Assembly (NCBI GenBank): GCA_022563685.1
Contig: JADFMY010000003.1
Coordinates: 1-64,000, forward strand
Direction: 5' to 3'
DNA: 64,000 bases
Source: Pseudomonadota bacterium
GTDB lineage: Bacteria; Pseudomonadota; Gammaproteobacteria; GCA-001735895
Below the pieces are notes generated by a model. That model had not been told where the DNA came from, ran no database searches, and worked only from the letters and a program-made list of their open reading frames with translations. Positions 1 through 64,000 of this stretch are shown piece after piece. Every line of letters starts with the position of its first letter. Position 1 is the stretch's first letter. The translations under genes and the position numbers were made by a program.

Positions 1-2
1 TT

Positions 3-1109
3 GTTGCCCAGATCCAGCAACTACGCCCCGATGTCTATTTCAGTGGTATGGGTAGCGAGGAAATGAAAAAGGCCGGCGTCGATGTTTTCTTCGACTCCTC
101 GATTATCGCCGTGATGGGCATTATAGAAGTATTGAAACACTGGGGTGATATCAAACGCGCAATGTCGATCGTTAAACAGGCAATGGAACAAACGAAGCCG
201 GATTTACTGATTCTGGTTGATTACCCCGAATTCAATCTGAAAATGGCACGGCATGCGAAGTCACTGGGTATCAAAGTCCTGTTTTATATTAGCCCACAGG
301 TCTGGGCCTGGCGCCCGAAGCGCATCCATAAGATTGGGCGCTTAATCGATCACATGGCGGTGATCCTTAAATTTGAAGAATCCTATTACCAGAAAGCCAA
401 TATTCCGGTGACCTTCGTTGGGCACCCTCTGGTCGATAAGGTTATCCGCACTATACCCCGTGATCAGAAGCGCCGGCAATTAGGCCTGGATGGAAATCAG
501 CCTGTCATCGGCTTGTTCCCAGGTAGTCGTAACAGTGAAATAGAGCGCCTACTTCCACTCATGCTCGAAATCGCAGCGTCGATGCTGGCGCGAGATTCAA
601 CTCTCCGCTTTGTCATGCCGGTGGCGAATTCGCTCGACTATGACGCTATCCAGCGGCAGTGCGAACAATCATCGGCCGATATCGTCTTGACCAGGGACGA
701 TATCTACAACCTGATCCCCTGTTGCGATGCGATTGTTTCCTGTTCTGGAACGGTCACGCTCGAAATAGCTCTGCTCGGAGTACCCCTGTGTATTATTTAT
801 AAAATGTCCTGGCTGTCTTACCAGATCATGAGTCGCCTGATTACGATTCCATACGTAGGCCTCGCGAATATTGTCGCCAACCAGTCAATCGTGCGTGAGT
901 TTTTGCAGGAACACGCCTCCGTCACCAATATTAGCGCTGAAATTTTCAGGCTACTGGAAGACGATGACTACCGCAACACGATGATCCAGAACCTGTGCTT
1001 AGTGCGTGAAAATCTTGGCGAAGGTGCTGGTTCTGAGAACATGGCGAAGCTTGCCCTGTCATTTCTGCATGATTCAACACGAAAATTTTTCGATTTAAGG
1101 AAGGTCTGA
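3..1109 (+). CDS. lpxB: Lipid-A-disaccharide synthase, 5'-truncated by window edge
   Basis: Protein contains LpxB-like motifs (DYPEFNLKMARHAKSLGIKVLFYISPQVWAWRPKRIHKI, VGHPLVDK, GLFPGSRNSEI, SGTVTLEIALLGVPLCIIYK). The open frame continues to the window edge. Confidence 0.95.
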   Translation, partial: VAQIQQLRPDVYFSGMGSEEMKKAGVDVFFDSSIIAVMGIIEVLKHWGDIKRAMSIVKQAMEQTKPDLLILVDYPEFNLKMARHAKSLGIKVLFYISPQVWAWRPKRIHKIGRLIDHMAVILKFEESYYQKANIPVTFVGHPLVDKVIRTIPRDQKRRQLGLDGNQPVIGLFPGSRNSEIERLLPLMLEIAASMLARDSTLRFVMPVANSLDYDAIQRQCEQSSADIVLTRDDIYNLIPCCDAIVSCSGTVTLEIALLGVPLCIIYKMSWLSYQIMSRLITIPYVGLANIVANQSIVREFLQEHASVTNISAEIFRLLEDDDYRNTMIQNLCLVRENLGEGAGSENMAKLALSFLHDSTRKFFDLRKV

Positions 1110-1254
1110 TTTATTCAGACCTTCCAGCAGTACACGGATGTGCTGCCAAAATCAGTGCTGTTAAAGCATTGATTTTGAGAGAAAAACGAAAATGACACTT
1201 TTCGTTTTTCGTCCTCTGAGAATTCACGGATGAATTATTCAGAGGTTCCTTAAA
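1094..1254 (+). repeat. Dispersed TIR/hairpin element, copy A (full length, ~161 bp)
   Basis: Ends TTTAAGGAAGGTCTGA ... TCAGAGGTTCCTTAAA form imperfect terminal inverted repeats. Four internal hairpins. Related copies at 14131-14616, 19187-19301 and 61895-62000. Confidence 0.85.
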
Positions 1255-1352
1255 TAATATATTCGATGAGAACTTGCAATAGTCTGGCACAGCCCTTTGG
1301 GGATACCGCACAATGGCTTGCTTCCTGCTATCAAATATTGTAAAACCCTGTT

Positions 1353-1369
1353 TGGCATACAGTATACCA
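1353..1369. promoter_or_regulatory. 17-bp palindrome TGGCATACAGTATACCA, candidate operator
   Basis: Near-perfect palindrome about 65 nt upstream of the usp start. A near-identical 17-mer lies at 14817-14833. FCD-GntR operators are often GTATAC-centred palindromes. Confidence 0.45.
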
Positions 1370-1432
1370 GATACTTGGGTTATGCCCTGGGTCGAACTCG
1401 ATTTATACACGTTACCTTGATGGGTCTATTCA

Positions 1433-2299
1433 ATGACAATTAAAACAATCTTGTTACCTATCCGTGAGAGCAAAATAGCGGATTCCTTAATGGAAACATC
1501 CATTAGCATGGCAATTCGCAATGATTCCCATCTCGATTTACTCTACGTACGAAACCACCCTGAACGCATGATCCCTTTTGCCACGCTTGGATTATCGGCC
1601 AGCATGCGCCGAACCATCACCGAAGCAGCCACCGAATCTGCTGCACAACAGGGAGAAGAGCTAAAACAGCGATTCCTGGCGCTATGCGAGAAGCACAGCA
1701 TGAGCGTATCGCCGCGGGGGACAGAGTTAGAAAAACCTTCGGCCGACTTCCTCATCCGTGATGGTTTACGAGACGAGCTGATTGGCAAGCATGGCCGTAT
1801 CGCCGACCTGATCATCGTACCGCAACCATTTCGCATATCGCCACCACCCAGCTCTTTTGAAGCAGCGTTACGTGAAACCGGGCGGCCGGTATTGATGGTG
1901 CCACGTGGAAAAATTTTGGTCGAAAAGGGCAAACGCCTCGCTATCGGCTGGAATTGCAGTAAAGAAGCGGCTCAAGCCATCTCTGCGGTGATGAATAATC
2001 TACAAAAAGCCGAAAAAGTCTACGTTATATGTTCCGAAAAACGCATGAAACAGCCGATTAATTCAGACGATGTTTGCGTTTACCTGCGGTGTCACGGGGT
2101 AACAACCGCCGAAACGGTTCTGTTCGACACCAAACGACAGTCACCTGGCGAGGCATTGCTTGCTAAAACACGAGAGCTCAACTGTGATCGATTAATCGTC
2201 GGGGGCTACAGTCGAGCGAAAATTCGCACTGTAATTATGGGCGGAGTGACAGGCCATCTTCTGGAACACGCAGATATACCTGTGATAATGGTGCACTGA
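1433..2299 (+). CDS. Universal stress protein family (two UspA-like domains)
   Basis: N-terminal MTIKTILLPIRESK; C-terminal CDRLIVGGYSRAKIRTVIMGGVTGHLLEHADIPVIMVH is typical UspA. Confidence 0.85.
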   Translation: MTIKTILLPIRESKIADSLMETSISMAIRNDSHLDLLYVRNHPERMIPFATLGLSASMRRTITEAATESAAQQGEELKQRFLALCEKHSMSVSPRGTELEKPSADFLIRDGLRDELIGKHGRIADLIIVPQPFRISPPPSSFEAALRETGRPVLMVPRGKILVEKGKRLAIGWNCSKEAAQAISAVMNNLQKAEKVYVICSEKRMKQPINSDDVCVYLRCHGVTTAETVLFDTKRQSPGEALLAKTRELNCDRLIVGGYSRAKIRTVIMGGVTGHLLEHADIPVIMVH

Positions 2300-2425
2300 T
2301 CCGATATTCAGCTGGCATGGATGTGGATGCTGTTTAATTAATAGTCGTGCCTCTCCTCTTCCTCTTCGAATTTATTTCGCAGGGGTTTTTCTTTGCTAAA
2401 CCTCTATTTTCAATATTATTGGTTT

Positions 2426-3040
2426 TCATTTCGGTCTTGGAATTTTTAATATCTCACCAAATGTCGTATATTCGTTTCCTCCCAATCTCCCTATCGGATC
2501 TACTTTTTCTGCCATCACCAGAACTCGACCTTGCGCATCGTGCTCGATAACTGCATCATCGATATACACCTGCTTTACTTCTGCGATTATCAATGCCTGG
2601 GGCGCTTTACCTATCTCGCGCAATTCGTGCAGGGTGCAGGCGTATGCGATACGGCAATCGGCAATTCGTGGTAGGCGACTACCAGGGAATTCGCAGGTTT
2701 GTAGTCCAGCTAGCTCGAGTTCAGACACTTCGCGGGGAAGTGTCGCGGAGGTTTGTGTAACAATTGGCGCCATTTCCCGATGCGCAATGTGCACAACGAA
2801 ATCTTTATTCTCCTCGATATTTAGCCTTGAATCTTTAGGTCCACCATCTGGCTTTACTCCAATTGACAACATGATCAATGGCGGATCACTGCATATTGCA
2901 TTGAAATAAGAAAAGGGGGCCAGGTTGTAACTTGCATTTGGATTTTTCGACAGCACCCAGGCTACGGGTCGCGGCATCAGGGTTTGAATCATGGTAAAAT
3001 AGACCTTCGCCGGACTCAGAGTATCAAAGGAAATAATCAT
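2426..3040 (-). CDS. Flavin reductase family protein (FMN-binding split barrel)
   Basis: MPRPVAWVLSKN..NLAPFSYFNAICSDPPLIMLSIG motif typical of the family. Confidence 0.85.
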   Translation of the reverse strand: MIISFDTLSPAKVYFTMIQTLMPRPVAWVLSKNPNASYNLAPFSYFNAICSDPPLIMLSIGVKPDGGPKDSRLNIEENKDFVVHIAHREMAPIVTQTSATLPREVSELELAGLQTCEFPGSRLPRIADCRIAYACTLHELREIGKAPQALIIAEVKQVYIDDAVIEHDAQGRVLVMAEKVDPIGRLGGNEYTTFGEILKIPRPK

Positions 3041-3082
3041 CAGCTATATTCTCCTGTAAAGGCACATTTGTAAGAGGGCTTT

Positions 3083-4888
3083 TCAGCCTTTTTTGCTCAA
3101 AGCTCCCATAATATGACGACGCGCCTCCGACGAAATAGCTCTTGCGGGCTCGTGTGAGACCTGCTGAATGTCCGCTAAAAGACCTGGAGCTATGGCTTCG
3201 AAACCTGCATTGGCGTTTTTATCCTTAAGGATTCGATACATCAGCTCAGGATCTAACCAACACATTCTGCCAGCTTCCATGCAGGCGTATACCTGCTCAG
3301 ATTCCCGATCGACAAAATTTATTTTAGTAATTTTTTGGGCACATTGAATTAGGAATTCCGAATTTGATTTGACATTCAAATCACACTCTTTCGAGTAAAC
3401 CTCCGCTGGGCTGTGGGCATTAATATTTATCCTGGTGTAACGTACGATATCGAGCATACATTTAAAATCGAGAATATACATTTCACCGTTTAAACCAAAA
3501 GCAATGGTTCGCGGTTTCTGTCCATTCGCTACACTGTTATCAAGAAATTCGTAGAAGACTTTCTTGTCTTTGCGTAGTACCCAGGTGAAAAACAGAACCG
3601 GCATACCTTTAAAGGCTTCAATGTTGTGATCCAGCAAGTCGTCGACCGCTTTGAAGCGCCCAACCTGCAGTCCGCGTTTCCAGGCACGTTCCACGGTAGC
3701 CTCAGGCGGGGTTACCATAAAGGTCAGATATATTATATGTCCAAAGCGTGTCAGTAAATTGCTACCTTTTTCGGTATCGCGTCCGGGTGCAAAACTGTCG
3801 AATCGAAATCGATCAATTAATAAGTGCGATATGCCATCCTGTTCTGCCTTTGCGCTGATATAACGATCGAGCTTTTGATCGATGATCGGAATCTCATCGC
3901 CAGCAAGCGTTCCGGCATATTTATAGGCAGGCCCCAGGGAATCGTAATCGAGCAGGTATTTACGCCAGATGTCAGGGCTGATCAACGCAAACTCCTGCCA
4001 ATTGAGACCCAATTTTTCAGTCTGCTTTTGCTGCCTTGGGCGCATCGTGCTTTTACCCGATGCTGATGCGCCTTTAATGTTTATTACGATCGGTTCTGTT
4101 TGAGGTGGTAGTAAACTATAACCCTCCCGGGCAGCCGCCTCAGTGATGTAGGGCGCAATAAGCTCGCCGATTAATTCACTGCCATACTCGTTGCAGGCAA
4201 ACCCGGTTACCAGGGATTTTAATAACGACCTGTCACCTACTAGGCGGCCGTGCTTGACGATTATTGCTTTGGAGACCTTCACCAGAGACTGGTACAGCAC
4301 CTCCGACTGCCGATCGCCATCGGCTTCAGCTTTTATTCTCCAGTCTGAAAGAATGCGCTGATCGCGCATCTCAACTGATTCAATCGGCTCGGTGTTTGTC
4401 TTCCTGCCACCCAGTTTAAAAAATTTGGTAAGACTGAATCCGCTTTGCCCCTGTTCAGTTCTAGTGGCTTTGTCAAATAAATTGTCGTCCAGTTCCTGCT
4501 CAACCAGGGATTCTATTTGCTTCTTTAGCTGGTAGAAACGCATTATAATCTCATCCAGCGCCTGTTCGATATAGTCAGACAAAATAGTGGCGACTACCTT
4601 TCGGAAATTTACCCCCAGGTCTTCATACTTTGATCCATCGGAGATAAATATATCGGCAGAGACACGGATGAGTAGCTCGTGAACAACCAGTCTTTCGGGA
4701 CGAAAGAAAACAAGCTGCTGAATGGGAAGTCCGGTGAAATCACTTAATTCAGCAACGGTTTCAATACTGGAAAACATATTTTCCGGGCGAAAAAGAGTTG
4801 AGAGGGGCAAATACTTTGGTGGCAATATAGACTGTATGCCTGGATTCCAGGGGCCCTCATCCATTTCCACTTGTTGCGTGGTAGTCAT
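3083..4888 (-). CDS. Large uncharacterised P-loop (zeta-toxin/kinase-like) protein
   Basis: 601 aa with Walker A GASASGKST after a ~270-aa N-terminal region, followed by LISPDIWRKYLLDY. No family recognised for the rest. Confidence 0.6.
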   Translation of the reverse strand: MTTTQQVEMDEGPWNPGIQSILPPKYLPLSTLFRPENMFSSIETVAELSDFTGLPIQQLVFFRPERLVVHELLIRVSADIFISDGSKYEDLGVNFRKVVATILSDYIEQALDEIIMRFYQLKKQIESLVEQELDDNLFDKATRTEQGQSGFSLTKFFKLGGRKTNTEPIESVEMRDQRILSDWRIKAEADGDRQSEVLYQSLVKVSKAIIVKHGRLVGDRSLLKSLVTGFACNEYGSELIGELIAPYITEAAAREGYSLLPPQTEPIVINIKGASASGKSTMRPRQQKQTEKLGLNWQEFALISPDIWRKYLLDYDSLGPAYKYAGTLAGDEIPIIDQKLDRYISAKAEQDGISHLLIDRFRFDSFAPGRDTEKGSNLLTRFGHIIYLTFMVTPPEATVERAWKRGLQVGRFKAVDDLLDHNIEAFKGMPVLFFTWVLRKDKKVFYEFLDNSVANGQKPRTIAFGLNGEMYILDFKCMLDIVRYTRININAHSPAEVYSKECDLNVKSNSEFLIQCAQKITKINFVDRESEQVYACMEAGRMCWLDPELMYRILKDKNANAGFEAIAPGLLADIQQVSHEPARAISSEARRHIMGALSKKG

Positions 4889-4894
4889 TCCAGC

Positions 4895-5899
4895 TTAGAT
4901 AGAGCGTTCTTTAATATAAACAGACTCTTGCTGAATTTTTCTATTCAGCAGGCTTGCACAGGCATACAACGCCTTTAACGTTGGTGTTTCAACCCCGGTC
5001 ATTTCGCCCAGTTCGATGACGACACCGAGCATCCCATCGATTTCAAGCGGCTTACCCGCTTCGACATCCTGCAACATCGAAGTCTTATGCCTGCCGACAA
5101 CCTCAGCACCTTCAATACGCCTTGCAATTGTCACCCGAAAAGAGGCACCCAGGCGTTCGGCGATCTGTTGCGCTTCGCTCATCATAGTCGTTACGAGATC
5201 ACGAGTCAGCGGATACTGGCAAATATCAACCAGGGTAGAATGACTCAAAGCACTAATTGGATTAAAGCTAAGATTACCCCAGAGTTTCAGCCAAATTTCA
5301 GAGCGGATGTCGGTTAGCACGCGAGATTTGAAACCGGCTTCCGTGAATAGCTCGGACACCATTTTGAGGCGATCTGACTCACTACCATCAAGTTCGCCAA
5401 CGGGGAAGCGATCACCCTCGACGTGCTCAATCACTCCCGGTTGTGAAATCATCGCCGCCGGATAGGCGACACAGCCAATAATTCGCTTTGGGTCGATACC
5501 GTTTGCGAGCACACCGCCAGGATCGACGGTTTCCACAATACGATTTTCATACTCGCCACCATTTCCCTGAAAATACCACCATGGAATACCGTTCTGCAAG
5601 GCTACCATTACCGTGTCCGGACCAAACAGGGTTTTTAAATCATCGATAACAGGTGCAATCTGGTGAGCTTTCAGGGCTAGCAATATTACATCCTGGAGCC
5701 CACACTCGGTCATGTCGTTAGTCGCAAACACATTGCGAACACAGCTTTCTTCACTGTTTTGGCGTAAGCTTAAGCCGTTCTCCTTTATCGCAGCGAGGTG
5801 TGGGCCACGAGCTATCAATGACACTTCGTGTCCTTGTTCGGCGATTCGAACCCCCATGTAGCCACCAATTGCACCAGCACCAACAACACATACTTTCAT
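4895..5899 (-). CDS. 2-dehydropantoate 2-reductase family (PanE/ApbA-like)
   Basis: MKVCVVGAGAIGGYMGVRIAEQGHEVSLIARG Rossmann start; ALKAHQI and WGNLSFNPISALS motifs. Start set at the internal ATG at 5899. Confidence 0.85.
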   Translation of the reverse strand: MKVCVVGAGAIGGYMGVRIAEQGHEVSLIARGPHLAAIKENGLSLRQNSEESCVRNVFATNDMTECGLQDVILLALKAHQIAPVIDDLKTLFGPDTVMVALQNGIPWWYFQGNGGEYENRIVETVDPGGVLANGIDPKRIIGCVAYPAAMISQPGVIEHVEGDRFPVGELDGSESDRLKMVSELFTEAGFKSRVLTDIRSEIWLKLWGNLSFNPISALSHSTLVDICQYPLTRDLVTTMMSEAQQIAERLGASFRVTIARRIEGAEVVGRHKTSMLQDVEAGKPLEIDGMLGVVIELGEMTGVETPTLKALYACASLLNRKIQQESVYIKERSI

Positions 5900-6030
5900 G
5901 ATAAAAAGTTCAAATATTACCGGCATTAGGGCCGGTATAATTAATAATAATTCGATTGATTAGGGGAAGAGAATTCGCCCCGCTAAATAATCCCGAAAAC
6001 TGAGGAAACAACCCTCCCGGCCAGGCTCTC

Positions 6031-6957
6031 CTAGGTCCCTAACTTCACCCCGGTTTCAAGTCCATTCGATGCCGCGTATTCTGCGGCACTAATCTTGCCT
6101 TCCCCGGCCGGGCGTACCCGCGAAATTAATATACCACCATCATCACCCGCAGATACAAGAATTCCCGCATCGCTTACTTCAGCTACGGTACCGGCTTCTC
6201 CGTTAACCGATTCAGTTTTTCGAGCATCGTATATTTGCACGCTTACACCATCGACAGTGCTCCAGGCTCCTGGCTGAGGATTTGCTGCTCGAATTGTGTT
6301 GTAAATATCCTGGGCGGATTTACTCCAGTCAATCTCTACCTGTGCTTTACCAAACCAGGATTCATAGCTGCCCTCGTCGAGGTTTTGCGCTTGTTTGGGG
6401 GCAGTGCCCGCTTTAACCAGATCGAGTGATTCAATCATCGCATCTACACCCATAGGGAATAATTTATTGAAGTAGACATCCCCCAGAGTATCGTCTGGCC
6501 CTATATCACACTCTTTCTGCATTAAAATTGGGCCTTCGTCCAGCCCTGCATTAGGCCAGAATATCGTTAACCCGGTGCGTGTGGCGCCCATCGCAATCGG
6601 CCAGTTTATCGATGAGGGTCCGCGGTGCATTGGTAATAACGAAGGGTGATATTGAAAGGAGCCAAGCCTGGGGGCATCCAGTACTGACTCGGGTACCAAT
6701 AACAAAACGTAAGCCATGATGCAGATATCTGCTTCAAAGGATTGCATCAACTCAAGTGATTCAGGCGTTTTCCATGATGCGGGTTGGTGAACCGGCAAGC
6801 CTTTTTCCAGAGCCAGTTGTTTCAATGGATCTAGTGGTTTACCCTCTTTATCGGGTGCCGTGCAAATTGCAACAATATTTTCACCACGTTCGAGCAGACG
6901 TTCGAGAACCGCTTTCCCAAATGTTTGTTGCCCATGAACTACTATACGCATATCCAC
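6031..6957 (-). CDS. Formyltransferase family protein resembling the hydrolase domain of 10-formyl-THF dehydrogenase
   Basis: YHPSLLPMHRGPSSINW, IFWPNAGLDEGPILMQKECDIGPDDT closely resemble the ALDH1L1/FDH N-terminal domain; the catalytic-type His and Asp motifs are retained. Confidence 0.85.
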   Translation of the reverse strand: MDMRIVVHGQQTFGKAVLERLLERGENIVAICTAPDKEGKPLDPLKQLALEKGLPVHQPASWKTPESLELMQSFEADICIMAYVLLLVPESVLDAPRLGSFQYHPSLLPMHRGPSSINWPIAMGATRTGLTIFWPNAGLDEGPILMQKECDIGPDDTLGDVYFNKLFPMGVDAMIESLDLVKAGTAPKQAQNLDEGSYESWFGKAQVEIDWSKSAQDIYNTIRAANPQPGAWSTVDGVSVQIYDARKTESVNGEAGTVAEVSDAGILVSAGDDGGILISRVRPAGEGKISAAEYAASNGLETGVKLGT

Positions 6958-6976
6958 ACCTCATTATATTTGTTAG

Positions 6977-8227
6977 CTATACCGCGCCCGATTCCTTTAT
7001 CTCGGCAATTTCGTCCACACTATACTCCAGCACTTCAGCCAGGATTTCTTCAGTGTGTTCGCCAAGCAACGGTGAACGAGTGACTTCGACCTCGGTGTCT
7101 GAAAGCTTGATCGGGCACCCAACGGTCAAATAACTTCCGCGTTGCGGATGCTCAACTTCGACGATAGTGCCAGTTTCACGCAATGAGGGTTCCTCGGCAA
7201 TCTCTTTCATTGAAAGAATCGGGCCAACCGGAATATCAAGCGGGTTACATATATCCATTACTTCGAATTTGGTTTTAGTCATGGTCCAGGCTTCGATTGC
7301 GCCAAATATCTCGTTTAGCCGAGTCAACCGTGCAGGAGGTGTTGCATAATCCGGATGCTCCTTCCATTCCGGTTTTCCAATAACGCCACAGATTTTCTGC
7401 CAGACCGCAACCTGGGTAATAAAATAGGTATAAGCATTGGGATCGCTCTCCCAACCCTTGCACTTGAGAATTCGACCGGGTTGCCCGCCACCAGAGTCAT
7501 TCGCGGCACGTGGCGTTGCATCGCCAAACTCGATGCCTTCACCGAATTGCGAATATTCCTTGAGTGGGCCGTGTTGAAGTCGTTGCTGATCACGTAGTTT
7601 AACCCGACACAAGTTGAGCACCCCGTCCTGCATTGCCGCGAGTACGCGTTGTCCACGCCCTGTTTTTTCGCGTTGCAGCAAGGCGGCCGTGATACCCAAT
7701 GCCAGATTCAAACCAGTTCCGGAATCACCAATCTGGGCTCCAGTTACTATCGGGACATCATCGCGAAAGCCAGTCGTCGATGCTGCCCCACCAACGCACT
7801 GTGCGACGTTTTCATACACCTTACAGTTTTCATAGGGTCCGGGCCCAAATCCTTTGATTGAAGCCATGATCATTCGAGGGTTCAACTCCTGTATACGTTC
7901 CCAGCCAAAACCCATTCGATCGAGCGCTCCAGGCGCAAAATTTTCTACCAGCACATCACACTTTTTCACCAGGCGTTCCAGCACTCGCTTACCGGTTTCG
8001 CTTTTGGAATTGAGTGTCAACGAGCGTTTGTTGTGGTTGAGCATGGTGAAGTAGAGGCTATCGGCGCCTTCCACATCGACTAATTGCTTTCTCGTAGCAT
8101 CACCCACCCCCGGGCGTTCTACCTTGATAACATCTGCGCCCAACCAGGCTAATAATTGCGTGCAGGTAGGCCCAGACTGGACGTGTGTGAAGTCCAGTAT
8201 TCTGATGCCATCGAGTGCTTTTGACAT
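6977..8227 (-). CDS. frc: CaiB/BaiF family CoA transferase, formyl-CoA:oxalate CoA-transferase-like
   Basis: Long stretches resemble Frc: [88 protein letters not shown]. Confidence 0.88.
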
Positions 8228-8314
8228 TGTTTACCTCTGTAAAATTGACTATGCCTGGGTGAAAAGATCGCCAGTTGTGCCTGCTCCTGGACCATTTCTC
8301 ACCAATAAAATAAG

Positions 8315-10069
8315 CTACTTATACATCGTCTGCGCCTTGGTTCCTGGCGCGTATTCGTTCGGATCTACCCAGACATTTACGACGGCGCATTTGCCGGTTT
8401 TTGCAATGGCTTCACGGGCTCGTTGCAACGCTGGCTGTATCTCCCTGGCTTCATGGACCTCTTCGCCATAACCGCCGATCATTTCGGCGAATTTGGAGAA
8501 AGGCACGTCGCCGAGCTTGTTACCGACATTGCCGCGCTCCTGACCATACTTGGCAAGCTGACCATAGCGAATTTGATTCATTGACGAGTTATTGCCAACG
8601 ACCGCAAGATAAGGTGCGCCAAAGCGCTGTGCGGTTTCCATATCGAACGAGGTCATTCCAAATGCCCCATCGCCATAGAGACAGATGACCTCCTTGTTCG
8701 GGTGTGCGAGTTTCGCAGCCATCGAAAAACCGGTTCCTACTCCAAGCGAACCGAGTGCGCCCGGGTCCATCCACTGACCTGGATTACGCGGACGAACCGC
8801 CTGCGCCGAAATCGTCACTATGTCGCCACCATCGCCGATATAAATGGTGTCTTCACCCAGGAATTCATTTATCTCCCAGGCCAGCCGGTAAGGGTGGATA
8901 GGATTTTGATCGCTGGTAAACATCGGCATCAATTTTTCAAGCTTCGTTGCTTCAATATCACCTAGTTCAGCCATCCATTTTTTACGCTCCTGCCGCGCGC
9001 CCTGATCAGTACGACCCGATGCCGCCTGCTCGACCGCGGCTAAAATTGCACCGGGATCGCCGACCAGACCAAGACTGATACTACGGTTCTTGCCGACCGT
9101 CGTATAACTTTGATCGATTTGCACCAGGGTGGCGTCTTCGGAAATTCGCTTGCCATATCCCATCCTGAAGTCGAAAGGCGTTCCAACGATCAAAATTACA
9201 TCGGCATTTTTGAAAGCATCGCTGCGAGTACGATCAAAGTGGTGCGGATCGCTCTGCGGCAACATACCTCTGCTCGCTCCATTCATATAAGCTGGAATAT
9301 CGAGCGCCCGAATAAAGCTGATGGCCGCTTCATGACCCCGCGAAATCCATACCTGCTGACCCAACAGTACCGCTGGTCGTTTAGCTTTTACCAATATATC
9401 GGCCAGTTTTTCTATGTCCGCCGGATCACCGATGGATTTCACCGATGCCCGGTATGAACCCGGCTCGGGAATAACTGCGGTTTCAATTGGAATTTCGCGA
9501 TCCAGAATATCCCGTGGAATTTCGAGGTACGAAGGGCCATAGGCGCCATTGAAACACTCACGCGCAGCCATCGACACCATATCGGCAATACGTTCGGTAG
9601 AAAATACACCCGAGGCAAACTTGGTAATTGGTTTCATCATGTCTACATGCGGAAGATCCTGCAATGAACCCATCTTATGCTGGGCCAGAGAACTTTGCCC
9701 GCCGATGTGCAGTATTGGGCTTTCAGATCGAAATGCGGTCGCTATGCCGGTCACCGCATTGGTACAGCCCGGGCCAGCTGTGGTGACGACACAACCCAGT
9801 TTTCCTGTTTGGCGCGAGTAGCCATCAGCCGCGTGGGCAGCGGTCTGTTCGTGGCGCACATCGACTATGCGAATGCCTTCGTCAAGACAACCATCGTAGA
9901 TGTCGATTATGTGGCCACCGCACAAGGTAAATATTGTATCTACACCTTCTGTCTTAAGCGCCTTAGCCACAAGATGGCCACCAGAGATGACCGAACCATC
10001 CTTATTTTTTTGTTTTAAGGTGTCACTTGCGGTATCCGATACCGATTTTATGTCTGCACTTGTTGTCAT
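8315..10069 (-). CDS. ThDP-dependent acetolactate synthase/2-hydroxyacyl-CoA lyase-like enzyme
   Basis: RHEQTAAHAADGYSR (ThDP Glu), GDGAFGMTSFDMETAQRFGAPYLAVVGNNSS (ThDP-binding motif). Confidence 0.85.
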   Translation of the reverse strand: MTTSADIKSVSDTASDTLKQKNKDGSVISGGHLVAKALKTEGVDTIFTLCGGHIIDIYDGCLDEGIRIVDVRHEQTAAHAADGYSRQTGKLGCVVTTAGPGCTNAVTGIATAFRSESPILHIGGQSSLAQHKMGSLQDLPHVDMMKPITKFASGVFSTERIADMVSMAARECFNGAYGPSYLEIPRDILDREIPIETAVIPEPGSYRASVKSIGDPADIEKLADILVKAKRPAVLLGQQVWISRGHEAAISFIRALDIPAYMNGASRGMLPQSDPHHFDRTRSDAFKNADVILIVGTPFDFRMGYGKRISEDATLVQIDQSYTTVGKNRSISLGLVGDPGAILAAVEQAASGRTDQGARQERKKWMAELGDIEATKLEKLMPMFTSDQNPIHPYRLAWEINEFLGEDTIYIGDGGDIVTISAQAVRPRNPGQWMDPGALGSLGVGTGFSMAAKLAHPNKEVICLYGDGAFGMTSFDMETAQRFGAPYLAVVGNNSSMNQIRYGQLAKYGQERGNVGNKLGDVPFSKFAEMIGGYGEEVHEAREIQPALQRAREAIAKTGKCAVVNVWVDPNEYAPGTKAQTMYK

Positions 10070-10168
10070 CTTTCACCTCAAAAATTTCTCAGCCTGGATA
10101 ATCATCATTAATCGTTCTACGGTGGCTGACTGCCGTAGGCCTGGTTTAGCAAACTTTTATTGCCGACA

Positions 10169-10855
10169 TCAATCTAAATAATCGACATATTTATCGACAT
10201 GTTTGGCCAATTCGAGCGCATGATCTCTGACCAACTGCTCGGCGTGCGATGAATCCCTTTTCTCGATCGCCTCGATAATTCGAATATGGTCGATAACGGA
10301 ACGAGAGATCCGATCTCGTTCCTTTATCGTGCTTGCGCGAATCGCACGCATATGAAAAAACAATTGATCGGACATCTGGGTTATCAAGGTTGATGCCCCC
10401 AGTTTAATAATCGTCTGATGAAACCTGACATTAGTCTCGGAGTATTCATCGATGTGCGCTCTTGCTTCTTCGCTATCGTCAAAAGTCGTAAAATCCCGGC
10501 GTAGGCCTGCGATCTCAGCATCGCTGGCTCGACTCGTTGCCAGCCTCGCAGCCATACTCTCAAGTGCTGCCCAGACATCGATCATATCGAGTATTTCATC
10601 CTTCGTTTTTCGTACCACGAAAGCACCTCTGCGAGCGATGTTCCGCACCAGACCTTCCTGCTCAAGTCTCGATATCGCTTCACGAACCGGGGTTCTGCTT
10701 ACGCCGAGGTGCTCGCCCAGAGCCCTTTCATCCAGACGAGGTAGTTCCTGACCCGAGTAAATATCCATTTGACCAATGATCTCCTTCAGCGCCTCGTAGA
10801 CCCGTGTTTTGAGTACTTTGGCAGGTTCCAGTGGAACAATATTCAGGTTCTTCAC
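10169..10855 (-). CDS. GntR family transcriptional regulator, FCD (FadR) subfamily
   Basis: wHTH LDERALGEHLGVSRTPVREAISRLEQEGLV; FCD-type C-terminal domain. Confidence 0.93.
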   Translation of the reverse strand: MKNLNIVPLEPAKVLKTRVYEALKEIIGQMDIYSGQELPRLDERALGEHLGVSRTPVREAISRLEQEGLVRNIARRGAFVVRKTKDEILDMIDVWAALESMAARLATSRASDAEIAGLRRDFTTFDDSEEARAHIDEYSETNVRFHQTIIKLGASTLITQMSDQLFFHMRAIRASTIKERDRISRSVIDHIRIIEAIEKRDSSHAEQLVRDHALELAKHVDKYVDYLD

Positions 10856-10918
10856 CTTGAGTCTCCGATAAATTCATTTAAGAGCCGCGACCCAATTGCC
10901 CAACGCCCACAATGGTCA

Positions 10919-12439
10919 CTAGGCCTGTTGCTTACGAAGCTTGTCATAACCCAGCTTAAATAATGGTAAGAATAAAAAAATCAGAGCGGTAATCATGATC
11001 GGTCCCGCGTAGGTACGGGTAAAGAAAATCGCGAATGACCCATCACTGATTAGCAATGATTGCCGCATAGCCGGCTCAGCCAGCGGTCCCAGCACGATCG
11101 CCAGTACAGCAGGCGCCAGGGGGTAATCCAGTTTCCGCATCAGGTACCCGACAATACCAAAAACAACCATCAGCCGGACATCATGCAAATTCTGGGTTGG
11201 AGCATATCCACCGATCAGGCATAAGATGAAAATGATTGGCGCCAAAATCGTAAACGGGGTCTTGAGTATTTTTATAAATACAGGAATAAAGGCCACATTA
11301 ATCATCACCGCAAACAGATTAGCCGCATACAGGGAAGCGATTAAACCCCACACAAAATCGCTGTGATCTACAAACAACATCGGGCCCGGTTCCAATCCCC
11401 AAATTACCATTCCACCGAGCAATATCGCTGTGGTCGGGGAACCCGGAATACCCAGGGTCAACATTGGCAGCATCGAGCCAGTACTTGCCGCATTATTAGC
11501 CGCCTCTGGCGCGCACACACCGTCTAACGCACCCTTGCCAAATTTTTCCGGCTCTTTCGACATTTGCTTGGCCATGCCATAGGCCATTAATGAGGCAGGA
11601 GTAGCGCCAGCCGCCGGCAGTATGCCGACAAAATAGCCCAGAAATGACCCCATTAGCATTGATTTCCATTTCGTCATCAGTTCCCGCAAATTGCTCATGG
11701 TTCGTTTTACCGTGACAGTGGCCTCAGACAGCATACTTTTCCCGCCACCGAGAGTGTGTTCCTCAACTGTCCAGAGCATTTCACCGATGCCATAAATTCC
11801 AATCGCTAATACTAAAAAGTTTACTCCGTGTAAAAAACCTGTGATGTCCCATAGAACCAGGCGAGGTTCACCGGAGATAATATCGAAGCCGACTGCACTC
11901 AATACCAGCCCGATAGAAATTGAGAAAAGAGTCTTAAAAATATCATCGCTACCCAGCCCGACGAAAGTAGCAAAAGCCAGCATCATCAACGCGAATTCCT
12001 CGGGCGCACCAAACACCAGAGCGACATGCGCAAGTGGTGGCGCGAAAAAAGTAAACAGCACAACAGAAATGGAGCCGCCGACAAACGAAGCCATTGCGGC
12101 GGCCGTCAGGGCTTTATCGGCCTGACCTTGCTTGGCCAAAGGCCGGCCATCAAAGGTCGTAGCAACTGCAGTCGATGCCCCGGGTATCCCAAGCATTATC
12201 GAAGAGATAGCGCCGCCATACATAGCGCCGTAATAGATAGCACAAAGAAATATGATGGCCCCGGTTGGTGGAACCAAAAATGTCAGCGGCAAAAGAATAG
12301 CCACGCCGTTGACCGAGCCCAAACCGGGCATTGCGCCTATAAACAGGCCTAACGCGCAACCTGCGATGATTAACAGCAAATTCTGCGGTTCAAATACGAC
12401 CGTGAACCCGCTAGCGAGGAGTCCTAGAGTTTCAAGCAT
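10919..12439 (-). CDS. tctA: Tripartite tricarboxylate transporter large permease (TctA family)
   Basis: GAMPGLGSVNGVAILLPLTF, YYGAMYGGAISSIMLGIPG, PAAGATPASLMAYGMAKQMSK; multi-TM. Confidence 0.95.
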   Translation of the reverse strand: MLETLGLLASGFTVVFEPQNLLLIIAGCALGLFIGAMPGLGSVNGVAILLPLTFLVPPTGAIIFLCAIYYGAMYGGAISSIMLGIPGASTAVATTFDGRPLAKQGQADKALTAAAMASFVGGSISVVLFTFFAPPLAHVALVFGAPEEFALMMLAFATFVGLGSDDIFKTLFSISIGLVLSAVGFDIISGEPRLVLWDITGFLHGVNFLVLAIGIYGIGEMLWTVEEHTLGGGKSMLSEATVTVKRTMSNLRELMTKWKSMLMGSFLGYFVGILPAAGATPASLMAYGMAKQMSKEPEKFGKGALDGVCAPEAANNAASTGSMLPMLTLGIPGSPTTAILLGGMVIWGLEPGPMLFVDHSDFVWGLIASLYAANLFAVMINVAFIPVFIKILKTPFTILAPIIFILCLIGGYAPTQNLHDVRLMVVFGIVGYLMRKLDYPLAPAVLAIVLGPLAEPAMRQSLLISDGSFAIFFTRTYAGPIMITALIFLFLPLFKLGYDKLRKQQA

Positions 12440-12479
12440 ATTCCTGTCTCTTTTTCAGTACCGAGAGGTATTTAAACGT

Positions 12480-12983
12480 CTAAAAAAATATCTTGTAGAG
12501 CGGTATAAACAGGGGTTCTGTAATCCCTTTCGGAAGAATAATTTTCAGTGTTACTTCGAAAAAATAAAATATAAACATCGGTATTGAAATTGCCAGGGTG
12601 GTGGTAAGCTTCCAGGAGTGTTTACCCATGAATCGAAGGTAAAAAAGCAGGAATAAAGGCAGTGCGCCATAGATTCCGATAAACGAAAATAAACCAACCG
12701 TTACGATCAATGAGATTGCGACAGCGCCCACATCGACCAGCACATGGGGCTCGATGTAAAGCTTTTCAGAGCTAGCGATCGGGCCGTGTTTTCGAAACCA
12801 GTTAAACAGGATTCCCAGGCAGGAAATCAACATGATGCTTGCCAACCAGAACGGCCATGCGCCACCGCCCGGACCTTCACCGTCTATCCAGCCGATCGGC
12901 AGTTCAGTACTTTTATACATAAGGTAGATGGAGAAGGTCCCCATCATTACGGCCATCAACAATTCAGCAGTCCGAACCGTCAT
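12480..12983 (-). CDS. tctB: Tripartite tricarboxylate transporter small permease (TctB family)
   Basis: ~167 aa, 4-TM-like protein between TctA and TctC; PIGWIDGEGPGGGAWPFWLA. Confidence 0.88.
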   Translation of the reverse strand: MTVRTAELLMAVMMGTFSIYLMYKSTELPIGWIDGEGPGGGAWPFWLASIMLISCLGILFNWFRKHGPIASSEKLYIEPHVLVDVGAVAISLIVTVGLFSFIGIYGALPLFLLFYLRFMGKHSWKLTTTLAISIPMFIFYFFEVTLKIILPKGITEPLFIPLYKIFF

Positions 12984-13033
12984 GATTGAGAGCCCTCCAT
13001 CTACACTGATGTATTAATATTTATGAAATAGTT

Positions 13034-14020
13034 TTACTTAATGGCGCCCATGTCCCTGAGCATTACCTCGTGTATATCGCGCTCAATTTTCCAGTAACTC
13101 ATCAAGGCATTGCCAGTTAACAGATCTCCCTGCAAGCTCTTTTTGGTGCGATATTCCTGCCACTTGGCAGAATTGAATACGCGCGTAAAGAGATCAGTGT
13201 AATAAGCCTGCGCTTCTTTGCTCATTCCAGGAGCACCTACGACAGTGCGCTGCATGAAGTATACGAAGTCCTTACCCAATTCTTTAAAAGTGGGTGCATT
13301 GGGGAAGAGTGGTAAACGTTCGGGAGTAAAGGCTGCCAGGGCTTTGGTTATACCCGCTTCATAGAATCCCAACTGTTCCGAGGGGTTATTGACTGTTGAA
13401 TCAGCATTCTTACCCGCGAGCTCTTTAGCAACCTTGCCGCCACCCTTGTAAGGTACGTATTTCATCTCCAGCCCGTAGGCAGTGTTAAGAAAATCGGTTA
13501 ACAGGTTATCTTCCGAGTTCTTACCGGTACCAGCCATGATCCAATTGCTACCTTTGGCTTTAGCCGCCTTGACAAAGTCAGCCACATTGTTGATGTCCTT
13601 ACGGTCGGTATGCACCCACAGCAGGAAGGTGTCTTCGGCCATACGAGCAATTGGTGTAAAGGTAGCGATATCTATACCTAGCGCTGGTTGACGCAATGGT
13701 GTTGTGTAAAAGCTGTTCAGAGTAAACATGATGGTATGGTTATCGCCTGTTTTACCTTTCAGGTGAATCAGGGCTTCGGCGCCAGTTCCACCAGGCTTAT
13801 TGATCGGCGTGAATGGAACCGGTGCCATATTTTCTGATGCAATAATATTTTGCATCAATCTAACGGCCTTATCTGCACCGCCGCCTTTACCAGCCATAAC
13901 AACAAATTCAACCGGTTTTATAGGTTCCCAGGCTTGCCCGATAGCTGGCAGACCTGCCAGGATCGCGCTTGCGCCGATAACACAAATCAATTTTTTGAAC
14001 GTGCATTGTGGTTTAAACAT
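13034..14020 (-). CDS. tctC: Tripartite tricarboxylate transporter substrate-binding protein (TctC/Bug family)
   Basis: Signal peptide; WEPIKPVEFVVMAGKGGGADKAVRLMQ; adjacent to TctAB. Start at 14020 with upstream GGAGGA. Confidence 0.9.
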   Translation of the reverse strand: MFKPQCTFKKLICVIGASAILAGLPAIGQAWEPIKPVEFVVMAGKGGGADKAVRLMQNIIASENMAPVPFTPINKPGGTGAEALIHLKGKTGDNHTIMFTLNSFYTTPLRQPALGIDIATFTPIARMAEDTFLLWVHTDRKDINNVADFVKAAKAKGSNWIMAGTGKNSEDNLLTDFLNTAYGLEMKYVPYKGGGKVAKELAGKNADSTVNNPSEQLGFYEAGITKALAAFTPERLPLFPNAPTFKELGKDFVYFMQRTVVGAPGMSKEAQAYYTDLFTRVFNSAKWQEYRTKKSLQGDLLTGNALMSYWKIERDIHEVMLRDMGAIK

Positions 14021-14130
14021 TATACGTATCCTCCAATTGTGACAGGTCAGCTTCGACCTAAAAAAAATGCCTCCAACCAATTGCCGGAAACATTACTTCG
14101 TCAGCTCCCCCCTACGAGGTGCCTTTGTAC

Positions 14131-14616
14131 CCTAAGGTAAGGTCTGATTTATTCAGGCCTTCCACAGTACATGGGCAAGTTTTTGCTCCTCGGCAATTGC
14201 TCCTGCATCGCCTAAAAGCGCCTACTGTTGGTGCTCTATTAAGTTACATCCCTGTAACGATCGGCAATTGCTCCTGCATTGCTCTATTAAGTTACATCCC
14301 TGTAACGATCGGCAATTGCTCCTGCATCGCCTAAAAGCGCCTACTGTTGGTGCTCTAATAAGTCACATGACCGCCATGGATGGTGGAAATGCAATTGGGT
14401 TGTAGGAACAACCCTTGCCCATGTAACGATGCAAAACCTGCATTTCCCACAGGGCCTGCCCCGCGAGCTTCGCGAGTGCTTTGGGTATCCTTGTGGGTCA
14501 TGTGCTGCCAAAATCGATGCCGCTAAGGCATTGATTTTGTGAGACAAATGAAAATCACATGTTTCGTTTGTCGTCCTCTGAGAATTCATGGATGAATTAT
14601 TCAGAGGTTCCCTAAT
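14131..14616 (+). repeat. Dispersed TIR/hairpin element, copy B, with ~330-bp internal insertion
   Basis: Left end CCTAAGGTAAGGTCTGATTTATTCAGGCCTTCC and right half (TGTGCTGCCAAAATCG...TTCAGAGGTTCCCTAATA) match copy A; the middle is replaced by tandem repeats. Confidence 0.8.
14191..14368. repeat. Short tandem repeat array (units ~71/48/~59-71 bp)
   Basis: CGGCAATTGCTCCTGCAT starts units at 14191, 14262 and 14310; the middle unit lacks a 23-bp internal block. Confidence 0.85.
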
Positions 14617-14816
14617 ACCACTCTCTGGATTGAGACAAACGGTATACCACTATCCATATACTTCAGGTCATTATTCTTAACTGGATAGTCTCTTGTACTT
14701 TCTGAATGGGCGAGGCTCGTGACTTCCCTCAAAACCCAGCCAAATAACCCGTAAAATTTTGGCAACCGTCTAATTTCTAATCGTTATAAGCGTTTGTCTA
14801 ATACCGAAATAAAATC

Positions 14817-14833
14817 TGGTATACAGTATGCCA
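14817..14833. promoter_or_regulatory. 17-bp palindrome TGGTATACAGTATGCCA, candidate operator
   Basis: Reverse complement matches 1353-1369 except the central base. A further GGTATACC core lies at about 14641-14648. Confidence 0.45.
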
Positions 14834-14899
14834 AATCTGGATTCTACCTGCCATACACCAAATGTAAAGCATTTTTCCAGCCATTAAAGATGCCTGCCA

Positions 14900-16636
14900 T
14901 CAGTCCCGAATTCTCTCATCATCCGGGTAAACACTAATGCCTGGTACCGTTCCATTCAGGAGTTCATTTTGTATCTCAGTCCAGTATTGGGTACTGAGTA
15001 AATTTGCGTGGCGCCTGGCAAAGAGATCACGAAGTTTTCGTTGGGGGATGCACAACCCGGAGACAAGTTCTTCGGGCAGGAATATGACTCCCTCTTCAAA
15101 ATACCAATCTGGAATATCTTCCTCACCCTCCACGCGATCAAGGTTGGTGCGAATTTTTACCTCGGTTAAATCTTCAAGTGCATCGTAGTCAAACAGATAG
15201 ACCTTGGAGAAAGATCCGATGCCGTAATTTCTGGCATCGAGATCCTTGTTGAAAATATTTGCAGACGCGTTGTTTTTAATGCAATAACCAAGATTAGTCA
15301 TCGCCGTTTCAGCCTGTTTTTCACTCGCATTTTCAAGGTAAACCGGCAGTGGAGTTATTTTAATCTGGACAATCAGATATTTAAAAATAACATCATCGCC
15401 GTGTAAAGATACTGTCTCAGAGGCGTGTGAGAGCAAGTCCTCAAGCAATTTCGAAGAGAACCACCTTCGATCAAGGCGTACCTTGTAGTAAATGATGCTA
15501 TCCAACATACTTCCTGTACGGTTAATTTCATGGATACGGGTATATTTGCGGATTACCGACTCTAGACCTTTATACTCACCCCACTTATATTTTTCCGTTG
15601 GTTTGTCACGAATAACTTTCAGATTATAGGCAGAGTTTTTCGACGAAAATCCCATGGCAACAGTGCCTTTTGAACCGACGGCAGTTTCCAGGCCTCCATC
15701 GGAGTCAAGCAATTCTGACTCGAGTTCGCTCATTACGGCGACCTTTCCAAGATGGTTATAACCTATCGTGGTGTAGTGCAGTCCTAAGGGACGCCTCGGC
15801 ATAATGCTTTTCAATAACGCACTTACTTCGTGATAGTAAGTAGTAGTCACATGAAAATTCGCCAGCGTCGAGCTAAATATGTTGTGTGCATAGGTCTCAC
15901 TGGTTAACACTGCGTCAACAAAAATCCCCGATTTGTCATTGAGTAATGCGATGATCAGTGGTGCGAAACTGTCGTTATCAAAAATCAGTCGTCCTACTAG
16001 ATAGGCACCTCGATTTCGATAAAAACCGGCGTTAATTATTTCTACCCGAATCAATCGATTTGCCCGACGTGAGGTCCTTGCAATATTCTCGGCAACACGT
16101 TGTGCAATTCTATGCGCATCATCCTGAATATTTGCGAAACTCGGAGTGAAGTCAGGGATCTTCAATATTTCTAAAACTGTTTCTTCCGATAAATGCCCGT
16201 CTACCTCGAAACAAACAATCAGCTTCGACAAAAATTCATCCGACGCAGAAATCAATTTAAAAAAAGAGTAATCAGCTGTACGCCATTCACCCTGATAGAT
16301 TTTACGCCGCAGTGAATGTAAATAGGCCCGCCCGATGTCTTCAGCATATTCGCCTTTAATTAATTGCCGGTAATGTAATTCGACTTCCTCCCACTGGTCG
16401 ATATCGATATGTATCTCTGGATAGGCCTGTTTTAAGCGTTCGCTGACATCAATAATGCTGGCGCTATAGAGTGACAACCTGCGTGCGCTGACACGCACCG
16501 AGCTCGCGAAGTCGCGTTTCTCGAAAGCTAATTTTGCCAGATTAAGAATCATTAAAAATTCCCGATAGAAGAGCCTGTATTCCTCATACAGCCAGGTGGA
16601 CACCGCCTGAATACGCCGCGATTCTGAATTGCTCAT
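14900..16636 (-). CDS. aceK: Divergent isocitrate dehydrogenase kinase/phosphatase
   Basis: AceK-like blocks: GSKGTVAMGFSS, LKVIRDKPTEKYKW, RIHEINRTGSMLDS, ANIFNKDLDARNYGIG, LFDYDALEDLTEVKIRTN, and C-terminal YWTEIQNELLNG. Confidence 0.82.
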   Translation of the reverse strand: MSNSESRRIQAVSTWLYEEYRLFYREFLMILNLAKLAFEKRDFASSVRVSARRLSLYSASIIDVSERLKQAYPEIHIDIDQWEEVELHYRQLIKGEYAEDIGRAYLHSLRRKIYQGEWRTADYSFFKLISASDEFLSKLIVCFEVDGHLSEETVLEILKIPDFTPSFANIQDDAHRIAQRVAENIARTSRRANRLIRVEIINAGFYRNRGAYLVGRLIFDNDSFAPLIIALLNDKSGIFVDAVLTSETYAHNIFSSTLANFHVTTTYYHEVSALLKSIMPRRPLGLHYTTIGYNHLGKVAVMSELESELLDSDGGLETAVGSKGTVAMGFSSKNSAYNLKVIRDKPTEKYKWGEYKGLESVIRKYTRIHEINRTGSMLDSIIYYKVRLDRRWFSSKLLEDLLSHASETVSLHGDDVIFKYLIVQIKITPLPVYLENASEKQAETAMTNLGYCIKNNASANIFNKDLDARNYGIGSFSKVYLFDYDALEDLTEVKIRTNLDRVEGEEDIPDWYFEEGVIFLPEELVSGLCIPQRKLRDLFARRHANLLSTQYWTEIQNELLNGTVPGISVYPDDERIRD

Positions 16637-16790
16637 AATCCTCCCGTGCCAGGTGCTTCAGTTTTCCAAAAACATCGACAACAAATAGCGCAGTTTATAT
16701 ACAATACTGTCTTACGAGTAGTACTTACCAGGTGAGCACAAGCCTATAATTTCTACCTTAATCTAGATGACAACTTGAGCAGGAATAACC

Positions 16791-17570
16791 ATGTCGAAAA
16801 AGTGGGTACGCTATGAACACGCCAGGCAACAGGGATTCGGTATACTCGAAAACGATACAATACTTTGCCATGAAGGCGATATGTACCAAAATCCGAGGGG
16901 CACTGGAGAAAAACTCATGGTAAAAGAGGTGCAGCTACTCGCACCCTGCCAACCCACTAAGATAGTTGCCATGTGGAACAATTTTCATCAGCTGGCGGAA
17001 GCTCAAAATCTTGAACTGCCAGAATTCCCGTTTTACTTCATCAAACCAGAGAGTTGTGTTTCTGGACCTGGCGCCGAGATCGTACATCCGAACGGTTATG
17101 AGGGTCGTCTCATATACGAAGGTGAGTTAGGCGTAGTAATCGGCAAAACCTGCAAAGCTGTCAGTCGGGAAAATATCGCTGGTTATATTTTTGGTTATAC
17201 CTGCATCAACGATGTAACAGCTATTCACCTGCTATTTAAATATGATGCATTTCCTCAGTGGACCCGTTCAAAGAGTTTCGATAGCTTTGGCATCATAGGC
17301 CCTTGTATCGCCGATCTCGATAGCCCGGACTCACTCAGGGTCAGAACCCTCGTTAACGGTGAAGAGCGGCAAAACTATCCCGTGGCTGACATGATATTTT
17401 CTCCGCTGGATTTGGTCAGCCTGATTTCGGGCGACATGACCCTTCATCCTGGCGATGTCATTGCTTGCGGTACGTCTCTGGGTGTTAAGACCATGAAACC
17501 AAATACAGTAGTTGACGTTGAAATCGAAGGCATCGGCACCTTAACCAACATTTATCGGCCAGAGGTTTAA
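16791..17570 (+). CDS. Fumarylacetoacetate hydrolase family protein
   Basis: YEGELGVVIGKTCKAVSRENIAGYIFGYTCINDVTA, RSKSFDSFGIIGP, GDVIACGTSLGV. Confidence 0.92.
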   Translation: MSKKWVRYEHARQQGFGILENDTILCHEGDMYQNPRGTGEKLMVKEVQLLAPCQPTKIVAMWNNFHQLAEAQNLELPEFPFYFIKPESCVSGPGAEIVHPNGYEGRLIYEGELGVVIGKTCKAVSRENIAGYIFGYTCINDVTAIHLLFKYDAFPQWTRSKSFDSFGIIGPCIADLDSPDSLRVRTLVNGEERQNYPVADMIFSPLDLVSLISGDMTLHPGDVIACGTSLGVKTMKPNTVVDVEIEGIGTLTNIYRPEV

Positions 17571-17572
17571 CC

Positions 17573-19162
17573 ATGAGGAACCACCAATTTCCGGGACGCT
17601 CGGTGGTGATGTCAACCGATGCCATGGCGGCGACCAGCCAGCCCATGGCTACCCAGGCAGCTTTACAAATCTTGCGCGATGGCGGCAACGCGCTCGATGC
17701 TGCAATCGCTGCAAGTGCAACACTTGCCGTAGTCGAAAGCTACTCGACGGGCATCGGTGGTGACTGCTTTATTCTTTACCACGAAGCGTCCAGTGGCAAA
17801 CTGCATGCGCTCAACGGCAGTGGGCGGTCGGCTGCAGCTGCAACAATCGAGGCGATGCAGTCGCGAGGACATGAGACTATGCCTGAACAGGGTATACTCG
17901 CGGTTACCGTACCAGGTGCCGTCGATGCCTGGCATTGTGCCCATAACAGGCTGGGTAGTCTGTCGTTTAAGGATCTCCTGCAGCCCGCCATTCACTATGC
18001 TGAACAGGGTTATGCTGTCAGCCCGATCATTGCGCATAACTGGAAGTCTTGCGAAACACTTTTATCACAAACGCCTGAAGCAGCAGCAGCCTACCTGATC
18101 GACGGGAAAGCACCGCAAGCCGGAATGATTCACCGCCAGCCAGACCTCGCCAAAAGCCTGCGACTGATTGCCGATCAGGGACGTGATGCTTTTTATCAAG
18201 GTGCGATCGCCGAGGAAATTATCCGTTTTAGCGATTCACACAACGGATTACTCAGTCTCGATGATTTAGCCAGCCACCAGTCGGAATGGGTAGACCCGAT
18301 CAGCTCGGATTATCGTGGATACCGGGTTTGCGAAATTCCGCCTAACAGCCAGGGAATCACCACTTTGATGGCTTTAAATATACTGGCACAGACCGAGGTA
18401 TCGCAATTCGAGCATCTCAGTGCCGGCCATATTCACCTTTTAAGCCAGGCCTTTTCCCTGGCGATGGCCGAGCGCGATCGTTTTATTTCTGATCCCGAAT
18501 TTAATCAGCTGCCGGTAGATGAGCTACTCTCTACTGAATTTGCAAAAACGCAATTTGCGCGCATCAAAATGGATCAGGTGCTGGCGCAACCAGTTTCGTC
18601 AATATTACCGAATCACAAAAACACCGTCTATCTGAGCGTAGTCGATAAGAGTCGAAATGCCTGTTCACTGATTAACAGCGTATTTTATTCATGGGGCAGC
18701 GGGTTGGTAGCCGGTTCGACCGGAATCAACCTGCAAAACCGGGGTAGTGGATTCACCCTGGAGCCGGGGCATTTTAACCAACTGGAACCTAGAAAACGCC
18801 CGATGCACACCATCATTCCTGCGATGGTTTACCAGGGTGAGAAACCGGTTCTCTGCTTTGGAGTCATGGCCGGACAGTACCAGGCGATGGGCCAAACCTA
18901 CGTGCTCTCCAACTGGATTGACTATGGCATGGATATCCAGCAATCACTAGACGCGGCTCGTTTCCTTCTCTACGACGGCGAATTATCTGTCGAGGCGGCT
19001 ATTTCCGCTGAGACACGAAATACTCTTTCCGGTCTTGGCCATCAGGTCGCTGTTGCGGATTCTCCGCTCGGCGGTGGCCAGGCGATCTATATCGACTGGG
19101 AAAATGGTGTATTGCACGGAGGCTCGGACCCAAGAAAAGACGGCATGGCCGCGGGTTTTTAA
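17573..19162 (+). CDS. Gamma-glutamyltransferase family protein
   Basis: ILRDGGNALDAAIAASATLAVVESYSTGIGGDCFIL; PNHKNTVYLSVVDKSRNACSLINSVFYSWGSGL with candidate nucleophile Thr retained. Confidence 0.92.
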   Translation: MRNHQFPGRSVVMSTDAMAATSQPMATQAALQILRDGGNALDAAIAASATLAVVESYSTGIGGDCFILYHEASSGKLHALNGSGRSAAAATIEAMQSRGHETMPEQGILAVTVPGAVDAWHCAHNRLGSLSFKDLLQPAIHYAEQGYAVSPIIAHNWKSCETLLSQTPEAAAAYLIDGKAPQAGMIHRQPDLAKSLRLIADQGRDAFYQGAIAEEIIRFSDSHNGLLSLDDLASHQSEWVDPISSDYRGYRVCEIPPNSQGITTLMALNILAQTEVSQFEHLSAGHIHLLSQAFSLAMAERDRFISDPEFNQLPVDELLSTEFAKTQFARIKMDQVLAQPVSSILPNHKNTVYLSVVDKSRNACSLINSVFYSWGSGLVAGSTGINLQNRGSGFTLEPGHFNQLEPRKRPMHTIIPAMVYQGEKPVLCFGVMAGQYQAMGQTYVLSNWIDYGMDIQQSLDAARFLLYDGELSVEAAISAETRNTLSGLGHQVAVADSPLGGGQAIYIDWENGVLHGGSDPRKDGMAAGF

Positions 19163-19186
19163 TGTTCCTTTGCAAAACTTTTTAAT

Positions 19187-19301
19187 CCTAAGGTTAAGCA
19201 AGACTCGATGTGTCAAACCTTCCAGCAGTATATGGATCGAGTAACGATGAACTAGAGCAATGTATATTAAGGAACCTCTGAATAATTCAGACCTTCCTTA
19301 A
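19187..19301. repeat. Dispersed TIR/hairpin element, copy C (rearranged, short)
   Basis: CCTAAGGTTAAG...AACCTTCCAGCAGTATATGGAT resembles the left end; TTAAGGAACCTCTGAATAATTCAGACCTTCCTTAA joins two TIRs. Confidence 0.7.
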
Positions 19302-20482
19302 GTTTCAGCCAGCCGAGATAGTCGGTGGGCAACCAGATATAAGACCAACCCTACAAAAGCCAGGACGACAAGCACAGGCAACACCAGGTCATAGCCGCCG
19401 ACTCCCCAGATAAGCGATCCGACAAACGGGGCCGATGCGGAACCGACCAGGTAGCACAGCGCCAACGCGCCGAATTTTGCACCGAAATTGTTTCCTCCCA
19501 GGATATTTCTGGCAATCACCGGTCGCACAATGCTGATTATGCCATGACCCGCCCCAAACAGGATGACAAACCCGACCAAAAGCGTTGGTGTAGAAGCTGT
19601 GCCGAATAGTAGCAGGATCGCTATCCCTACCACGATAAAACAACTGGTGGTAATTTCGTGGATAGTGATGTAGCGCTCTGCTGCCATCATTGCCAGCCTG
19701 CCTGCCACCTGCATCGGACCGATGAACGATGCCGCGATAATTGCTGCGTCTGCATGAATGCCACGATCGTTAAGAATCGGCAGTAGATGATGTATCGTAA
19801 CACCCTGTACCAGGGCTAAAAATGCAAAGCCCAGGGCCAAAAACCAGAACGTGGGCCGCTTAAGATAAGCGTGGCGGTGAACTACCTCCTCTGTTTGTTG
19901 TAACTCCGCTGCTATTCCAGATCGCTCCACTGTCCGCGCGCCCAGCCACATCAATGGTGTCGCGATAAAAATCAATATAGTAGCAAAAACCTGAACCGCC
20001 ACATTCCAGCCGAAAGCTTCGGAAAGCGCATGTGCACCGGGAAAACTGATCGTACTGGCAAATCCTGCAACCAACGTAACCAGAATGATTGCTTGTTTGG
20101 CGTTCACTCCTCTGGCATGGGTAATCAGTGCAAAGCAGGGTACGTACAGGCAACCTGCCATCATCACCCCGATCAAACCCCAGACCAGATAGAACTCCCG
20201 CAACTCGGTCACGAACGAAAGTGCGATCAGACAAAACCCGCCTAGCAAAGTACTGCCAGCCATCATCAACGCCCCTTTACCGGTATCGATCAAACGTCCG
20301 GCAAGCGGCGCTACGAAAGCAGAGACAAAAATAGCGAGTGTTATCGCGGCGGTAAGATCCGCTTTAGACCAGCCGAGCGATTGTTCCCATCGAAGCAGAA
20401 GGGCCGGAAACAGGTAAAAGAGTCCGGCCCAGACCAGGGTTTGGCCAACAGCGAGAAAGATGATAGCCCGATCTTTTATCAT
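19298..20482 (-). CDS. MFS transporter
   Basis: ~12-TM hydrophobic protein; PLAGRLIDTGKG motif. ATG at 20482 preceded by AAGGA-type RBS is preferred over the ORF start at 20587. Confidence 0.9.
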   Translation of the reverse strand: MIKDRAIIFLAVGQTLVWAGLFYLFPALLLRWEQSLGWSKADLTAAITLAIFVSAFVAPLAGRLIDTGKGALMMAGSTLLGGFCLIALSFVTELREFYLVWGLIGVMMAGCLYVPCFALITHARGVNAKQAIILVTLVAGFASTISFPGAHALSEAFGWNVAVQVFATILIFIATPLMWLGARTVERSGIAAELQQTEEVVHRHAYLKRPTFWFLALGFAFLALVQGVTIHHLLPILNDRGIHADAAIIAASFIGPMQVAGRLAMMAAERYITIHEITTSCFIVVGIAILLLFGTASTPTLLVGFVILFGAGHGIISIVRPVIARNILGGNNFGAKFGALALCYLVGSASAPFVGSLIWGVGGYDLVLPVLVVLAFVGLVLYLVAHRLSRLAET

Positions 20483-20537
20483 CAAATAGAGGTGGTTCCT
20501 TAATATTAGCCGGCAGGTTGGTTTGCTGGATTCTACT

Positions 20538-21590
20538 TTATTCGCTTTCGACTGGATATCCGGCATCGATCCAGTTGGGCATACCACTGTGGCTGATGCA
20601 GATTATATGATCCAGTCCCTGCAGACCCAGGTTGGTGAAAGCAGTTTGAGCGCGTCGACCCGACCGGCAGTAGACATATACCTGTTCGAACTCCTTTAAC
20701 TCATCGACATGCTCATTTTCGGTACCGATCGGTATATTGCGGCTACCCGGTACGTGGCCCCTGGAAAATTCCTCGACAGTGCGATTATCCATGATCAGCT
20801 TATTCTCGGGTAAGGAGCGCCAGACTTTGTGCAAGTCGTCCATGGTGAAATCGTGCAACAGGTAGCGGCGCGGGTCGAAGTTGACTCCGATACTGGTATT
20901 GGCTGGCACGGCCTCATTTATTTTCTTGGGCAGGTCAAGGTTCAGGTTATTCATCAGATCGACAAACGACTGCTTTTCCCGGTTATTACCGAGCCTGGGG
21001 TTCCATTTCTTTTCCTCGCCAATGGTCGACCAGGTTTTGCCATTGTAGTCGTGCGCTGGATAGACGAGGGTTTCATCACCCAGGGTAAACAGTTTTTGCG
21101 TGATACTATCGTATAGCCTGCCTGGATCTCCGTCCTGAAAATCAGTCCGGCCACAGCCTCTGATCAACAACGTATCACCGCTAAAAACCATACCATCGAC
21201 GTAATAACAGGTGCAGGCAGAAGTATGCCCTGGCGTGGCTATCGCCCGTATCTGGTAATTGCCTAGCGTTAACTCCTGTTGGTCCCCGATTAAAATATCA
21301 ATTGCCTGAAGGCCCGAGTTCTCACCAAAAACAATCCTGGCACCGGTCATTTGCCGAATTTTCCCGGAAGACGTGACGTGGTCCGCATGAGGGTGAGTTT
21401 CGATCGTATAGAGTAATTCGATACCCAACTCATTGATGATCTGCATATCGCGATCGAATTGCTCACGTACCGGGTCAATCAGTGCGCCTTCCCGGGTTTT
21501 GGAGTCGACCAGTAGATAACTATAGGTACAACTCTCGCGATCAAACAGCTGTTTGACCATTAATGTAGGATGGGTTACGGGTATAGTCAT
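20538..21590 (-). CDS. Metallo-beta-lactamase-fold persulfide dioxygenase-like protein fused to rhodanese domain
   Basis: THPHADHVTSS, TPGHTSACTCYYV, FSGDTLLIRGCGRTDFQ, YPAHDYNG; C-terminal rhodanese with YCRSGRRA. Confidence 0.92.
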   Translation of the reverse strand: MTIPVTHPTLMVKQLFDRESCTYSYLLVDSKTREGALIDPVREQFDRDMQIINELGIELLYTIETHPHADHVTSSGKIRQMTGARIVFGENSGLQAIDILIGDQQELTLGNYQIRAIATPGHTSACTCYYVDGMVFSGDTLLIRGCGRTDFQDGDPGRLYDSITQKLFTLGDETLVYPAHDYNGKTWSTIGEEKKWNPRLGNNREKQSFVDLMNNLNLDLPKKINEAVPANTSIGVNFDPRRYLLHDFTMDDLHKVWRSLPENKLIMDNRTVEEFSRGHVPGSRNIPIGTENEHVDELKEFEQVYVYCRSGRRAQTAFTNLGLQGLDHIICISHSGMPNWIDAGYPVESE

Positions 21591-21708
21591 AATTATTTAG
21601 GTACTAAGTCTGGTCTTTTTCCGCTGCAATCAGTATATGTTTTTCGGGCACCGGCACAATGCTAAACAATCCTAGAATTCTCGACTCAATTCGATATTAT
21701 GCGCTCCC

Positions 21709-22293
21709 ATGAAACTCGACAACTTCACCTATCAGGACTGGCTGAATAATGCCCTTTTGCCAATCGTCATAATCATAGTGGCAATCGTTATCGTTGTGCT
21801 TATCAACCGGCATAAACTTCGACAACACTGGCAGGAGCGGAGTACTCGCCGCTGCCTGAACCGGATAGGTATCGATCAAAGATCTAATCTGAGATGCCCC
21901 GATGGATTAGGTGGTAGCTTTAACATCGATCGCCTGGTTATGCTTCACGATTCAATCCTGTTGGTCTCTCTTAAACCTTTTTCCGGTAATATTTACTGTG
22001 CCGACAATATCCCCGAGTGGACTCAGTTAGTTGGCCCAAAAAGCTTTAAATTCGAAAATCCACTATTCGATCTGGAGCATCAGGTTAACGCGATCCGTAT
22101 TCAGGCACCCGATGTACCCATTCGAGGATTCCTGTTTTTTGACCACAGGGCCCGGTTCCCCAAAGGGCATCCTGAGCAGGTATTGTATCCTGCCAATATT
22201 CCCGAGAATTTTTTTGGTGTTAATTGCCCGGAGCCCGACGACACAGTACTAAAGACCTGGGACGTTTTGGTCGATCTTCCAAAACGACTTTAA
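21709..22293 (+). CDS. NERD (nuclease-related) domain protein with N-terminal TM
   Basis: N-terminal TM helix; GGSFNIDRLVMLHDSILLVSLKPFSGNIY...W..., FENPLFDLEHQVNAIR pattern. Confidence 0.7.
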   Translation: MKLDNFTYQDWLNNALLPIVIIIVAIVIVVLINRHKLRQHWQERSTRRCLNRIGIDQRSNLRCPDGLGGSFNIDRLVMLHDSILLVSLKPFSGNIYCADNIPEWTQLVGPKSFKFENPLFDLEHQVNAIRIQAPDVPIRGFLFFDHRARFPKGHPEQVLYPANIPENFFGVNCPEPDDTVLKTWDVLVDLPKRL

Positions 22294-22581
22294 TGAGTCG
22301 TAATAAATTAGGCTCTTCCCCAAATCGAGTGGGTAGATTATGCCTGTAGGTCCGAATTCATTCGGCCCATATTTTGATTACTATCAATACTAGCGAAATC
22401 TCCCTCCCTACGAATCGAAATATAGGCTCAGGTACTGCTAAGACTTGAAATGTCCCTTTAGAAAGCACAAAATGCGGCTGCTGATCAATAAAGCGGTTGA
22501 GATATTCCATAACCTCACACACCGATTTAATCTCTACCGTACAATAACTAAGCAATATTATAACCGAGGAGATATATAATA

Positions 22582-23673
22582 ATGAAACGTCGTGATTTAC
22601 TTAAAGGTGGCGTAGCTGCTGCCCTCGCTACCGGTGCTACTGTAGTTTCCGCACCTGCCATCGCTAAAAGCAAAGTCGAAATTACCATGGTTGCCACCTG
22701 GCCAAGAGACTTTCCAGGTCTCGGAACAGGTGCACAGCGCTTTGCCGAGCGTCTCACTGCCATGACCGATGGCCGCATCAAGGTTAACTACTTTGCTGCC
22801 GGCGAAAGGGTTAAAGCTTTCGACTCATTCGATGAAGTCGCTTCTGGCAACGCACAGATGTACCACGCTGCGGACTACTACTGGAAAGGCAAGCATCCTG
22901 GATGGGCATATTTTACCTCAGTCCCTTTTGGCATGACTTACACTGAAATTAACGCCTGGATTCAATTTGGCGGTGGTCAGGAATTATGGGATGAACTTGC
23001 AGCAGACTATGGCCTGAAGTGTTTGCCCTGTGGAAACACGGGTGTGCAAATGGGCGGTTGGTTCCGCAAGGAAATGAATTCCGCGGATGACTTCAAAGGT
23101 CTCAAGATGCGTATTCCGGGCCTCGGAGGGGATGTGCTCGCCAAAATGGGCGCCTCACCGGTATCTATACCCGGCGGCCAAATTTATGAAAATCTGGTAT
23201 CCGGCGCGATCGACGCTACCGAATGGGTAGGTCCCTGGAACGACAGTTTCATGAAATTTTACGAGGCTGCCAAGTACTATTATTACCCGGGCATGCATGA
23301 ACCCGGATCGATGTTGTCGCTCGGCATAAACAAGAAATTCTGGGATGGCCTGAGCAAGATGGACCAGGCGATTATCACCGCAGCGGCCGAAGTTGAAAAC
23401 TCGGTGATGATGTCGGAATACAACGCCAAGAACGGCGCCGCACTGGCGAGCCTGATATCCGAGCAGGGCGTCAAGCTACGCAGATTTAACGATGATATTT
23501 ACGACAGCTTTGGCGAAGCAGCGCAAGAAGTGTTTGCAGAAGTCCAGCTACACAGCCCGTTGGCCAAGAAAATTCATGCGAGTTTTGAGAAATCGCGTGA
23601 CGAAGTGGGCGCCTGGGCAAAAATTTCAGATCAGGCATACCTGCAGCAACGTAACCGCGTTCTCGGTCTGTAG
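22582..23673 (+). CDS. dctP: TRAP transporter substrate-binding protein DctP, Tat-type signal
   Basis: MKRRDLLKGGVAAALATGATVVSAPAIA; EIRIPGL-like KMRIPGLGGDVLAKMGASPVSIPGGQIYENLVSGAIDATEWVGP. Confidence 0.95.
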   Translation: MKRRDLLKGGVAAALATGATVVSAPAIAKSKVEITMVATWPRDFPGLGTGAQRFAERLTAMTDGRIKVNYFAAGERVKAFDSFDEVASGNAQMYHAADYYWKGKHPGWAYFTSVPFGMTYTEINAWIQFGGGQELWDELAADYGLKCLPCGNTGVQMGGWFRKEMNSADDFKGLKMRIPGLGGDVLAKMGASPVSIPGGQIYENLVSGAIDATEWVGPWNDSFMKFYEAAKYYYYPGMHEPGSMLSLGINKKFWDGLSKMDQAIITAAAEVENSVMMSEYNAKNGAALASLISEQGVKLRRFNDDIYDSFGEAAQEVFAEVQLHSPLAKKIHASFEKSRDEVGAWAKISDQAYLQQRNRVLGL

Positions 23674-23695
23674 TCCAACCATCGATAGTGCCATT

Positions 23696-23724
23696 AAAAC
23701 GGAGCCCTCGGGCTCCGTTTTATT
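23696..23724 (+). terminator. Rho-independent terminator/attenuator between dctP and dctQ
   Basis: AAAACGGAGCC-CTCG-GGCTCCGTTTTAT: perfect GC-rich stem followed by T-run. Confidence 0.85.
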
Positions 23725-23748
23725 TCGCCCTCATATAAATTAATCATT

Positions 23749-24786
23749 ATGCTGGCACCTCATCATATTGCTTTAATCAGTCGCGCTCTGGCTAATATGA
23801 TGATCTGCGGGGTATTTTTATACCTGTTCAACAATTATCTGGTCTACTGGCAGGATTTACCCGGTCCTTATAATCTGTTGTCTCATTACGAGTTTCTGGG
23901 CCTTGAATCTCTAAACCCCGTCCTCAACGATGGGCAGTTGACCCAGGGCTGGATACAGTTGTTCGTTTATCTCGGCATCTTAATCATGAGTGCAGGTTAT
24001 GCATTCAAAACAGGTACGAGAACACTACTACAGGATTCACAACGTTATGCACGGCTATCGGCATATGTCATCCGACTCTCTTTTTGGTCGGTGGTTCTGA
24101 TCGGTGCCATCGATATGTTGATATCTTTATTGCGCGTCGAAGATATGCTCGAGTTCTGGGTAGGTGAATGGCTTAAGCAACAATTGGGGCGTCCTATTTT
24201 TCGCGGCACCTATATTCATTACCCATTAATCATCATTTCTGCGGTGATCGCTGCGCGTATTCGCCACATCAGTTTTTCCTGGCTGGCATTGATGGTGGTT
24301 CTCTCAGAGTTTTTAATCGTCATTACTCGTTTCGTATTTTCTTACGAACAGGTGTATATGGGGGACGTGGTACGTTTCTGGTATGCAGCTTTATTCCTGT
24401 TCGCCAGCGCCTATACCCTGGTAGCAGAAGGCCACGTTCGGGTGGACGTGCTTTATGCAGGATTTACCCGCCGCACGAAAGCCTGGGTGGATTCGATCGG
24501 AACTGTATTACTTGGAATGCCGATCTGTTGGGTAATACTGATGCACGGCATGGGCGGCAAAGGTAATAGCATTAACGCTCCATTACTCAGTTTTGAGGTA
24601 TCGCAAAGCGGCTATGGCATGTATGTGAATTACCTCCTGGCCGGGTTCCTGGTGGTATTCGCAGTTTCCATGCTGATTCAATTCGTTAGTTACCTGCTAT
24701 TCAATATAGATGTGCTGAATAACCGGCCGGACGATCTAGAAAGACCAGGCTATCGACAATTAATCGATTCAGGAACCGTGAACTAG
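23749..24786 (+). CDS. dctQ: TRAP transporter small permease (DctQ-like, long form)
   Basis: Multi-TM; RFWYAALFLFASAYTLVAEGHVRVDVLYAGFTRRTKAWVDSIGT; position between dctP and dctM. Confidence 0.9.
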   Translation: MLAPHHIALISRALANMMICGVFLYLFNNYLVYWQDLPGPYNLLSHYEFLGLESLNPVLNDGQLTQGWIQLFVYLGILIMSAGYAFKTGTRTLLQDSQRYARLSAYVIRLSFWSVVLIGAIDMLISLLRVEDMLEFWVGEWLKQQLGRPIFRGTYIHYPLIIISAVIAARIRHISFSWLALMVVLSEFLIVITRFVFSYEQVYMGDVVRFWYAALFLFASAYTLVAEGHVRVDVLYAGFTRRTKAWVDSIGTVLLGMPICWVILMHGMGGKGNSINAPLLSFEVSQSGYGMYVNYLLAGFLVVFAVSMLIQFVSYLLFNIDVLNNRPDDLERPGYRQLIDSGTVN

Positions 24787-24789
24787 CCA

Positions 24790-27453
24790 ATGGAGTTATA
24801 TTTCCTCGCCCTGCTGGTGCTAATCATGGTCATCTCACTGACCTCGGGTTTTCCGGTGGCTTTTTCCCTGCCCGGCTCGGCAATTCTTACCGTAGCGCTG
24901 GCCGCCCTGGCTGGATACCTGTTCGAAGGCAACACCGATGCTTATTTCGTGCTCGGCGGGCCGAACCAGTGGCTAAGCGCGGGGGTCACTAATTTTCGAA
25001 GTTTATACTGGAATGTCGAACGCGACACCCTGATCGCGATCCCGCTATTCGTATTTATGGGGATCATGCTCCAGCGTTCGAAAATAGCGGAAGATTTGCT
25101 CGTCGCGATGGCGCAGTTATTCGGGCCGGTACCCGGTGGACTTGGAATTTCGGGAGTTTTTGTCGGCGCCCTGCTCGCAGCGACTACCGGCATCGTGGGC
25201 GCTACCGTAATCGCGATGGGCCTGATTTCACTACCGGCGATGCTGCGCAATAAATATTCCAACTCTCTTGCCTGCGGTACGATTTGCGCCTCGGGCACTC
25301 TCGGGCAGATCATCCCGCCATCGATCGTATTGATAATTCTCGCCGACCAGCTATCCAACGCCTCCGATCAGGCCGCCACCGTACGTAAAGCCGAATTCAA
25401 GGAGGCGACTGGCAGTTTCTCCATGCCTGGAGAATTCGATGTGGTGTCTGCGAGCGCTGGCGACATGTTTATGGGGGCCTTTATACCCGGGATGATTTTA
25501 GTCGGCCTGTATATGGCCTATATCCTGGTATCGGCTATAATAAAACCTGAAAATGCACCGCCGGTTCCCTTTGCAGGAAGCTACGATCGGAAGTTCATCG
25601 TAGGTGTCCTGCTCGCTTTGATACCGCCTCTGGCCCTGATTTTTATGGTACTGGGCTCGATTATTATGGGCGTCGCGACGGTGAATCAGGCGGGTTCTAT
25701 CGGAGCGATCGGGGCGATGGTTATGGGCAGTTATCGGCTCATGGAGGGCAAACCGCGAGCTTATTATCCAGCTTTTATTGCGATTATATCAATCGTATCC
25801 ATCATAATACTTCTCAACCTGTTCAGTCTTAATATCAAGAACATCCAGTCCGGATACGATGCTTTTGGAATCGCGCTGGCCCTTATCGCTGTGAGCGCGC
25901 TGGTGTTTGCGATCGGATGGAGTATCTATCGAGCCTTTAAAATTGATAACACGCTGCAAGGCGTGATGATGGAAACGGCCAAGACGACATCGATGGTTTT
26001 TATTATCCTCATCGGTGCAGCCATGTTGACCTCTGCATTTCGCGGTTTTGGCGGTGAAGAGCTGGTCAAGAGTTACCTGACCAGTTTGCCTGGCGGGTTT
26101 TGGACCCAGTTTATCGTGGTCATGGCGGTTATATTCTTTCTCGGCTTTTTCCTTGATTTCATCGAAATAGCGGTCGTTGTGGTTCCAATCGTAGCGCCGA
26201 TTTTACTCGCCGACCCAGGCGCGAACATAACTGCAGTCTGGCTCGGCGTAATGATCGGATTGAACATACAAACATCCTTTTTAACCCCGCCTTTTGGCTT
26301 CGCCCTGTTTTATCTGCGAGGTGTCGCGCCGCCCGAAGTCAAGACAATACAAATATACAAGGGCGCAGTCGCGTTTATCGCACTCCAGTTAGTGGGGCTT
26401 ACCATTGCTGGCCTATACCCCAGCCTGGTCAACTATCTGCCTAACAAAATGCATCTGACTTCCGATACCGCACCACCACCAAGCAATCCGAAACTGCAGG
26501 AATGCCTGGAAACTTCAATTTTTGCAGACTACGATTCCAGTCAGGAGATTATTCTCGCCAGTATCGACCAGATTAAATCGGTCAATATTTCTTACCTGCC
26601 CGACGACTATCAGACATCGCTGGCTGAAAGTTATCGCAATGCTGGGAAATCTTTCATGTTGATCGAACAGGTGCGTGAAGCTTCAGACCGGTTAAACGAT
26701 TTTATTCCAGACTACCGGCCAATTCATGTCGATGTACGAATTAAGCAACGAGAAATAAAACGCATCAACAAAGAAATCGAATTATTTGACGAGGAACGCC
26801 TGCGATTAGGTTTGGAAGCTAGCCCTCCCGAATCTCGAATCAGGCATATCGCTCGGGAGATTCAGTCACTGGGATCTAAACGTCTGAATATCGAGAGTCA
26901 AATTCCACCAAGCTGGAAGGAATCCCGTAGTCGATTTGAAAATCTGGCATCGACCGAGAAAAAGGCAAGGCTAAAGTATCGCCGTAATGCCGATGAAAGT
27001 TATGAAATAATCGTCACCATGCTGAAAATGCTGGCCGAACACGAAGCACTCCTTTCACTACAGGATAAATTACCCCCCATGCAGGAAATTATTCTGAACC
27101 AACCGGCGGATCAGGCGATGGCATCGCTTAAAGCTCTGGGAAAAGAATTCAATGCGATCACCAATGCCCGGCCGGTCACCTCTAAGCTTTCCAGGGCAAG
27201 ACGGGCATTACGCGGTAACAAACCCGACCCGGAAAAGGCCATCGGCGAATTGATGATAGCGATAGAAAGGCTTGAACTGGAAATATCCTGGCGTGGCCGC
27301 GCAGCCAGAGACCTGATGCCGGAACTCCAGGCCTACGAGCAATCGATCAGTCATACCATTGGCATGCGCCTGCAGGAAAGGCTCACCGATGATCAGGCGG
27401 AAAGCATTTCTTCCTGTCTGGCAGTGCATAAAGATATTTCACTATATTTTTAA
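24790..27453 (+). CDS. dctM: TRAP transporter large permease (DctM-like) with ~300-aa C-terminal coiled-coil-like extension
   Basis: GALLAATTGIVGATVIAMGLISLPAML, GTLGQIIPPSIVLIILAD, LGFFLDFIEIAVVVVPIVAPIL; after about aa 570 a soluble, charged, helical tail. Confidence 0.92.
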   Translation: MELYFLALLVLIMVISLTSGFPVAFSLPGSAILTVALAALAGYLFEGNTDAYFVLGGPNQWLSAGVTNFRSLYWNVERDTLIAIPLFVFMGIMLQRSKIAEDLLVAMAQLFGPVPGGLGISGVFVGALLAATTGIVGATVIAMGLISLPAMLRNKYSNSLACGTICASGTLGQIIPPSIVLIILADQLSNASDQAATVRKAEFKEATGSFSMPGEFDVVSASAGDMFMGAFIPGMILVGLYMAYILVSAIIKPENAPPVPFAGSYDRKFIVGVLLALIPPLALIFMVLGSIIMGVATVNQAGSIGAIGAMVMGSYRLMEGKPRAYYPAFIAIISIVSIIILLNLFSLNIKNIQSGYDAFGIALALIAVSALVFAIGWSIYRAFKIDNTLQGVMMETAKTTSMVFIILIGAAMLTSAFRGFGGEELVKSYLTSLPGGFWTQFIVVMAVIFFLGFFLDFIEIAVVVVPIVAPILLADPGANITAVWLGVMIGLNIQTSFLTPPFGFALFYLRGVAPPEVKTIQIYKGAVAFIALQLVGLTIAGLYPSLVNYLPNKMHLTSDTAPPPSNPKLQECLETSIFADYDSSQEIILASIDQIKSVNISYLPDDYQTSLAESYRNAGKSFMLIEQVREASDRLNDFIPDYRPIHVDVRIKQREIKRINKEIELFDEERLRLGLEASPPESRIRHIAREIQSLGSKRLNIESQIPPSWKESRSRFENLASTEKKARLKYRRNADESYEIIVTMLKMLAEHEALLSLQDKLPPMQEIILNQPADQAMASLKALGKEFNAITNARPVTSKLSRARRALRGNKPDPEKAIGELMIAIERLELEISWRGRAARDLMPELQAYEQSISHTIGMRLQERLTDDQAESISSCLAVHKDISLYF

Positions 27454-27584
27454 GGCAGCGATGAATTGCTCTTGCCACAGAGAGAGGTATGATTTCCGGC
27501 AAGCATAATTTTTGACTGTCCCGGGGACAGCACCGGCACACGGGGTGCGTGTCATATTCCAGCCATAACAACACCTGAGCCTGT

Positions 27585-28475
27585 ATGCAACAGATCGATT
27601 TACTCTATCGTATTATCACCATCATTTTTCCGGTTTTCAGTATTGTTGCCGTAGGCTATTTATATAGCCGAAACCGTAGACCCGACATGTCGGCGGGTAA
27701 CCGCATCAATATGGATGTCTTCGTTCCCGCGCTGATATTTGACATCATGTCGGGGAGCGATTTTTCATTATTGAGCTACGCTAGCCTGGCGGGTGCGGGA
27801 TGCCTGGTGATATTGGGCTCTGGTCTACTGGCCTGGCCTATAGGCCGTGGACTTGGCTATCAGTGGAAAACCTTCGTTCCTCCGATGATGTTTACCAACT
27901 CGGGAAATATGGGGGTACCGGTCATTCTGTTGGCGTTTGGCGAACAGGCTCTACCGGCAGCAGTCGTATTATTTGCGCTGGAAAATTTTCTCCATTTTAC
28001 GCTTGGCCAACGCATGGTTAATCCTCGTTCGTCCCTACTGACGATTGGCAAGAACCCAATGGTGATCGCTACCCTGGCGGGTATCGCTCTCAGTATTCTG
28101 GGCCTTAACCTGCCCGAAATGATCAGAGTGCCAATTCACATGATGGGCCAGGTAGCCATCCCGTTGATGTTATTTTCACTGGGTGTACGGCTGACCGGCA
28201 TCGATTTCAGGGACTGGAAAATTGGACTCGCCGGCGCGCTGATTTGCCCACTCAGCGGCCTCGTAATCGCCTTGTTGATTCTCCCTTTCCTGGCCCTGGC
28301 TAAGGAACAGATTCCTATTCTGATGCTGTTTAGCGTGCTACCGCCTGCAGTATTAAACTATATGGTCGCAGAACACTATGACCAGCAACCACGCCTGGTT
28401 GCTTCGATCGTACTAATCGGCAACCTGGGCAGTTTGATCACGATTCCACTCATTCTCTGGTTTGTACTGCAATGA
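27585..28475 (+). CDS. AEC (auxin efflux carrier) family transporter
   Basis: NSGNMGVPVILLAFGEQ, PIHMMGQVAIPLMLFSLG; ~10 TM. Confidence 0.92.
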   Translation: MQQIDLLYRIITIIFPVFSIVAVGYLYSRNRRPDMSAGNRINMDVFVPALIFDIMSGSDFSLLSYASLAGAGCLVILGSGLLAWPIGRGLGYQWKTFVPPMMFTNSGNMGVPVILLAFGEQALPAAVVLFALENFLHFTLGQRMVNPRSSLLTIGKNPMVIATLAGIALSILGLNLPEMIRVPIHMMGQVAIPLMLFSLGVRLTGIDFRDWKIGLAGALICPLSGLVIALLILPFLALAKEQIPILMLFSVLPPAVLNYMVAEHYDQQPRLVASIVLIGNLGSLITIPLILWFVLQ

Positions 28476-28511
28476 ACCGGTACGAGCTATCATTAGATAA
28501 AAATGCAGCAT

Positions 28512-28958
28512 TTACTCGAGTAATTTGAGGCCGGTGATTCTGTCCCCGGGTTTAATTCCATGTGACCCAGCCTTCAATTCGATGATATATTTTGAAAACC
28601 GGGAGACGCCATAGCCTGGGCAGAAATTAGCGTCACAGGGTTGTAGTTGTTTAACTGCGATCACCGATTCGTTTTCATCCAGCCATATAACCGTCAGGGG
28701 TATAAGTGTATTTCTCATCCATATGCGGTGGTCGCCCGGTCCGGGATAAATGAAAAGCATTCCTTCTTTCCCAGCCACATTCCGTCGATACATTAAACCC
28801 TGACTTCGCTGCGCTTGAGTTTTAGCGATCTCCAGATTGTATTCTGCGCCGTTGATTACAATATTGACCTTGTCGAATGATTCCAGATCCGAAATTGCCG
28901 ATACTGGTAAGCCGGCAAGAAATGGCAGGCACAGGAACCCGATATTTCGGATGTGCAT
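28512..28958 (-). CDS. DUF192 domain-containing protein
   Basis: EIAKTQAQRSQGLMYRRNVAGKEGMLFIY...WMRNTLIPLTVIWLDENESVIAV. Start at MHIRN preferred because the upstream ORF extension is a 16-bp direct duplication. Confidence 0.88.
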   Translation of the reverse strand: MHIRNIGFLCLPFLAGLPVSAISDLESFDKVNIVINGAEYNLEIAKTQAQRSQGLMYRRNVAGKEGMLFIYPGPGDHRIWMRNTLIPLTVIWLDENESVIAVKQLQPCDANFCPGYGVSRFSKYIIELKAGSHGIKPGDRITGLKLLE

Positions 28959-28968
28959 TCTTATAGTT

Positions 28969-29000
28969 TGTTTACCAGCACGAATGTTTACCAGCACGAA
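28969..29000. repeat. Perfect 16-bp direct tandem duplication (TGTTTACCAGCACGAA x2)
   Basis: Read directly from the sequence. Confidence 0.9.
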
Positions 29001-29129
29001 TAGAGTCGAAAATAGTCATAAAATCAAATTTTTACTCCATTTTAACTGCAACTTAGGGCTTGTTTTTAATGTTAATTCTGACTTATTATCTGCAATAAGC
29101 TGATTCTATTGAATTTTTTATGCCAAATA

Positions 29130-29147
29130 CGTCACAATTTCGTGACG
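29130..29147. promoter_or_regulatory. Palindrome CGTCAC-AATTTC-GTGACG upstream of rpfG-like gene
   Basis: Perfect 6+6 inverted repeat about 100 nt upstream of the TTG start. Confidence 0.35.
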
Positions 29148-29243
29148 AAGTCTGAAATTCAGTCGAATTTTACTAGATTAATAGCAAATACGGGCTAGAC
29201 TTCACTGTCCTGCTATTAGAATCAATTCCGAGGTAACAAAAAA

Positions 29244-30380
29244 TTGATTTCAAATACAGAAAAAACGAGCACCATAAAAAATAGATCCAACGTAGAGCCT
29301 TACGAAAATGCTCGCCGCCTGAGTGTTTTGCGTCGTCAGCGCAAAGTCCTGATCGTCGATGACGAATCTACCGGTCGTACCATCCTGGCCAAAATCATCC
29401 AGCAAGTCGAAGACGATATTAGCGTAGATGCCTTCGACAATCCACTGGAGGCGTTAAACTGGCTCGACAGTAATCATCCAGACCTGATTATCACTGACTA
29501 CCGCATGCCTGATATCAACGGTGTCGATTTAATTCGCAAGATCCGCGAAAGGCCGGCCTGCCAGGATATACCGATTATGATGATTACCGTAGTCAGCGAA
29601 AAGTCGGTTCGATATGATGCGCTTGAAGCGGGTGCGACTGCTTTTCTAATCCGCCCTATCGATCAAATAGAGTGCCGAACCAGTTGCCGCAACCTGTTAA
29701 AACTGCACGAACAACAAACGATCATACAGGATCGAGCCGACTGGCTCGCGCGCCAGGTCGAAGTGGCAACACAGCAAATAGCCTCACGCGAAAGAGAAAC
29801 CCTGTTAAGGCTCGCAAAGGCTGGCGAATATCGCGATGAGGAAACCGGTTACCACGTGGTGAGGATGGCCAAATATTCCAGGGAAATTGCTGAAGCGCTT
29901 GGACTGAGCGAAAGTGAATGCGAAGAAATCGAATACGCCGCACCGATGCACGACCTCGGTAAGATAGGCATTGAGGACAGGGTTTTACTAAAGCCGGGAA
30001 AGTTTAACCAGGAGGAATGGTTGGCCATGCAAACCCATACGACCATCGGTCACGCCATCCTGTCCAATAGCCAGTCTCGGTATATTCAAACCGGATCGGT
30101 GATTGCGCTCAACCATCATGAAAGATTCGACGGTACAGGGTATCCTAGCGGGCTCGCGGGCAAGGACATTCCGCTAGTCGCTCGCATCGTCGCCGTAGCC
30201 GATGTCTATGACGCACTGGTTTCACCACGCCCCTATAAAAAGGCCTGGTCCGTCAAAGATTCGCAGGACTATCTGGAAAAGCACTCTGGTACCCAGTTTG
30301 ACCCACTATGCGTAGAAGCCTTTTTCGAACGCATCGACAATATCCACAGTATTCAAGCCAGCTTCAGCGATTCGCAATAG
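29244..30380 (+). CDS. rpfG: Response regulator with HD-GYP domain (RpfG-like)
   Basis: REC (VLIVDDE...ITDYRMP) + HD-GYP (HDLGKIGIEDRVLLKPG, HHERFDGTGYPSGLAG); directly followed by RpfC-like kinase. TTG start. Confidence 0.9.
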   Translation: MISNTEKTSTIKNRSNVEPYENARRLSVLRRQRKVLIVDDESTGRTILAKIIQQVEDDISVDAFDNPLEALNWLDSNHPDLIITDYRMPDINGVDLIRKIRERPACQDIPIMMITVVSEKSVRYDALEAGATAFLIRPIDQIECRTSCRNLLKLHEQQTIIQDRADWLARQVEVATQQIASRERETLLRLAKAGEYRDEETGYHVVRMAKYSREIAEALGLSESECEEIEYAAPMHDLGKIGIEDRVLLKPGKFNQEEWLAMQTHTTIGHAILSNSQSRYIQTGSVIALNHHERFDGTGYPSGLAGKDIPLVARIVAVADVYDALVSPRPYKKAWSVKDSQDYLEKHSGTQFDPLCVEAFFERIDNIHSIQASFSDSQ

Positions 30381-30399
30381 TAGTCGCTGACTTAATGCA

Positions 30400-32961
30400 A
30401 TGGAATCGGTAGAACAGAAAGCAAACTGGTTTACTCAATTAAAACATCGGTTAAAAAGAACTGGTGATTCCGAACCCGAGCAGGCATTGCTGCGGCTGGC
30501 AATTGCCTTCAGTCTGGTGCTCTATTTCGTCGTTCCCTGGTCTAGCGACGACCAATTTGCCGAAATATTTAACTCGGTGCCAAATATAATAATAATTACC
30601 GCAACCAGCTTTGCATTATTACTATTTGCTGCCATTGTAAGAAATCCCCAACCCTCGCCGACGAGACGAATCGCAGGCATCGTGCTGGATATGGTTTCTT
30701 TGTCTATCATCCTGTACTGGACCGGCGGCGATCACGTACCATTATTCGTATTCTATCTATGGGTCACCCTGGGAAATGGTTTTAGATACGGTACACTTTA
30801 TCTCTATATATCTTTTGGTGTTAGCCTGATCGGATTTTCTTCAGTATTACTCTGGAGTTCTTACTGGCAACAAAACCAGTCGATTGCGATTAGTCTTTTG
30901 ATCATACTAATGATACTTCCGATTTATGCGGGCATACTGTTAAAAAAATTACACGCAGCCATCGCCTCGGCAAAACAGGCCAATCAGGCCAAGAGTCAAT
31001 TTCTCGCCAACATGTCGCATGAACTACGAACACCACTCAACGGCGTGATCGGCATGGGTGACTTGTTAAGAGAAACAAATTTAAGTTATGAGCAGCATGA
31101 ACTTTTAGACACCATGCACAGTTCCGCAAATGCACTTTTGGAGCTGATAGAAAATGTGCTCGATATCGCAAAAATCGAATCTGGAAAAGTACTGATCGAG
31201 TCAAAGGACTTAGATTTGCATGCGGTAGTTAATAGCGTGATTTATATGTTAGCCCCTATGGGTGAGAAAAAAGAATTAACAGTTTCCTGCACCTTTGAGC
31301 CGGAGACTCCTTTTTCACTCAAGGGCGATCAACAACACCTGCGTCAGGTACTGATCAATCTGGTTAACAATGCAATAAAATTTACCGAGAAGGGATCGGT
31401 TATCTTGCAGGTTAGAATGGTGGGTGGTACAGAAACAGAGCCAAGAATCCGATTCGAAATTATCGATACTGGAATTGGCATTAAAGAGAGCGACATTGAC
31501 AAAATTTTTGATAATTTCACCCAGGCTGACGTGGGTACTAGCCGTTCCTTTGGCGGCACCGGCCTCGGTACGACGATATCCAAGGAACTCGTCGAACTTA
31601 TGGGTGGACAGATAGGTGTTAAAAGCCAGATAAACCAGGGCTCAACGTTTTGGTTTGAAATAACTTTTAGCGCTACTAAAAATCCTCCAAACAGTATATC
31701 GGAGAACAATATTTTACTGTTGGCGAGTGAAGATACAGCTTCGATCATCAGGCCATCCCTTAAAAGCTGGGAAGTTAACTTCGATTGGGTTAGATCTTCT
31801 ACACGAGCTCTCTCCCAACTTGTCAAGGCCAAAGATGATGACACACCTTATGAAACAGTCATTGTCGATCAGGCTAGCCTGATCGATATCAATGCTGTCC
31901 AATTTGCTCAATTGGTCAAGTCGGAAGGCCTGCTTGAAGATACTTCGCTGGTATTAATCAATTCATCAGATACCATGATCGATGCGAATCGTGCTAATCA
32001 CTATTACATCTCGACCCTGGAAGCACCAGAAGAGAAACGATTTCTATTTAACGCTTTACATGCGGCACAAAGTGTCAATATCACTGATAGTAATATCGTC
32101 ACGATGGCCGAGCACTACGCCAAGCAGGCAGGTGCAAAATCGTTAAATATTCTGGTAGCAGAGGATAATACAGTCAATCAGCAAGTCATTGAAGGTATTC
32201 TTCGAAATGCAGGCCACAATGTTCGAATCACTAATGCAGGCCATAAAACACTGGATATCCTGAGCGACGAACTCGACAGTATCGATATGCTGATACTCGA
32301 CATGAACATGCCGGAAATATCAGGAATTGAGGTAGTAAAATCGCTTCGCTTTATGGATACAAGCGCGAAACTTCCAGTTATTATGCTCACCGCGGACGCA
32401 ACACCGGAGGCCAGGGAAACATCGTTAAGTGCCGGCGCCAATCGATTTTTAACAAAACCAATCGATTCTCGCATCCTGCTCGAATGCATAGCATCCCTAT
32501 CCAGAAAAATTCGGACCAATAAAAGTGAAAAGAAAACCAGTGAAGGGAAAAAACCCAGGATTAAAAGTGATTTCCCTGATTCGGAATGGTACGACTATAC
32601 GGTATTACACGAGCTGGATATCCTCGGTATAGAACCGGAATTTGTTGAATCCCTGGTAGCAAACTTTACTAAGGACGGGAAACAACATGTGTCGAACATT
32701 AAAAATTCAATGCAGGAGGATTACCTGGAATTTCGTGAAAGCCTGCATGCATTGAAAGGATCGGCCACTGAAATTGGCGCAAATAAGTTAGTTGAAATAT
32801 GCGTGGCGGGAGAATCTATTAAACCCTACGAAATGGGTAGCGATAAAATATCCTATACCTGTAAACGGTTAGAAGAAATTTTCAACGATACTATAACCGC
32901 ATTAAAAAATGCGGTTACGGTTCGCCGAGGGGTTTTATCTGGTAAATCCGCCGGTCATTAA
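30400..32961 (+). CDS. rpfC: RpfC-like hybrid sensor histidine kinase (TM sensor, HisKA, HATPase, pseudo-REC, REC, Hpt)
   Basis: NMSHELRTPLNGVIGMGDLL, DTGIGIKESDIDKIFDNFTQADVGTSRSFGGTGLG, LILDMNMPEISG, Hpt LHALKGSATEIGANKL. Confidence 0.9.
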   Translation: MESVEQKANWFTQLKHRLKRTGDSEPEQALLRLAIAFSLVLYFVVPWSSDDQFAEIFNSVPNIIIITATSFALLLFAAIVRNPQPSPTRRIAGIVLDMVSLSIILYWTGGDHVPLFVFYLWVTLGNGFRYGTLYLYISFGVSLIGFSSVLLWSSYWQQNQSIAISLLIILMILPIYAGILLKKLHAAIASAKQANQAKSQFLANMSHELRTPLNGVIGMGDLLRETNLSYEQHELLDTMHSSANALLELIENVLDIAKIESGKVLIESKDLDLHAVVNSVIYMLAPMGEKKELTVSCTFEPETPFSLKGDQQHLRQVLINLVNNAIKFTEKGSVILQVRMVGGTETEPRIRFEIIDTGIGIKESDIDKIFDNFTQADVGTSRSFGGTGLGTTISKELVELMGGQIGVKSQINQGSTFWFEITFSATKNPPNSISENNILLLASEDTASIIRPSLKSWEVNFDWVRSSTRALSQLVKAKDDDTPYETVIVDQASLIDINAVQFAQLVKSEGLLEDTSLVLINSSDTMIDANRANHYYISTLEAPEEKRFLFNALHAAQSVNITDSNIVTMAEHYAKQAGAKSLNILVAEDNTVNQQVIEGILRNAGHNVRITNAGHKTLDILSDELDSIDMLILDMNMPEISGIEVVKSLRFMDTSAKLPVIMLTADATPEARETSLSAGANRFLTKPIDSRILLECIASLSRKIRTNKSEKKTSEGKKPRIKSDFPDSEWYDYTVLHELDILGIEPEFVESLVANFTKDGKQHVSNIKNSMQEDYLEFRESLHALKGSATEIGANKLVEICVAGESIKPYEMGSDKISYTCKRLEEIFNDTITALKNAVTVRRGVLSGKSAGH

Positions 32962-32969
32962 TAAGCGCA

Positions 32970-33842
32970 TCAAGCGTCAATTCTTACGTTTTGTCTGCGT
33001 ACTAACCGTTGCATCATCCGCAAATCTTTACTGGTCAATTGAAATGCAGCATCGACCCAGATTTTCGCAACTTCAATTAATTCGTCATAACTAATCTTGT
33101 TACAAATATCGCGCACCTTTCTAATCGCACTATAGGAATTTGAATAACGATTCGCGGCCTTGATGTATTTATAGACTTCCATTTCTCCTTTACCTTTTTC
33201 AGCGAGGATATCGACTATGCCCATTTCAAATAATTCTTCTGCAGTGTACAGCTTACCGCTGAGAATAATTTTTTCAGCCAGGGAAGTGCCCACCTTTCTA
33301 GATAGCAATGAATAGGCCCCCATACCTGGGAACAGATTAAACAAAACTTCGGGCAATCCCATTTTTACGCCTTTTTCTGCAATCACCACATTACTGGCCA
33401 AGGCTGCTTCAAATCCTCCACCAAGTGCATCACCCTGAACCAGAGCGATGGTAGTCAGCTCACAATCCAGGTGGTTCATATTTTCATGCAATATATCGAT
33501 GCACTTGATTGCATAATTGAACAAACCCTCCCGATCATTTTGATCGATACAGCGTTTGAACAGGTTCAGATCTCCACCCAGATTAAATACACCATCGACA
33601 TCTGAGCCAATAATAACGTAATCATATTTTTCACCCTTACTCTCGTGCATTTCTTCCTTGATAGTGCGAATATAATTGTGAAACTCAGATAGCAGCCTGG
33701 GAGTAAAACAAGGTCTTGGTTCGCTTTTCATCAAACACCAGGAAATTTTGTATTTGCTATCGTAATGGATCCTTAGGTGCTTTTCCGGTGCTTCGCTAGG
33801 TAGGAAATGAGTTGATTGATTTAATAGTGCTACGTTGCTCAT
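32970..33842 (-). CDS. rpfF: DSF synthase-like crotonase (RpfF homolog)
   Basis: PRPCFTPRLL, GVFNLGGDLNLFKRCI, ALVQGDALGGGFEAALASNVVIAEKG, GLPEVLFNLFPGMGAYSLLSRKVG; both catalytic-type Glu motifs retained; next to rpfC. Confidence 0.93.
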   Translation of the reverse strand: MSNVALLNQSTHFLPSEAPEKHLRIHYDSKYKISWCLMKSEPRPCFTPRLLSEFHNYIRTIKEEMHESKGEKYDYVIIGSDVDGVFNLGGDLNLFKRCIDQNDREGLFNYAIKCIDILHENMNHLDCELTTIALVQGDALGGGFEAALASNVVIAEKGVKMGLPEVLFNLFPGMGAYSLLSRKVGTSLAEKIILSGKLYTAEELFEMGIVDILAEKGKGEMEVYKYIKAANRYSNSYSAIRKVRDICNKISYDELIEVAKIWVDAAFQLTSKDLRMMQRLVRRQNVRIDA

Positions 33843-34182
33843 CTTTCTCTCCGGTTATCTTCTTTATTTTGATCTCAAATTTTGCATCGAGATTTTCTTT
33901 GAAATCATTCGATTATGTGGCGCCTGAGTAGGAGTCGTGAACTGCCGTTTTTGGCACCTTCCCGAAATTGCCTCCGGGTCCTTTGTAGGGATCTAATTTA
34001 ACGGATAGAATTTTGAATGCAAGCGAACTGTGAACAGGGTCACATTTTTAGTATGAGAAGTCACTCGAAGTTAATCGAGTATATTATTGAAATTACTTGA
34101 TTAATTTATAAATAAAAATTTAAAAAAAAATTCAAAAAAAGTACTAAAAATGCCCTAAAAGCGGCTAAATTGCCTTAATAAG

Positions 34183-34237
34183 ATGCCTGAAGTCATTGAT
34201 TTGATGGCAATAATTTTTAGATATCAGGCATTTTTTC
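34183..34237 (+). terminator. Plus-strand terminator-like hairpin with no plus-strand gene upstream
   Basis: ATGCCTGA ... TCAGGCAT followed by TTTTTTCGTTTTT. Confidence 0.45.
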
Positions 34238-34309
34238 GTTTTTATCCGCCACTGATGGGCTAAGGTAATTGACGGTTATTTTTACTACAGTGAGGGGCCA
34301 AAAAGAGGT

Positions 34310-34510
34310 TTAATCCTGCTCTTCAATCCATGCCATTTGAATCGCTTCCAGTATTTTTTCACTCGACCTTTCTGGTTCATCGTCGAAGTCATCCAGTGCA
34401 CACACCCACGCGTGCAAATCGGTAAATCGGATATATTGTGGGTCGACATCGTCATGAATTTCCGATAATTCGATGGCTAATTCCAGCGTATCTGTCCATT
34501 TTAAACTCAT
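34310..34510 (-). CDS. iscX: Fe-S cluster assembly protein IscX
   Basis: 66 aa; MSLKWTDTLELAIELSEIHDDVDPQYIRFTDLHAWV; terminal gene of isc operon. Confidence 0.93.
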   Translation of the reverse strand: MSLKWTDTLELAIELSEIHDDVDPQYIRFTDLHAWVCALDDFDDEPERSSEKILEAIQMAWIEEQD

Positions 34511-34537
34511 ACCAAAAACCTCTATTTCAATTCACGA

Positions 34538-34876
34538 TCAATGAATTTCCGACACCATGTTAATCGTGTATTTAGGTATCTCAATGACTAGTGGCTCGTC
34601 ACCCACAATCGCCTGACAACTCAGTCTCGAATCCATATCGAGCCCCCAGGCCTTGTCAAGGTAATCGTCCTCATCTTCACTCGATTCTTCCAGAGAATCG
34701 ATACCTTCACGAACATAAACATGACAGGTCGTGCAGGCGCATGATTTTTCACAGGCATGTTCAATTTCGATACCGTTACTGAGCAGGGCATCACACAGGC
34801 TAATACCGGGTTCTACTTTGACGACAGCGCCCTCGGGACAGATTTCCTCGTGTGGCAGAATGATTATTTCGGGCAT
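34538..34876 (-). CDS. fdx: ISC-type [2Fe-2S] ferredoxin
   Basis: EHACEKSCACTTCHVYVREG, AWGLDMDSRLSCQA. Confidence 0.95.
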   Translation of the reverse strand: MPEIIILPHEEICPEGAVVKVEPGISLCDALLSNGIEIEHACEKSCACTTCHVYVREGIDSLEESSEDEDDYLDKAWGLDMDSRLSCQAIVGDEPLVIEIPKYTINMVSEIH

Positions 34877-34900
34877 ATTAGTTCTCTATCCATGTCATAA

Positions 34901-36772
34901 TTACAGATCCACCTCGTCTACCTGCTTGCCCGCGAGCATCTGCTGAACACTGGCATTCATGCGTTTAGCCACGTAGGTTTCGCTCTCATTTTCCAACGCC
35001 TTAATTGATTTTTTCAGTCTCTTCGCGCAGGCTGTATCGATCAGGACTTCCAGTTGATCCCGTGTCTGAACGATATTGCTCATCTCTGAATCACTGAGTA
35101 ACAATGCGCCATCGATGGCTAAAGCGGCGTCGATAGCCTGTATGACTCGCCTGGCCGCCACCTGCTGCTCCTTGAGCAATCTTGCGGAGATATCTTCATG
35201 GGCATGATCCATCGAATCTCTTAACATGGACTCGATCTCACTGTCGGTTAAGCCGTAAGAGGGCTTAACGACGATATCTGCAGTGATACCACTGCTTGTT
35301 TCCTCGGCCGCGACCGACATGAGCCCATCGGCGTCTACCTGGTAACTGACCCTGATGCGTGCAGCACCGGCAACCATGGGCGGAAACCCGCGTAGCTCGA
35401 ATCTGGCTAATGACCGACAATCGGAAACCAGCTCTCTTTCTCCCTGTAGAACATGAATTGACATCGAAGTCTGGCCGTCCTTGAAGGTCGTAAACTCCTG
35501 GGCTCTCGATACGGGAATAGGCGTGTTACGGTTTATTATTTTTTCACTCAATCCGCCCATCGTTTCAATGCAAAGCGAAAGCGGCAGCACATCGAGTAGC
35601 AGCATCTCTTCATCGGGCCGATTACCCGCCAGCACATTAGCCTGAATCGCAGCACCTATGGCTACCACCCGGTCCGGGTCCAGGTCAGCCATGGGCTTGC
35701 GTTCGAAAAACTCGCCAACCATTTGATATACCTTTGGAATCCGCGTCGAGCCACCAACCATCAGAACATCGTCGATTTGTTGTTTGCTGAGATCGGCGTC
35801 ACGCAATACGCGCCGGCATGACTTCAGGGTTTTATCGATCAACGGCCGGATCAATTCAGTCATTTGTTCGCGGCTAATTTCACCCTGCCATTGGCAGCCA
35901 TCGTGCCCAACATCGATTTCAGCAATATCATGATAAGTTAAATACTCCTTGGCATTCCTGGCGGCTATCAGTATTTTTCTTGCCAGTATCGCGCCAATAT
36001 CTTTAAAACCGGCACGCGATATAATCCATTCGCCTAGCGCATGATCCATATCGTCACCGCCCAGAGCGCTATCGCCACCCGTGGCTAACACTTCAAACAC
36101 ACCCTTGTTCAAGCGCAATATAGAAATATCGAATGTGCCGCCTCCCAGGTCGTACACCGCGATGATTCCATCATTTTTCTGGTCCAGACCGTAGGCTACC
36201 GCCGCCGCGGTAGGCTCATTGAGCAAGCGGAACACATTCAATTGAGCAAGCCTGGCGGCATCCCGGGTTGCCTGGCGTTGGGCATCGTCGAAATAGGCGG
36301 GTACGGTAATTACGACGCCATACAGTTCGTCGTCCAGCGATTGTTGCGCACGCGTTGCCAGGGCCTTTAAAATTTCTGCAGAAACTTCTACCGCACTGAC
36401 CAGCCCTCTGGAAGTTTGAATTCTGGGTACATTCGAATTGGTATCGGTTTCAAACCGATAGAGCATACTATCGCCCAACTGCCTGATATCTTCGATACCC
36501 CTGCCCATCAGTCTTTTTATCGAGGAAATCGTATTGAGCGGATCGCCTGTTTGCATTTGTTGCGCCGCCTGACCCACTAAAATTTTATCTTCGCCCAGGT
36601 GAACAATCGACGGGAGTAAATGCTGACCGGTACCGTCAGGCAAGGTCTTTGTCTCGCCGTTTCGTACCATGGCTACCAGTGAGTTGGTTGTACCCAGATC
36701 GATCCCGGCCGAGTAGCGGTGTTGGAGAGGGGCTGTAGAATGCCCAGGTTCAGTGATCTGTAAAAGCGCCAT
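34901..36772 (-). CDS. hscA: Fe-S protein assembly chaperone HscA
   Basis: [34 protein letters not shown]; between hscB and fdx. Confidence 0.95.
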
Positions 36773-36786
36773 GTTAAGATATGTTG

Positions 36787-37341
36787 CTAACCCAACTCTT
36801 CTTCGAGTTCGAATTGGAATTCCATCAGTTGATCCAGCACTCGTTGGATAAACTGCATTTTACGGCAGCTCTGTCTAGCTGCATTTAACTTTCCCTGGCC
36901 GAAGCAGGATTCAAACTCATTACTGTACTCCTGATTTTTTAAACGCAGTTTTGCAGCAATTCGCTCGCAGCAATCAAGCGGACTTGGGTCAGTACGGCAC
37001 TCATCCATTTCTTCCCTTATGCTGATTTGTTCCATCAGGAATTCGGTATCCGAGGTAGTTTGCGATTCATCGGACATGTCTTCACCGTTGATCTGGAGCA
37101 TATAACGCGCCCTTTTGACTGGATTCAACAGAGTTTCATAAGCCTGGTTGATCCAGGCAGCCTGCTGCACCGAAAGTCGCCTTTCCCGCTCGTTGGCATT
37201 AACGAATCGGTCAGGGTGAAATATGGACTGTAAGCGTTGCTGTTCTGAGTGTAATTTCCGGGTGTCGATATCGAAGCCTAAATTCAGACCAAAAAGCGCG
37301 AAATAGTCCTGTTTCAGGTCCAGTGTCGGCATTTTGAACAT
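36787..37341 (-). CDS. hscB: Co-chaperone HscB
   Basis: [37 protein letters not shown]. Confidence 0.93.
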
Positions 37342-37356
37342 CTATACTGAATTACC

Positions 37357-37680
37357 TTAAATAGTAAAACTTTCGCCACAACCACACTCGTCTTTGGCAT
37401 TAGGATTTTTAAATTGAAAACCCTCGTTCAATCCCACGCGGGCATAATCGACTTCGGTACCATCCAGGAACACCAGGCTCTTTCGATCTACCACGATCTT
37501 GACGCCCCTGGATTCGAATACTTCGTCGTCGCTTTGTAGTTCGTCGACGAACTCGATCACATAGGCCAGGCCCGAGCAGCCCGTGGTCTTGACCCCGAGA
37601 CGCAAGCCAATGCCCTTGCCTCGATTAGCAAGAAATTGCTGAACCCTTGTCGCGGCAACATCTGTCAACTCAATCGCCAT
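37357..37680 (-). CDS. iscA: Fe-S assembly protein IscA
   Basis: [33 protein letters not shown]. Confidence 0.95.
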
Positions 37681-37693
37681 TTTCTAACCTCTA

Positions 37694-38842
37694 TCAAACC
37701 GCCACCTGGCGGATAACGGCTGGCAGCCTGTTAATCAATTCCTTCAACTTACTCACCAGTGCTTCAACTTCCTGCAAAGTGTTATTCGATCCAAAACTCA
37801 CACGTACAGCATTCAATGCCAGGTTATCGTCTATACCCATCGCTTTCAATACGTGACTCGGACTGGTGACTTCGCTATGACAGGCCGAGCCACTGGACAA
37901 TGCAAACCCTGCTCTGTCCAGTTCCATTAACAATGTCTCTCCGTGATAGTATGGCAATGAAAAGTAAGTAGTATTGGGCAGGCGCTCTAGCTCACGCCCA
38001 AAAATCACCACGCCAGGAATTGCTGCCAACCTGGTTTCAAGTACTTCTCTCAATTGTGTTAGATGATGACGTTTTTGTTGCATTTCAAGCGCCGCAAGTT
38101 GTGCCGCCTTACCCAGGCCAGCAATCATCGCTACATTTTCGGTGCCGGCACGACGATTTTTTTCCTGCTCGCCTCCACTAATCAGAATGTTTCCGGGGTT
38201 TTTATTTACGATCAGTGCACCTATACCCTGCGGACCCTGCATTTTATGCCCCGACAGAGTCAGGGCTCCAACCCCCAATTGCACCATATCGACTGGTATC
38301 TTGCCCACCGCCTGCGTGGCATCGGTATGCACCAGGCAAGTCTTCGGATCGACCAGCTCTCCAAGTTCTTTCACTGGTTGAATGACGCCGGTTTCGTTAT
38401 TCGCGAGTATGACCGACAGCATTTGAGGATTATTTTCCTTCAATACCGACTGCGCCAGGTCCAGATCGACCTGTCCCTCCGTATTAACTTTGAGGTGGGT
38501 GACTCGGATTCCTGATTTTTCGAGCTGTACTAAGGGCTGTAATATACTGGGATGCTCGATCTCAGTGCTTACTACCGGACGCGAGTCATCAGGGTCGGCA
38601 AAACCCTTAAGCATTAAATTGTTGGCTTCAGAACCGCCGGAAGTAAAAATAACCGATTCGACCGAGCCGTTAACCAGTTCGGCTAACTGCCCTCTCGCCG
38701 TTTCTATCGCCGATCGTGCCATACGGCCTGTGCTGTGCAAACTCGATGCATTGCCAATCGGTTGACGCAGGCAGGATGAGATCGTCTCAAGCACTTCGGG
38801 ATGCATCGGCGAGCTTGCATTATGATCAAAATAGGTTTGCAT
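37694..38842 (-). CDS. iscS: Cysteine desulfurase in iscS position (short, NifS/IscS-like)
   Basis: PLP enzyme: HTDATQAVGKIPVDM, LSGHKMQGPQGIGAL, SSGSACHSEVTSPSHVLKAMG. 382 aa, without the C-terminal extension of canonical IscS. Confidence 0.9.
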   Translation of the reverse strand: MQTYFDHNASSPMHPEVLETISSCLRQPIGNASSLHSTGRMARSAIETARGQLAELVNGSVESVIFTSGGSEANNLMLKGFADPDDSRPVVSTEIEHPSILQPLVQLEKSGIRVTHLKVNTEGQVDLDLAQSVLKENNPQMLSVILANNETGVIQPVKELGELVDPKTCLVHTDATQAVGKIPVDMVQLGVGALTLSGHKMQGPQGIGALIVNKNPGNILISGGEQEKNRRAGTENVAMIAGLGKAAQLAALEMQQKRHHLTQLREVLETRLAAIPGVVIFGRELERLPNTTYFSLPYYHGETLLMELDRAGFALSSGSACHSEVTSPSHVLKAMGIDDNLALNAVRVSFGSNNTLQEVEALVSKLKELINRLPAVIRQVAV

Positions 38843-38847
38843 AGATT

Positions 38848-39306
38848 CTACAGCTGGTTATGCGAGTTTTGCCGCAAGTCATGGTTGCGTGACAATGCTT
38901 TGACCTCCTCGCTTTCTATCATATCCGCAAGCGAAATGGTGGTCAGATATTCCTGGATCTGATCGCTCAATTCCTCCCAGAGCTGTTCGGTCAGGCAGGG
39001 TTCATAATAAGCTGAATTCTGCCCGGCATCCTTGTTGGTCACCTTCATTTTATCGTCTACCGCATTGATTACATCCGCTATACAGACATCCTGCGGCGAA
39101 TTACCGAGACTATAACCACCACCGGGCCCCCTGGTACTCACCACGAGGTTATTACGCCGCATTTTGGCAAACAATTGTTCCAGATATGACAAAGAGATGC
39201 CCTGACGTACCGAAATATCAGCCAGTGAAACTGGCCCCTGGTCGGAGTGCATAACCATGTCCAGCAGCGAAGTCACTGCATAACGACTCTTGGTGGATAA
39301 GCGCAT
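38848..39306 (-). CDS. iscR: Rrf2 family regulator IscR, lacking most Fe-S ligands
   Basis: MRLSTKSRYAVTSLLDMV, GISLSYLEQLFAKMRRNNLV, RGPGGGYSLG; canonical position. Ligand loop reads KVTNKDAGQNSAYYEPCLTEQLW. Confidence 0.93.
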   Translation of the reverse strand: MRLSTKSRYAVTSLLDMVMHSDQGPVSLADISVRQGISLSYLEQLFAKMRRNNLVVSTRGPGGGYSLGNSPQDVCIADVINAVDDKMKVTNKDAGQNSAYYEPCLTEQLWEELSDQIQEYLTTISLADMIESEEVKALSRNHDLRQNSHNQL

Positions 39307-39337
39307 AAGAATTACTGCCTGGTGATAATTAGTACAA

Positions 39338-39368
39338 GTATACAATCCTGACTAAATTGGTCAACTAT
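39338..39368 (-). promoter_or_regulatory. isc operon promoter with IscR type-1-like site overlapping -35
   Basis: Minus strand ATAGTTGACCAATTTAGTCAGGATTGTATACT: -35 TTGACC, 16-nt spacer, -10 TATACT; ATAGTTGACCAATTTAGTCAGGATT resembles the E. coli type 1 motif. Confidence 0.7.
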
Positions 39369-39417
39369 TAAGATTAAAAGCTGCTTGCCTTTTGCCTGTA
39401 CAGATAGCAGTCATTGT

Positions 39418-40140
39418 TCAGGATTTATATTTTTCGACCGAACTGAGGATTCCCCTGAGAATGTTGACTTCAGTTAGGCTCAGGTCGATTCTTTGATACA
39501 GGCGTCTCAAGCGTTGCATCAACAGCCCGGGGTTGTCCGGATCGAGAAACCGGGTCGTTACCAGCACCTGTTCAAGATGCGCGAAGTAACCTTGCAGATC
39601 ACCGCTCGTAGCGATGGGTTCACTCGATTCCAGCGTCCGTGCTTCTGATCCATTATCAACCATCCGAAAGATTTCGTAACAAAGCACCTGGATCGCAGAC
39701 GCGACATTGAGCGAGTTGAATTCCGGGTTGGTCGGGATACTCACGCTAAAGTGACAGAGTTGTAGCTCCTCGTTGCTCAGGCCGGAGTGTTCGGGTCCAA
39801 ATACCAGGGCTACCTTCGACTGGTCACTTAAACGCCATATTTTCTGCGCCATTTGTTCTGGACTCAATTCGGGCCAGGGCATTGAACGACTACGCGCGCT
39901 GGTCGCAATCACCAGTGCGCAGTCTTTGATTGCCTGTTGCAGGCTATCCGTAGTTTTTCTCTGATCCAGGATCGCATGAGCGCCCGAGGCCCTGGCGTAA
40001 GCTATTTCACCTACCGGACACTGAGGGTTTACCATTACCAGGTTGGGAACACACATGTTGTGCATCGCTCTCGCAGCGGCTCCGATATTACCGGGGTGAG
40101 TGGTTCCTGCCATTACGATACTTATATTATCTATTTTCAT
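39418..40140 (-). CDS. trmJ: tRNA (cytidine/uridine-2'-O-)-methyltransferase TrmJ
   Basis: AGTTHPGNIGAAARAMHNM, LVFGPEHSGLSNEEL, NPEFNSLNVASAIQVLCYE; canonical iscR neighbour. Confidence 0.95.
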   Translation of the reverse strand: MKIDNISIVMAGTTHPGNIGAAARAMHNMCVPNLVMVNPQCPVGEIAYARASGAHAILDQRKTTDSLQQAIKDCALVIATSARSRSMPWPELSPEQMAQKIWRLSDQSKVALVFGPEHSGLSNEELQLCHFSVSIPTNPEFNSLNVASAIQVLCYEIFRMVDNGSEARTLESSEPIATSGDLQGYFAHLEQVLVTTRFLDPDNPGLLMQRLRRLYQRIDLSLTEVNILRGILSSVEKYKS

Positions 40141-40276
40141 GTCTTCGTTGGTTTTTTCTGTTTTCCCGATCCTGACCGAACCGAGGCTTCGAACTTTGTA
40201 TGCCAGTATGGTTTAGTGATAGGGGCTCTGCTAGACTGCGCGCCACTATAATACACCCCTGGCGAGACCTGGCACC

Positions 40277-41071
40277 ATGCAACCCATGTTGAATATTGCA
40301 GTTCGAGCGGCCCGAATCGCAGGTGATTATATCATCCGAAAATTAAATCGCTTACCGGATTTAAAGGTTGAGACCAAGGCGCGAAATGATTACGTCACCG
40401 AGGTCGACCGCCAGGCAGAAGAGCGTATTATCGACACGCTACTCAAGGCTTACCCAAACCACGGCATACTGGCAGAAGAGACTGGCGAGACCCTGGGTAG
40501 CGAGGCCTATCGTTGGATTATCGACCCGCTCGATGGCACCACCAATTTCATACATGGCTTCCCTCACTTTGCGGTATCGATCGCCTGTCAGCACGAGAGT
40601 CGGTTGGAACACGCGGTTATCTACGATCCGTTTAAACAGGAATTATTTACCGCCAGCCGTGGCGATGGCGCCACATTAAATAACCGGCGCATTCGTGTCA
40701 GTAGTATAAAATCCACCACCGGCGCTTTACTGGGAACCGGCTTTCCGTTTAGACACCATGAGCAATTGAATGCATTTCTAAAACTATTCAGCGAATTTTT
40801 TACCACAGCAACCGATATACGCCGCGCCGGTTCGGCCGCACTAGACCTTGCTTATGTTGCCGCAGGCAGGCTCGATGGTTTTTGGGAAGATGGCCTGAAA
40901 GCCTGGGACATCGCGGCCGGCGCCCTGATCATCCGCGAAGCCGGTGGCATCGTCACCGATTACAATGGCGATGAGCATTACCTTGAACTCGGACAGGTTA
41001 TTGCAGGCAACCCCAAAATACTGAGTGAAATGCTAAGGAAAATACGCCAGCACACCCACCAGGGCAGTTAA
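40277..41071 (+). CDS. suhB: Inositol monophosphatase family protein SuhB
   Basis: ILAEETGE, WIIDPLDGTTNFIHGFPHFAVSIA, WDIAAGALIIREAGG. Confidence 0.95.
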   Translation: MQPMLNIAVRAARIAGDYIIRKLNRLPDLKVETKARNDYVTEVDRQAEERIIDTLLKAYPNHGILAEETGETLGSEAYRWIIDPLDGTTNFIHGFPHFAVSIACQHESRLEHAVIYDPFKQELFTASRGDGATLNNRRIRVSSIKSTTGALLGTGFPFRHHEQLNAFLKLFSEFFTTATDIRRAGSAALDLAYVAAGRLDGFWEDGLKAWDIAAGALIIREAGGIVTDYNGDEHYLELGQVIAGNPKILSEMLRKIRQHTHQGS

Positions 41072-41274
41072 AACTGGTCGATCCCACCTTTATGATAAGC
41101 CTGGCTTATACCCGCACAAGTGAAATCAAATTGAATTCCCCCCAGATTAATCTATTCTGGCTCAATCGGCGATATCTGCTTACCGTCACGCCCACATTAT
41201 CGGCACTTCGCTCGCCAGGTAATCGGATAAATCAGTCAAAACATTAATAACACGACAAAACCTGAGGAAAAATC

Positions 41275-41742
41275 ATGCCCACATTCGTACGTACAGAAAA
41301 GTGTGACGGTTGCAAGGGTCAGGATAAAACCGCCTGCGAGTATATTTGCCCCCATGACCTGATGAAACTCGATAAGGATGGGTCGGCGACCGGCCACGTC
41401 ATGAAGGCGTATAACCAGGAGCCCGAGCAATGCTGGGAATGTTACTCCTGCGTCAAAATATGCCCGCAAAATGCGATCGAATGCCGACATTATGCGGATA
41501 TCGTACCCTTGGGCGGCTCGGTACAACCGCTACGTGGCAGCGACTCGATCATGTGGACCATCAAATTTCGCAATGGCAACATGAAACGCTTTAAATTCCC
41601 GATCAGAACCACCCCGGAAGGTTCGATCGACCCTTATGCAGGCAAACCAGATGCGGACATGTCCAAAATCGAAGAGCCTGGTTTCTTTTGCCAGGACAAG
41701 GGTTTTCGCGCGGGTGATCCCAGCGAACTGATTTGTCTATAA
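41275..41742 (+). CDS. aprB: Adenylylsulfate reductase beta subunit
   Basis: MPTFVRTEKCDGCKGQDKTACEYICPHDLMKLD, WECYSCVKICPQNAIECRHYADIVPLG. Confidence 0.96.
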   Translation: MPTFVRTEKCDGCKGQDKTACEYICPHDLMKLDKDGSATGHVMKAYNQEPEQCWECYSCVKICPQNAIECRHYADIVPLGGSVQPLRGSDSIMWTIKFRNGNMKRFKFPIRTTPEGSIDPYAGKPDADMSKIEEPGFFCQDKGFRAGDPSELICL

Positions 41743-41764
41743 CCCCGGCAACTGGAGAATAATT

Positions 41765-43744
41765 ATGGCAGGCGAATTTGGTAATCCGGAAATTGTAGAA
41801 GAATCGGTTGATATTTTGATGATTGGCGGCGGCATGGCCTGTTGCGGTGCTGCGTTTGAAATCATGCAATGGGCTAAAGATACCGATCTTAAAATTAAGC
41901 TGGTTGATAAGGCGGCGATGGACCGATCTGGTGCCGTAGCACAGGGTTTATCGGCGATTAATACTTACATAGGCCCGGACCAGGATCCAGCGGACTATAC
42001 TCGCATGGTATCCAATGATTTGATGGGCATAACGCGCGATGACCTCGCTTACGACCTCGGTCGGCATGTCGATGAGTCGGTACATCTGTTCGAGGAATGG
42101 GGTTTGCCGATCTGGAAGACCGACGAAAACGGTGAACGCTTCGATGGATCGAAGGGTTTGACACCGCTTAAAGATGGTGGCAAGCCCGTACGTTCGGGCA
42201 AGTGGCAGATTATGATTAACGGCGAATCCTACAAATGGATTGTCGCCGAGGCGGCCAAGAAATCACTCGGCAGCGAAAATATCGAAGAACGAATTTTCAT
42301 CGTCAAACTGATCAATGACAAAAACGATCCTGGCCGTATTGCCGGTGCCGCTGGATTTTCTGTACGCGAAAACAAGATCGTAGTGATCACTGCCAAGGTT
42401 ATATTGCTGGCGGCCGGTGGCTGCGTGAATATTTTCCGTCCCCGCTCTATCGGTGAGGGCATGGGTCGTGCCTGGTACCCGGTATGGAATGCCGGTTCGA
42501 CCTACGCGATGGCTGCCGAGGCTGGCGCCGAACTCACCCTGATGGAAAATCGCTTCGTCCCTACCCGCTTTAAAGACGGCTACGGCCCGGTAGGCGCCTG
42601 GTTCCTGTTATTCAAGGCAAAAGCCATCAATTCACTCGGCGAAGATTACATGGTGCGTAATGCAGAGATGCTGAACGACTACCCGCCTTACGGCCAGGCT
42701 ATTGTCCCCCCGGCCTGCCTTCGCAACCATCTGATGCTGAAGGAAATGCGCGAAGGCCGCGGTCCTATCTATATGGATACCGTAACCGCGCTGGCAAATT
42801 TGCGTGAAAAGCTAAGCCCGCGTGAAGTCAAGCACCTCGAGGCCGAAGCCTGGGAAGATTTTCTCGATATGTGCATCGGGCAATGTGGAATCTGGGTCGG
42901 TGAAAATATCGAACCCGAAAAACAAATGTCTGAACTAATGCCGACCGAACCCTATCTGCTCGGTTCGCATTCGGGTTGTTGTGGTATCTGGACTTCAGGA
43001 CCAACCGACCTCGGTGCGCCAACCGAAGAAACCATGGAAGGCGTACCCGATCATCTACCGTCGGGCTGGAACTGGGGCTACCGGGGGATGACAACCATAA
43101 ACGGACTGTTTACCGCAGGAGACGGCGTTGGCGCGTCCGGACACAAGTTTTCGTCGGGCTCGCATGCGGAGGGTCGTATCGCCGCCAAGTCAATGGTTAA
43201 ATACTGCCTGGATCACGACTATACGCCTGAACTGGACACTCCGGTGGACGACATTGTAGCCTCGATTTATCAGCCGGTAAAAACCTACCTCGAGTTTAAG
43301 GATTACTCTACCGCAATCGATGTTAATCCAAACTATATTACACCTAAGATGCTGCAGTTCAGACTGCAAAAACTCATGGATGAATATGTCGCGGGAATCT
43401 CTACTTACTACACGACCAACGCAGAAATGCTCAGGATAGCTGGTGAAAAAATGAACATGCTCAAAGAAGACGCGCTAAAGATGCGCGCAAAGGATTTGCA
43501 CGAGTTGCTTCGCGCCTGGGAAAACCACCATCGCATACTGACCGCCGAAGCACATATCAAACATATCGAGTTTCGTCAAGAGTCACGTTACCCTGGTTTT
43601 TATTATCGCTCAGACAAGAATTTCATCGATGAAGAGAACTGGCATTGTTTTGTCAATTCGATTTACGACAAGGAAACCGGTGAGTGGACCTGTTTCAAGC
43701 GTGCACACAAAGACCTGGTCGACAAGTCTGTATTGTTCAAATAA
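41765..43744 (+). CDS. aprA: Adenylylsulfate reductase alpha subunit
   Basis: DILMIGGGMACCGAAFE, MDRSGAVAQGLSAINTYIG, LMENRFVPTRFKDGYGPVGAWFLLFKA. Confidence 0.97.
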   Translation: MAGEFGNPEIVEESVDILMIGGGMACCGAAFEIMQWAKDTDLKIKLVDKAAMDRSGAVAQGLSAINTYIGPDQDPADYTRMVSNDLMGITRDDLAYDLGRHVDESVHLFEEWGLPIWKTDENGERFDGSKGLTPLKDGGKPVRSGKWQIMINGESYKWIVAEAAKKSLGSENIEERIFIVKLINDKNDPGRIAGAAGFSVRENKIVVITAKVILLAAGGCVNIFRPRSIGEGMGRAWYPVWNAGSTYAMAAEAGAELTLMENRFVPTRFKDGYGPVGAWFLLFKAKAINSLGEDYMVRNAEMLNDYPPYGQAIVPPACLRNHLMLKEMREGRGPIYMDTVTALANLREKLSPREVKHLEAEAWEDFLDMCIGQCGIWVGENIEPEKQMSELMPTEPYLLGSHSGCCGIWTSGPTDLGAPTEETMEGVPDHLPSGWNWGYRGMTTINGLFTAGDGVGASGHKFSSGSHAEGRIAAKSMVKYCLDHDYTPELDTPVDDIVASIYQPVKTYLEFKDYSTAIDVNPNYITPKMLQFRLQKLMDEYVAGISTYYTTNAEMLRIAGEKMNMLKEDALKMRAKDLHELLRAWENHHRILTAEAHIKHIEFRQESRYPGFYYRSDKNFIDEENWHCFVNSIYDKETGEWTCFKRAHKDLVDKSVLFK

Positions 43745-43772
43745 GACCCGGGCGCAATATTGATAGAAGGGT

Positions 43773-43799
43773 CCGGGCGACTCGTTTGCCCGGCCTTTT
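43773..43799 (+). terminator. Probable terminator downstream of aprA
   Basis: CCGGGC-GACTCGTTT-GCCCGG followed by CCTTTTG. Confidence 0.6.
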
Positions 43800-43821
43800 G
43801 TTGAAAAAGCATTAGATATCA

Positions 43822-44736
43822 ATGAGTGACGAGAAATTCGAGTTACCTTTTAATAGCCCGGTCTCACCGCTACGGCTGGAGGCCGGGGACAAACTACAAT
43901 TTCGCTGCCATCGTGGGGTTTCCTGCTGGAACGAATGCTGCTCGCACGCGGATGTAACACTCGCTCCCTACGATATCATCCGCCTCAAACAAGCCATCGG
44001 ATTATCCACCCGTGATTTCCTGAAAAAACACACGGTACCGTTCGAACTCGACGCTTCGGGTATGCCAGGCATTAAACTACGTACCGAAAATTCGGGCGCC
44101 TGCCTGTTCATGACCGATGATGGCTGTTCGGTTTACGAAAACCGCCCGACTGCCTGCCGTTATTACCCTTCCGGCCTGCTATCAATGCGTACCATTGGAA
44201 AAAACACCGATGAACGCCATTTTCTGTTAATCAGGGAAGACCATTGTAAAGGGCATCTCGAAGATCAAGTGCAAACAGTACAGGCGTTTCGAGAGGATCA
44301 GGGAGTCGTTGAATACGACGACTATAATCGCGAATGGTATGTGATTCTCCTGAAAAAACGCTCCTCGGGTCCGGCCATCGGCAAACCCTCAAATTTGTCA
44401 TTGCAGTTATTTTTTATGGCGAGCTACGATATGGACCGCTTCCGCCGTTTTGTCACCAGTGACAGTTTCAGGAAAACCTACGAATTGAGCGATGAATTTT
44501 ATGAAACTGTCGAAACCGACGATGTCGCATTGATGCAGTTTGGCTTTAAATTAATGCGTCAGGTTCTATACGGTGAAATCGAAATTCCAGAAGTCGAAGG
44601 CGCCTGGCAAAAACGCGCCGAAGAGCGCAAGGAAATACTGAAAATGCGCCGCGAGATAGAGGCCATTGAACACGAAAAAAGTCGTGAAGCAGAAATTAGT
44701 GCGGCACTGGGCGGAGACCCGGATGAACCAACCTGA
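43822..44736 (+). CDS. YkgJ-type cysteine cluster protein
   Basis: CHRGVSCWNECCSHADVTLAPYDIIRLKQ, GACLFMTDDGCSVYENRPTACRYYPSG. Confidence 0.88.
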   Translation: MSDEKFELPFNSPVSPLRLEAGDKLQFRCHRGVSCWNECCSHADVTLAPYDIIRLKQAIGLSTRDFLKKHTVPFELDASGMPGIKLRTENSGACLFMTDDGCSVYENRPTACRYYPSGLLSMRTIGKNTDERHFLLIREDHCKGHLEDQVQTVQAFREDQGVVEYDDYNREWYVILLKKRSSGPAIGKPSNLSLQLFFMASYDMDRFRRFVTSDSFRKTYELSDEFYETVETDDVALMQFGFKLMRQVLYGEIEIPEVEGAWQKRAEERKEILKMRREIEAIEHEKSREAEISAALGGDPDEPT

Positions 44737-44762
44737 TATCGCCGACAGGGAGAACTGGACTA

Positions 44763-45554
44763 TTACTGGTAGGTAAACATCAAATTGGCCAATAGCGCCG
44801 GATCCAGGCTTCCAGCCCGACGAACCACATACTGATTGGCACCCTGTTTTCGCGCCACGAGTTCCAGCGCATTCCTGATTCTGGGTTCGAGTCCAGATTT
44901 GGTACGGATGGTAATATCGAGTGTATATTTTCCATCGGCTTGCAAAGAAGCTTTTCCTGCCATATCCAATACGGCGTCCTTATCGTCGATGACAAATTCA
45001 TACCTTCCCCCGGCTTTGCCAACCGATACCTCGTAATCGCCCAGATTGATATCTTCACCCGCCAGCCCCGCATCTTTCCACACCAGGGTTCCGTTCAGAT
45101 CGGCCAGTTTATCCTGAACTATCAATACGCTGTCGAGGTTAAGCTGCAGCCTGCCGGCCGGTTGCATTAATACCCCCGGCATCCTGGTCAGGTCCTGTAG
45201 AGGGTATTCAATCTTGACTTGAGTCAGCTCTGTGCTGCCGGCAAGTGGTTCGTGCCTGACCTGTAGCGAACCATAAGGATTCAAAACCTGGTAACACACC
45301 CCCAGGGTAAGTAAACAGGAAAGATCGGCTTCGTATTCCAGGTCTCGTAACAAAAACTGATTTATTTCGATGCCGCCAATACGCCCGGATATCAGGCTAC
45401 CCTGTGGCTGGAATATTCTGATATTGTCAGGCATTCTGACGACGCCGAGCAAATGGGCCAGGGGCATATTGATCAATAGCGCCGCCAACAGGACGAGCAC
45501 GAAAAATAGCGCCGGTTTCCATAGCTTTCTCATGCGCTTAGGTTCCTGTGACAA
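44763..45554 (-). CDS. gspN: Type II secretion system protein N
   Basis: N-terminal TM; position after gspM; G.ISGRIGGIEINQFLLRDLEYEADLS pattern. Confidence 0.8.
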   Translation of the reverse strand: MSQEPKRMRKLWKPALFFVLVLLAALLINMPLAHLLGVVRMPDNIRIFQPQGSLISGRIGGIEINQFLLRDLEYEADLSCLLTLGVCYQVLNPYGSLQVRHEPLAGSTELTQVKIEYPLQDLTRMPGVLMQPAGRLQLNLDSVLIVQDKLADLNGTLVWKDAGLAGEDINLGDYEVSVGKAGGRYEFVIDDKDAVLDMAGKASLQADGKYTLDITIRTKSGLEPRIRNALELVARKQGANQYVVRRAGSLDPALLANLMFTYQ

Positions 45555-46014
45555 GTACCAGGCTGCAATCGACTTCAGCCGGATTAGTGGCGACGCTGAT
45601 CCTGAGATCCTTAACCGTGAGTCCTTTGTCGTTCACCCTGGCGATGAATTCGATTAAGCGGTTAAAACTAATCGCCGAATAGCGAATCCGTATTTCATCG
45701 TTGCTGATAGGGGTTATTTGCGCCAGATAGGGTTTTAACTCCAGTTCCCGTACTTCACTATCTATCAAATTAGCCAGCGAACCACTAAAAACAGGTTTTG
45801 CCGCCGATAGTCTCTTGGCAGGTAATTGACTAACGACGCTTTCCATCCAGCTGAGGTCGGCTCTACCCTGTTCCAGATCATTCTGCAAAGTTGACAACCG
45901 TTGCGTGTAAGGCTCCACCAATAATGCATGCACGGCTACGCCGAGCAAGGCAATCAGCGCAAACCCGAATACCATTTTCTCTCGCGCACTGTAACTGGAA
46001 AGTCGCTCCATCAT
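45538..46014 (-). CDS. gspM: Type II secretion system protein M
   Basis: Single N-terminal TM, ~158 aa, between gspL and gspN. Confidence 0.82.
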   Translation of the reverse strand: MMERLSSYSAREKMVFGFALIALLGVAVHALLVEPYTQRLSTLQNDLEQGRADLSWMESVVSQLPAKRLSAAKPVFSGSLANLIDSEVRELELKPYLAQITPISNDEIRIRYSAISFNRLIEFIARVNDKGLTVKDLRISVATNPAEVDCSLVLVTGT

Positions 46015-47213
46015 ACTGATTTCCCCGTTAGTACAAACCGGCCTGAGGTAGCCTCCGGTTTGATATCCAGATTTTCCAGCTCCACTGCCTGCCCCGCAGT
46101 TTCTATAGCCTGATATAACGCTTCTATTTCACTCAACCGGCCAGTCTTGACATCGATACTCAAACGATCTTTTTGATAGCCGATTTTATTGACTGCAATA
46201 GTGGGGTATTCGACCTTTGCCTGGGTGAATGCACTCAGTAGCCCTAGAAAATCGATATCCTGCCGGCTCGATTGATTTTGCCTTAATACCGTAATCAGCA
46301 CCTTTTTCAGGTTCGCTGACGCGTTTACATTGGAAGGCAGATAGCGCTTGATCAACTCGTACTGAGTCGCCTTGATGCGCGCCAGCTCGGTTTCCATTTC
46401 ATGCAGCGCCAGAGCCTTATTGTAGCCTGCCACCACGAGCATAAGAGCCAGCAGTGCGATGATCCAGCGCCAGATTTTGAAGAGCCCGAGCCAGACCGAT
46501 GAAACCTGAAACCGGCGTTGTTGTAAATCGATCGATACCGCTCTATCGATCTTCAACTGATTTAAATCCAGCACCCTGTGTTCCGACGGATACCTGGTAA
46601 CCTGTACATTTTCGTACCGATCCCTGTTTCGCAGGTAATAAACAATACGCCTGATTTCCTGCTCTTGTGTAATCTGGTTCAACATTGATTCGAGCATCTC
46701 CACACGGCATTTGAGTCCCTTATAATCGCCATATCGAATGATGAGACCATCGTGGCTCTCGATCACGCTCACTTCACCCGCCTGACCCGACCAGGGGCAT
46801 AGAAACAGCTCCGGTACGATTCTGGAAAGGCTTAAGCCGTGGGTTTTCTGTAATTCCAGAGCGCGTTCCATAATGGTTGCTTCGACCACTGCAACAGCGA
46901 CCGGATTGCTGGACTGATCGCCAAGCGCGACGTGCTGTCGCTCAACATCCTGGGCTAACTGATCTTCAATTTGATACTCGATAGACGAGAGCACCTGGCG
47001 TGAAGCCTTGGCTGGAATCTCGAACTGAGTTAAATACACGCATTGCTGGGGAATAATAAATACCACCGAACCCTGATTCTGGCTCAGGGCGCCCAACTCC
47101 TGTGCAGAACCAACACGCCAGCTGGCTGTTTTATCGCTAGCCTGAGCACCCTCGATAATCCAGCTAAAGTGATCTAGCGAGGCGTCGTGAAAGCGAACCA
47201 GTAGGGTCGGCAT
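46011..47213 (-). CDS. gspL: Type II secretion system protein L
   Basis: ASRQVLSSIEYQIEDQLAQDVE; cytoplasmic + TM + periplasmic layout; between gspK and gspM. Confidence 0.88.
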   Translation of the reverse strand: MPTLLVRFHDASLDHFSWIIEGAQASDKTASWRVGSAQELGALSQNQGSVVFIIPQQCVYLTQFEIPAKASRQVLSSIEYQIEDQLAQDVERQHVALGDQSSNPVAVAVVEATIMERALELQKTHGLSLSRIVPELFLCPWSGQAGEVSVIESHDGLIIRYGDYKGLKCRVEMLESMLNQITQEQEIRRIVYYLRNRDRYENVQVTRYPSEHRVLDLNQLKIDRAVSIDLQQRRFQVSSVWLGLFKIWRWIIALLALMLVVAGYNKALALHEMETELARIKATQYELIKRYLPSNVNASANLKKVLITVLRQNQSSRQDIDFLGLLSAFTQAKVEYPTIAVNKIGYQKDRLSIDVKTGRLSEIEALYQAIETAGQAVELENLDIKPEATSGRFVLTGKSV

Positions 47214-48142
47214 CAGCTTTGCCCCAGCGTTCGACTGAGAATCACCGTTTTGCCTGCGGAATCACGGTGTATCAAGGTATTGAAAAGAAGCGACTGATCC
47301 CCCAAGGTTACCTGACCATGGGCTGAAAAATAATCGGTACTGACCGACAACCCTGCCTCTTCCAGCGGTATCTGCAGCCGCTCGGTCATTTGTTGCAGGT
47401 CGGAAAATTCTTCTTCTTCCCTTGCCTCGATAAAAGCATCGGCATCGAGATTATCACCCAGTGATAGAAATATGGTTTCGGACATCGTATTCACATTCAT
47501 ACTGGTCGCGCCGGGCAGGACTGTAATATGGGGTTTCAGCAGTTGATAGATTTCCGGCGTCACATTTTTCACCAGCAATAGCTCACTAATATCGACCATT
47601 TCTCGATTTGCCACCCGATAGGTTTGGTAATTTTCCTCCGCACCATCGGGATACCGCACTTCAAAATCTTCATCCAGCCAGTCTAACAGAGCCGGCACAA
47701 AGGTAGTATCGACATTAAGATTATTGCATAAACGATTGAATCTGTTTAAAGATTCTTCCGAACCCAGTAAATTATTGAGATTAAATTTACCCTGTTCATC
47801 TTCCAGATAGCCGGATAAAAACCCACCCTCGATCGGTAGCCCGGGTATTCCTGTCGCCCAGTCTTCACCCAGATGATCGATACTGGACTCCTTACGATCT
47901 TTCGCCAGGAATAATCGCGCCCAGTCTTCGAGGCCCAGCGCGTAGAGCCGCGCTTTATCCATGAGCTGAATTCGTGATGTTTTCCGGATCGAAAAAGCTT
48001 CCTGGTGAGTGATCGAAACGATGATCGCACTGGCAACTAATACCACCAGTATTGCCGATAGCAAGGCTATACCCGACTGTCCTGTCGATTTATAGCACGC
48101 CATCGGGAAACTCCAGAATGCGCCTGATTTCACCGAAATCAT
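47213..48142 (-). CDS. gspK: Type II secretion system minor pseudopilin K
   Basis: QSGIALLSAILVVLVASAIIVS; EDEQGKFNLNNL; LPGATSMNVNTMSE. True start probably internal, near 48103. Confidence 0.9.
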   Translation of the reverse strand: MISVKSGAFWSFPMACYKSTGQSGIALLSAILVVLVASAIIVSITHQEAFSIRKTSRIQLMDKARLYALGLEDWARLFLAKDRKESSIDHLGEDWATGIPGLPIEGGFLSGYLEDEQGKFNLNNLLGSEESLNRFNRLCNNLNVDTTFVPALLDWLDEDFEVRYPDGAEENYQTYRVANREMVDISELLLVKNVTPEIYQLLKPHITVLPGATSMNVNTMSETIFLSLGDNLDADAFIEAREEEEFSDLQQMTERLQIPLEEAGLSVSTDYFSAHGQVTLGDQSLLFNTLIHRDSAGKTVILSRTLGQS

Positions 48143-48692
48143 CCAGATTGAGTATCATTATCAGCGCAATGGGTTCGCCCAGACCCCGTGTTACTTCATC
48201 CGGCCAAGTGCTAATTGGCCGTTCCTCTGCATCGATAAACTGAATTTCGAACGACTCGACAGCGGATAATATCACCGTGCTCAAAGGTTCTTCGCCTATA
48301 CCCTGATCCAGCGAGCGCCAATGCCGCCTGAGCAGTTTCTTACCGACCAGTTGATACTGGACGCGTTGTAACTCACTGCGTTTATGTTGTAGTAAGTTAC
48401 CCCATCCACTGCGGGTGAAACTGATGCTATTGTCGGCCAGCACAACCTGGTTTTCAGTATCGCCATACTGGTTACGGATTTTGCGCGGCGACACCTGCAT
48501 CCAGTCCCGGTTAAAATAGGTCAGCGCAAATTGCAGTTCTGACAGGCGACGACCGGCTTCGCTCACCTGGTTGCCAATTTTTACCGTCTGGTTCAGACTG
48601 CTATAGGCGATACCGGCCATCACCGCGAAAATTGCAACCGCTACGAGCATTTCAAGCAGCGTGAAACCCTGATTACGATAGTGACGCATCAT
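48090..48692 (-). CDS. gspJ: Type II secretion system minor pseudopilin J
   Basis: QGFTLLEMLVAVAIFAVMAGIAYSSL. Confidence 0.92.
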   Translation of the reverse strand: MMRHYRNQGFTLLEMLVAVAIFAVMAGIAYSSLNQTVKIGNQVSEAGRRLSELQFALTYFNRDWMQVSPRKIRNQYGDTENQVVLADNSISFTRSGWGNLLQHKRSELQRVQYQLVGKKLLRRHWRSLDQGIGEEPLSTVILSAVESFEIQFIDAEERPISTWPDEVTRGLGEPIALIMILNLDDFGEIRRILEFPDGVL

Positions 48693-49060
48693 AACTTTGC
48701 GATAAACCCCGTCTCGCTTGCCGATATTTCATCACTATCCCCGAGGTATACGTCTACATCGATGCGGCGCATTAGAGGTTCATCAGTTTTACTGATTTTC
48801 ATTTTCCATCGCCACTGCACGCCCGCCATATCGACCACGCCACTTTTATTCGACACGTTCGACCAGGTTTTTTTCGCGCGATAAAGCGCCAGCCGATTTT
48901 GCGCCACCCAGCTTGCGATCGTCTTTTCTTTTAAATGGCTGGAGCGCAGGGCTGAGTTTGCACCGCTTTCAATAACGGCGCCCATGGTGATCGCGATGAA
49001 TATTAGTGCGAACATCACTTCTAACAGGGTAAACCCCTTAGGAAGATTTCGGTCCATCAT
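48689..49060 (-). CDS. gspI: Type II secretion system minor pseudopilin I
   Basis: KGFTLLEVMFALIFIAITMGAV; ASWVAQNRLA. Confidence 0.92.
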   Translation of the reverse strand: MMDRNLPKGFTLLEVMFALIFIAITMGAVIESGANSALRSSHLKEKTIASWVAQNRLALYRAKKTWSNVSNKSGVVDMAGVQWRWKMKISKTDEPLMRRIDVDVYLGDSDEISASETGFIAKL

Positions 49061-49620
49061 CAGGATTGGGGTACGGGCCCAGTCATTAATATATTACCGA
49101 GTAAATCACCCTGGATAGTGATGCTCGCCCTGGCATCACTATCGTCGATACGCCATTCGAATGCTGACATTTCACCGCTCGAGAGGATTAATATATGCGG
49201 AGTCAAGTCGGCCTGATCAACCGCCTTGACGACATAATTTTCGACTATTAGATTTGAATTCTGGGATTCACTCAGTTTTACTTTTCGAAAAAACGACTGG
49301 TCCGCTATCACCCAGTCTTCGCCATCGTATTCGAGCACCTTAAAACCCTGGTGATGCAGGGAAATCGCGTAATTCCGGTTTTCAAATATGGCTTCCTGGT
49401 AAAGCAGGCGAATTAATTTACTGAGGTCTTTTCCGAGTACCTTGAGGTTATTTGAGTCGCTGCCCAGGTTGGTCGAAAGCAGAACAGCGCTGACGGTTAT
49501 GCTTACAATGATGACGACGACGAGTATTTCAAATAGCGTAAATCCGCGTGCGCCAGAGCTCTTACTGGGTCTACGAATCAAGATTCCAGTTACCGATATC
49601 GGCAGCTTTGTCGGAACCAC
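49060..49620 (-). CDS. gspH: Type II secretion system minor pseudopilin H
   Basis: ARGFTLFEILVVVIIVSITVSAV; start uncertain because of overlap with gspG. Confidence 0.88.
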   Translation of the reverse strand: MVPTKLPISVTGILIRRPSKSSGARGFTLFEILVVVIIVSITVSAVLLSTNLGSDSNNLKVLGKDLSKLIRLLYQEAIFENRNYAISLHHQGFKVLEYDGEDWVIADQSFFRKVKLSESQNSNLIVENYVVKAVDQADLTPHILILSSGEMSAFEWRIDDSDARASITIQGDLLGNILMTGPVPQS

Positions 49621-50002
49621 CTACCGTCGCGTCAGAACCCAGCGAATACACGTCATACTCACCGTTCACTCCGGGGTACTGGTATAGATACTCATTGCCC
49701 CAGGGGTCCTTGTTCAGCTTCCTGATATAACCACCCTTGCGCCAGTGCTTTAAATCACCAGAGGGCTTATTAACCAGAGAATCCAGGCCCTGTTCGGTGC
49801 TCGGGTAAACGAAGTTATCGAGCTTGTAAAGCTCAAGCGAAGATTCGAGTACGCGAATATCGCTTTTGGCCTTGCTGATGCGTGCATCGTCAACCCGACC
49901 GGTTACCTTGGGTGCGATATAGGCTGCCAGGATCGCGATAATGGTCAGGACGACAATGATTTCAATTAGGGTAAATCCTTTTTGTGGTATGTGTAGTTTC
50001 AT
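49571..50002 (-). CDS. gspG: Type II secretion system major pseudopilin G
   Basis: QKGFTLIEIIVVLTIIAILAAYIAPKVTGRVDDARISKAKSDI; DPWGNEYLYQYPG. Confidence 0.96.
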   Translation of the reverse strand: MKLHIPQKGFTLIEIIVVLTIIAILAAYIAPKVTGRVDDARISKAKSDIRVLESSLELYKLDNFVYPSTEQGLDSLVNKPSGDLKHWRKGGYIRKLNKDPWGNEYLYQYPGVNGEYDVYSLGSDATVGGSDKAADIGNWNLDS

Positions 50003-50055
50003 AAATTTCTAAGCGTCCCTATGCGGGAACAACTCCAACGCCGTTGATGTTGAAT

Positions 50056-50646
50056 TTATATCTTGTCTTTATAGAGTATTGTATAAACTCGCTCACCGAG
50101 TGCAATCGATAATGCCAGCAACGCACCGTAAAGATGGGCATCGATCACCACCAATGTGCCGATAAATTTGCTACTAGTCACATTAAAACCGCCGACCTGC
50201 TCCAATACAATTTTAGTGCTTATAGCTATTCCAAGTAACACTGCAATCAATTTGTCTCGTTGATACAGGTCGATCGCGGCGAGCATAAATATTCCATACA
50301 AAACACCTGAATAGCCAGCATACCACTGTAGTTCGGGACTGAGCAGGGTAAATAAAATGGAAATACCCAATACCAGTAGAAAATGATAAATAATCCAGCG
50401 CCTGATCGACCAGCCCGGTGAAGTAATCCCCATGCACAGTAACAGACCTAAAGCATTGAGCAGCAGGTGTGGCGTGTTGACGTGAACCCAGTGCGCCGAG
50501 AAGATCCGCCAGTACTCACCCTGCGATACCCAGTCTTGCTGATAGCGCAGGGTCTGAAAATCAGCCAGTTGCAGCAATCCCATTACCATCAGCACGACCG
50601 CGATAAATATCCACCCCGGGCCTGTCTTATTACTGGAGCAAATCAT
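50056..50646 (-). CDS. Rhomboid-family intramembrane serine protease, rhombosortase-like
   Basis: GEYWRIFSAHWVHVNTPHLLLNALGL, WYAGYSGVLYGIFMLAA (Ser), VIDAHLYGALLALS (His); lies between gspG and gspF. Confidence 0.82.
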   Translation of the reverse strand: MICSSNKTGPGWIFIAVVLMVMGLLQLADFQTLRYQQDWVSQGEYWRIFSAHWVHVNTPHLLLNALGLLLCMGITSPGWSIRRWIIYHFLLVLGISILFTLLSPELQWYAGYSGVLYGIFMLAAIDLYQRDKLIAVLLGIAISTKIVLEQVGGFNVTSSKFIGTLVVIDAHLYGALLALSIALGERVYTILYKDKI

Positions 50647-51841
50647 TCATGTCAAAAATAGGCAAAAGAATGGCGAGTACAATGAGCATGACGACTCCAC
50701 CCATGACCAGTATCATAGCGGGTTCAAACAGGCCTACAAATAGCGCTGTGACGCCGGCAATTTCGCTTTCCTCGGCTTTGGCAGAGCGTTCCAGCATATC
50801 ACCCAGCTTTCCACTCGATTCGCCATTTTCGATCAATTGCAGCACCAACGGACTGAAATAGCCCGATTGATCGAGTGCAGCTGAAATATGTTCCCCTTCC
50901 CTGACCCGGTCGGTGGCCTTAACCACCGCGTTTTTTATCGGCTGGCTCAGTATCACTTCGGTCGATATACGCATCGAGTCTACCGCCGTGACGCCGCTGG
51001 ATACCAGAATACTCATGGTCCGTGTAAAACGTGCGGTATTGGTTAATCGCACCAGATACCTGACCAACGGAAGCCTCAATAGTACCCGGTCGCGTAAAAG
51101 ACTGAACCAGCCAAGCTTCAATAGCCGCTGGTAGAGCACAATCAGCGCAATGATTCCAGCCAGCATATGCAAGCCGTATGCCTTGATAAAATCCGATAAG
51201 GCGATCATCCACTGGGTCAGCACGGGTAATTCCTGGTCAAAACCTTCAAACACCTGGACTATTTGAGGGACTACGAAGGTGAGCAACCCTGCGACCAGGA
51301 AGAGTGCGACAACACTGAGAAGAATCGGGTAAATCAGTGCAAGACTGGTTTTCCGCTGTAAGTCCTGGCGCGCTTCCAGGTAGTCGGCCAGTCTTTCCAT
51401 CACCAGATCGAGCAATCCCGATTGCTCACCTGCATGTACCGACGCGCAATACATTTTATCGAAGATGCGCGGGTATTCTTTTAAGGCTTCGGATAAGGGA
51501 TAGCCTTCCAGGACTTTGGCTCTTACCGCGAGCAATATTTTTTTCGCCTGGTTTTTCTGAGTCTGGCGCGACACCGCGTGATAGGCCGATTCCACCGGCT
51601 GCCCGGCACCGATCAGGGTGGCAATTTGACGGGTAATCAAGGCTACCGTGGCAACATTGATTCTGTCTCGCCGGGACTTTATCTGGCCGTTGAGAACACC
51701 GGTCGACACTTCATCGATCTGCAATGGCATCAGGCTCATTCCGCGTAATTGCTGCCTGGCCTGTTTCGCGGTATCAGCCTCGATTAAACCTTTCTTATTG
51801 TTGCCGTCGGCGTCGATGGCCTGGTATTCGAATGCACCCAT
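50630..51841 (-). CDS. gspF: Type II secretion system inner membrane protein F
   Basis: MGAFEYQAIDADGNNKKGLIEADTAKQARQQLR; EGYPLSEAL; ENGESSGKLGDMLER. Confidence 0.96.
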   Translation of the reverse strand: MGAFEYQAIDADGNNKKGLIEADTAKQARQQLRGMSLMPLQIDEVSTGVLNGQIKSRRDRINVATVALITRQIATLIGAGQPVESAYHAVSRQTQKNQAKKILLAVRAKVLEGYPLSEALKEYPRIFDKMYCASVHAGEQSGLLDLVMERLADYLEARQDLQRKTSLALIYPILLSVVALFLVAGLLTFVVPQIVQVFEGFDQELPVLTQWMIALSDFIKAYGLHMLAGIIALIVLYQRLLKLGWFSLLRDRVLLRLPLVRYLVRLTNTARFTRTMSILVSSGVTAVDSMRISTEVILSQPIKNAVVKATDRVREGEHISAALDQSGYFSPLVLQLIENGESSGKLGDMLERSAKAEESEIAGVTALFVGLFEPAMILVMGGVVMLIVLAILLPIFDMNDLLQ

Positions 51842-51845
51842 AGCG

Positions 51846-53330
51846 CTACTCTGACGCGGGATTATCCCGCGTCACCCGGAGCACTTCGTTCAGTGTTGTC
51901 TCGCCCTGTATGATCTTGCGAATGCCGTCTTCTCTCAATCCAGGACTCCGGGTGCGACAATAGCGCTCTATTTTCAACTGGCTTTTAGTATCGTGGATCA
52001 TCGCCGCAAGCGCTTCATCGATCTCGATCATTTCATAGATTCCAGACCGGCCTTTGTACCCGGACTGCAAACAGCGTGAACACCCCATCGCCTGGTATAT
52101 CGTATCCTGTTCCCCGATACCATAATTGGCCAGTTCTTCCCTGTTTAATCTGATTTCGGTTTTACAGTGCACACAAACACGGCGTACCAGGCGCTGCGAA
52201 ATCACACCCACCAAGGTCGACGACAGAAGAAACGGTTCGACCCCCATATCCTGGAGGCGCGTGATCGCACCCACCGCCGAATTGGTATGCAGGGTCGATA
52301 ATACCAAGTGGCCGGTAAGACTCGCCTGTACGGCGATCTGCGCCGTTTCGCTATCGCGTATTTCACCCACCATCACCACGTCAGGGTCCTGTCGCAGTAT
52401 CGCGCGCAGTCCCTTCGCGAAAGTCATATCCACTTTGGCGTTGACGGGCGTCTGGCCGATACCATCGAGGTCGTATTCAATCGGATCTTCGACCGTGAGG
52501 ATATTACGTTTGGTGTCGTTCAAAGCCGTGAGCATCGCGTAAAGCGTAGTCGTCTTTCCCGAACCGGTCGGCCCGGTAACCAGGATAATACCGTGCGGTT
52601 TCTGGATCATCTGATCAACCCGATGTCGATCCGTGTCGGACATCCCGAGCTGCAATAAATCCAGTCGTCCCGCCTGCTTGTCGAGAATCCTCATCACAAC
52701 GCGTTCCCCGTGACCCGAAGGCAGGGTCGAAACTCGAATATCGACCGGCCGATTGGCCACCTTGAGCGCAATTCGTCCATCCTGCGGCAAGCGTTTTTCG
52801 GCAATATCGAGTTGAGCCATAACCTTGATTCGAGAACACAGCAGGCTGGCAATCTGGCGCGGGGGTTCGAGTACCTCGCGCAATTCGCCGTCTACCCTGA
52901 AGCGAATCGACAACCGGGTTTCAAACGGCTCGATGTGAATATCGGAGGCATTTTCCTTGATTGCTTCGGTAATCAAGGCGTTGATCAGGCGAATAATCGG
53001 CGCATCGTCGTCGCTTTCGAGTAAATCCTCCGGTTCGGCCAGCTCTCGTGCAACCTCGTCGAGATTGAGTTCACCACCAATTTTCTGCGCTTCGTTAAAC
53101 GAAGTTTCGCGATTCTTTTCAAAATGATGGCTCAATAATCGATTGAATTCCTGATCGTTCTCCACCGAGATACTGTCAACCAGCCCTAATAGACGTTGAG
53201 CCTCGGCAATCGCATGGACCGGTGTCTCCTTACGCGTAATCAAACTGAGCTTCCCATCCGATGAAGCCGTCCAGGCGACGACTCCGAATCGTTTGCAAAA
53301 AGAATAAGGTAGTTCGGTTGCTGCTGACAT
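51846..53330 (-). CDS. gspE: Type II secretion system ATPase E
   Basis: ASDIHIEPFE, LVTGPTGSGKTTTLYAML, VMVGEIRDSETAQIAVQASLTGHLVLSTLHTN. Confidence 0.97.
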   Translation of the reverse strand: MSAATELPYSFCKRFGVVAWTASSDGKLSLITRKETPVHAIAEAQRLLGLVDSISVENDQEFNRLLSHHFEKNRETSFNEAQKIGGELNLDEVARELAEPEDLLESDDDAPIIRLINALITEAIKENASDIHIEPFETRLSIRFRVDGELREVLEPPRQIASLLCSRIKVMAQLDIAEKRLPQDGRIALKVANRPVDIRVSTLPSGHGERVVMRILDKQAGRLDLLQLGMSDTDRHRVDQMIQKPHGIILVTGPTGSGKTTTLYAMLTALNDTKRNILTVEDPIEYDLDGIGQTPVNAKVDMTFAKGLRAILRQDPDVVMVGEIRDSETAQIAVQASLTGHLVLSTLHTNSAVGAITRLQDMGVEPFLLSSTLVGVISQRLVRRVCVHCKTEIRLNREELANYGIGEQDTIYQAMGCSRCLQSGYKGRSGIYEMIEIDEALAAMIHDTKSQLKIERYCRTRSPGLREDGIRKIIQGETTLNEVLRVTRDNPASE

Positions 53331-53603
53331 AAGATTAGAACTCTAGAAAAAAACGCATCACAAGCAGAATCGCCATTCGCCGTCGATATACATCTGGTAG
53401 TGCTTCATGGGGGTCTTCCCGTCTACTGTCTTTGTAGTATTTGATCATTGCAAGTTTCTACGCCCCTTATTCTATAGCTAGATCGGAGGGGTGTCCTCGA
53501 TTTTTTCCACCTCAGGCTTGAATTTACCGGGGTTTCGAACCGACCTCGAATCCTGCTTGCGCGCCATCTGCAGAGATTCAATAAAACAGTTATCCCTATA
53601 CTA

Positions 53604-54233
53604 TCAGGCGGGTTTGCTCGATCGCTCAGAGGATCTGGATTCGAACCATTTATTAATATTGACCCGCTGGAGTAATAAGATTCCGGCTATCACCGCATAG
53701 ATTCCGGGCTCAAGGTAATCAGCCTTGACTAGCCACAGAAAATGCAACACACCGAGCAGGACAATCAGGTAAGTCAGTCGATGCAATTTCTTCCAGCCCT
53801 TGCCCAGCCGTCTGACCATCGCCTGATTGGAAGTAGCTGCTAACGGGATTAGCAGCACGAAAGCACTAAACCCCAGGGTGATATAAGGGCGTTTGATAAT
53901 GTCTTCCAGCATCTCGGAAAAATCGAACGAGTGATCGGCGACGAACCATATCAGGAAGTGACAAAAAGCATAAAAGAATACATAGAGCCCCAACATGCGC
54001 CTGAAACGCAGCAATAGGGTCCATCCAAACCACTGTCTCAAGGGCGAAATGGCAAGCGTGATTAACAATAAACGCAGGGTCCAGTCGCCGATATCTCGGG
54101 TAATCGTTTCAATCGGATTGGCGCCCAGATCTCCATAGAAAATTCGCCATACCAGGCTCGAAATCGGAACCAGACACAGAATAAACAGTACTGGCCTGGC
54201 AAATCTCGACCTAAGCACTTGTGACGATTCCAT
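53604..54233 (-). CDS. msrQ: Membrane heme subunit MsrQ
   Basis: Multi-TM; ITLAISPLRQWFGWTLLLRFRRMLGLYVFFYAFCHFLIW; WKKLHRLTYLIVLLGVLHFLW. Confidence 0.93.
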   Translation of the reverse strand: MESSQVLRSRFARPVLFILCLVPISSLVWRIFYGDLGANPIETITRDIGDWTLRLLLITLAISPLRQWFGWTLLLRFRRMLGLYVFFYAFCHFLIWFVADHSFDFSEMLEDIIKRPYITLGFSAFVLLIPLAATSNQAMVRRLGKGWKKLHRLTYLIVLLGVLHFLWLVKADYLEPGIYAVIAGILLLQRVNINKWFESRSSERSSKPA

Positions 54234-54245
54234 ATTTAGGTGCCC

Positions 54246-55187
54246 TTAATAATTCGCTCTCAAATCCATGTCATTGTACAGGTGCGCCACTTCCTCTCCA
54301 TAGCCATTGAACATCAGGGTTTTACGCTTGAATATATCACCTATGCGGCGTTCCTTTTTTTGCGACCAGCGCGGGTGATCGACGGCCGGGTTAACATTGG
54401 AGTAAAACCCATACTCGCGCGGATTCGATATATTCCAGGTCGTTTCCGGTTGTTGCTCGACAAAGTCGATGCTGACAATCGACTTGATACTCTTGAATCC
54501 ATATTTCCAGGGTATCACGAGCCGAACAGGCGCACCGTTCTGATTTGGCATGGTTTTGCCATACATACCAACTGCGAGCAGGGTGAGTGGATTCGTGGCT
54601 TCGTCTAGGCGCAGCCCTTCCCGGTATGGCCAGCGTAACACACTGCGATTTTGCCCAGGCATGCGCAGTGGATCGTGCAGGGTTTTGAAGGCCACATATT
54701 TTGCCTTCGATGTCGGTTGCAACGATTTGATAATAGACTCCAGCGGCACACCCAGCCAGGGAATAACCATCGACCAGGCCTCGACACAGCGCAGACGGTA
54801 AACTCTTTCTTCGATCTCAAAGGGCCTGACCAGGTCTTCCAGCGAATATTCACCCGGTTTTTCGCATTCACCACCCACGGTAATCTTCCAGTCGTCGGTG
54901 TTAAAATCCTTTGCGTATCTGGCTGGATCGGTTTTGCCGGTACCAAACTCGTAAAAATTATTGTAACGGGTGACATCGTCTTCCGGCGTCATCTCTTCAT
55001 CGAGGGTTATCACGTTTTTCCGATAGTCGCCGATACGCAGTGAAGCGCCAGCCGTCAACCACGGATTGAGCAGCAAAGTGGTACCGATCATACTTGACGC
55101 CTTCATGAATTCACGGCGCTTATGATAAATCGACTCAGGCGTAATATCCGATGCTGGAATATCCGACGCTTTTCTTATTTTAATCAC
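54246..55187 (-). CDS. msrP: Protein-methionine-sulfoxide reductase catalytic subunit MsrP
   Basis: Tat motif HKRREFMKAS; YRLRCVEAWSMVIPWLGVPL; GAPVRLVIPWKYGFKSIKSI. Confidence 0.95.
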   Translation of the reverse strand: MIKIRKASDIPASDITPESIYHKRREFMKASSMIGTTLLLNPWLTAGASLRIGDYRKNVITLDEEMTPEDDVTRYNNFYEFGTGKTDPARYAKDFNTDDWKITVGGECEKPGEYSLEDLVRPFEIEERVYRLRCVEAWSMVIPWLGVPLESIIKSLQPTSKAKYVAFKTLHDPLRMPGQNRSVLRWPYREGLRLDEATNPLTLLAVGMYGKTMPNQNGAPVRLVIPWKYGFKSIKSIVSIDFVEQQPETTWNISNPREYGFYSNVNPAVDHPRWSQKKERRIGDIFKRKTLMFNGYGEEVAHLYNDMDLRANY

Positions 55188-55812
55188 AATACCTACCCTA
55201 TTGAGTGGCTTACTAGACCGTTATCGGGGCAATTAGTTCTCTCTATAGAAATCGGGTTCTAACAAACGAGATCCCTAAAAGAACATCATTGCTATTCTCC
55301 TGCACCGGTTTGACCATAACTTGTTGGTCTCAAACAACTATCTATAATCGTACCAACTGTTGAAGTGATCCCTAAAATGATCAATTTCGATCGTTCGGTT
55401 CGGCAAACTGTTCACAGAATGCTCGCGCCTCGTTGGTTAGACTGAGGTCGGTGGGATAGCGCAACCTAGACACAGGTTTTTTATGGTAATGAGCCGCTTC
55501 CTGGTGTACCATTAAACCCTATTTACAGTGATTTAACCTTTAATAATCAATAAGTTACACTTATTTAGGAGACTTTAACACCTTAGAATTTGATAATCAC
55601 TTGTGACCGATATACCCCTTTTTTTCAATCATTGAACCGTGGGTTGCCGGCTATGTGCCGACCACCGCTGGAGTATGACCGACCAGGGATGAAATTGCGG
55701 TGCCGATAGCAGGTCTCTCCAATTCAACGGATTCATCGCTTATCGGCATAATTTCGCCTGGCGGCTCTCGAAAAGTACAATTCATGGCAGAAAACATCAG
55801 GAGGGCTGGCAA

Positions 55813-57162
55813 ATGTACCATCAAGATTACCCCGCCGAATCCGTCGCAGGATCGCCAGCGAGTCTGACTGCTCATGTACCCGGATTTCTATGCTGGTTTT
55901 CGATAACTATTGCATCGATATTTAATACGCAGGCTATCGCCGGTCCAGACGCCGATTTACGCCTGCTCTCTACTCAGTTAAGTCCTCCGCACGAGGCTCG
56001 CGCCATGCGCGATGAAATTCTATCGGATTTTTCCCAGCAGGTTGTGTTTCAGGCCTATTCCATGGAAAAAATTTTCCAGTTGCTGGTTCTCGCCAGGGAA
56101 AGTCAGGGAGCTCGAACCGATGTAGTAGGTGCGCTGCATGGTGATTTTGCATCGCTCTCTCAGTTCGATATTTTCAGTCCTGTGGGCCATTTGCTGGAAT
56201 CGCTTGGCCCTCAGCGCTTTGTTGGAAGCCACCTTGCGCTGGGGCGGATGAAATCACCACAGCAGAAATTTATTCCATGGATGCAGGCGACTTACCTGAT
56301 GGTAGCTAATCGTCGGGCACTGAAGCATCTACCGGATAATGTCGATCTCAATCATTTGAGCTACGCGCAATTGCGCGAATGGGCGGAAAACATGAGGCGG
56401 GAAGCAGGCAGGCCTAAGCTCGGTTTTCCTGCCGGTTCTGGTGGTTTAATGCATCGATTTTTCCAGGGCTATCTGTATCCGTCGTATACGGCGAGTACGG
56501 TAACCGGATTTAAAAGTGCTGAAGCCCGCCTGATGTGGCGCGAATTTCGCGAATTGTGGCTTCAGGTCAATAAACGCTCGCTCACCTATGCACGCATGGA
56601 CAAAGCGCTATTGGCGGAAGAGGTTTGGGTCGCCTGGGATCATACAGCACGGCTTTCCCGTGCTCTTCAGGAGCGCCCCGAGGATTTTATTGCTTTTCCG
56701 TCACCGGTTGGACCGCGTGGCCGGGGTTTCATGCTCGTTTTGGCGGGGCTCGCCATACCGCGTGATACGGCGTCTCCCGAAACCGCGGAGTCATTAATCG
56801 AGTATTTAACCCGGACAGACACCCAGATTAAAACATTAGAGAATGTCGGCTTTTTCCCCACTGTAACTATTCCCGCCGAAACCAAGACAACCCCAGGTAT
56901 TACCTCATTACAAGAAGCGGTCGCAATGCAAAGTGGCGCGCAAAATTCGGTCATGACATTATTTCCGGTCGGCTTGAAAAATGATGCCCGCGCTTTCAAT
57001 CTGGCCTATATGGGTGCATTTTCCGGAATCGTATTACGAGGGCGAGACATAGCCACAGTGCTGGAAGAGCAGGCGGGAAAAATCAATCGATTACTTCGGA
57101 AAAATAATATTTCCTGCTGGCTTCCAGACCCTGAGGGGCCTCCGCCCTGCCAGGCTGATTAG
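55813..57162 (+). CDS. Extracellular solute-binding-like protein linked to a sensor kinase
   Basis: Signal-peptide-like N-terminus; SBP_bac_1-like pattern; 2 nt upstream of HK start, no permease genes nearby. Start uncertain. Confidence 0.65.
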   Translation: MYHQDYPAESVAGSPASLTAHVPGFLCWFSITIASIFNTQAIAGPDADLRLLSTQLSPPHEARAMRDEILSDFSQQVVFQAYSMEKIFQLLVLARESQGARTDVVGALHGDFASLSQFDIFSPVGHLLESLGPQRFVGSHLALGRMKSPQQKFIPWMQATYLMVANRRALKHLPDNVDLNHLSYAQLREWAENMRREAGRPKLGFPAGSGGLMHRFFQGYLYPSYTASTVTGFKSAEARLMWREFRELWLQVNKRSLTYARMDKALLAEEVWVAWDHTARLSRALQERPEDFIAFPSPVGPRGRGFMLVLAGLAIPRDTASPETAESLIEYLTRTDTQIKTLENVGFFPTVTIPAETKTTPGITSLQEAVAMQSGAQNSVMTLFPVGLKNDARAFNLAYMGAFSGIVLRGRDIATVLEEQAGKINRLLRKNNISCWLPDPEGPPPCQAD

Positions 57163-57164
57163 CC

Positions 57165-59288
57165 GTGAGAAAAGCATTCATCCAGTCGTTTCTCACCATT
57201 ATGATTATCATAATGGTCGTGCTCAGCGTGCAGCTAGGACAGGAAATTTACAAATGGTCGTCGTTGAAGCGACTGGAGGCTTCGATACCGCTAGCCGAGT
57301 TAGAGCAAAGTATGGCATTGTCCGATGTTATATTCAGCTTAAACCAACTGAATCGTGCGCTGGACCAGGTCTATATCGATGCGAGCGATTCTAACAATCA
57401 GGCGCTGCAAATAGCACTCGACGTCGCATTTTCGACGATGACCGAACACGATCTTGTGTCGGGACCAGGATTCGATACGGACTTATATGCCGCGCGCGAG
57501 GAACTGCGGCAAATTATCGATAAGTTGTCTGCTCAGCTGATTTCCGAAGAGGGTTTAGATGCGCATGAGTTATCGTTGCTGATTGCAAGGTATAACGAGG
57601 CGATGGCGCCATACACTCAAAGCTATTTTGAAAAAAACGAGGGCGTTCGGACTCGTTTGGCGCAACTAACCAACAAAATCTCTCAAATGAGCGATGTGGC
57701 GTTATTAACGTCCGTGTTACTGGTGGTATTGATGTTGTTCATCACATTGATCTGGTGGTTACGTCAACGCACCTCGATACAGTTAAAGCAAGTCAAGCAG
57801 GAGAAGCTCAAATCAGAGACTATCCTTCGCGCTGCACTCGATCATGCACCGGCGGGAATTTATATTAAAGATTTGGAGGGGCGCTACCTTCTGTGCAATC
57901 GTACGTTTTGCGAATGGCACAAAATTCAGTTGGAACAGCTACTTGGCAAAACCGCCCACGATCTCTTTTCACCAGAGAAAGCGAGGCTGTTTTCTGAAAA
58001 GGACGAAGAATGTCGTGAAACCAGGACGGTAATTGAGCACGAATCTGAAATTGATTTCCCGGGCGATACCTTAAAATCGGAGTATACGATCAGGTTTCCC
58101 ATCTTGGGCGACGATGGAGAACTGCTGGGGACTGGCGGTATCGATGTTGACATAACGCAAAGAAAACAGGCTGAAATCGAACTGGAGGAAAGCCACAACC
58201 GGTTCATGGCGCTCGCCGATAACCTGCCCGAGTTCATTACCCTGAAAGATAAGAGCGGCGTATTCCTGTTTGTTAATAAGCGATTCGAAGAGTGGACAAA
58301 TATGAAGCGTGAAGACACGGTGGGAAAATTAGTTCACGATATTTATCCCGAGGAGCAGGCCACCGAATTTCAAATACTCGATCGTAAAGTGATACGCAGT
58401 GGAAAGATTCTTAGCCGTGAAGTAGATCTCAGTTACCCGGACGGGAACACCCGTAGCGTAATCAGCACCCGTTTTCCAGTGCTCTCGACCACAGGCGAAG
58501 TACTTGGCCTGGGTACGATTAATCACGACATCACCGAGCGTAAACAACATGAAGAAGAATTAAGAATCGCCAAGGAGAAAGCGGAGGTGGCAGATCGACT
58601 AAAATCGACTTTTCTCGCAACCATGTCACACGAATTGCGAACCCCGTTAAATTCTATCATCGGCTTTACCGGCGTCCTTTTGCAAGGTTTGACCGGGGAA
58701 TTAAATGACGAACAATTGAAGCAGTTGGGTATGGTAAAGATGAGTGCAAGGCATTTACTGGCACTGATCAACGATATACTGGACCTGTCTAAAATCGAGG
58801 CTGGATCGCTGGAGGCTGAGTCATTGCCATTTGATCTACAGGCTGCGGTGGACAACTCTATAGCAGTGGTTACACCGGCCGCCGAAAGTAAATCTTTAGC
58901 TGTGGTTTCGAGAATGACTGGCGAGATTGGCGTTATTTACAGTGACCGTCGCCGGGTTGAACAAATAATACTCAACCTTTTGAGTAATGCGATAAAATTT
59001 TCCGAGCAGGGTGAAGTAATAGTCGAGTGCCGCAAGGGTGATGGGAATATACTGATCGAAGTCTCGGACCAGGGGATAGGAATAAAGGAAGCTGATCTAC
59101 AGCACCTGTTTAAACCATTTAGCCAACTGGATCAAAGAATTGCCGCGAGACAATACCAGGGAACCGGACTTGGGCTGGCGCTCAGTCGAAAACTGGCGCG
59201 TATTCTGGGTGGCGATTTAGAGGTTAAAAGTGACTGGGGTAAAGGAAGTGTGTTTACATTGAGCCTGCCAGCTATATTATCAGGATGA
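57165..59288 (+). CDS. Sensor histidine kinase with two PAS domains
   Basis: Two TM helices; two PAS; HisKA ATMSHELRTPLNSIIGFTG; HATPase DQGIGIKEADLQHLFKPFSQLD..GTGLGLALSRKLA. GTG start. Confidence 0.93.
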   Translation: MRKAFIQSFLTIMIIIMVVLSVQLGQEIYKWSSLKRLEASIPLAELEQSMALSDVIFSLNQLNRALDQVYIDASDSNNQALQIALDVAFSTMTEHDLVSGPGFDTDLYAAREELRQIIDKLSAQLISEEGLDAHELSLLIARYNEAMAPYTQSYFEKNEGVRTRLAQLTNKISQMSDVALLTSVLLVVLMLFITLIWWLRQRTSIQLKQVKQEKLKSETILRAALDHAPAGIYIKDLEGRYLLCNRTFCEWHKIQLEQLLGKTAHDLFSPEKARLFSEKDEECRETRTVIEHESEIDFPGDTLKSEYTIRFPILGDDGELLGTGGIDVDITQRKQAEIELEESHNRFMALADNLPEFITLKDKSGVFLFVNKRFEEWTNMKREDTVGKLVHDIYPEEQATEFQILDRKVIRSGKILSREVDLSYPDGNTRSVISTRFPVLSTTGEVLGLGTINHDITERKQHEEELRIAKEKAEVADRLKSTFLATMSHELRTPLNSIIGFTGVLLQGLTGELNDEQLKQLGMVKMSARHLLALINDILDLSKIEAGSLEAESLPFDLQAAVDNSIAVVTPAAESKSLAVVSRMTGEIGVIYSDRRRVEQIILNLLSNAIKFSEQGEVIVECRKGDGNILIEVSDQGIGIKEADLQHLFKPFSQLDQRIAARQYQGTGLGLALSRKLARILGGDLEVKSDWGKGSVFTLSLPAILSG

Positions 59289-59680
59289 AATCGGTGGTAA
59301 GCAATAAAATTCTGATTATTGAGGATAACGAACAAAACCTCTACCTGGAGACTTATTTACTCGAAAATAGTGGTTACCAGGTGATAGCGGCGAGAGACGG
59401 GCCGGAAGCGATACAGCTGGCTGAGAGGGTTAATGCGGATATTATTTTGCTGGACATTCAGTTACCCGGGATGGATGGATTCGCAGTATTAAAAGCGATA
59501 AAAAAAATACCTCGCATTGCCGATGTACCTGTAATTGCTGTTACCTCCCACGCGATGACTGGCGACAGGGAACGAATCCTTGCAGCCGGATGTGTCGACT
59601 ACATCGAAAAACCCATCGACCCGGAAATCTTTGTTGCGCAAATCGAAAAGTATTTGCCCACACGGACAGACCATGAATAG
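59285..59680 (+). CDS. Stand-alone receiver-domain response regulator
   Basis: ILIIEDNEQNLYLETYLLENSGY, IILLDIQLPGMDGFAVLKAIKK, IEKPIDPEIF. Confidence 0.93.
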   Translation: MKSVVSNKILIIEDNEQNLYLETYLLENSGYQVIAARDGPEAIQLAERVNADIILLDIQLPGMDGFAVLKAIKKIPRIADVPVIAVTSHAMTGDRERILAAGCVDYIEKPIDPEIFVAQIEKYLPTRTDHE

Positions 59681-61910
59681 CCGAAGAAAGATTCGTGTAC
59701 TCGTAGTGGACGATGACGAGCAAAATCGATATCTGCTACAGTTGTTGTTAAAGAACCGTAGTTACGCGGTAGAGGTCGCGCGCGATGGCAGCGAAGCCTT
59801 GAAGCTGGCCCGCGCCAGGGTGCCGGATTTAGTCATCAGCGATATCCTCATGCCAGTGATGGACGGGTTTAAACTATGCCAGGAATGGCGTGCAGATCCT
59901 GATCTAAAAAAGCAACCATTTATTTTCTATACAGCTACCTATACTGATCCAAAAGACGAAAAATTTGCCCTAAACCTGGGCGCTAACCGATTTATTGTCA
60001 AACCCAAGGATCCCGAAGAACTCATAGCTCTTATTGTTGAAGTGCTGGAACAGCAAGAGCGTGGGGAGTTAAGCAGCGGTTCAACGACGACCACTCAGAA
60101 ACGCGTCTTATTGAAGGAGTATAACGCGGCCCTGGTGCGCAAGCTCGAAGACAAAATGCTGCAACTAAAGAAGACCCGTAGCCAACTCGAAAACAAGATT
60201 GGGGAGCTGGAATCTAGCGGACTTATTCTCGAGGAAAACAAACGCCGGTTTCGTGATTTTGCCGAGATAGCAGCCGACTGGTTTTTCGAAACCAGTAGCG
60301 ATTTAAAAATACGCACTGTGTCGCAAAGATATGAGACCGTTACCGGTTTTACCGACAAGGATATAGTCGGCAAACCACTCATTGAATACCTCAGTGCGAG
60401 TAGTGCAAGTTCTCTACCGCAACCAGTCATTAGTCAACTCGAGCAAAATTTGCCGACAGACGAGTTCGAATGTGCACAAAAAACAAAAAATGGTAAGGAA
60501 TTGATATTGAGATATCGTGGCAAACCTTTCTTTGACGGCGAGGATCGCTTAATTGGCTACCGATTTGTCGCTCGGGACATTACCGCCTCTTATTTATTAT
60601 CTAAAAAAATATCTCACCAGGCTGCCCACGATGCACTCACGGGATTGGTAAACCGTTGGGAATTTGATCGTCGATTGCATAGATTACTCACTGGATTAGA
60701 TTCTAACTCCGAGCATGTGCTTTGCTATCTCGATGTCGATCAATTCAAGATTGTCAATGATATTAGTGGCCATATCGTTGGAGACGGGGTTCTCAAACAA
60801 CTGGCAAACGTGCTAGCAAAATGCGTTCGCGAAAGGGATACCCTGGCGCGACTCGGGGGAGACGAGTTTGCAATTTTAATGGAGCATTGCACGCTAGAAC
60901 AGGCAACTCGGGTAGCTGAAAAAGCACGTGACGCCATTAGAAATTATCTTTTCCAATTCGATAAAAGAAAATTTGACATAACCGTGAGCATAGGTGTAGT
61001 TGATATATCTCAATTAGGCAGCAACTATTCCGATGTGCTCAGTGCCGCCGATGCCGCCTGTTATGCAGCCAAGGAACGCGGTGGTGATAGTGTTTACATT
61101 TATCAGCACGACGATGCAGATATCGAACGCCGCCATGGTGACATGAAATGGACTAATAGAATAAACCACGCGCTGAACAACGATCGATTTATACTTTATG
61201 CGCAAACTATCGTCCCCGTCATAGAGTCCGAGAGGGAGGACAAACGATACGAAATATTGATTCGCATGATCGACCAGGAAGGTGAACTGGTGCTACCCGG
61301 ACATTTTTTACCCGCAGCCGAAAAGTATAATTTGATGCAGAAAATAGACCGCTGGGTCATTGAAACGCTGTTTAGCTGGTTAGCGCACGATTCAGAGCAG
61401 CCTGGACGGAAACCGATATTTTCAATTAATTTATCCGGAAATTCACTCGGTAATAACGAATTATTATCGTATTTGCTCGATCAATTTTCTCACCGTATCG
61501 ATCCTCGACAAATTTGTTTTGAGATAACAGAAACGTTAGCCGTAGAAAATTATTTTCAGGCGAATGATTTTATTGCCAGGTTAAGAAAACTGGGTTGCCA
61601 GTTTGCCATTGACGATTTCGGTAGTGGTGTCTGTTCGTTTGCCTATTTGATCGAGCTCGAATTTGACTACGTCAAGATTGATGGAATATTTATACGGGAT
61701 ATCTGTGAGAATCCGATTAAAAAGGCGGTGGTAAAGTCAATCAATGAAATAGGTCACGTAATGGGTAAAAAAACCGTTGCCGAGTATGTCGAAAGTGACC
61801 CAATTCGGCAAGTCATCGAGGAAATTGGCGTTGATTATGCGCAAGGTTACGCTATTGGATGCCCGCAGCCTTTAAGCGAAATTTCCAGCTCCAATCTAGG
61901 GAACCTCTGA
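59673..61910 (+). CDS. REC-PAS-GGDEF-EAL protein (c-di-GMP turnover)
   Basis: REC VLVVDDDEQN; RERDTLARLGGDEFAIL (GGDEF with RxxD I-site); EAL-type EILIRM, DDFGSG. ATG at 59673 is preferred over 59580 because it gives the REC N-terminus and a short overlap. Confidence 0.92.
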   Translation: MNSRRKIRVLVVDDDEQNRYLLQLLLKNRSYAVEVARDGSEALKLARARVPDLVISDILMPVMDGFKLCQEWRADPDLKKQPFIFYTATYTDPKDEKFALNLGANRFIVKPKDPEELIALIVEVLEQQERGELSSGSTTTTQKRVLLKEYNAALVRKLEDKMLQLKKTRSQLENKIGELESSGLILEENKRRFRDFAEIAADWFFETSSDLKIRTVSQRYETVTGFTDKDIVGKPLIEYLSASSASSLPQPVISQLEQNLPTDEFECAQKTKNGKELILRYRGKPFFDGEDRLIGYRFVARDITASYLLSKKISHQAAHDALTGLVNRWEFDRRLHRLLTGLDSNSEHVLCYLDVDQFKIVNDISGHIVGDGVLKQLANVLAKCVRERDTLARLGGDEFAILMEHCTLEQATRVAEKARDAIRNYLFQFDKRKFDITVSIGVVDISQLGSNYSDVLSAADAACYAAKERGGDSVYIYQHDDADIERRHGDMKWTNRINHALNNDRFILYAQTIVPVIESEREDKRYEILIRMIDQEGELVLPGHFLPAAEKYNLMQKIDRWVIETLFSWLAHDSEQPGRKPIFSINLSGNSLGNNELLSYLLDQFSHRIDPRQICFEITETLAVENYFQANDFIARLRKLGCQFAIDDFGSGVCSFAYLIELEFDYVKIDGIFIRDICENPIKKAVVKSINEIGHVMGKKTVAEYVESDPIRQVIEEIGVDYAQGYAIGCPQPLSEISSSNLGNL

Positions 61911-62000
61911 ATAATTCATCCATGAATTCTCAGAGGACGACAAACGAAAAATGTGATTTTCATTTGTCTCACAAAATCAATGCCTTAGCGGCATTAGAAT
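61895..62000 (-). repeat. Dispersed TIR/hairpin element, copy D (left end truncated)
   Basis: Reverse complement ATGCCGCTAAGGCATTGATTTTGTGAGACAAATGAAAATCAC...TTCAGAGGTTCCCTAGA nearly identical to the right half of copy B. Confidence 0.85.
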
Positions 62001-64000
62001 TACTGTAGCCATTTCCTTGCGTTCCTGAACATGCGCATCCAGGGTCCATACTCTCCCCAATCGGGTGACTGCCAGGAATTCTGTACGCTACGAAAGATGC
62101 GCTCCGGGTGCGGCATCAGAATCGTAAATCGACCGTCTTCATTGGTGAACCCGTTTAATCCAAGTGCCGATCCATTGGGATTAATCGGGTAGATTTCGCT
62201 CGCCTCGCCGTCCGCGTCGACATAACGAAGACAGGCATGGTGATGATCCAGTAACGTCTGGTTACTGCACTGCCGCTCCTCCACCCGGCCCTCGCCGTGA
62301 GCGACGACCACCGGCATCCTCGAGCCGTGCATTTCATTGAGGAATAGCGATGGCGATTCGAGTACTTCGGCCATGACCACCCTGGCTTCAAACTGTTCAG
62401 ACTTGTTTCGTACAAATCGTGGCCAGTTCGACGCGCCCGGTATCAACTGATGAAGATTCGACATCATTTGGCAACCATTGCATATACCGAGACCAAAACT
62501 GTTATCTCGATCGAAAAATGCGGCAAATTCATCATAGGTGCGTGGGTTGTACAATATCGATTTGGCCCAGCCTTCCCCGGCGCCGAGCACATCGCCGTAG
62601 GAAAATCCGCCGCAAGCTGCTATGCCCTGAAACTCGGCCAGGCTGGTGCGTCCTTCCAGGATATCGCTCATGTGCACATCGAAGGGAATGAACCCGGCCC
62701 GCTCGAAAGCAGCCGCCATTTCTACCTGACCGTTAACGCCCTGTTCGCGCAAAATAGCGATGCGCGGCCTGTTATCACCAATAAATGGGGCAGCAACATC
62801 GTCGCGCGGGTCGAAGCTTAAATTCGAAAACAGCGTTGGTTTTTGATTGTTCAGGAGCAAATCGTACTCCTGCTGCACACAGTCGGGGTTGTCGCGCAGC
62901 ATCTGCATCTGATACGAGGTTTCTGACCAGGCGCGCCTGAGAGAAATAATGGACTCGCTCAAAACCGTATTATCGCGATGCCTGATCACCAGGGCCTCGG
63001 ACCCGGCAGGCTGACCAATCGAATGACTGATATCGGCGAGGCCAAAACGACCCAGCACTTCGTACACACGCCCGAGCTGAGATTGCGACACCTGGATCAC
63101 GGCGCCGAGCTCTTCGGCGAACAGTATCGACATCGGTATTTCGCCGAGACCCGATATATCGCAATCGAGGCCGCTGCGTCCTGCGAAAGCCATCTCGCAA
63201 AGTGTCGTTACCAGGCCACCGTCGGAACGGTCGTGGTAAGCCAGAATCGCATCCTGCTCGATCAATTTCTGTATCGCGCCAAAGAATGACTTGAATAAGG
63301 CGATGTCGTCCATATCGGGGCCGATATCGCCGGTTTGCCGGTATACCTGCGCCAGGGCCGACGCACCGAGGCGATTTTGACCGTAACCCAGATCGATCAA
63401 TATGAGCGTCGAACCCTCATCGCAGGGTTTGATGTCGGGCGTAATCACTTTGCGCACATCGGGCACCGGCGCGAAGGCCGATATAATCACCGACAGCGGC
63501 GCGGTCACCGTCTTGGTTTTTTTTCCATCCTGCCAGGTCGTCTTCATCGACAAGGAATCCTTACCCACTGGAATGGTGATACCCAGCTGTGGGCAGACCT
63601 CCATACCCAGCGTGTGAACCGTATCGAACAGGCGCGCGTCTTCGCCATCGTGGCCTGCCGCGGCCATCCAGTTGGCCGACAAAACCGTGCGTGACAGGTC
63701 GCCGACCCAGGCCGAAGCCATATTAGTCAGGGCTTCGCCTAGCGCCATGCGGCCAGAGGCTGGTGCATCGAGAATCGCGAGCGGCGTCCTTTCGCCCATG
63801 CTCATAACCTCACCGCTATATCCCTGGTAATCGGTGAGCGTAACCGAAGCATCGGCTACCGGTACCTGCCAGGGGCCGACCATTTGATCGCGCGCAATCA
63901 GACCACCGACCGAGCGATCCCCAATACTGATGAGGAAAGTCTTGTCGGCTACCGCAGGCAATTTCAATACGCGGTAGAGCGCTTCCCTGATTTCGATGCC
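62000..64000 (-). CDS. purL: Phosphoribosylformylglycinamidine synthase, C-terminal part (continues beyond window)
   Basis: [11 protein letters not shown]-like [62 protein letters not shown]. Confidence 0.96.

Follow-up and report, generated by a model that had tools for sequence, protein, structure and literature searches.

Three of the four residues that hold the [2Fe-2S] cluster in Escherichia coli IscR are replaced in the IscR encoded beside trmJ throughout a family of sulfur-oxidising marine Gammaproteobacteria. The altered protein is kept without exception in at least 37 species together with a second, intact copy, IscR1, to which cluster sensing has probably passed. The ligand replacement and its fixation, the purifying selection on the altered gene (iscR2 hereafter), the pairing of paralogues, the synteny and the conservation of operators come directly from the analysis. 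As to what this arrangement achieves, we see an evenly balanced case for a division of IscR's work, in which IscR1, as holo-sensor, would repress both isc operons in trans and IscR2 would be a cluster-independent DNA-binding partner.

The window operon and the ligand positions of IscR2

The window, i.e., the whole stretch of 64,000 nucleotides that was analysed, belongs to a 2.99-Mb draft assembly, 92% complete and 6% contaminated. It contains an isc operon headed by iscR2 and adjoining trmJ and suhB, a neighbourhood of the E. coli type, with the gene order suhB, trmJ, iscR2, iscS2, iscA, hscB, hscA, fdx and probable iscX, and with no iscU:

40277 to 41071, plus strand: suhB, divergent from trmJ; synteny marker
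39418 to 40140, minus strand: trmJ, the conserved gene upstream, marking synteny with the isc locus of the E. coli type
38848 to 39306, minus strand: iscR2, Rrf2-family regulator with K92, S98, C104 and E107 instead of C-C-C-H
37694 to 38842, minus strand: iscS2, NifS-like cysteine desulfurase of 382 aa, without the C-terminal tail of IscS1
37357 to 37680, minus strand: iscA (TIGR02011, above cut-off)
36787 to 37341, minus strand: hscB (TIGR00714, above cut-off)
34901 to 36772, minus strand: hscA (TIGR01991, above cut-off)
34538 to 34876, minus strand: fdx, ISC-type [2Fe-2S] ferredoxin (TIGR02007, above cut-off)
34310 to 34510, minus strand: probable iscX, 66 aa, the last gene of the operon, assigned from its translation and position

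Elsewhere in the window, aprB-aprA (41275-43744; adenylylsulfate reductase) is consistent with a sulfur-oxidising lifestyle, and an enoyl-CoA hydratase-like protein (32970-33842) appears, by reading, to resemble RpfF-type DSF signal synthases.

Translated from an ATG at 39306, IscR2 is a protein of 152 aa of the Rrf2/IscR type. It matches the Pfam Rrf2 profile with 124 bits. Against the NCBIfam IscR equivalog TIGR02010 it scores 173.7 bits, short of the curated threshold of 207.55, which the genome's canonical IscR1 narrowly misses as well (202.0 bits). The Rrf2 winged-helix fold and the IscR recognition helix are present according to profile, alignment and structure match, the closest PDB structure being 4hf1 (TM 0.74/0.86), and the recognition-helix residues S40, Y41, E43 and Q44, together with R59-G60-P61, are identical in the aligned IscR1 and IscR2.

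Against the reference ligands of E. coli IscR (Cys92, Cys98, Cys104 and His107), IscR2 reads K-S-C-E instead of (Cys)3(His)1, exactly as the first-pass annotation of this DNA had proposed: Cys92 has become Lys, Cys98 Ser and His107 Glu, and Cys104 is kept. The same annotation supposed that a cluster could not be bound in the normal way, and this stands as far as the canonical site is concerned, which cannot form with three of its four ligands replaced. The analogy of E. coli points in the same direction, as the C92A replacement alone leaves IscR clusterless and the type-1 isc promoter PiscR no longer repressed; type-1 sites are bound only by [2Fe-2S]-IscR, whereas type-2 sites are also bound by the C92A or the triple-Ala protein (PMC12594620).

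The replacement is a property of the whole family. Our survey comprised 41 genomes of three genera, an order-wide search returning the identical 41, and a separate scan contributed the Gamma3 endosymbiont of Olavius algarvensis as well as numerous assemblies of sediment metagenomes. The ligand pattern [KR]-[SAPGT]-C-E occurs in 37 of 37 distinct IscR2 sequences and in all three genera: residue 92 is K in 31 and R in 6, residue 98 is S, A, P, G or T, and residues 104 and 107 are always C and E, within a stretch from 101 to 107 that reads [YF]EPCLTE in every one of the 37. The IscR2 of the Gamma3 symbiont shares the replacement. The one-off sequencing artefact for which the annotation had left room, or an assembly error, is excluded as the origin of K-S-C-E, since 37 distinct homologues from three genera concord. 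Among the other IscRs tabulated, which comprise the second paralogue and the remaining sequences of the class sample, C-C-C-H is found in 59 of 59, and the best extra-family matches inspected in the class sample (274 genomes) are all canonical at the ligands.

Independent ligand losses were met only in two Halothiobacillus loci and in one alphaproteobacterium. The former (L119, near position 6001, and L122, near 3386) encode IscR-like proteins with a ligand-less L-S-N-Q in a different neighbourhood. The latter (L115, Minwuiaceae, 6001-6393) encodes an IscR with zero cysteines (L-A-L-A) upstream of iscS genes, and its nearest solved structure is the Dinoroseobacter shibae IscR, 7zpn.

The iscR2 gene is under strong purifying selection. 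Between close pairs dN/dS is about 0.01-0.24, lowest in residues 104-117 and in the HTH domain, and the pooled pN/pS is 0.08 for the DNA-binding domain, 0.49 for residues 92-103 and 0.04 for residues 104-117. Since K/R92 and Y/F101 to E107 are held while the remainder of the loop varies freely, the loop has been remade, not abandoned. Four family genomes are devoid of IscR2 (G008, G009, G026 and G036), and missing sequence explains all of them: in G008 the operon is truncated by the end of the contig, where hscA is situated, and in the other three the HscA orthologue was likewise not recovered.

A second isc locus and the relation of the paralogues

In the source genome, contig C164 carries a canonical iscR1 (C-C-C-H) followed by iscS1 and iscU and adjoining sdhCDAB; the relatives inspected have the identical arrangement sdhB-iscR1-iscS1-iscU. 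A close copy of iscR1-iscS1-iscU is found on contig C54, near-identical yet not identical to that of C164 (loci L008 and L007, respectively), and it may represent strain variation or a mixture, or contamination. A genome-wide loss of iscU is excluded by its presence on both contigs, so that the loss implied by the first-pass annotation proves to be local only: iscU is present at the second locus, accompanied by an iscS and a canonical iscR.

The two desulfurases differ as well. In the comparison of window positions 38102-38842 with L007 8217-9440, IscS2 is the shorter protein, NifS-like and with 382 aa, whereas IscS1 has 407 aa including a C-terminal tail that IscS2 lacks. In E. coli this tail of IscS contacts IscU, so that IscU probably works with IscS1.

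Outgroup loci read trmJ-iscR-(iscS2)-iscS1-iscU-iscA-hscBA-fdx and their IscR is canonical. As these loci contain both iscS1 and iscU, the two genes were most likely lost from the trmJ locus within the family. In several other gammaproteobacterial families iscS2 also follows iscR at the trmJ locus, there alongside iscS1.

A tree of IscR sequences, built without the ligand-loop columns, separates IscR1-like from trmJ-linked proteins with a support of 99/95 and places IscR2 and E. coli IscR together on the trmJ-linked side, within which the branching order is not resolved. Judged by position and by side of the tree, IscR2 is the orthologue of E. coli IscR.

It had been suggested, as a check in related genomes, that loss of the ligands might go together with loss of iscU. 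The two do co-occur within the family; elsewhere they do not, as trmJ-type loci without iscU in other families (L141, L152, L154, L156 and L164) still encode C-C-C-H. Ligand loss as a result of iscU loss is therefore unsupported, and the two events are not tied.

Promoters and type-1 operators

Upstream of iscR2, AATASTTGACCAWWWTAGTCRGGATTGTATACT is near-invariant over 37 family promoters, with unconserved flanks. It holds a -35 and a -10 hexamer and, between and over them, a near match to a type-1 IscR site:

39344 to 39368, minus strand: IscR type-1-like operator ATAGTTGACCAATTTAGTCAGGATT, upstream of iscR2 and inside the promoter; core invariant in 37 of 37
39359 to 39364, minus strand: -35 hexamer TTGACC of the putative promoter, overlapping the operator; invariant in 37 promoters
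39337 to 39342, minus strand: -10 hexamer TATACT of the putative promoter, 16 bp from the -35; invariant in 37 promoters

Scored against the type-1 consensus, which we take to be that of the E. coli IscR site, the iscR2 operator has 2-4 mismatches; in the shuffled control, the best of 20 had 6-9. The site in the iscR1 promoters is even better. In the source genome, the operators of iscR1 and iscR2 are the only two sites with one mismatch or none to the search pattern; family-wide, the strict pattern matches both isc promoters and a reversed control pattern matches almost nothing. Seven genomes of genus g2 and one of g1 (L205-L212) have a further, well-preserved type-1 site 50-60 bp ahead of erpA, which is itself a recognised type-1 target of IscR in E. 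coli; the erpA promoter of the source genome has a degenerate site only, with 6 mismatches. The window operon keeps a predicted operator of the class that needs cluster-bound IscR in E. coli; if this rule applies here, holo-IscR1 would be the protein that recognises it in trans.

With E. coli IscR (TIGR02010; 4hf0, 4hf1, 4hf2 and 4chu), then, IscR2 has in common the fold, the recognition residues, the locus trmJ-iscR...hscBA-fdx and a type-1 operator in its own promoter. It differs in that C92, C98 and H107 have given way to K/R, a small residue and E, and its operon differs in that iscS1 and iscU are gone and a second, canonical IscR exists in the genome.

How the two regulators may share their work

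The division of labour that we favour would involve two ancient paralogues. IscR1, with its (Cys)3(His)1 site, would be the Fe-S sensor and, in its holo form, would act through type-1 operators to repress the operon that encodes it and that of the window, as well as erpA in several relatives. IscR2, presumably without the canonical cluster and with its DNA-binding domain kept, would compete or dimerise with IscR1 on the shared regulon. The presence of a type-1 operator upstream of both isc operons supports this proposal. It is also favoured by the search of the source genome for a SUF system (SufB/D), which found none and so removes the best-known target of apo-IscR. Two observations speak against it. 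Glu43 is retained, and a clusterless IscR2 might therefore not bind the shared operators: in work of 2013 by Rajagopalan this residue reportedly keeps E. coli apo-IscR away from type-1 sites (PDB 4hf2 is the E43A mutant). Moreover, with its invariant [YF]EPCLTE and K/R92, the loop gives the impression of a working site and not of an empty one.

These same residues give weight to a different proposal, a serious possibility although below an even chance, namely that IscR2 senses at the remade loop and is a signal-dependent repressor of its own type-1 operator. The signal could be an unorthodox Fe-S cluster to which Cys104 and Glu107 contribute along with further residues or another subunit; alternatively, it could be redox, persulfide or metal chemistry on Cys104. 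The invariance of K/R92, Y/F101, E102, P103, C104 and E107 over 37 sequences, with residues 104-117 the most constrained, would fit such a role, as would the invariant operator within the promoter of iscR2 itself, and the retention of Glu43 makes it less likely that IscR2 simply binds type-1 sites with no cofactor. However, potential ligands occupy only two of the four usual positions, and a Lys or Arg at 92 would bring a positive charge to the cluster site.

Known regulators with unusual cofactor sites bear on this proposal from both sides. The IscR of the Rhodobacteraceae (R. sphaeroides RSP_0443; D. shibae, 7zpn) is, like IscR2, a natural protein without the three ligand cysteines and retained in an Fe-S assembly operon. 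That of R. sphaeroides binds its cluster through a single cysteine, Cys142, essential and outside the loop, and represses only with the cluster (PMC4618611). Cys142 is not aligned with Cys104, and a C-terminal cysteine of this type is absent from IscR2, in which the loop residue Cys104 is the sole invariant cysteine. The R. sphaeroides protein further differs in sitting in the isc-suf operon as its IscR and in binding the Iron-Rhodo-box, and the IscR2 family in having Cys104, K/R92, E107, a canonical paralogue and type-1 operators. Among other Rrf2 proteins, RsrR of Streptomyces venezuelae and NsrR of S. coelicolor have an unusual cluster ligation that includes ligands from the other subunit. 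The ligands of RsrR are Glu8, His12 and His33, with one Cys. NsrR uses Asp8 as a ligand (PMC5411485). Ligation of the RsrR type is excluded for IscR2, in which positions 8 and 12 are Arg and Thr and position 33 is variable (Val or other).

Sensing at the loop could also be combined with a sharing of operators, IscR2 reading a signal other than [2Fe-2S] (persulfide, redox, metal or an unorthodox cluster) that would be joined to that of IscR1 at common sites; we consider this rather doubtful. CymR of Bacillus and Staphylococcus is a regulator with an Rrf2 fold that is active with no cluster at all. CymR (2y75) is a structural match to IscR2; its identity is much lower, about 30%, it governs cysteine metabolism, and IscR2 groups with IscR and not with CymR.

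The first-pass annotation had offered a regulator locked in an apo-like state or sensing something else. The second half corresponds to the proposals just discussed; the first is not the sole reading, since the type-1 operator and Glu43 are kept and the single-Cys IscR of R. sphaeroides still binds an Fe-S cluster (PMC4618611). An apo-like IscR2, acting on type-2 sites only as clusterless E. coli IscR does, would agree with a ligand loss that mimics the type-2-binding C92A or triple-Ala proteins and with the retained recognition residues, Glu43 included. It is nonetheless unlikely, given that the classical apo-IscR target, the SUF operon, was not found in the genome and that the operator conserved at the promoter of iscR2 is of type 1.

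The opposite lock, in which a salt bridge between Lys/Arg92 and Glu107 would replace the cluster and make IscR2 a constitutive type-1 repressor that caps both isc operons at a constant level, appears very unlikely. An invariant basic/acidic pair now occupies two positions next to the cluster of E. coli IscR, and the type-1 operator is invariant, but the K92-E107 pairing is not visible in the predicted model (pLDDT about 55-67 over residues 81-100), and the pair varies at neither position, so that covariation is uninformative. Finally, although the cofactor site was lost after duplication while the paralogue retained sensing, a functionless, decaying leftover is hardly credible in view of the strong purifying selection, the finding that all 37 reading frames are intact and share newly invariant residues, the conserved promoter and operator, and the assembly gaps that account for the family genomes without IscR2.

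A literature search limited to open-access papers returned none on a ligand-less IscR paralogue in Gammaproteobacteria. A natural IscR without ligand cysteines is already known from the Rhodobacteraceae; what is new is ligand loss in Gammaproteobacteria, and in the very protein that position and tree side mark as orthologous to E. coli IscR, in a genome that also encodes an intact paralogue. The fixed new motif and the retained type-1 operators are likewise new.

IscR is the textbook regulator whose cluster sets the choice of operator. A sulfur-oxidising gammaproteobacterial family, with a complete ISC pathway divided over two loci and no SUF system detected in the source genome, constitutes a natural, long-lived experiment on this regulator: its E. 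coli-type orthologue, as we identify it, has lost the site and the paralogue has kept it, and the operators retained at both isc promoters belong to the class believed to depend on the cluster. This permits a direct test of the cluster dependence of IscR function.
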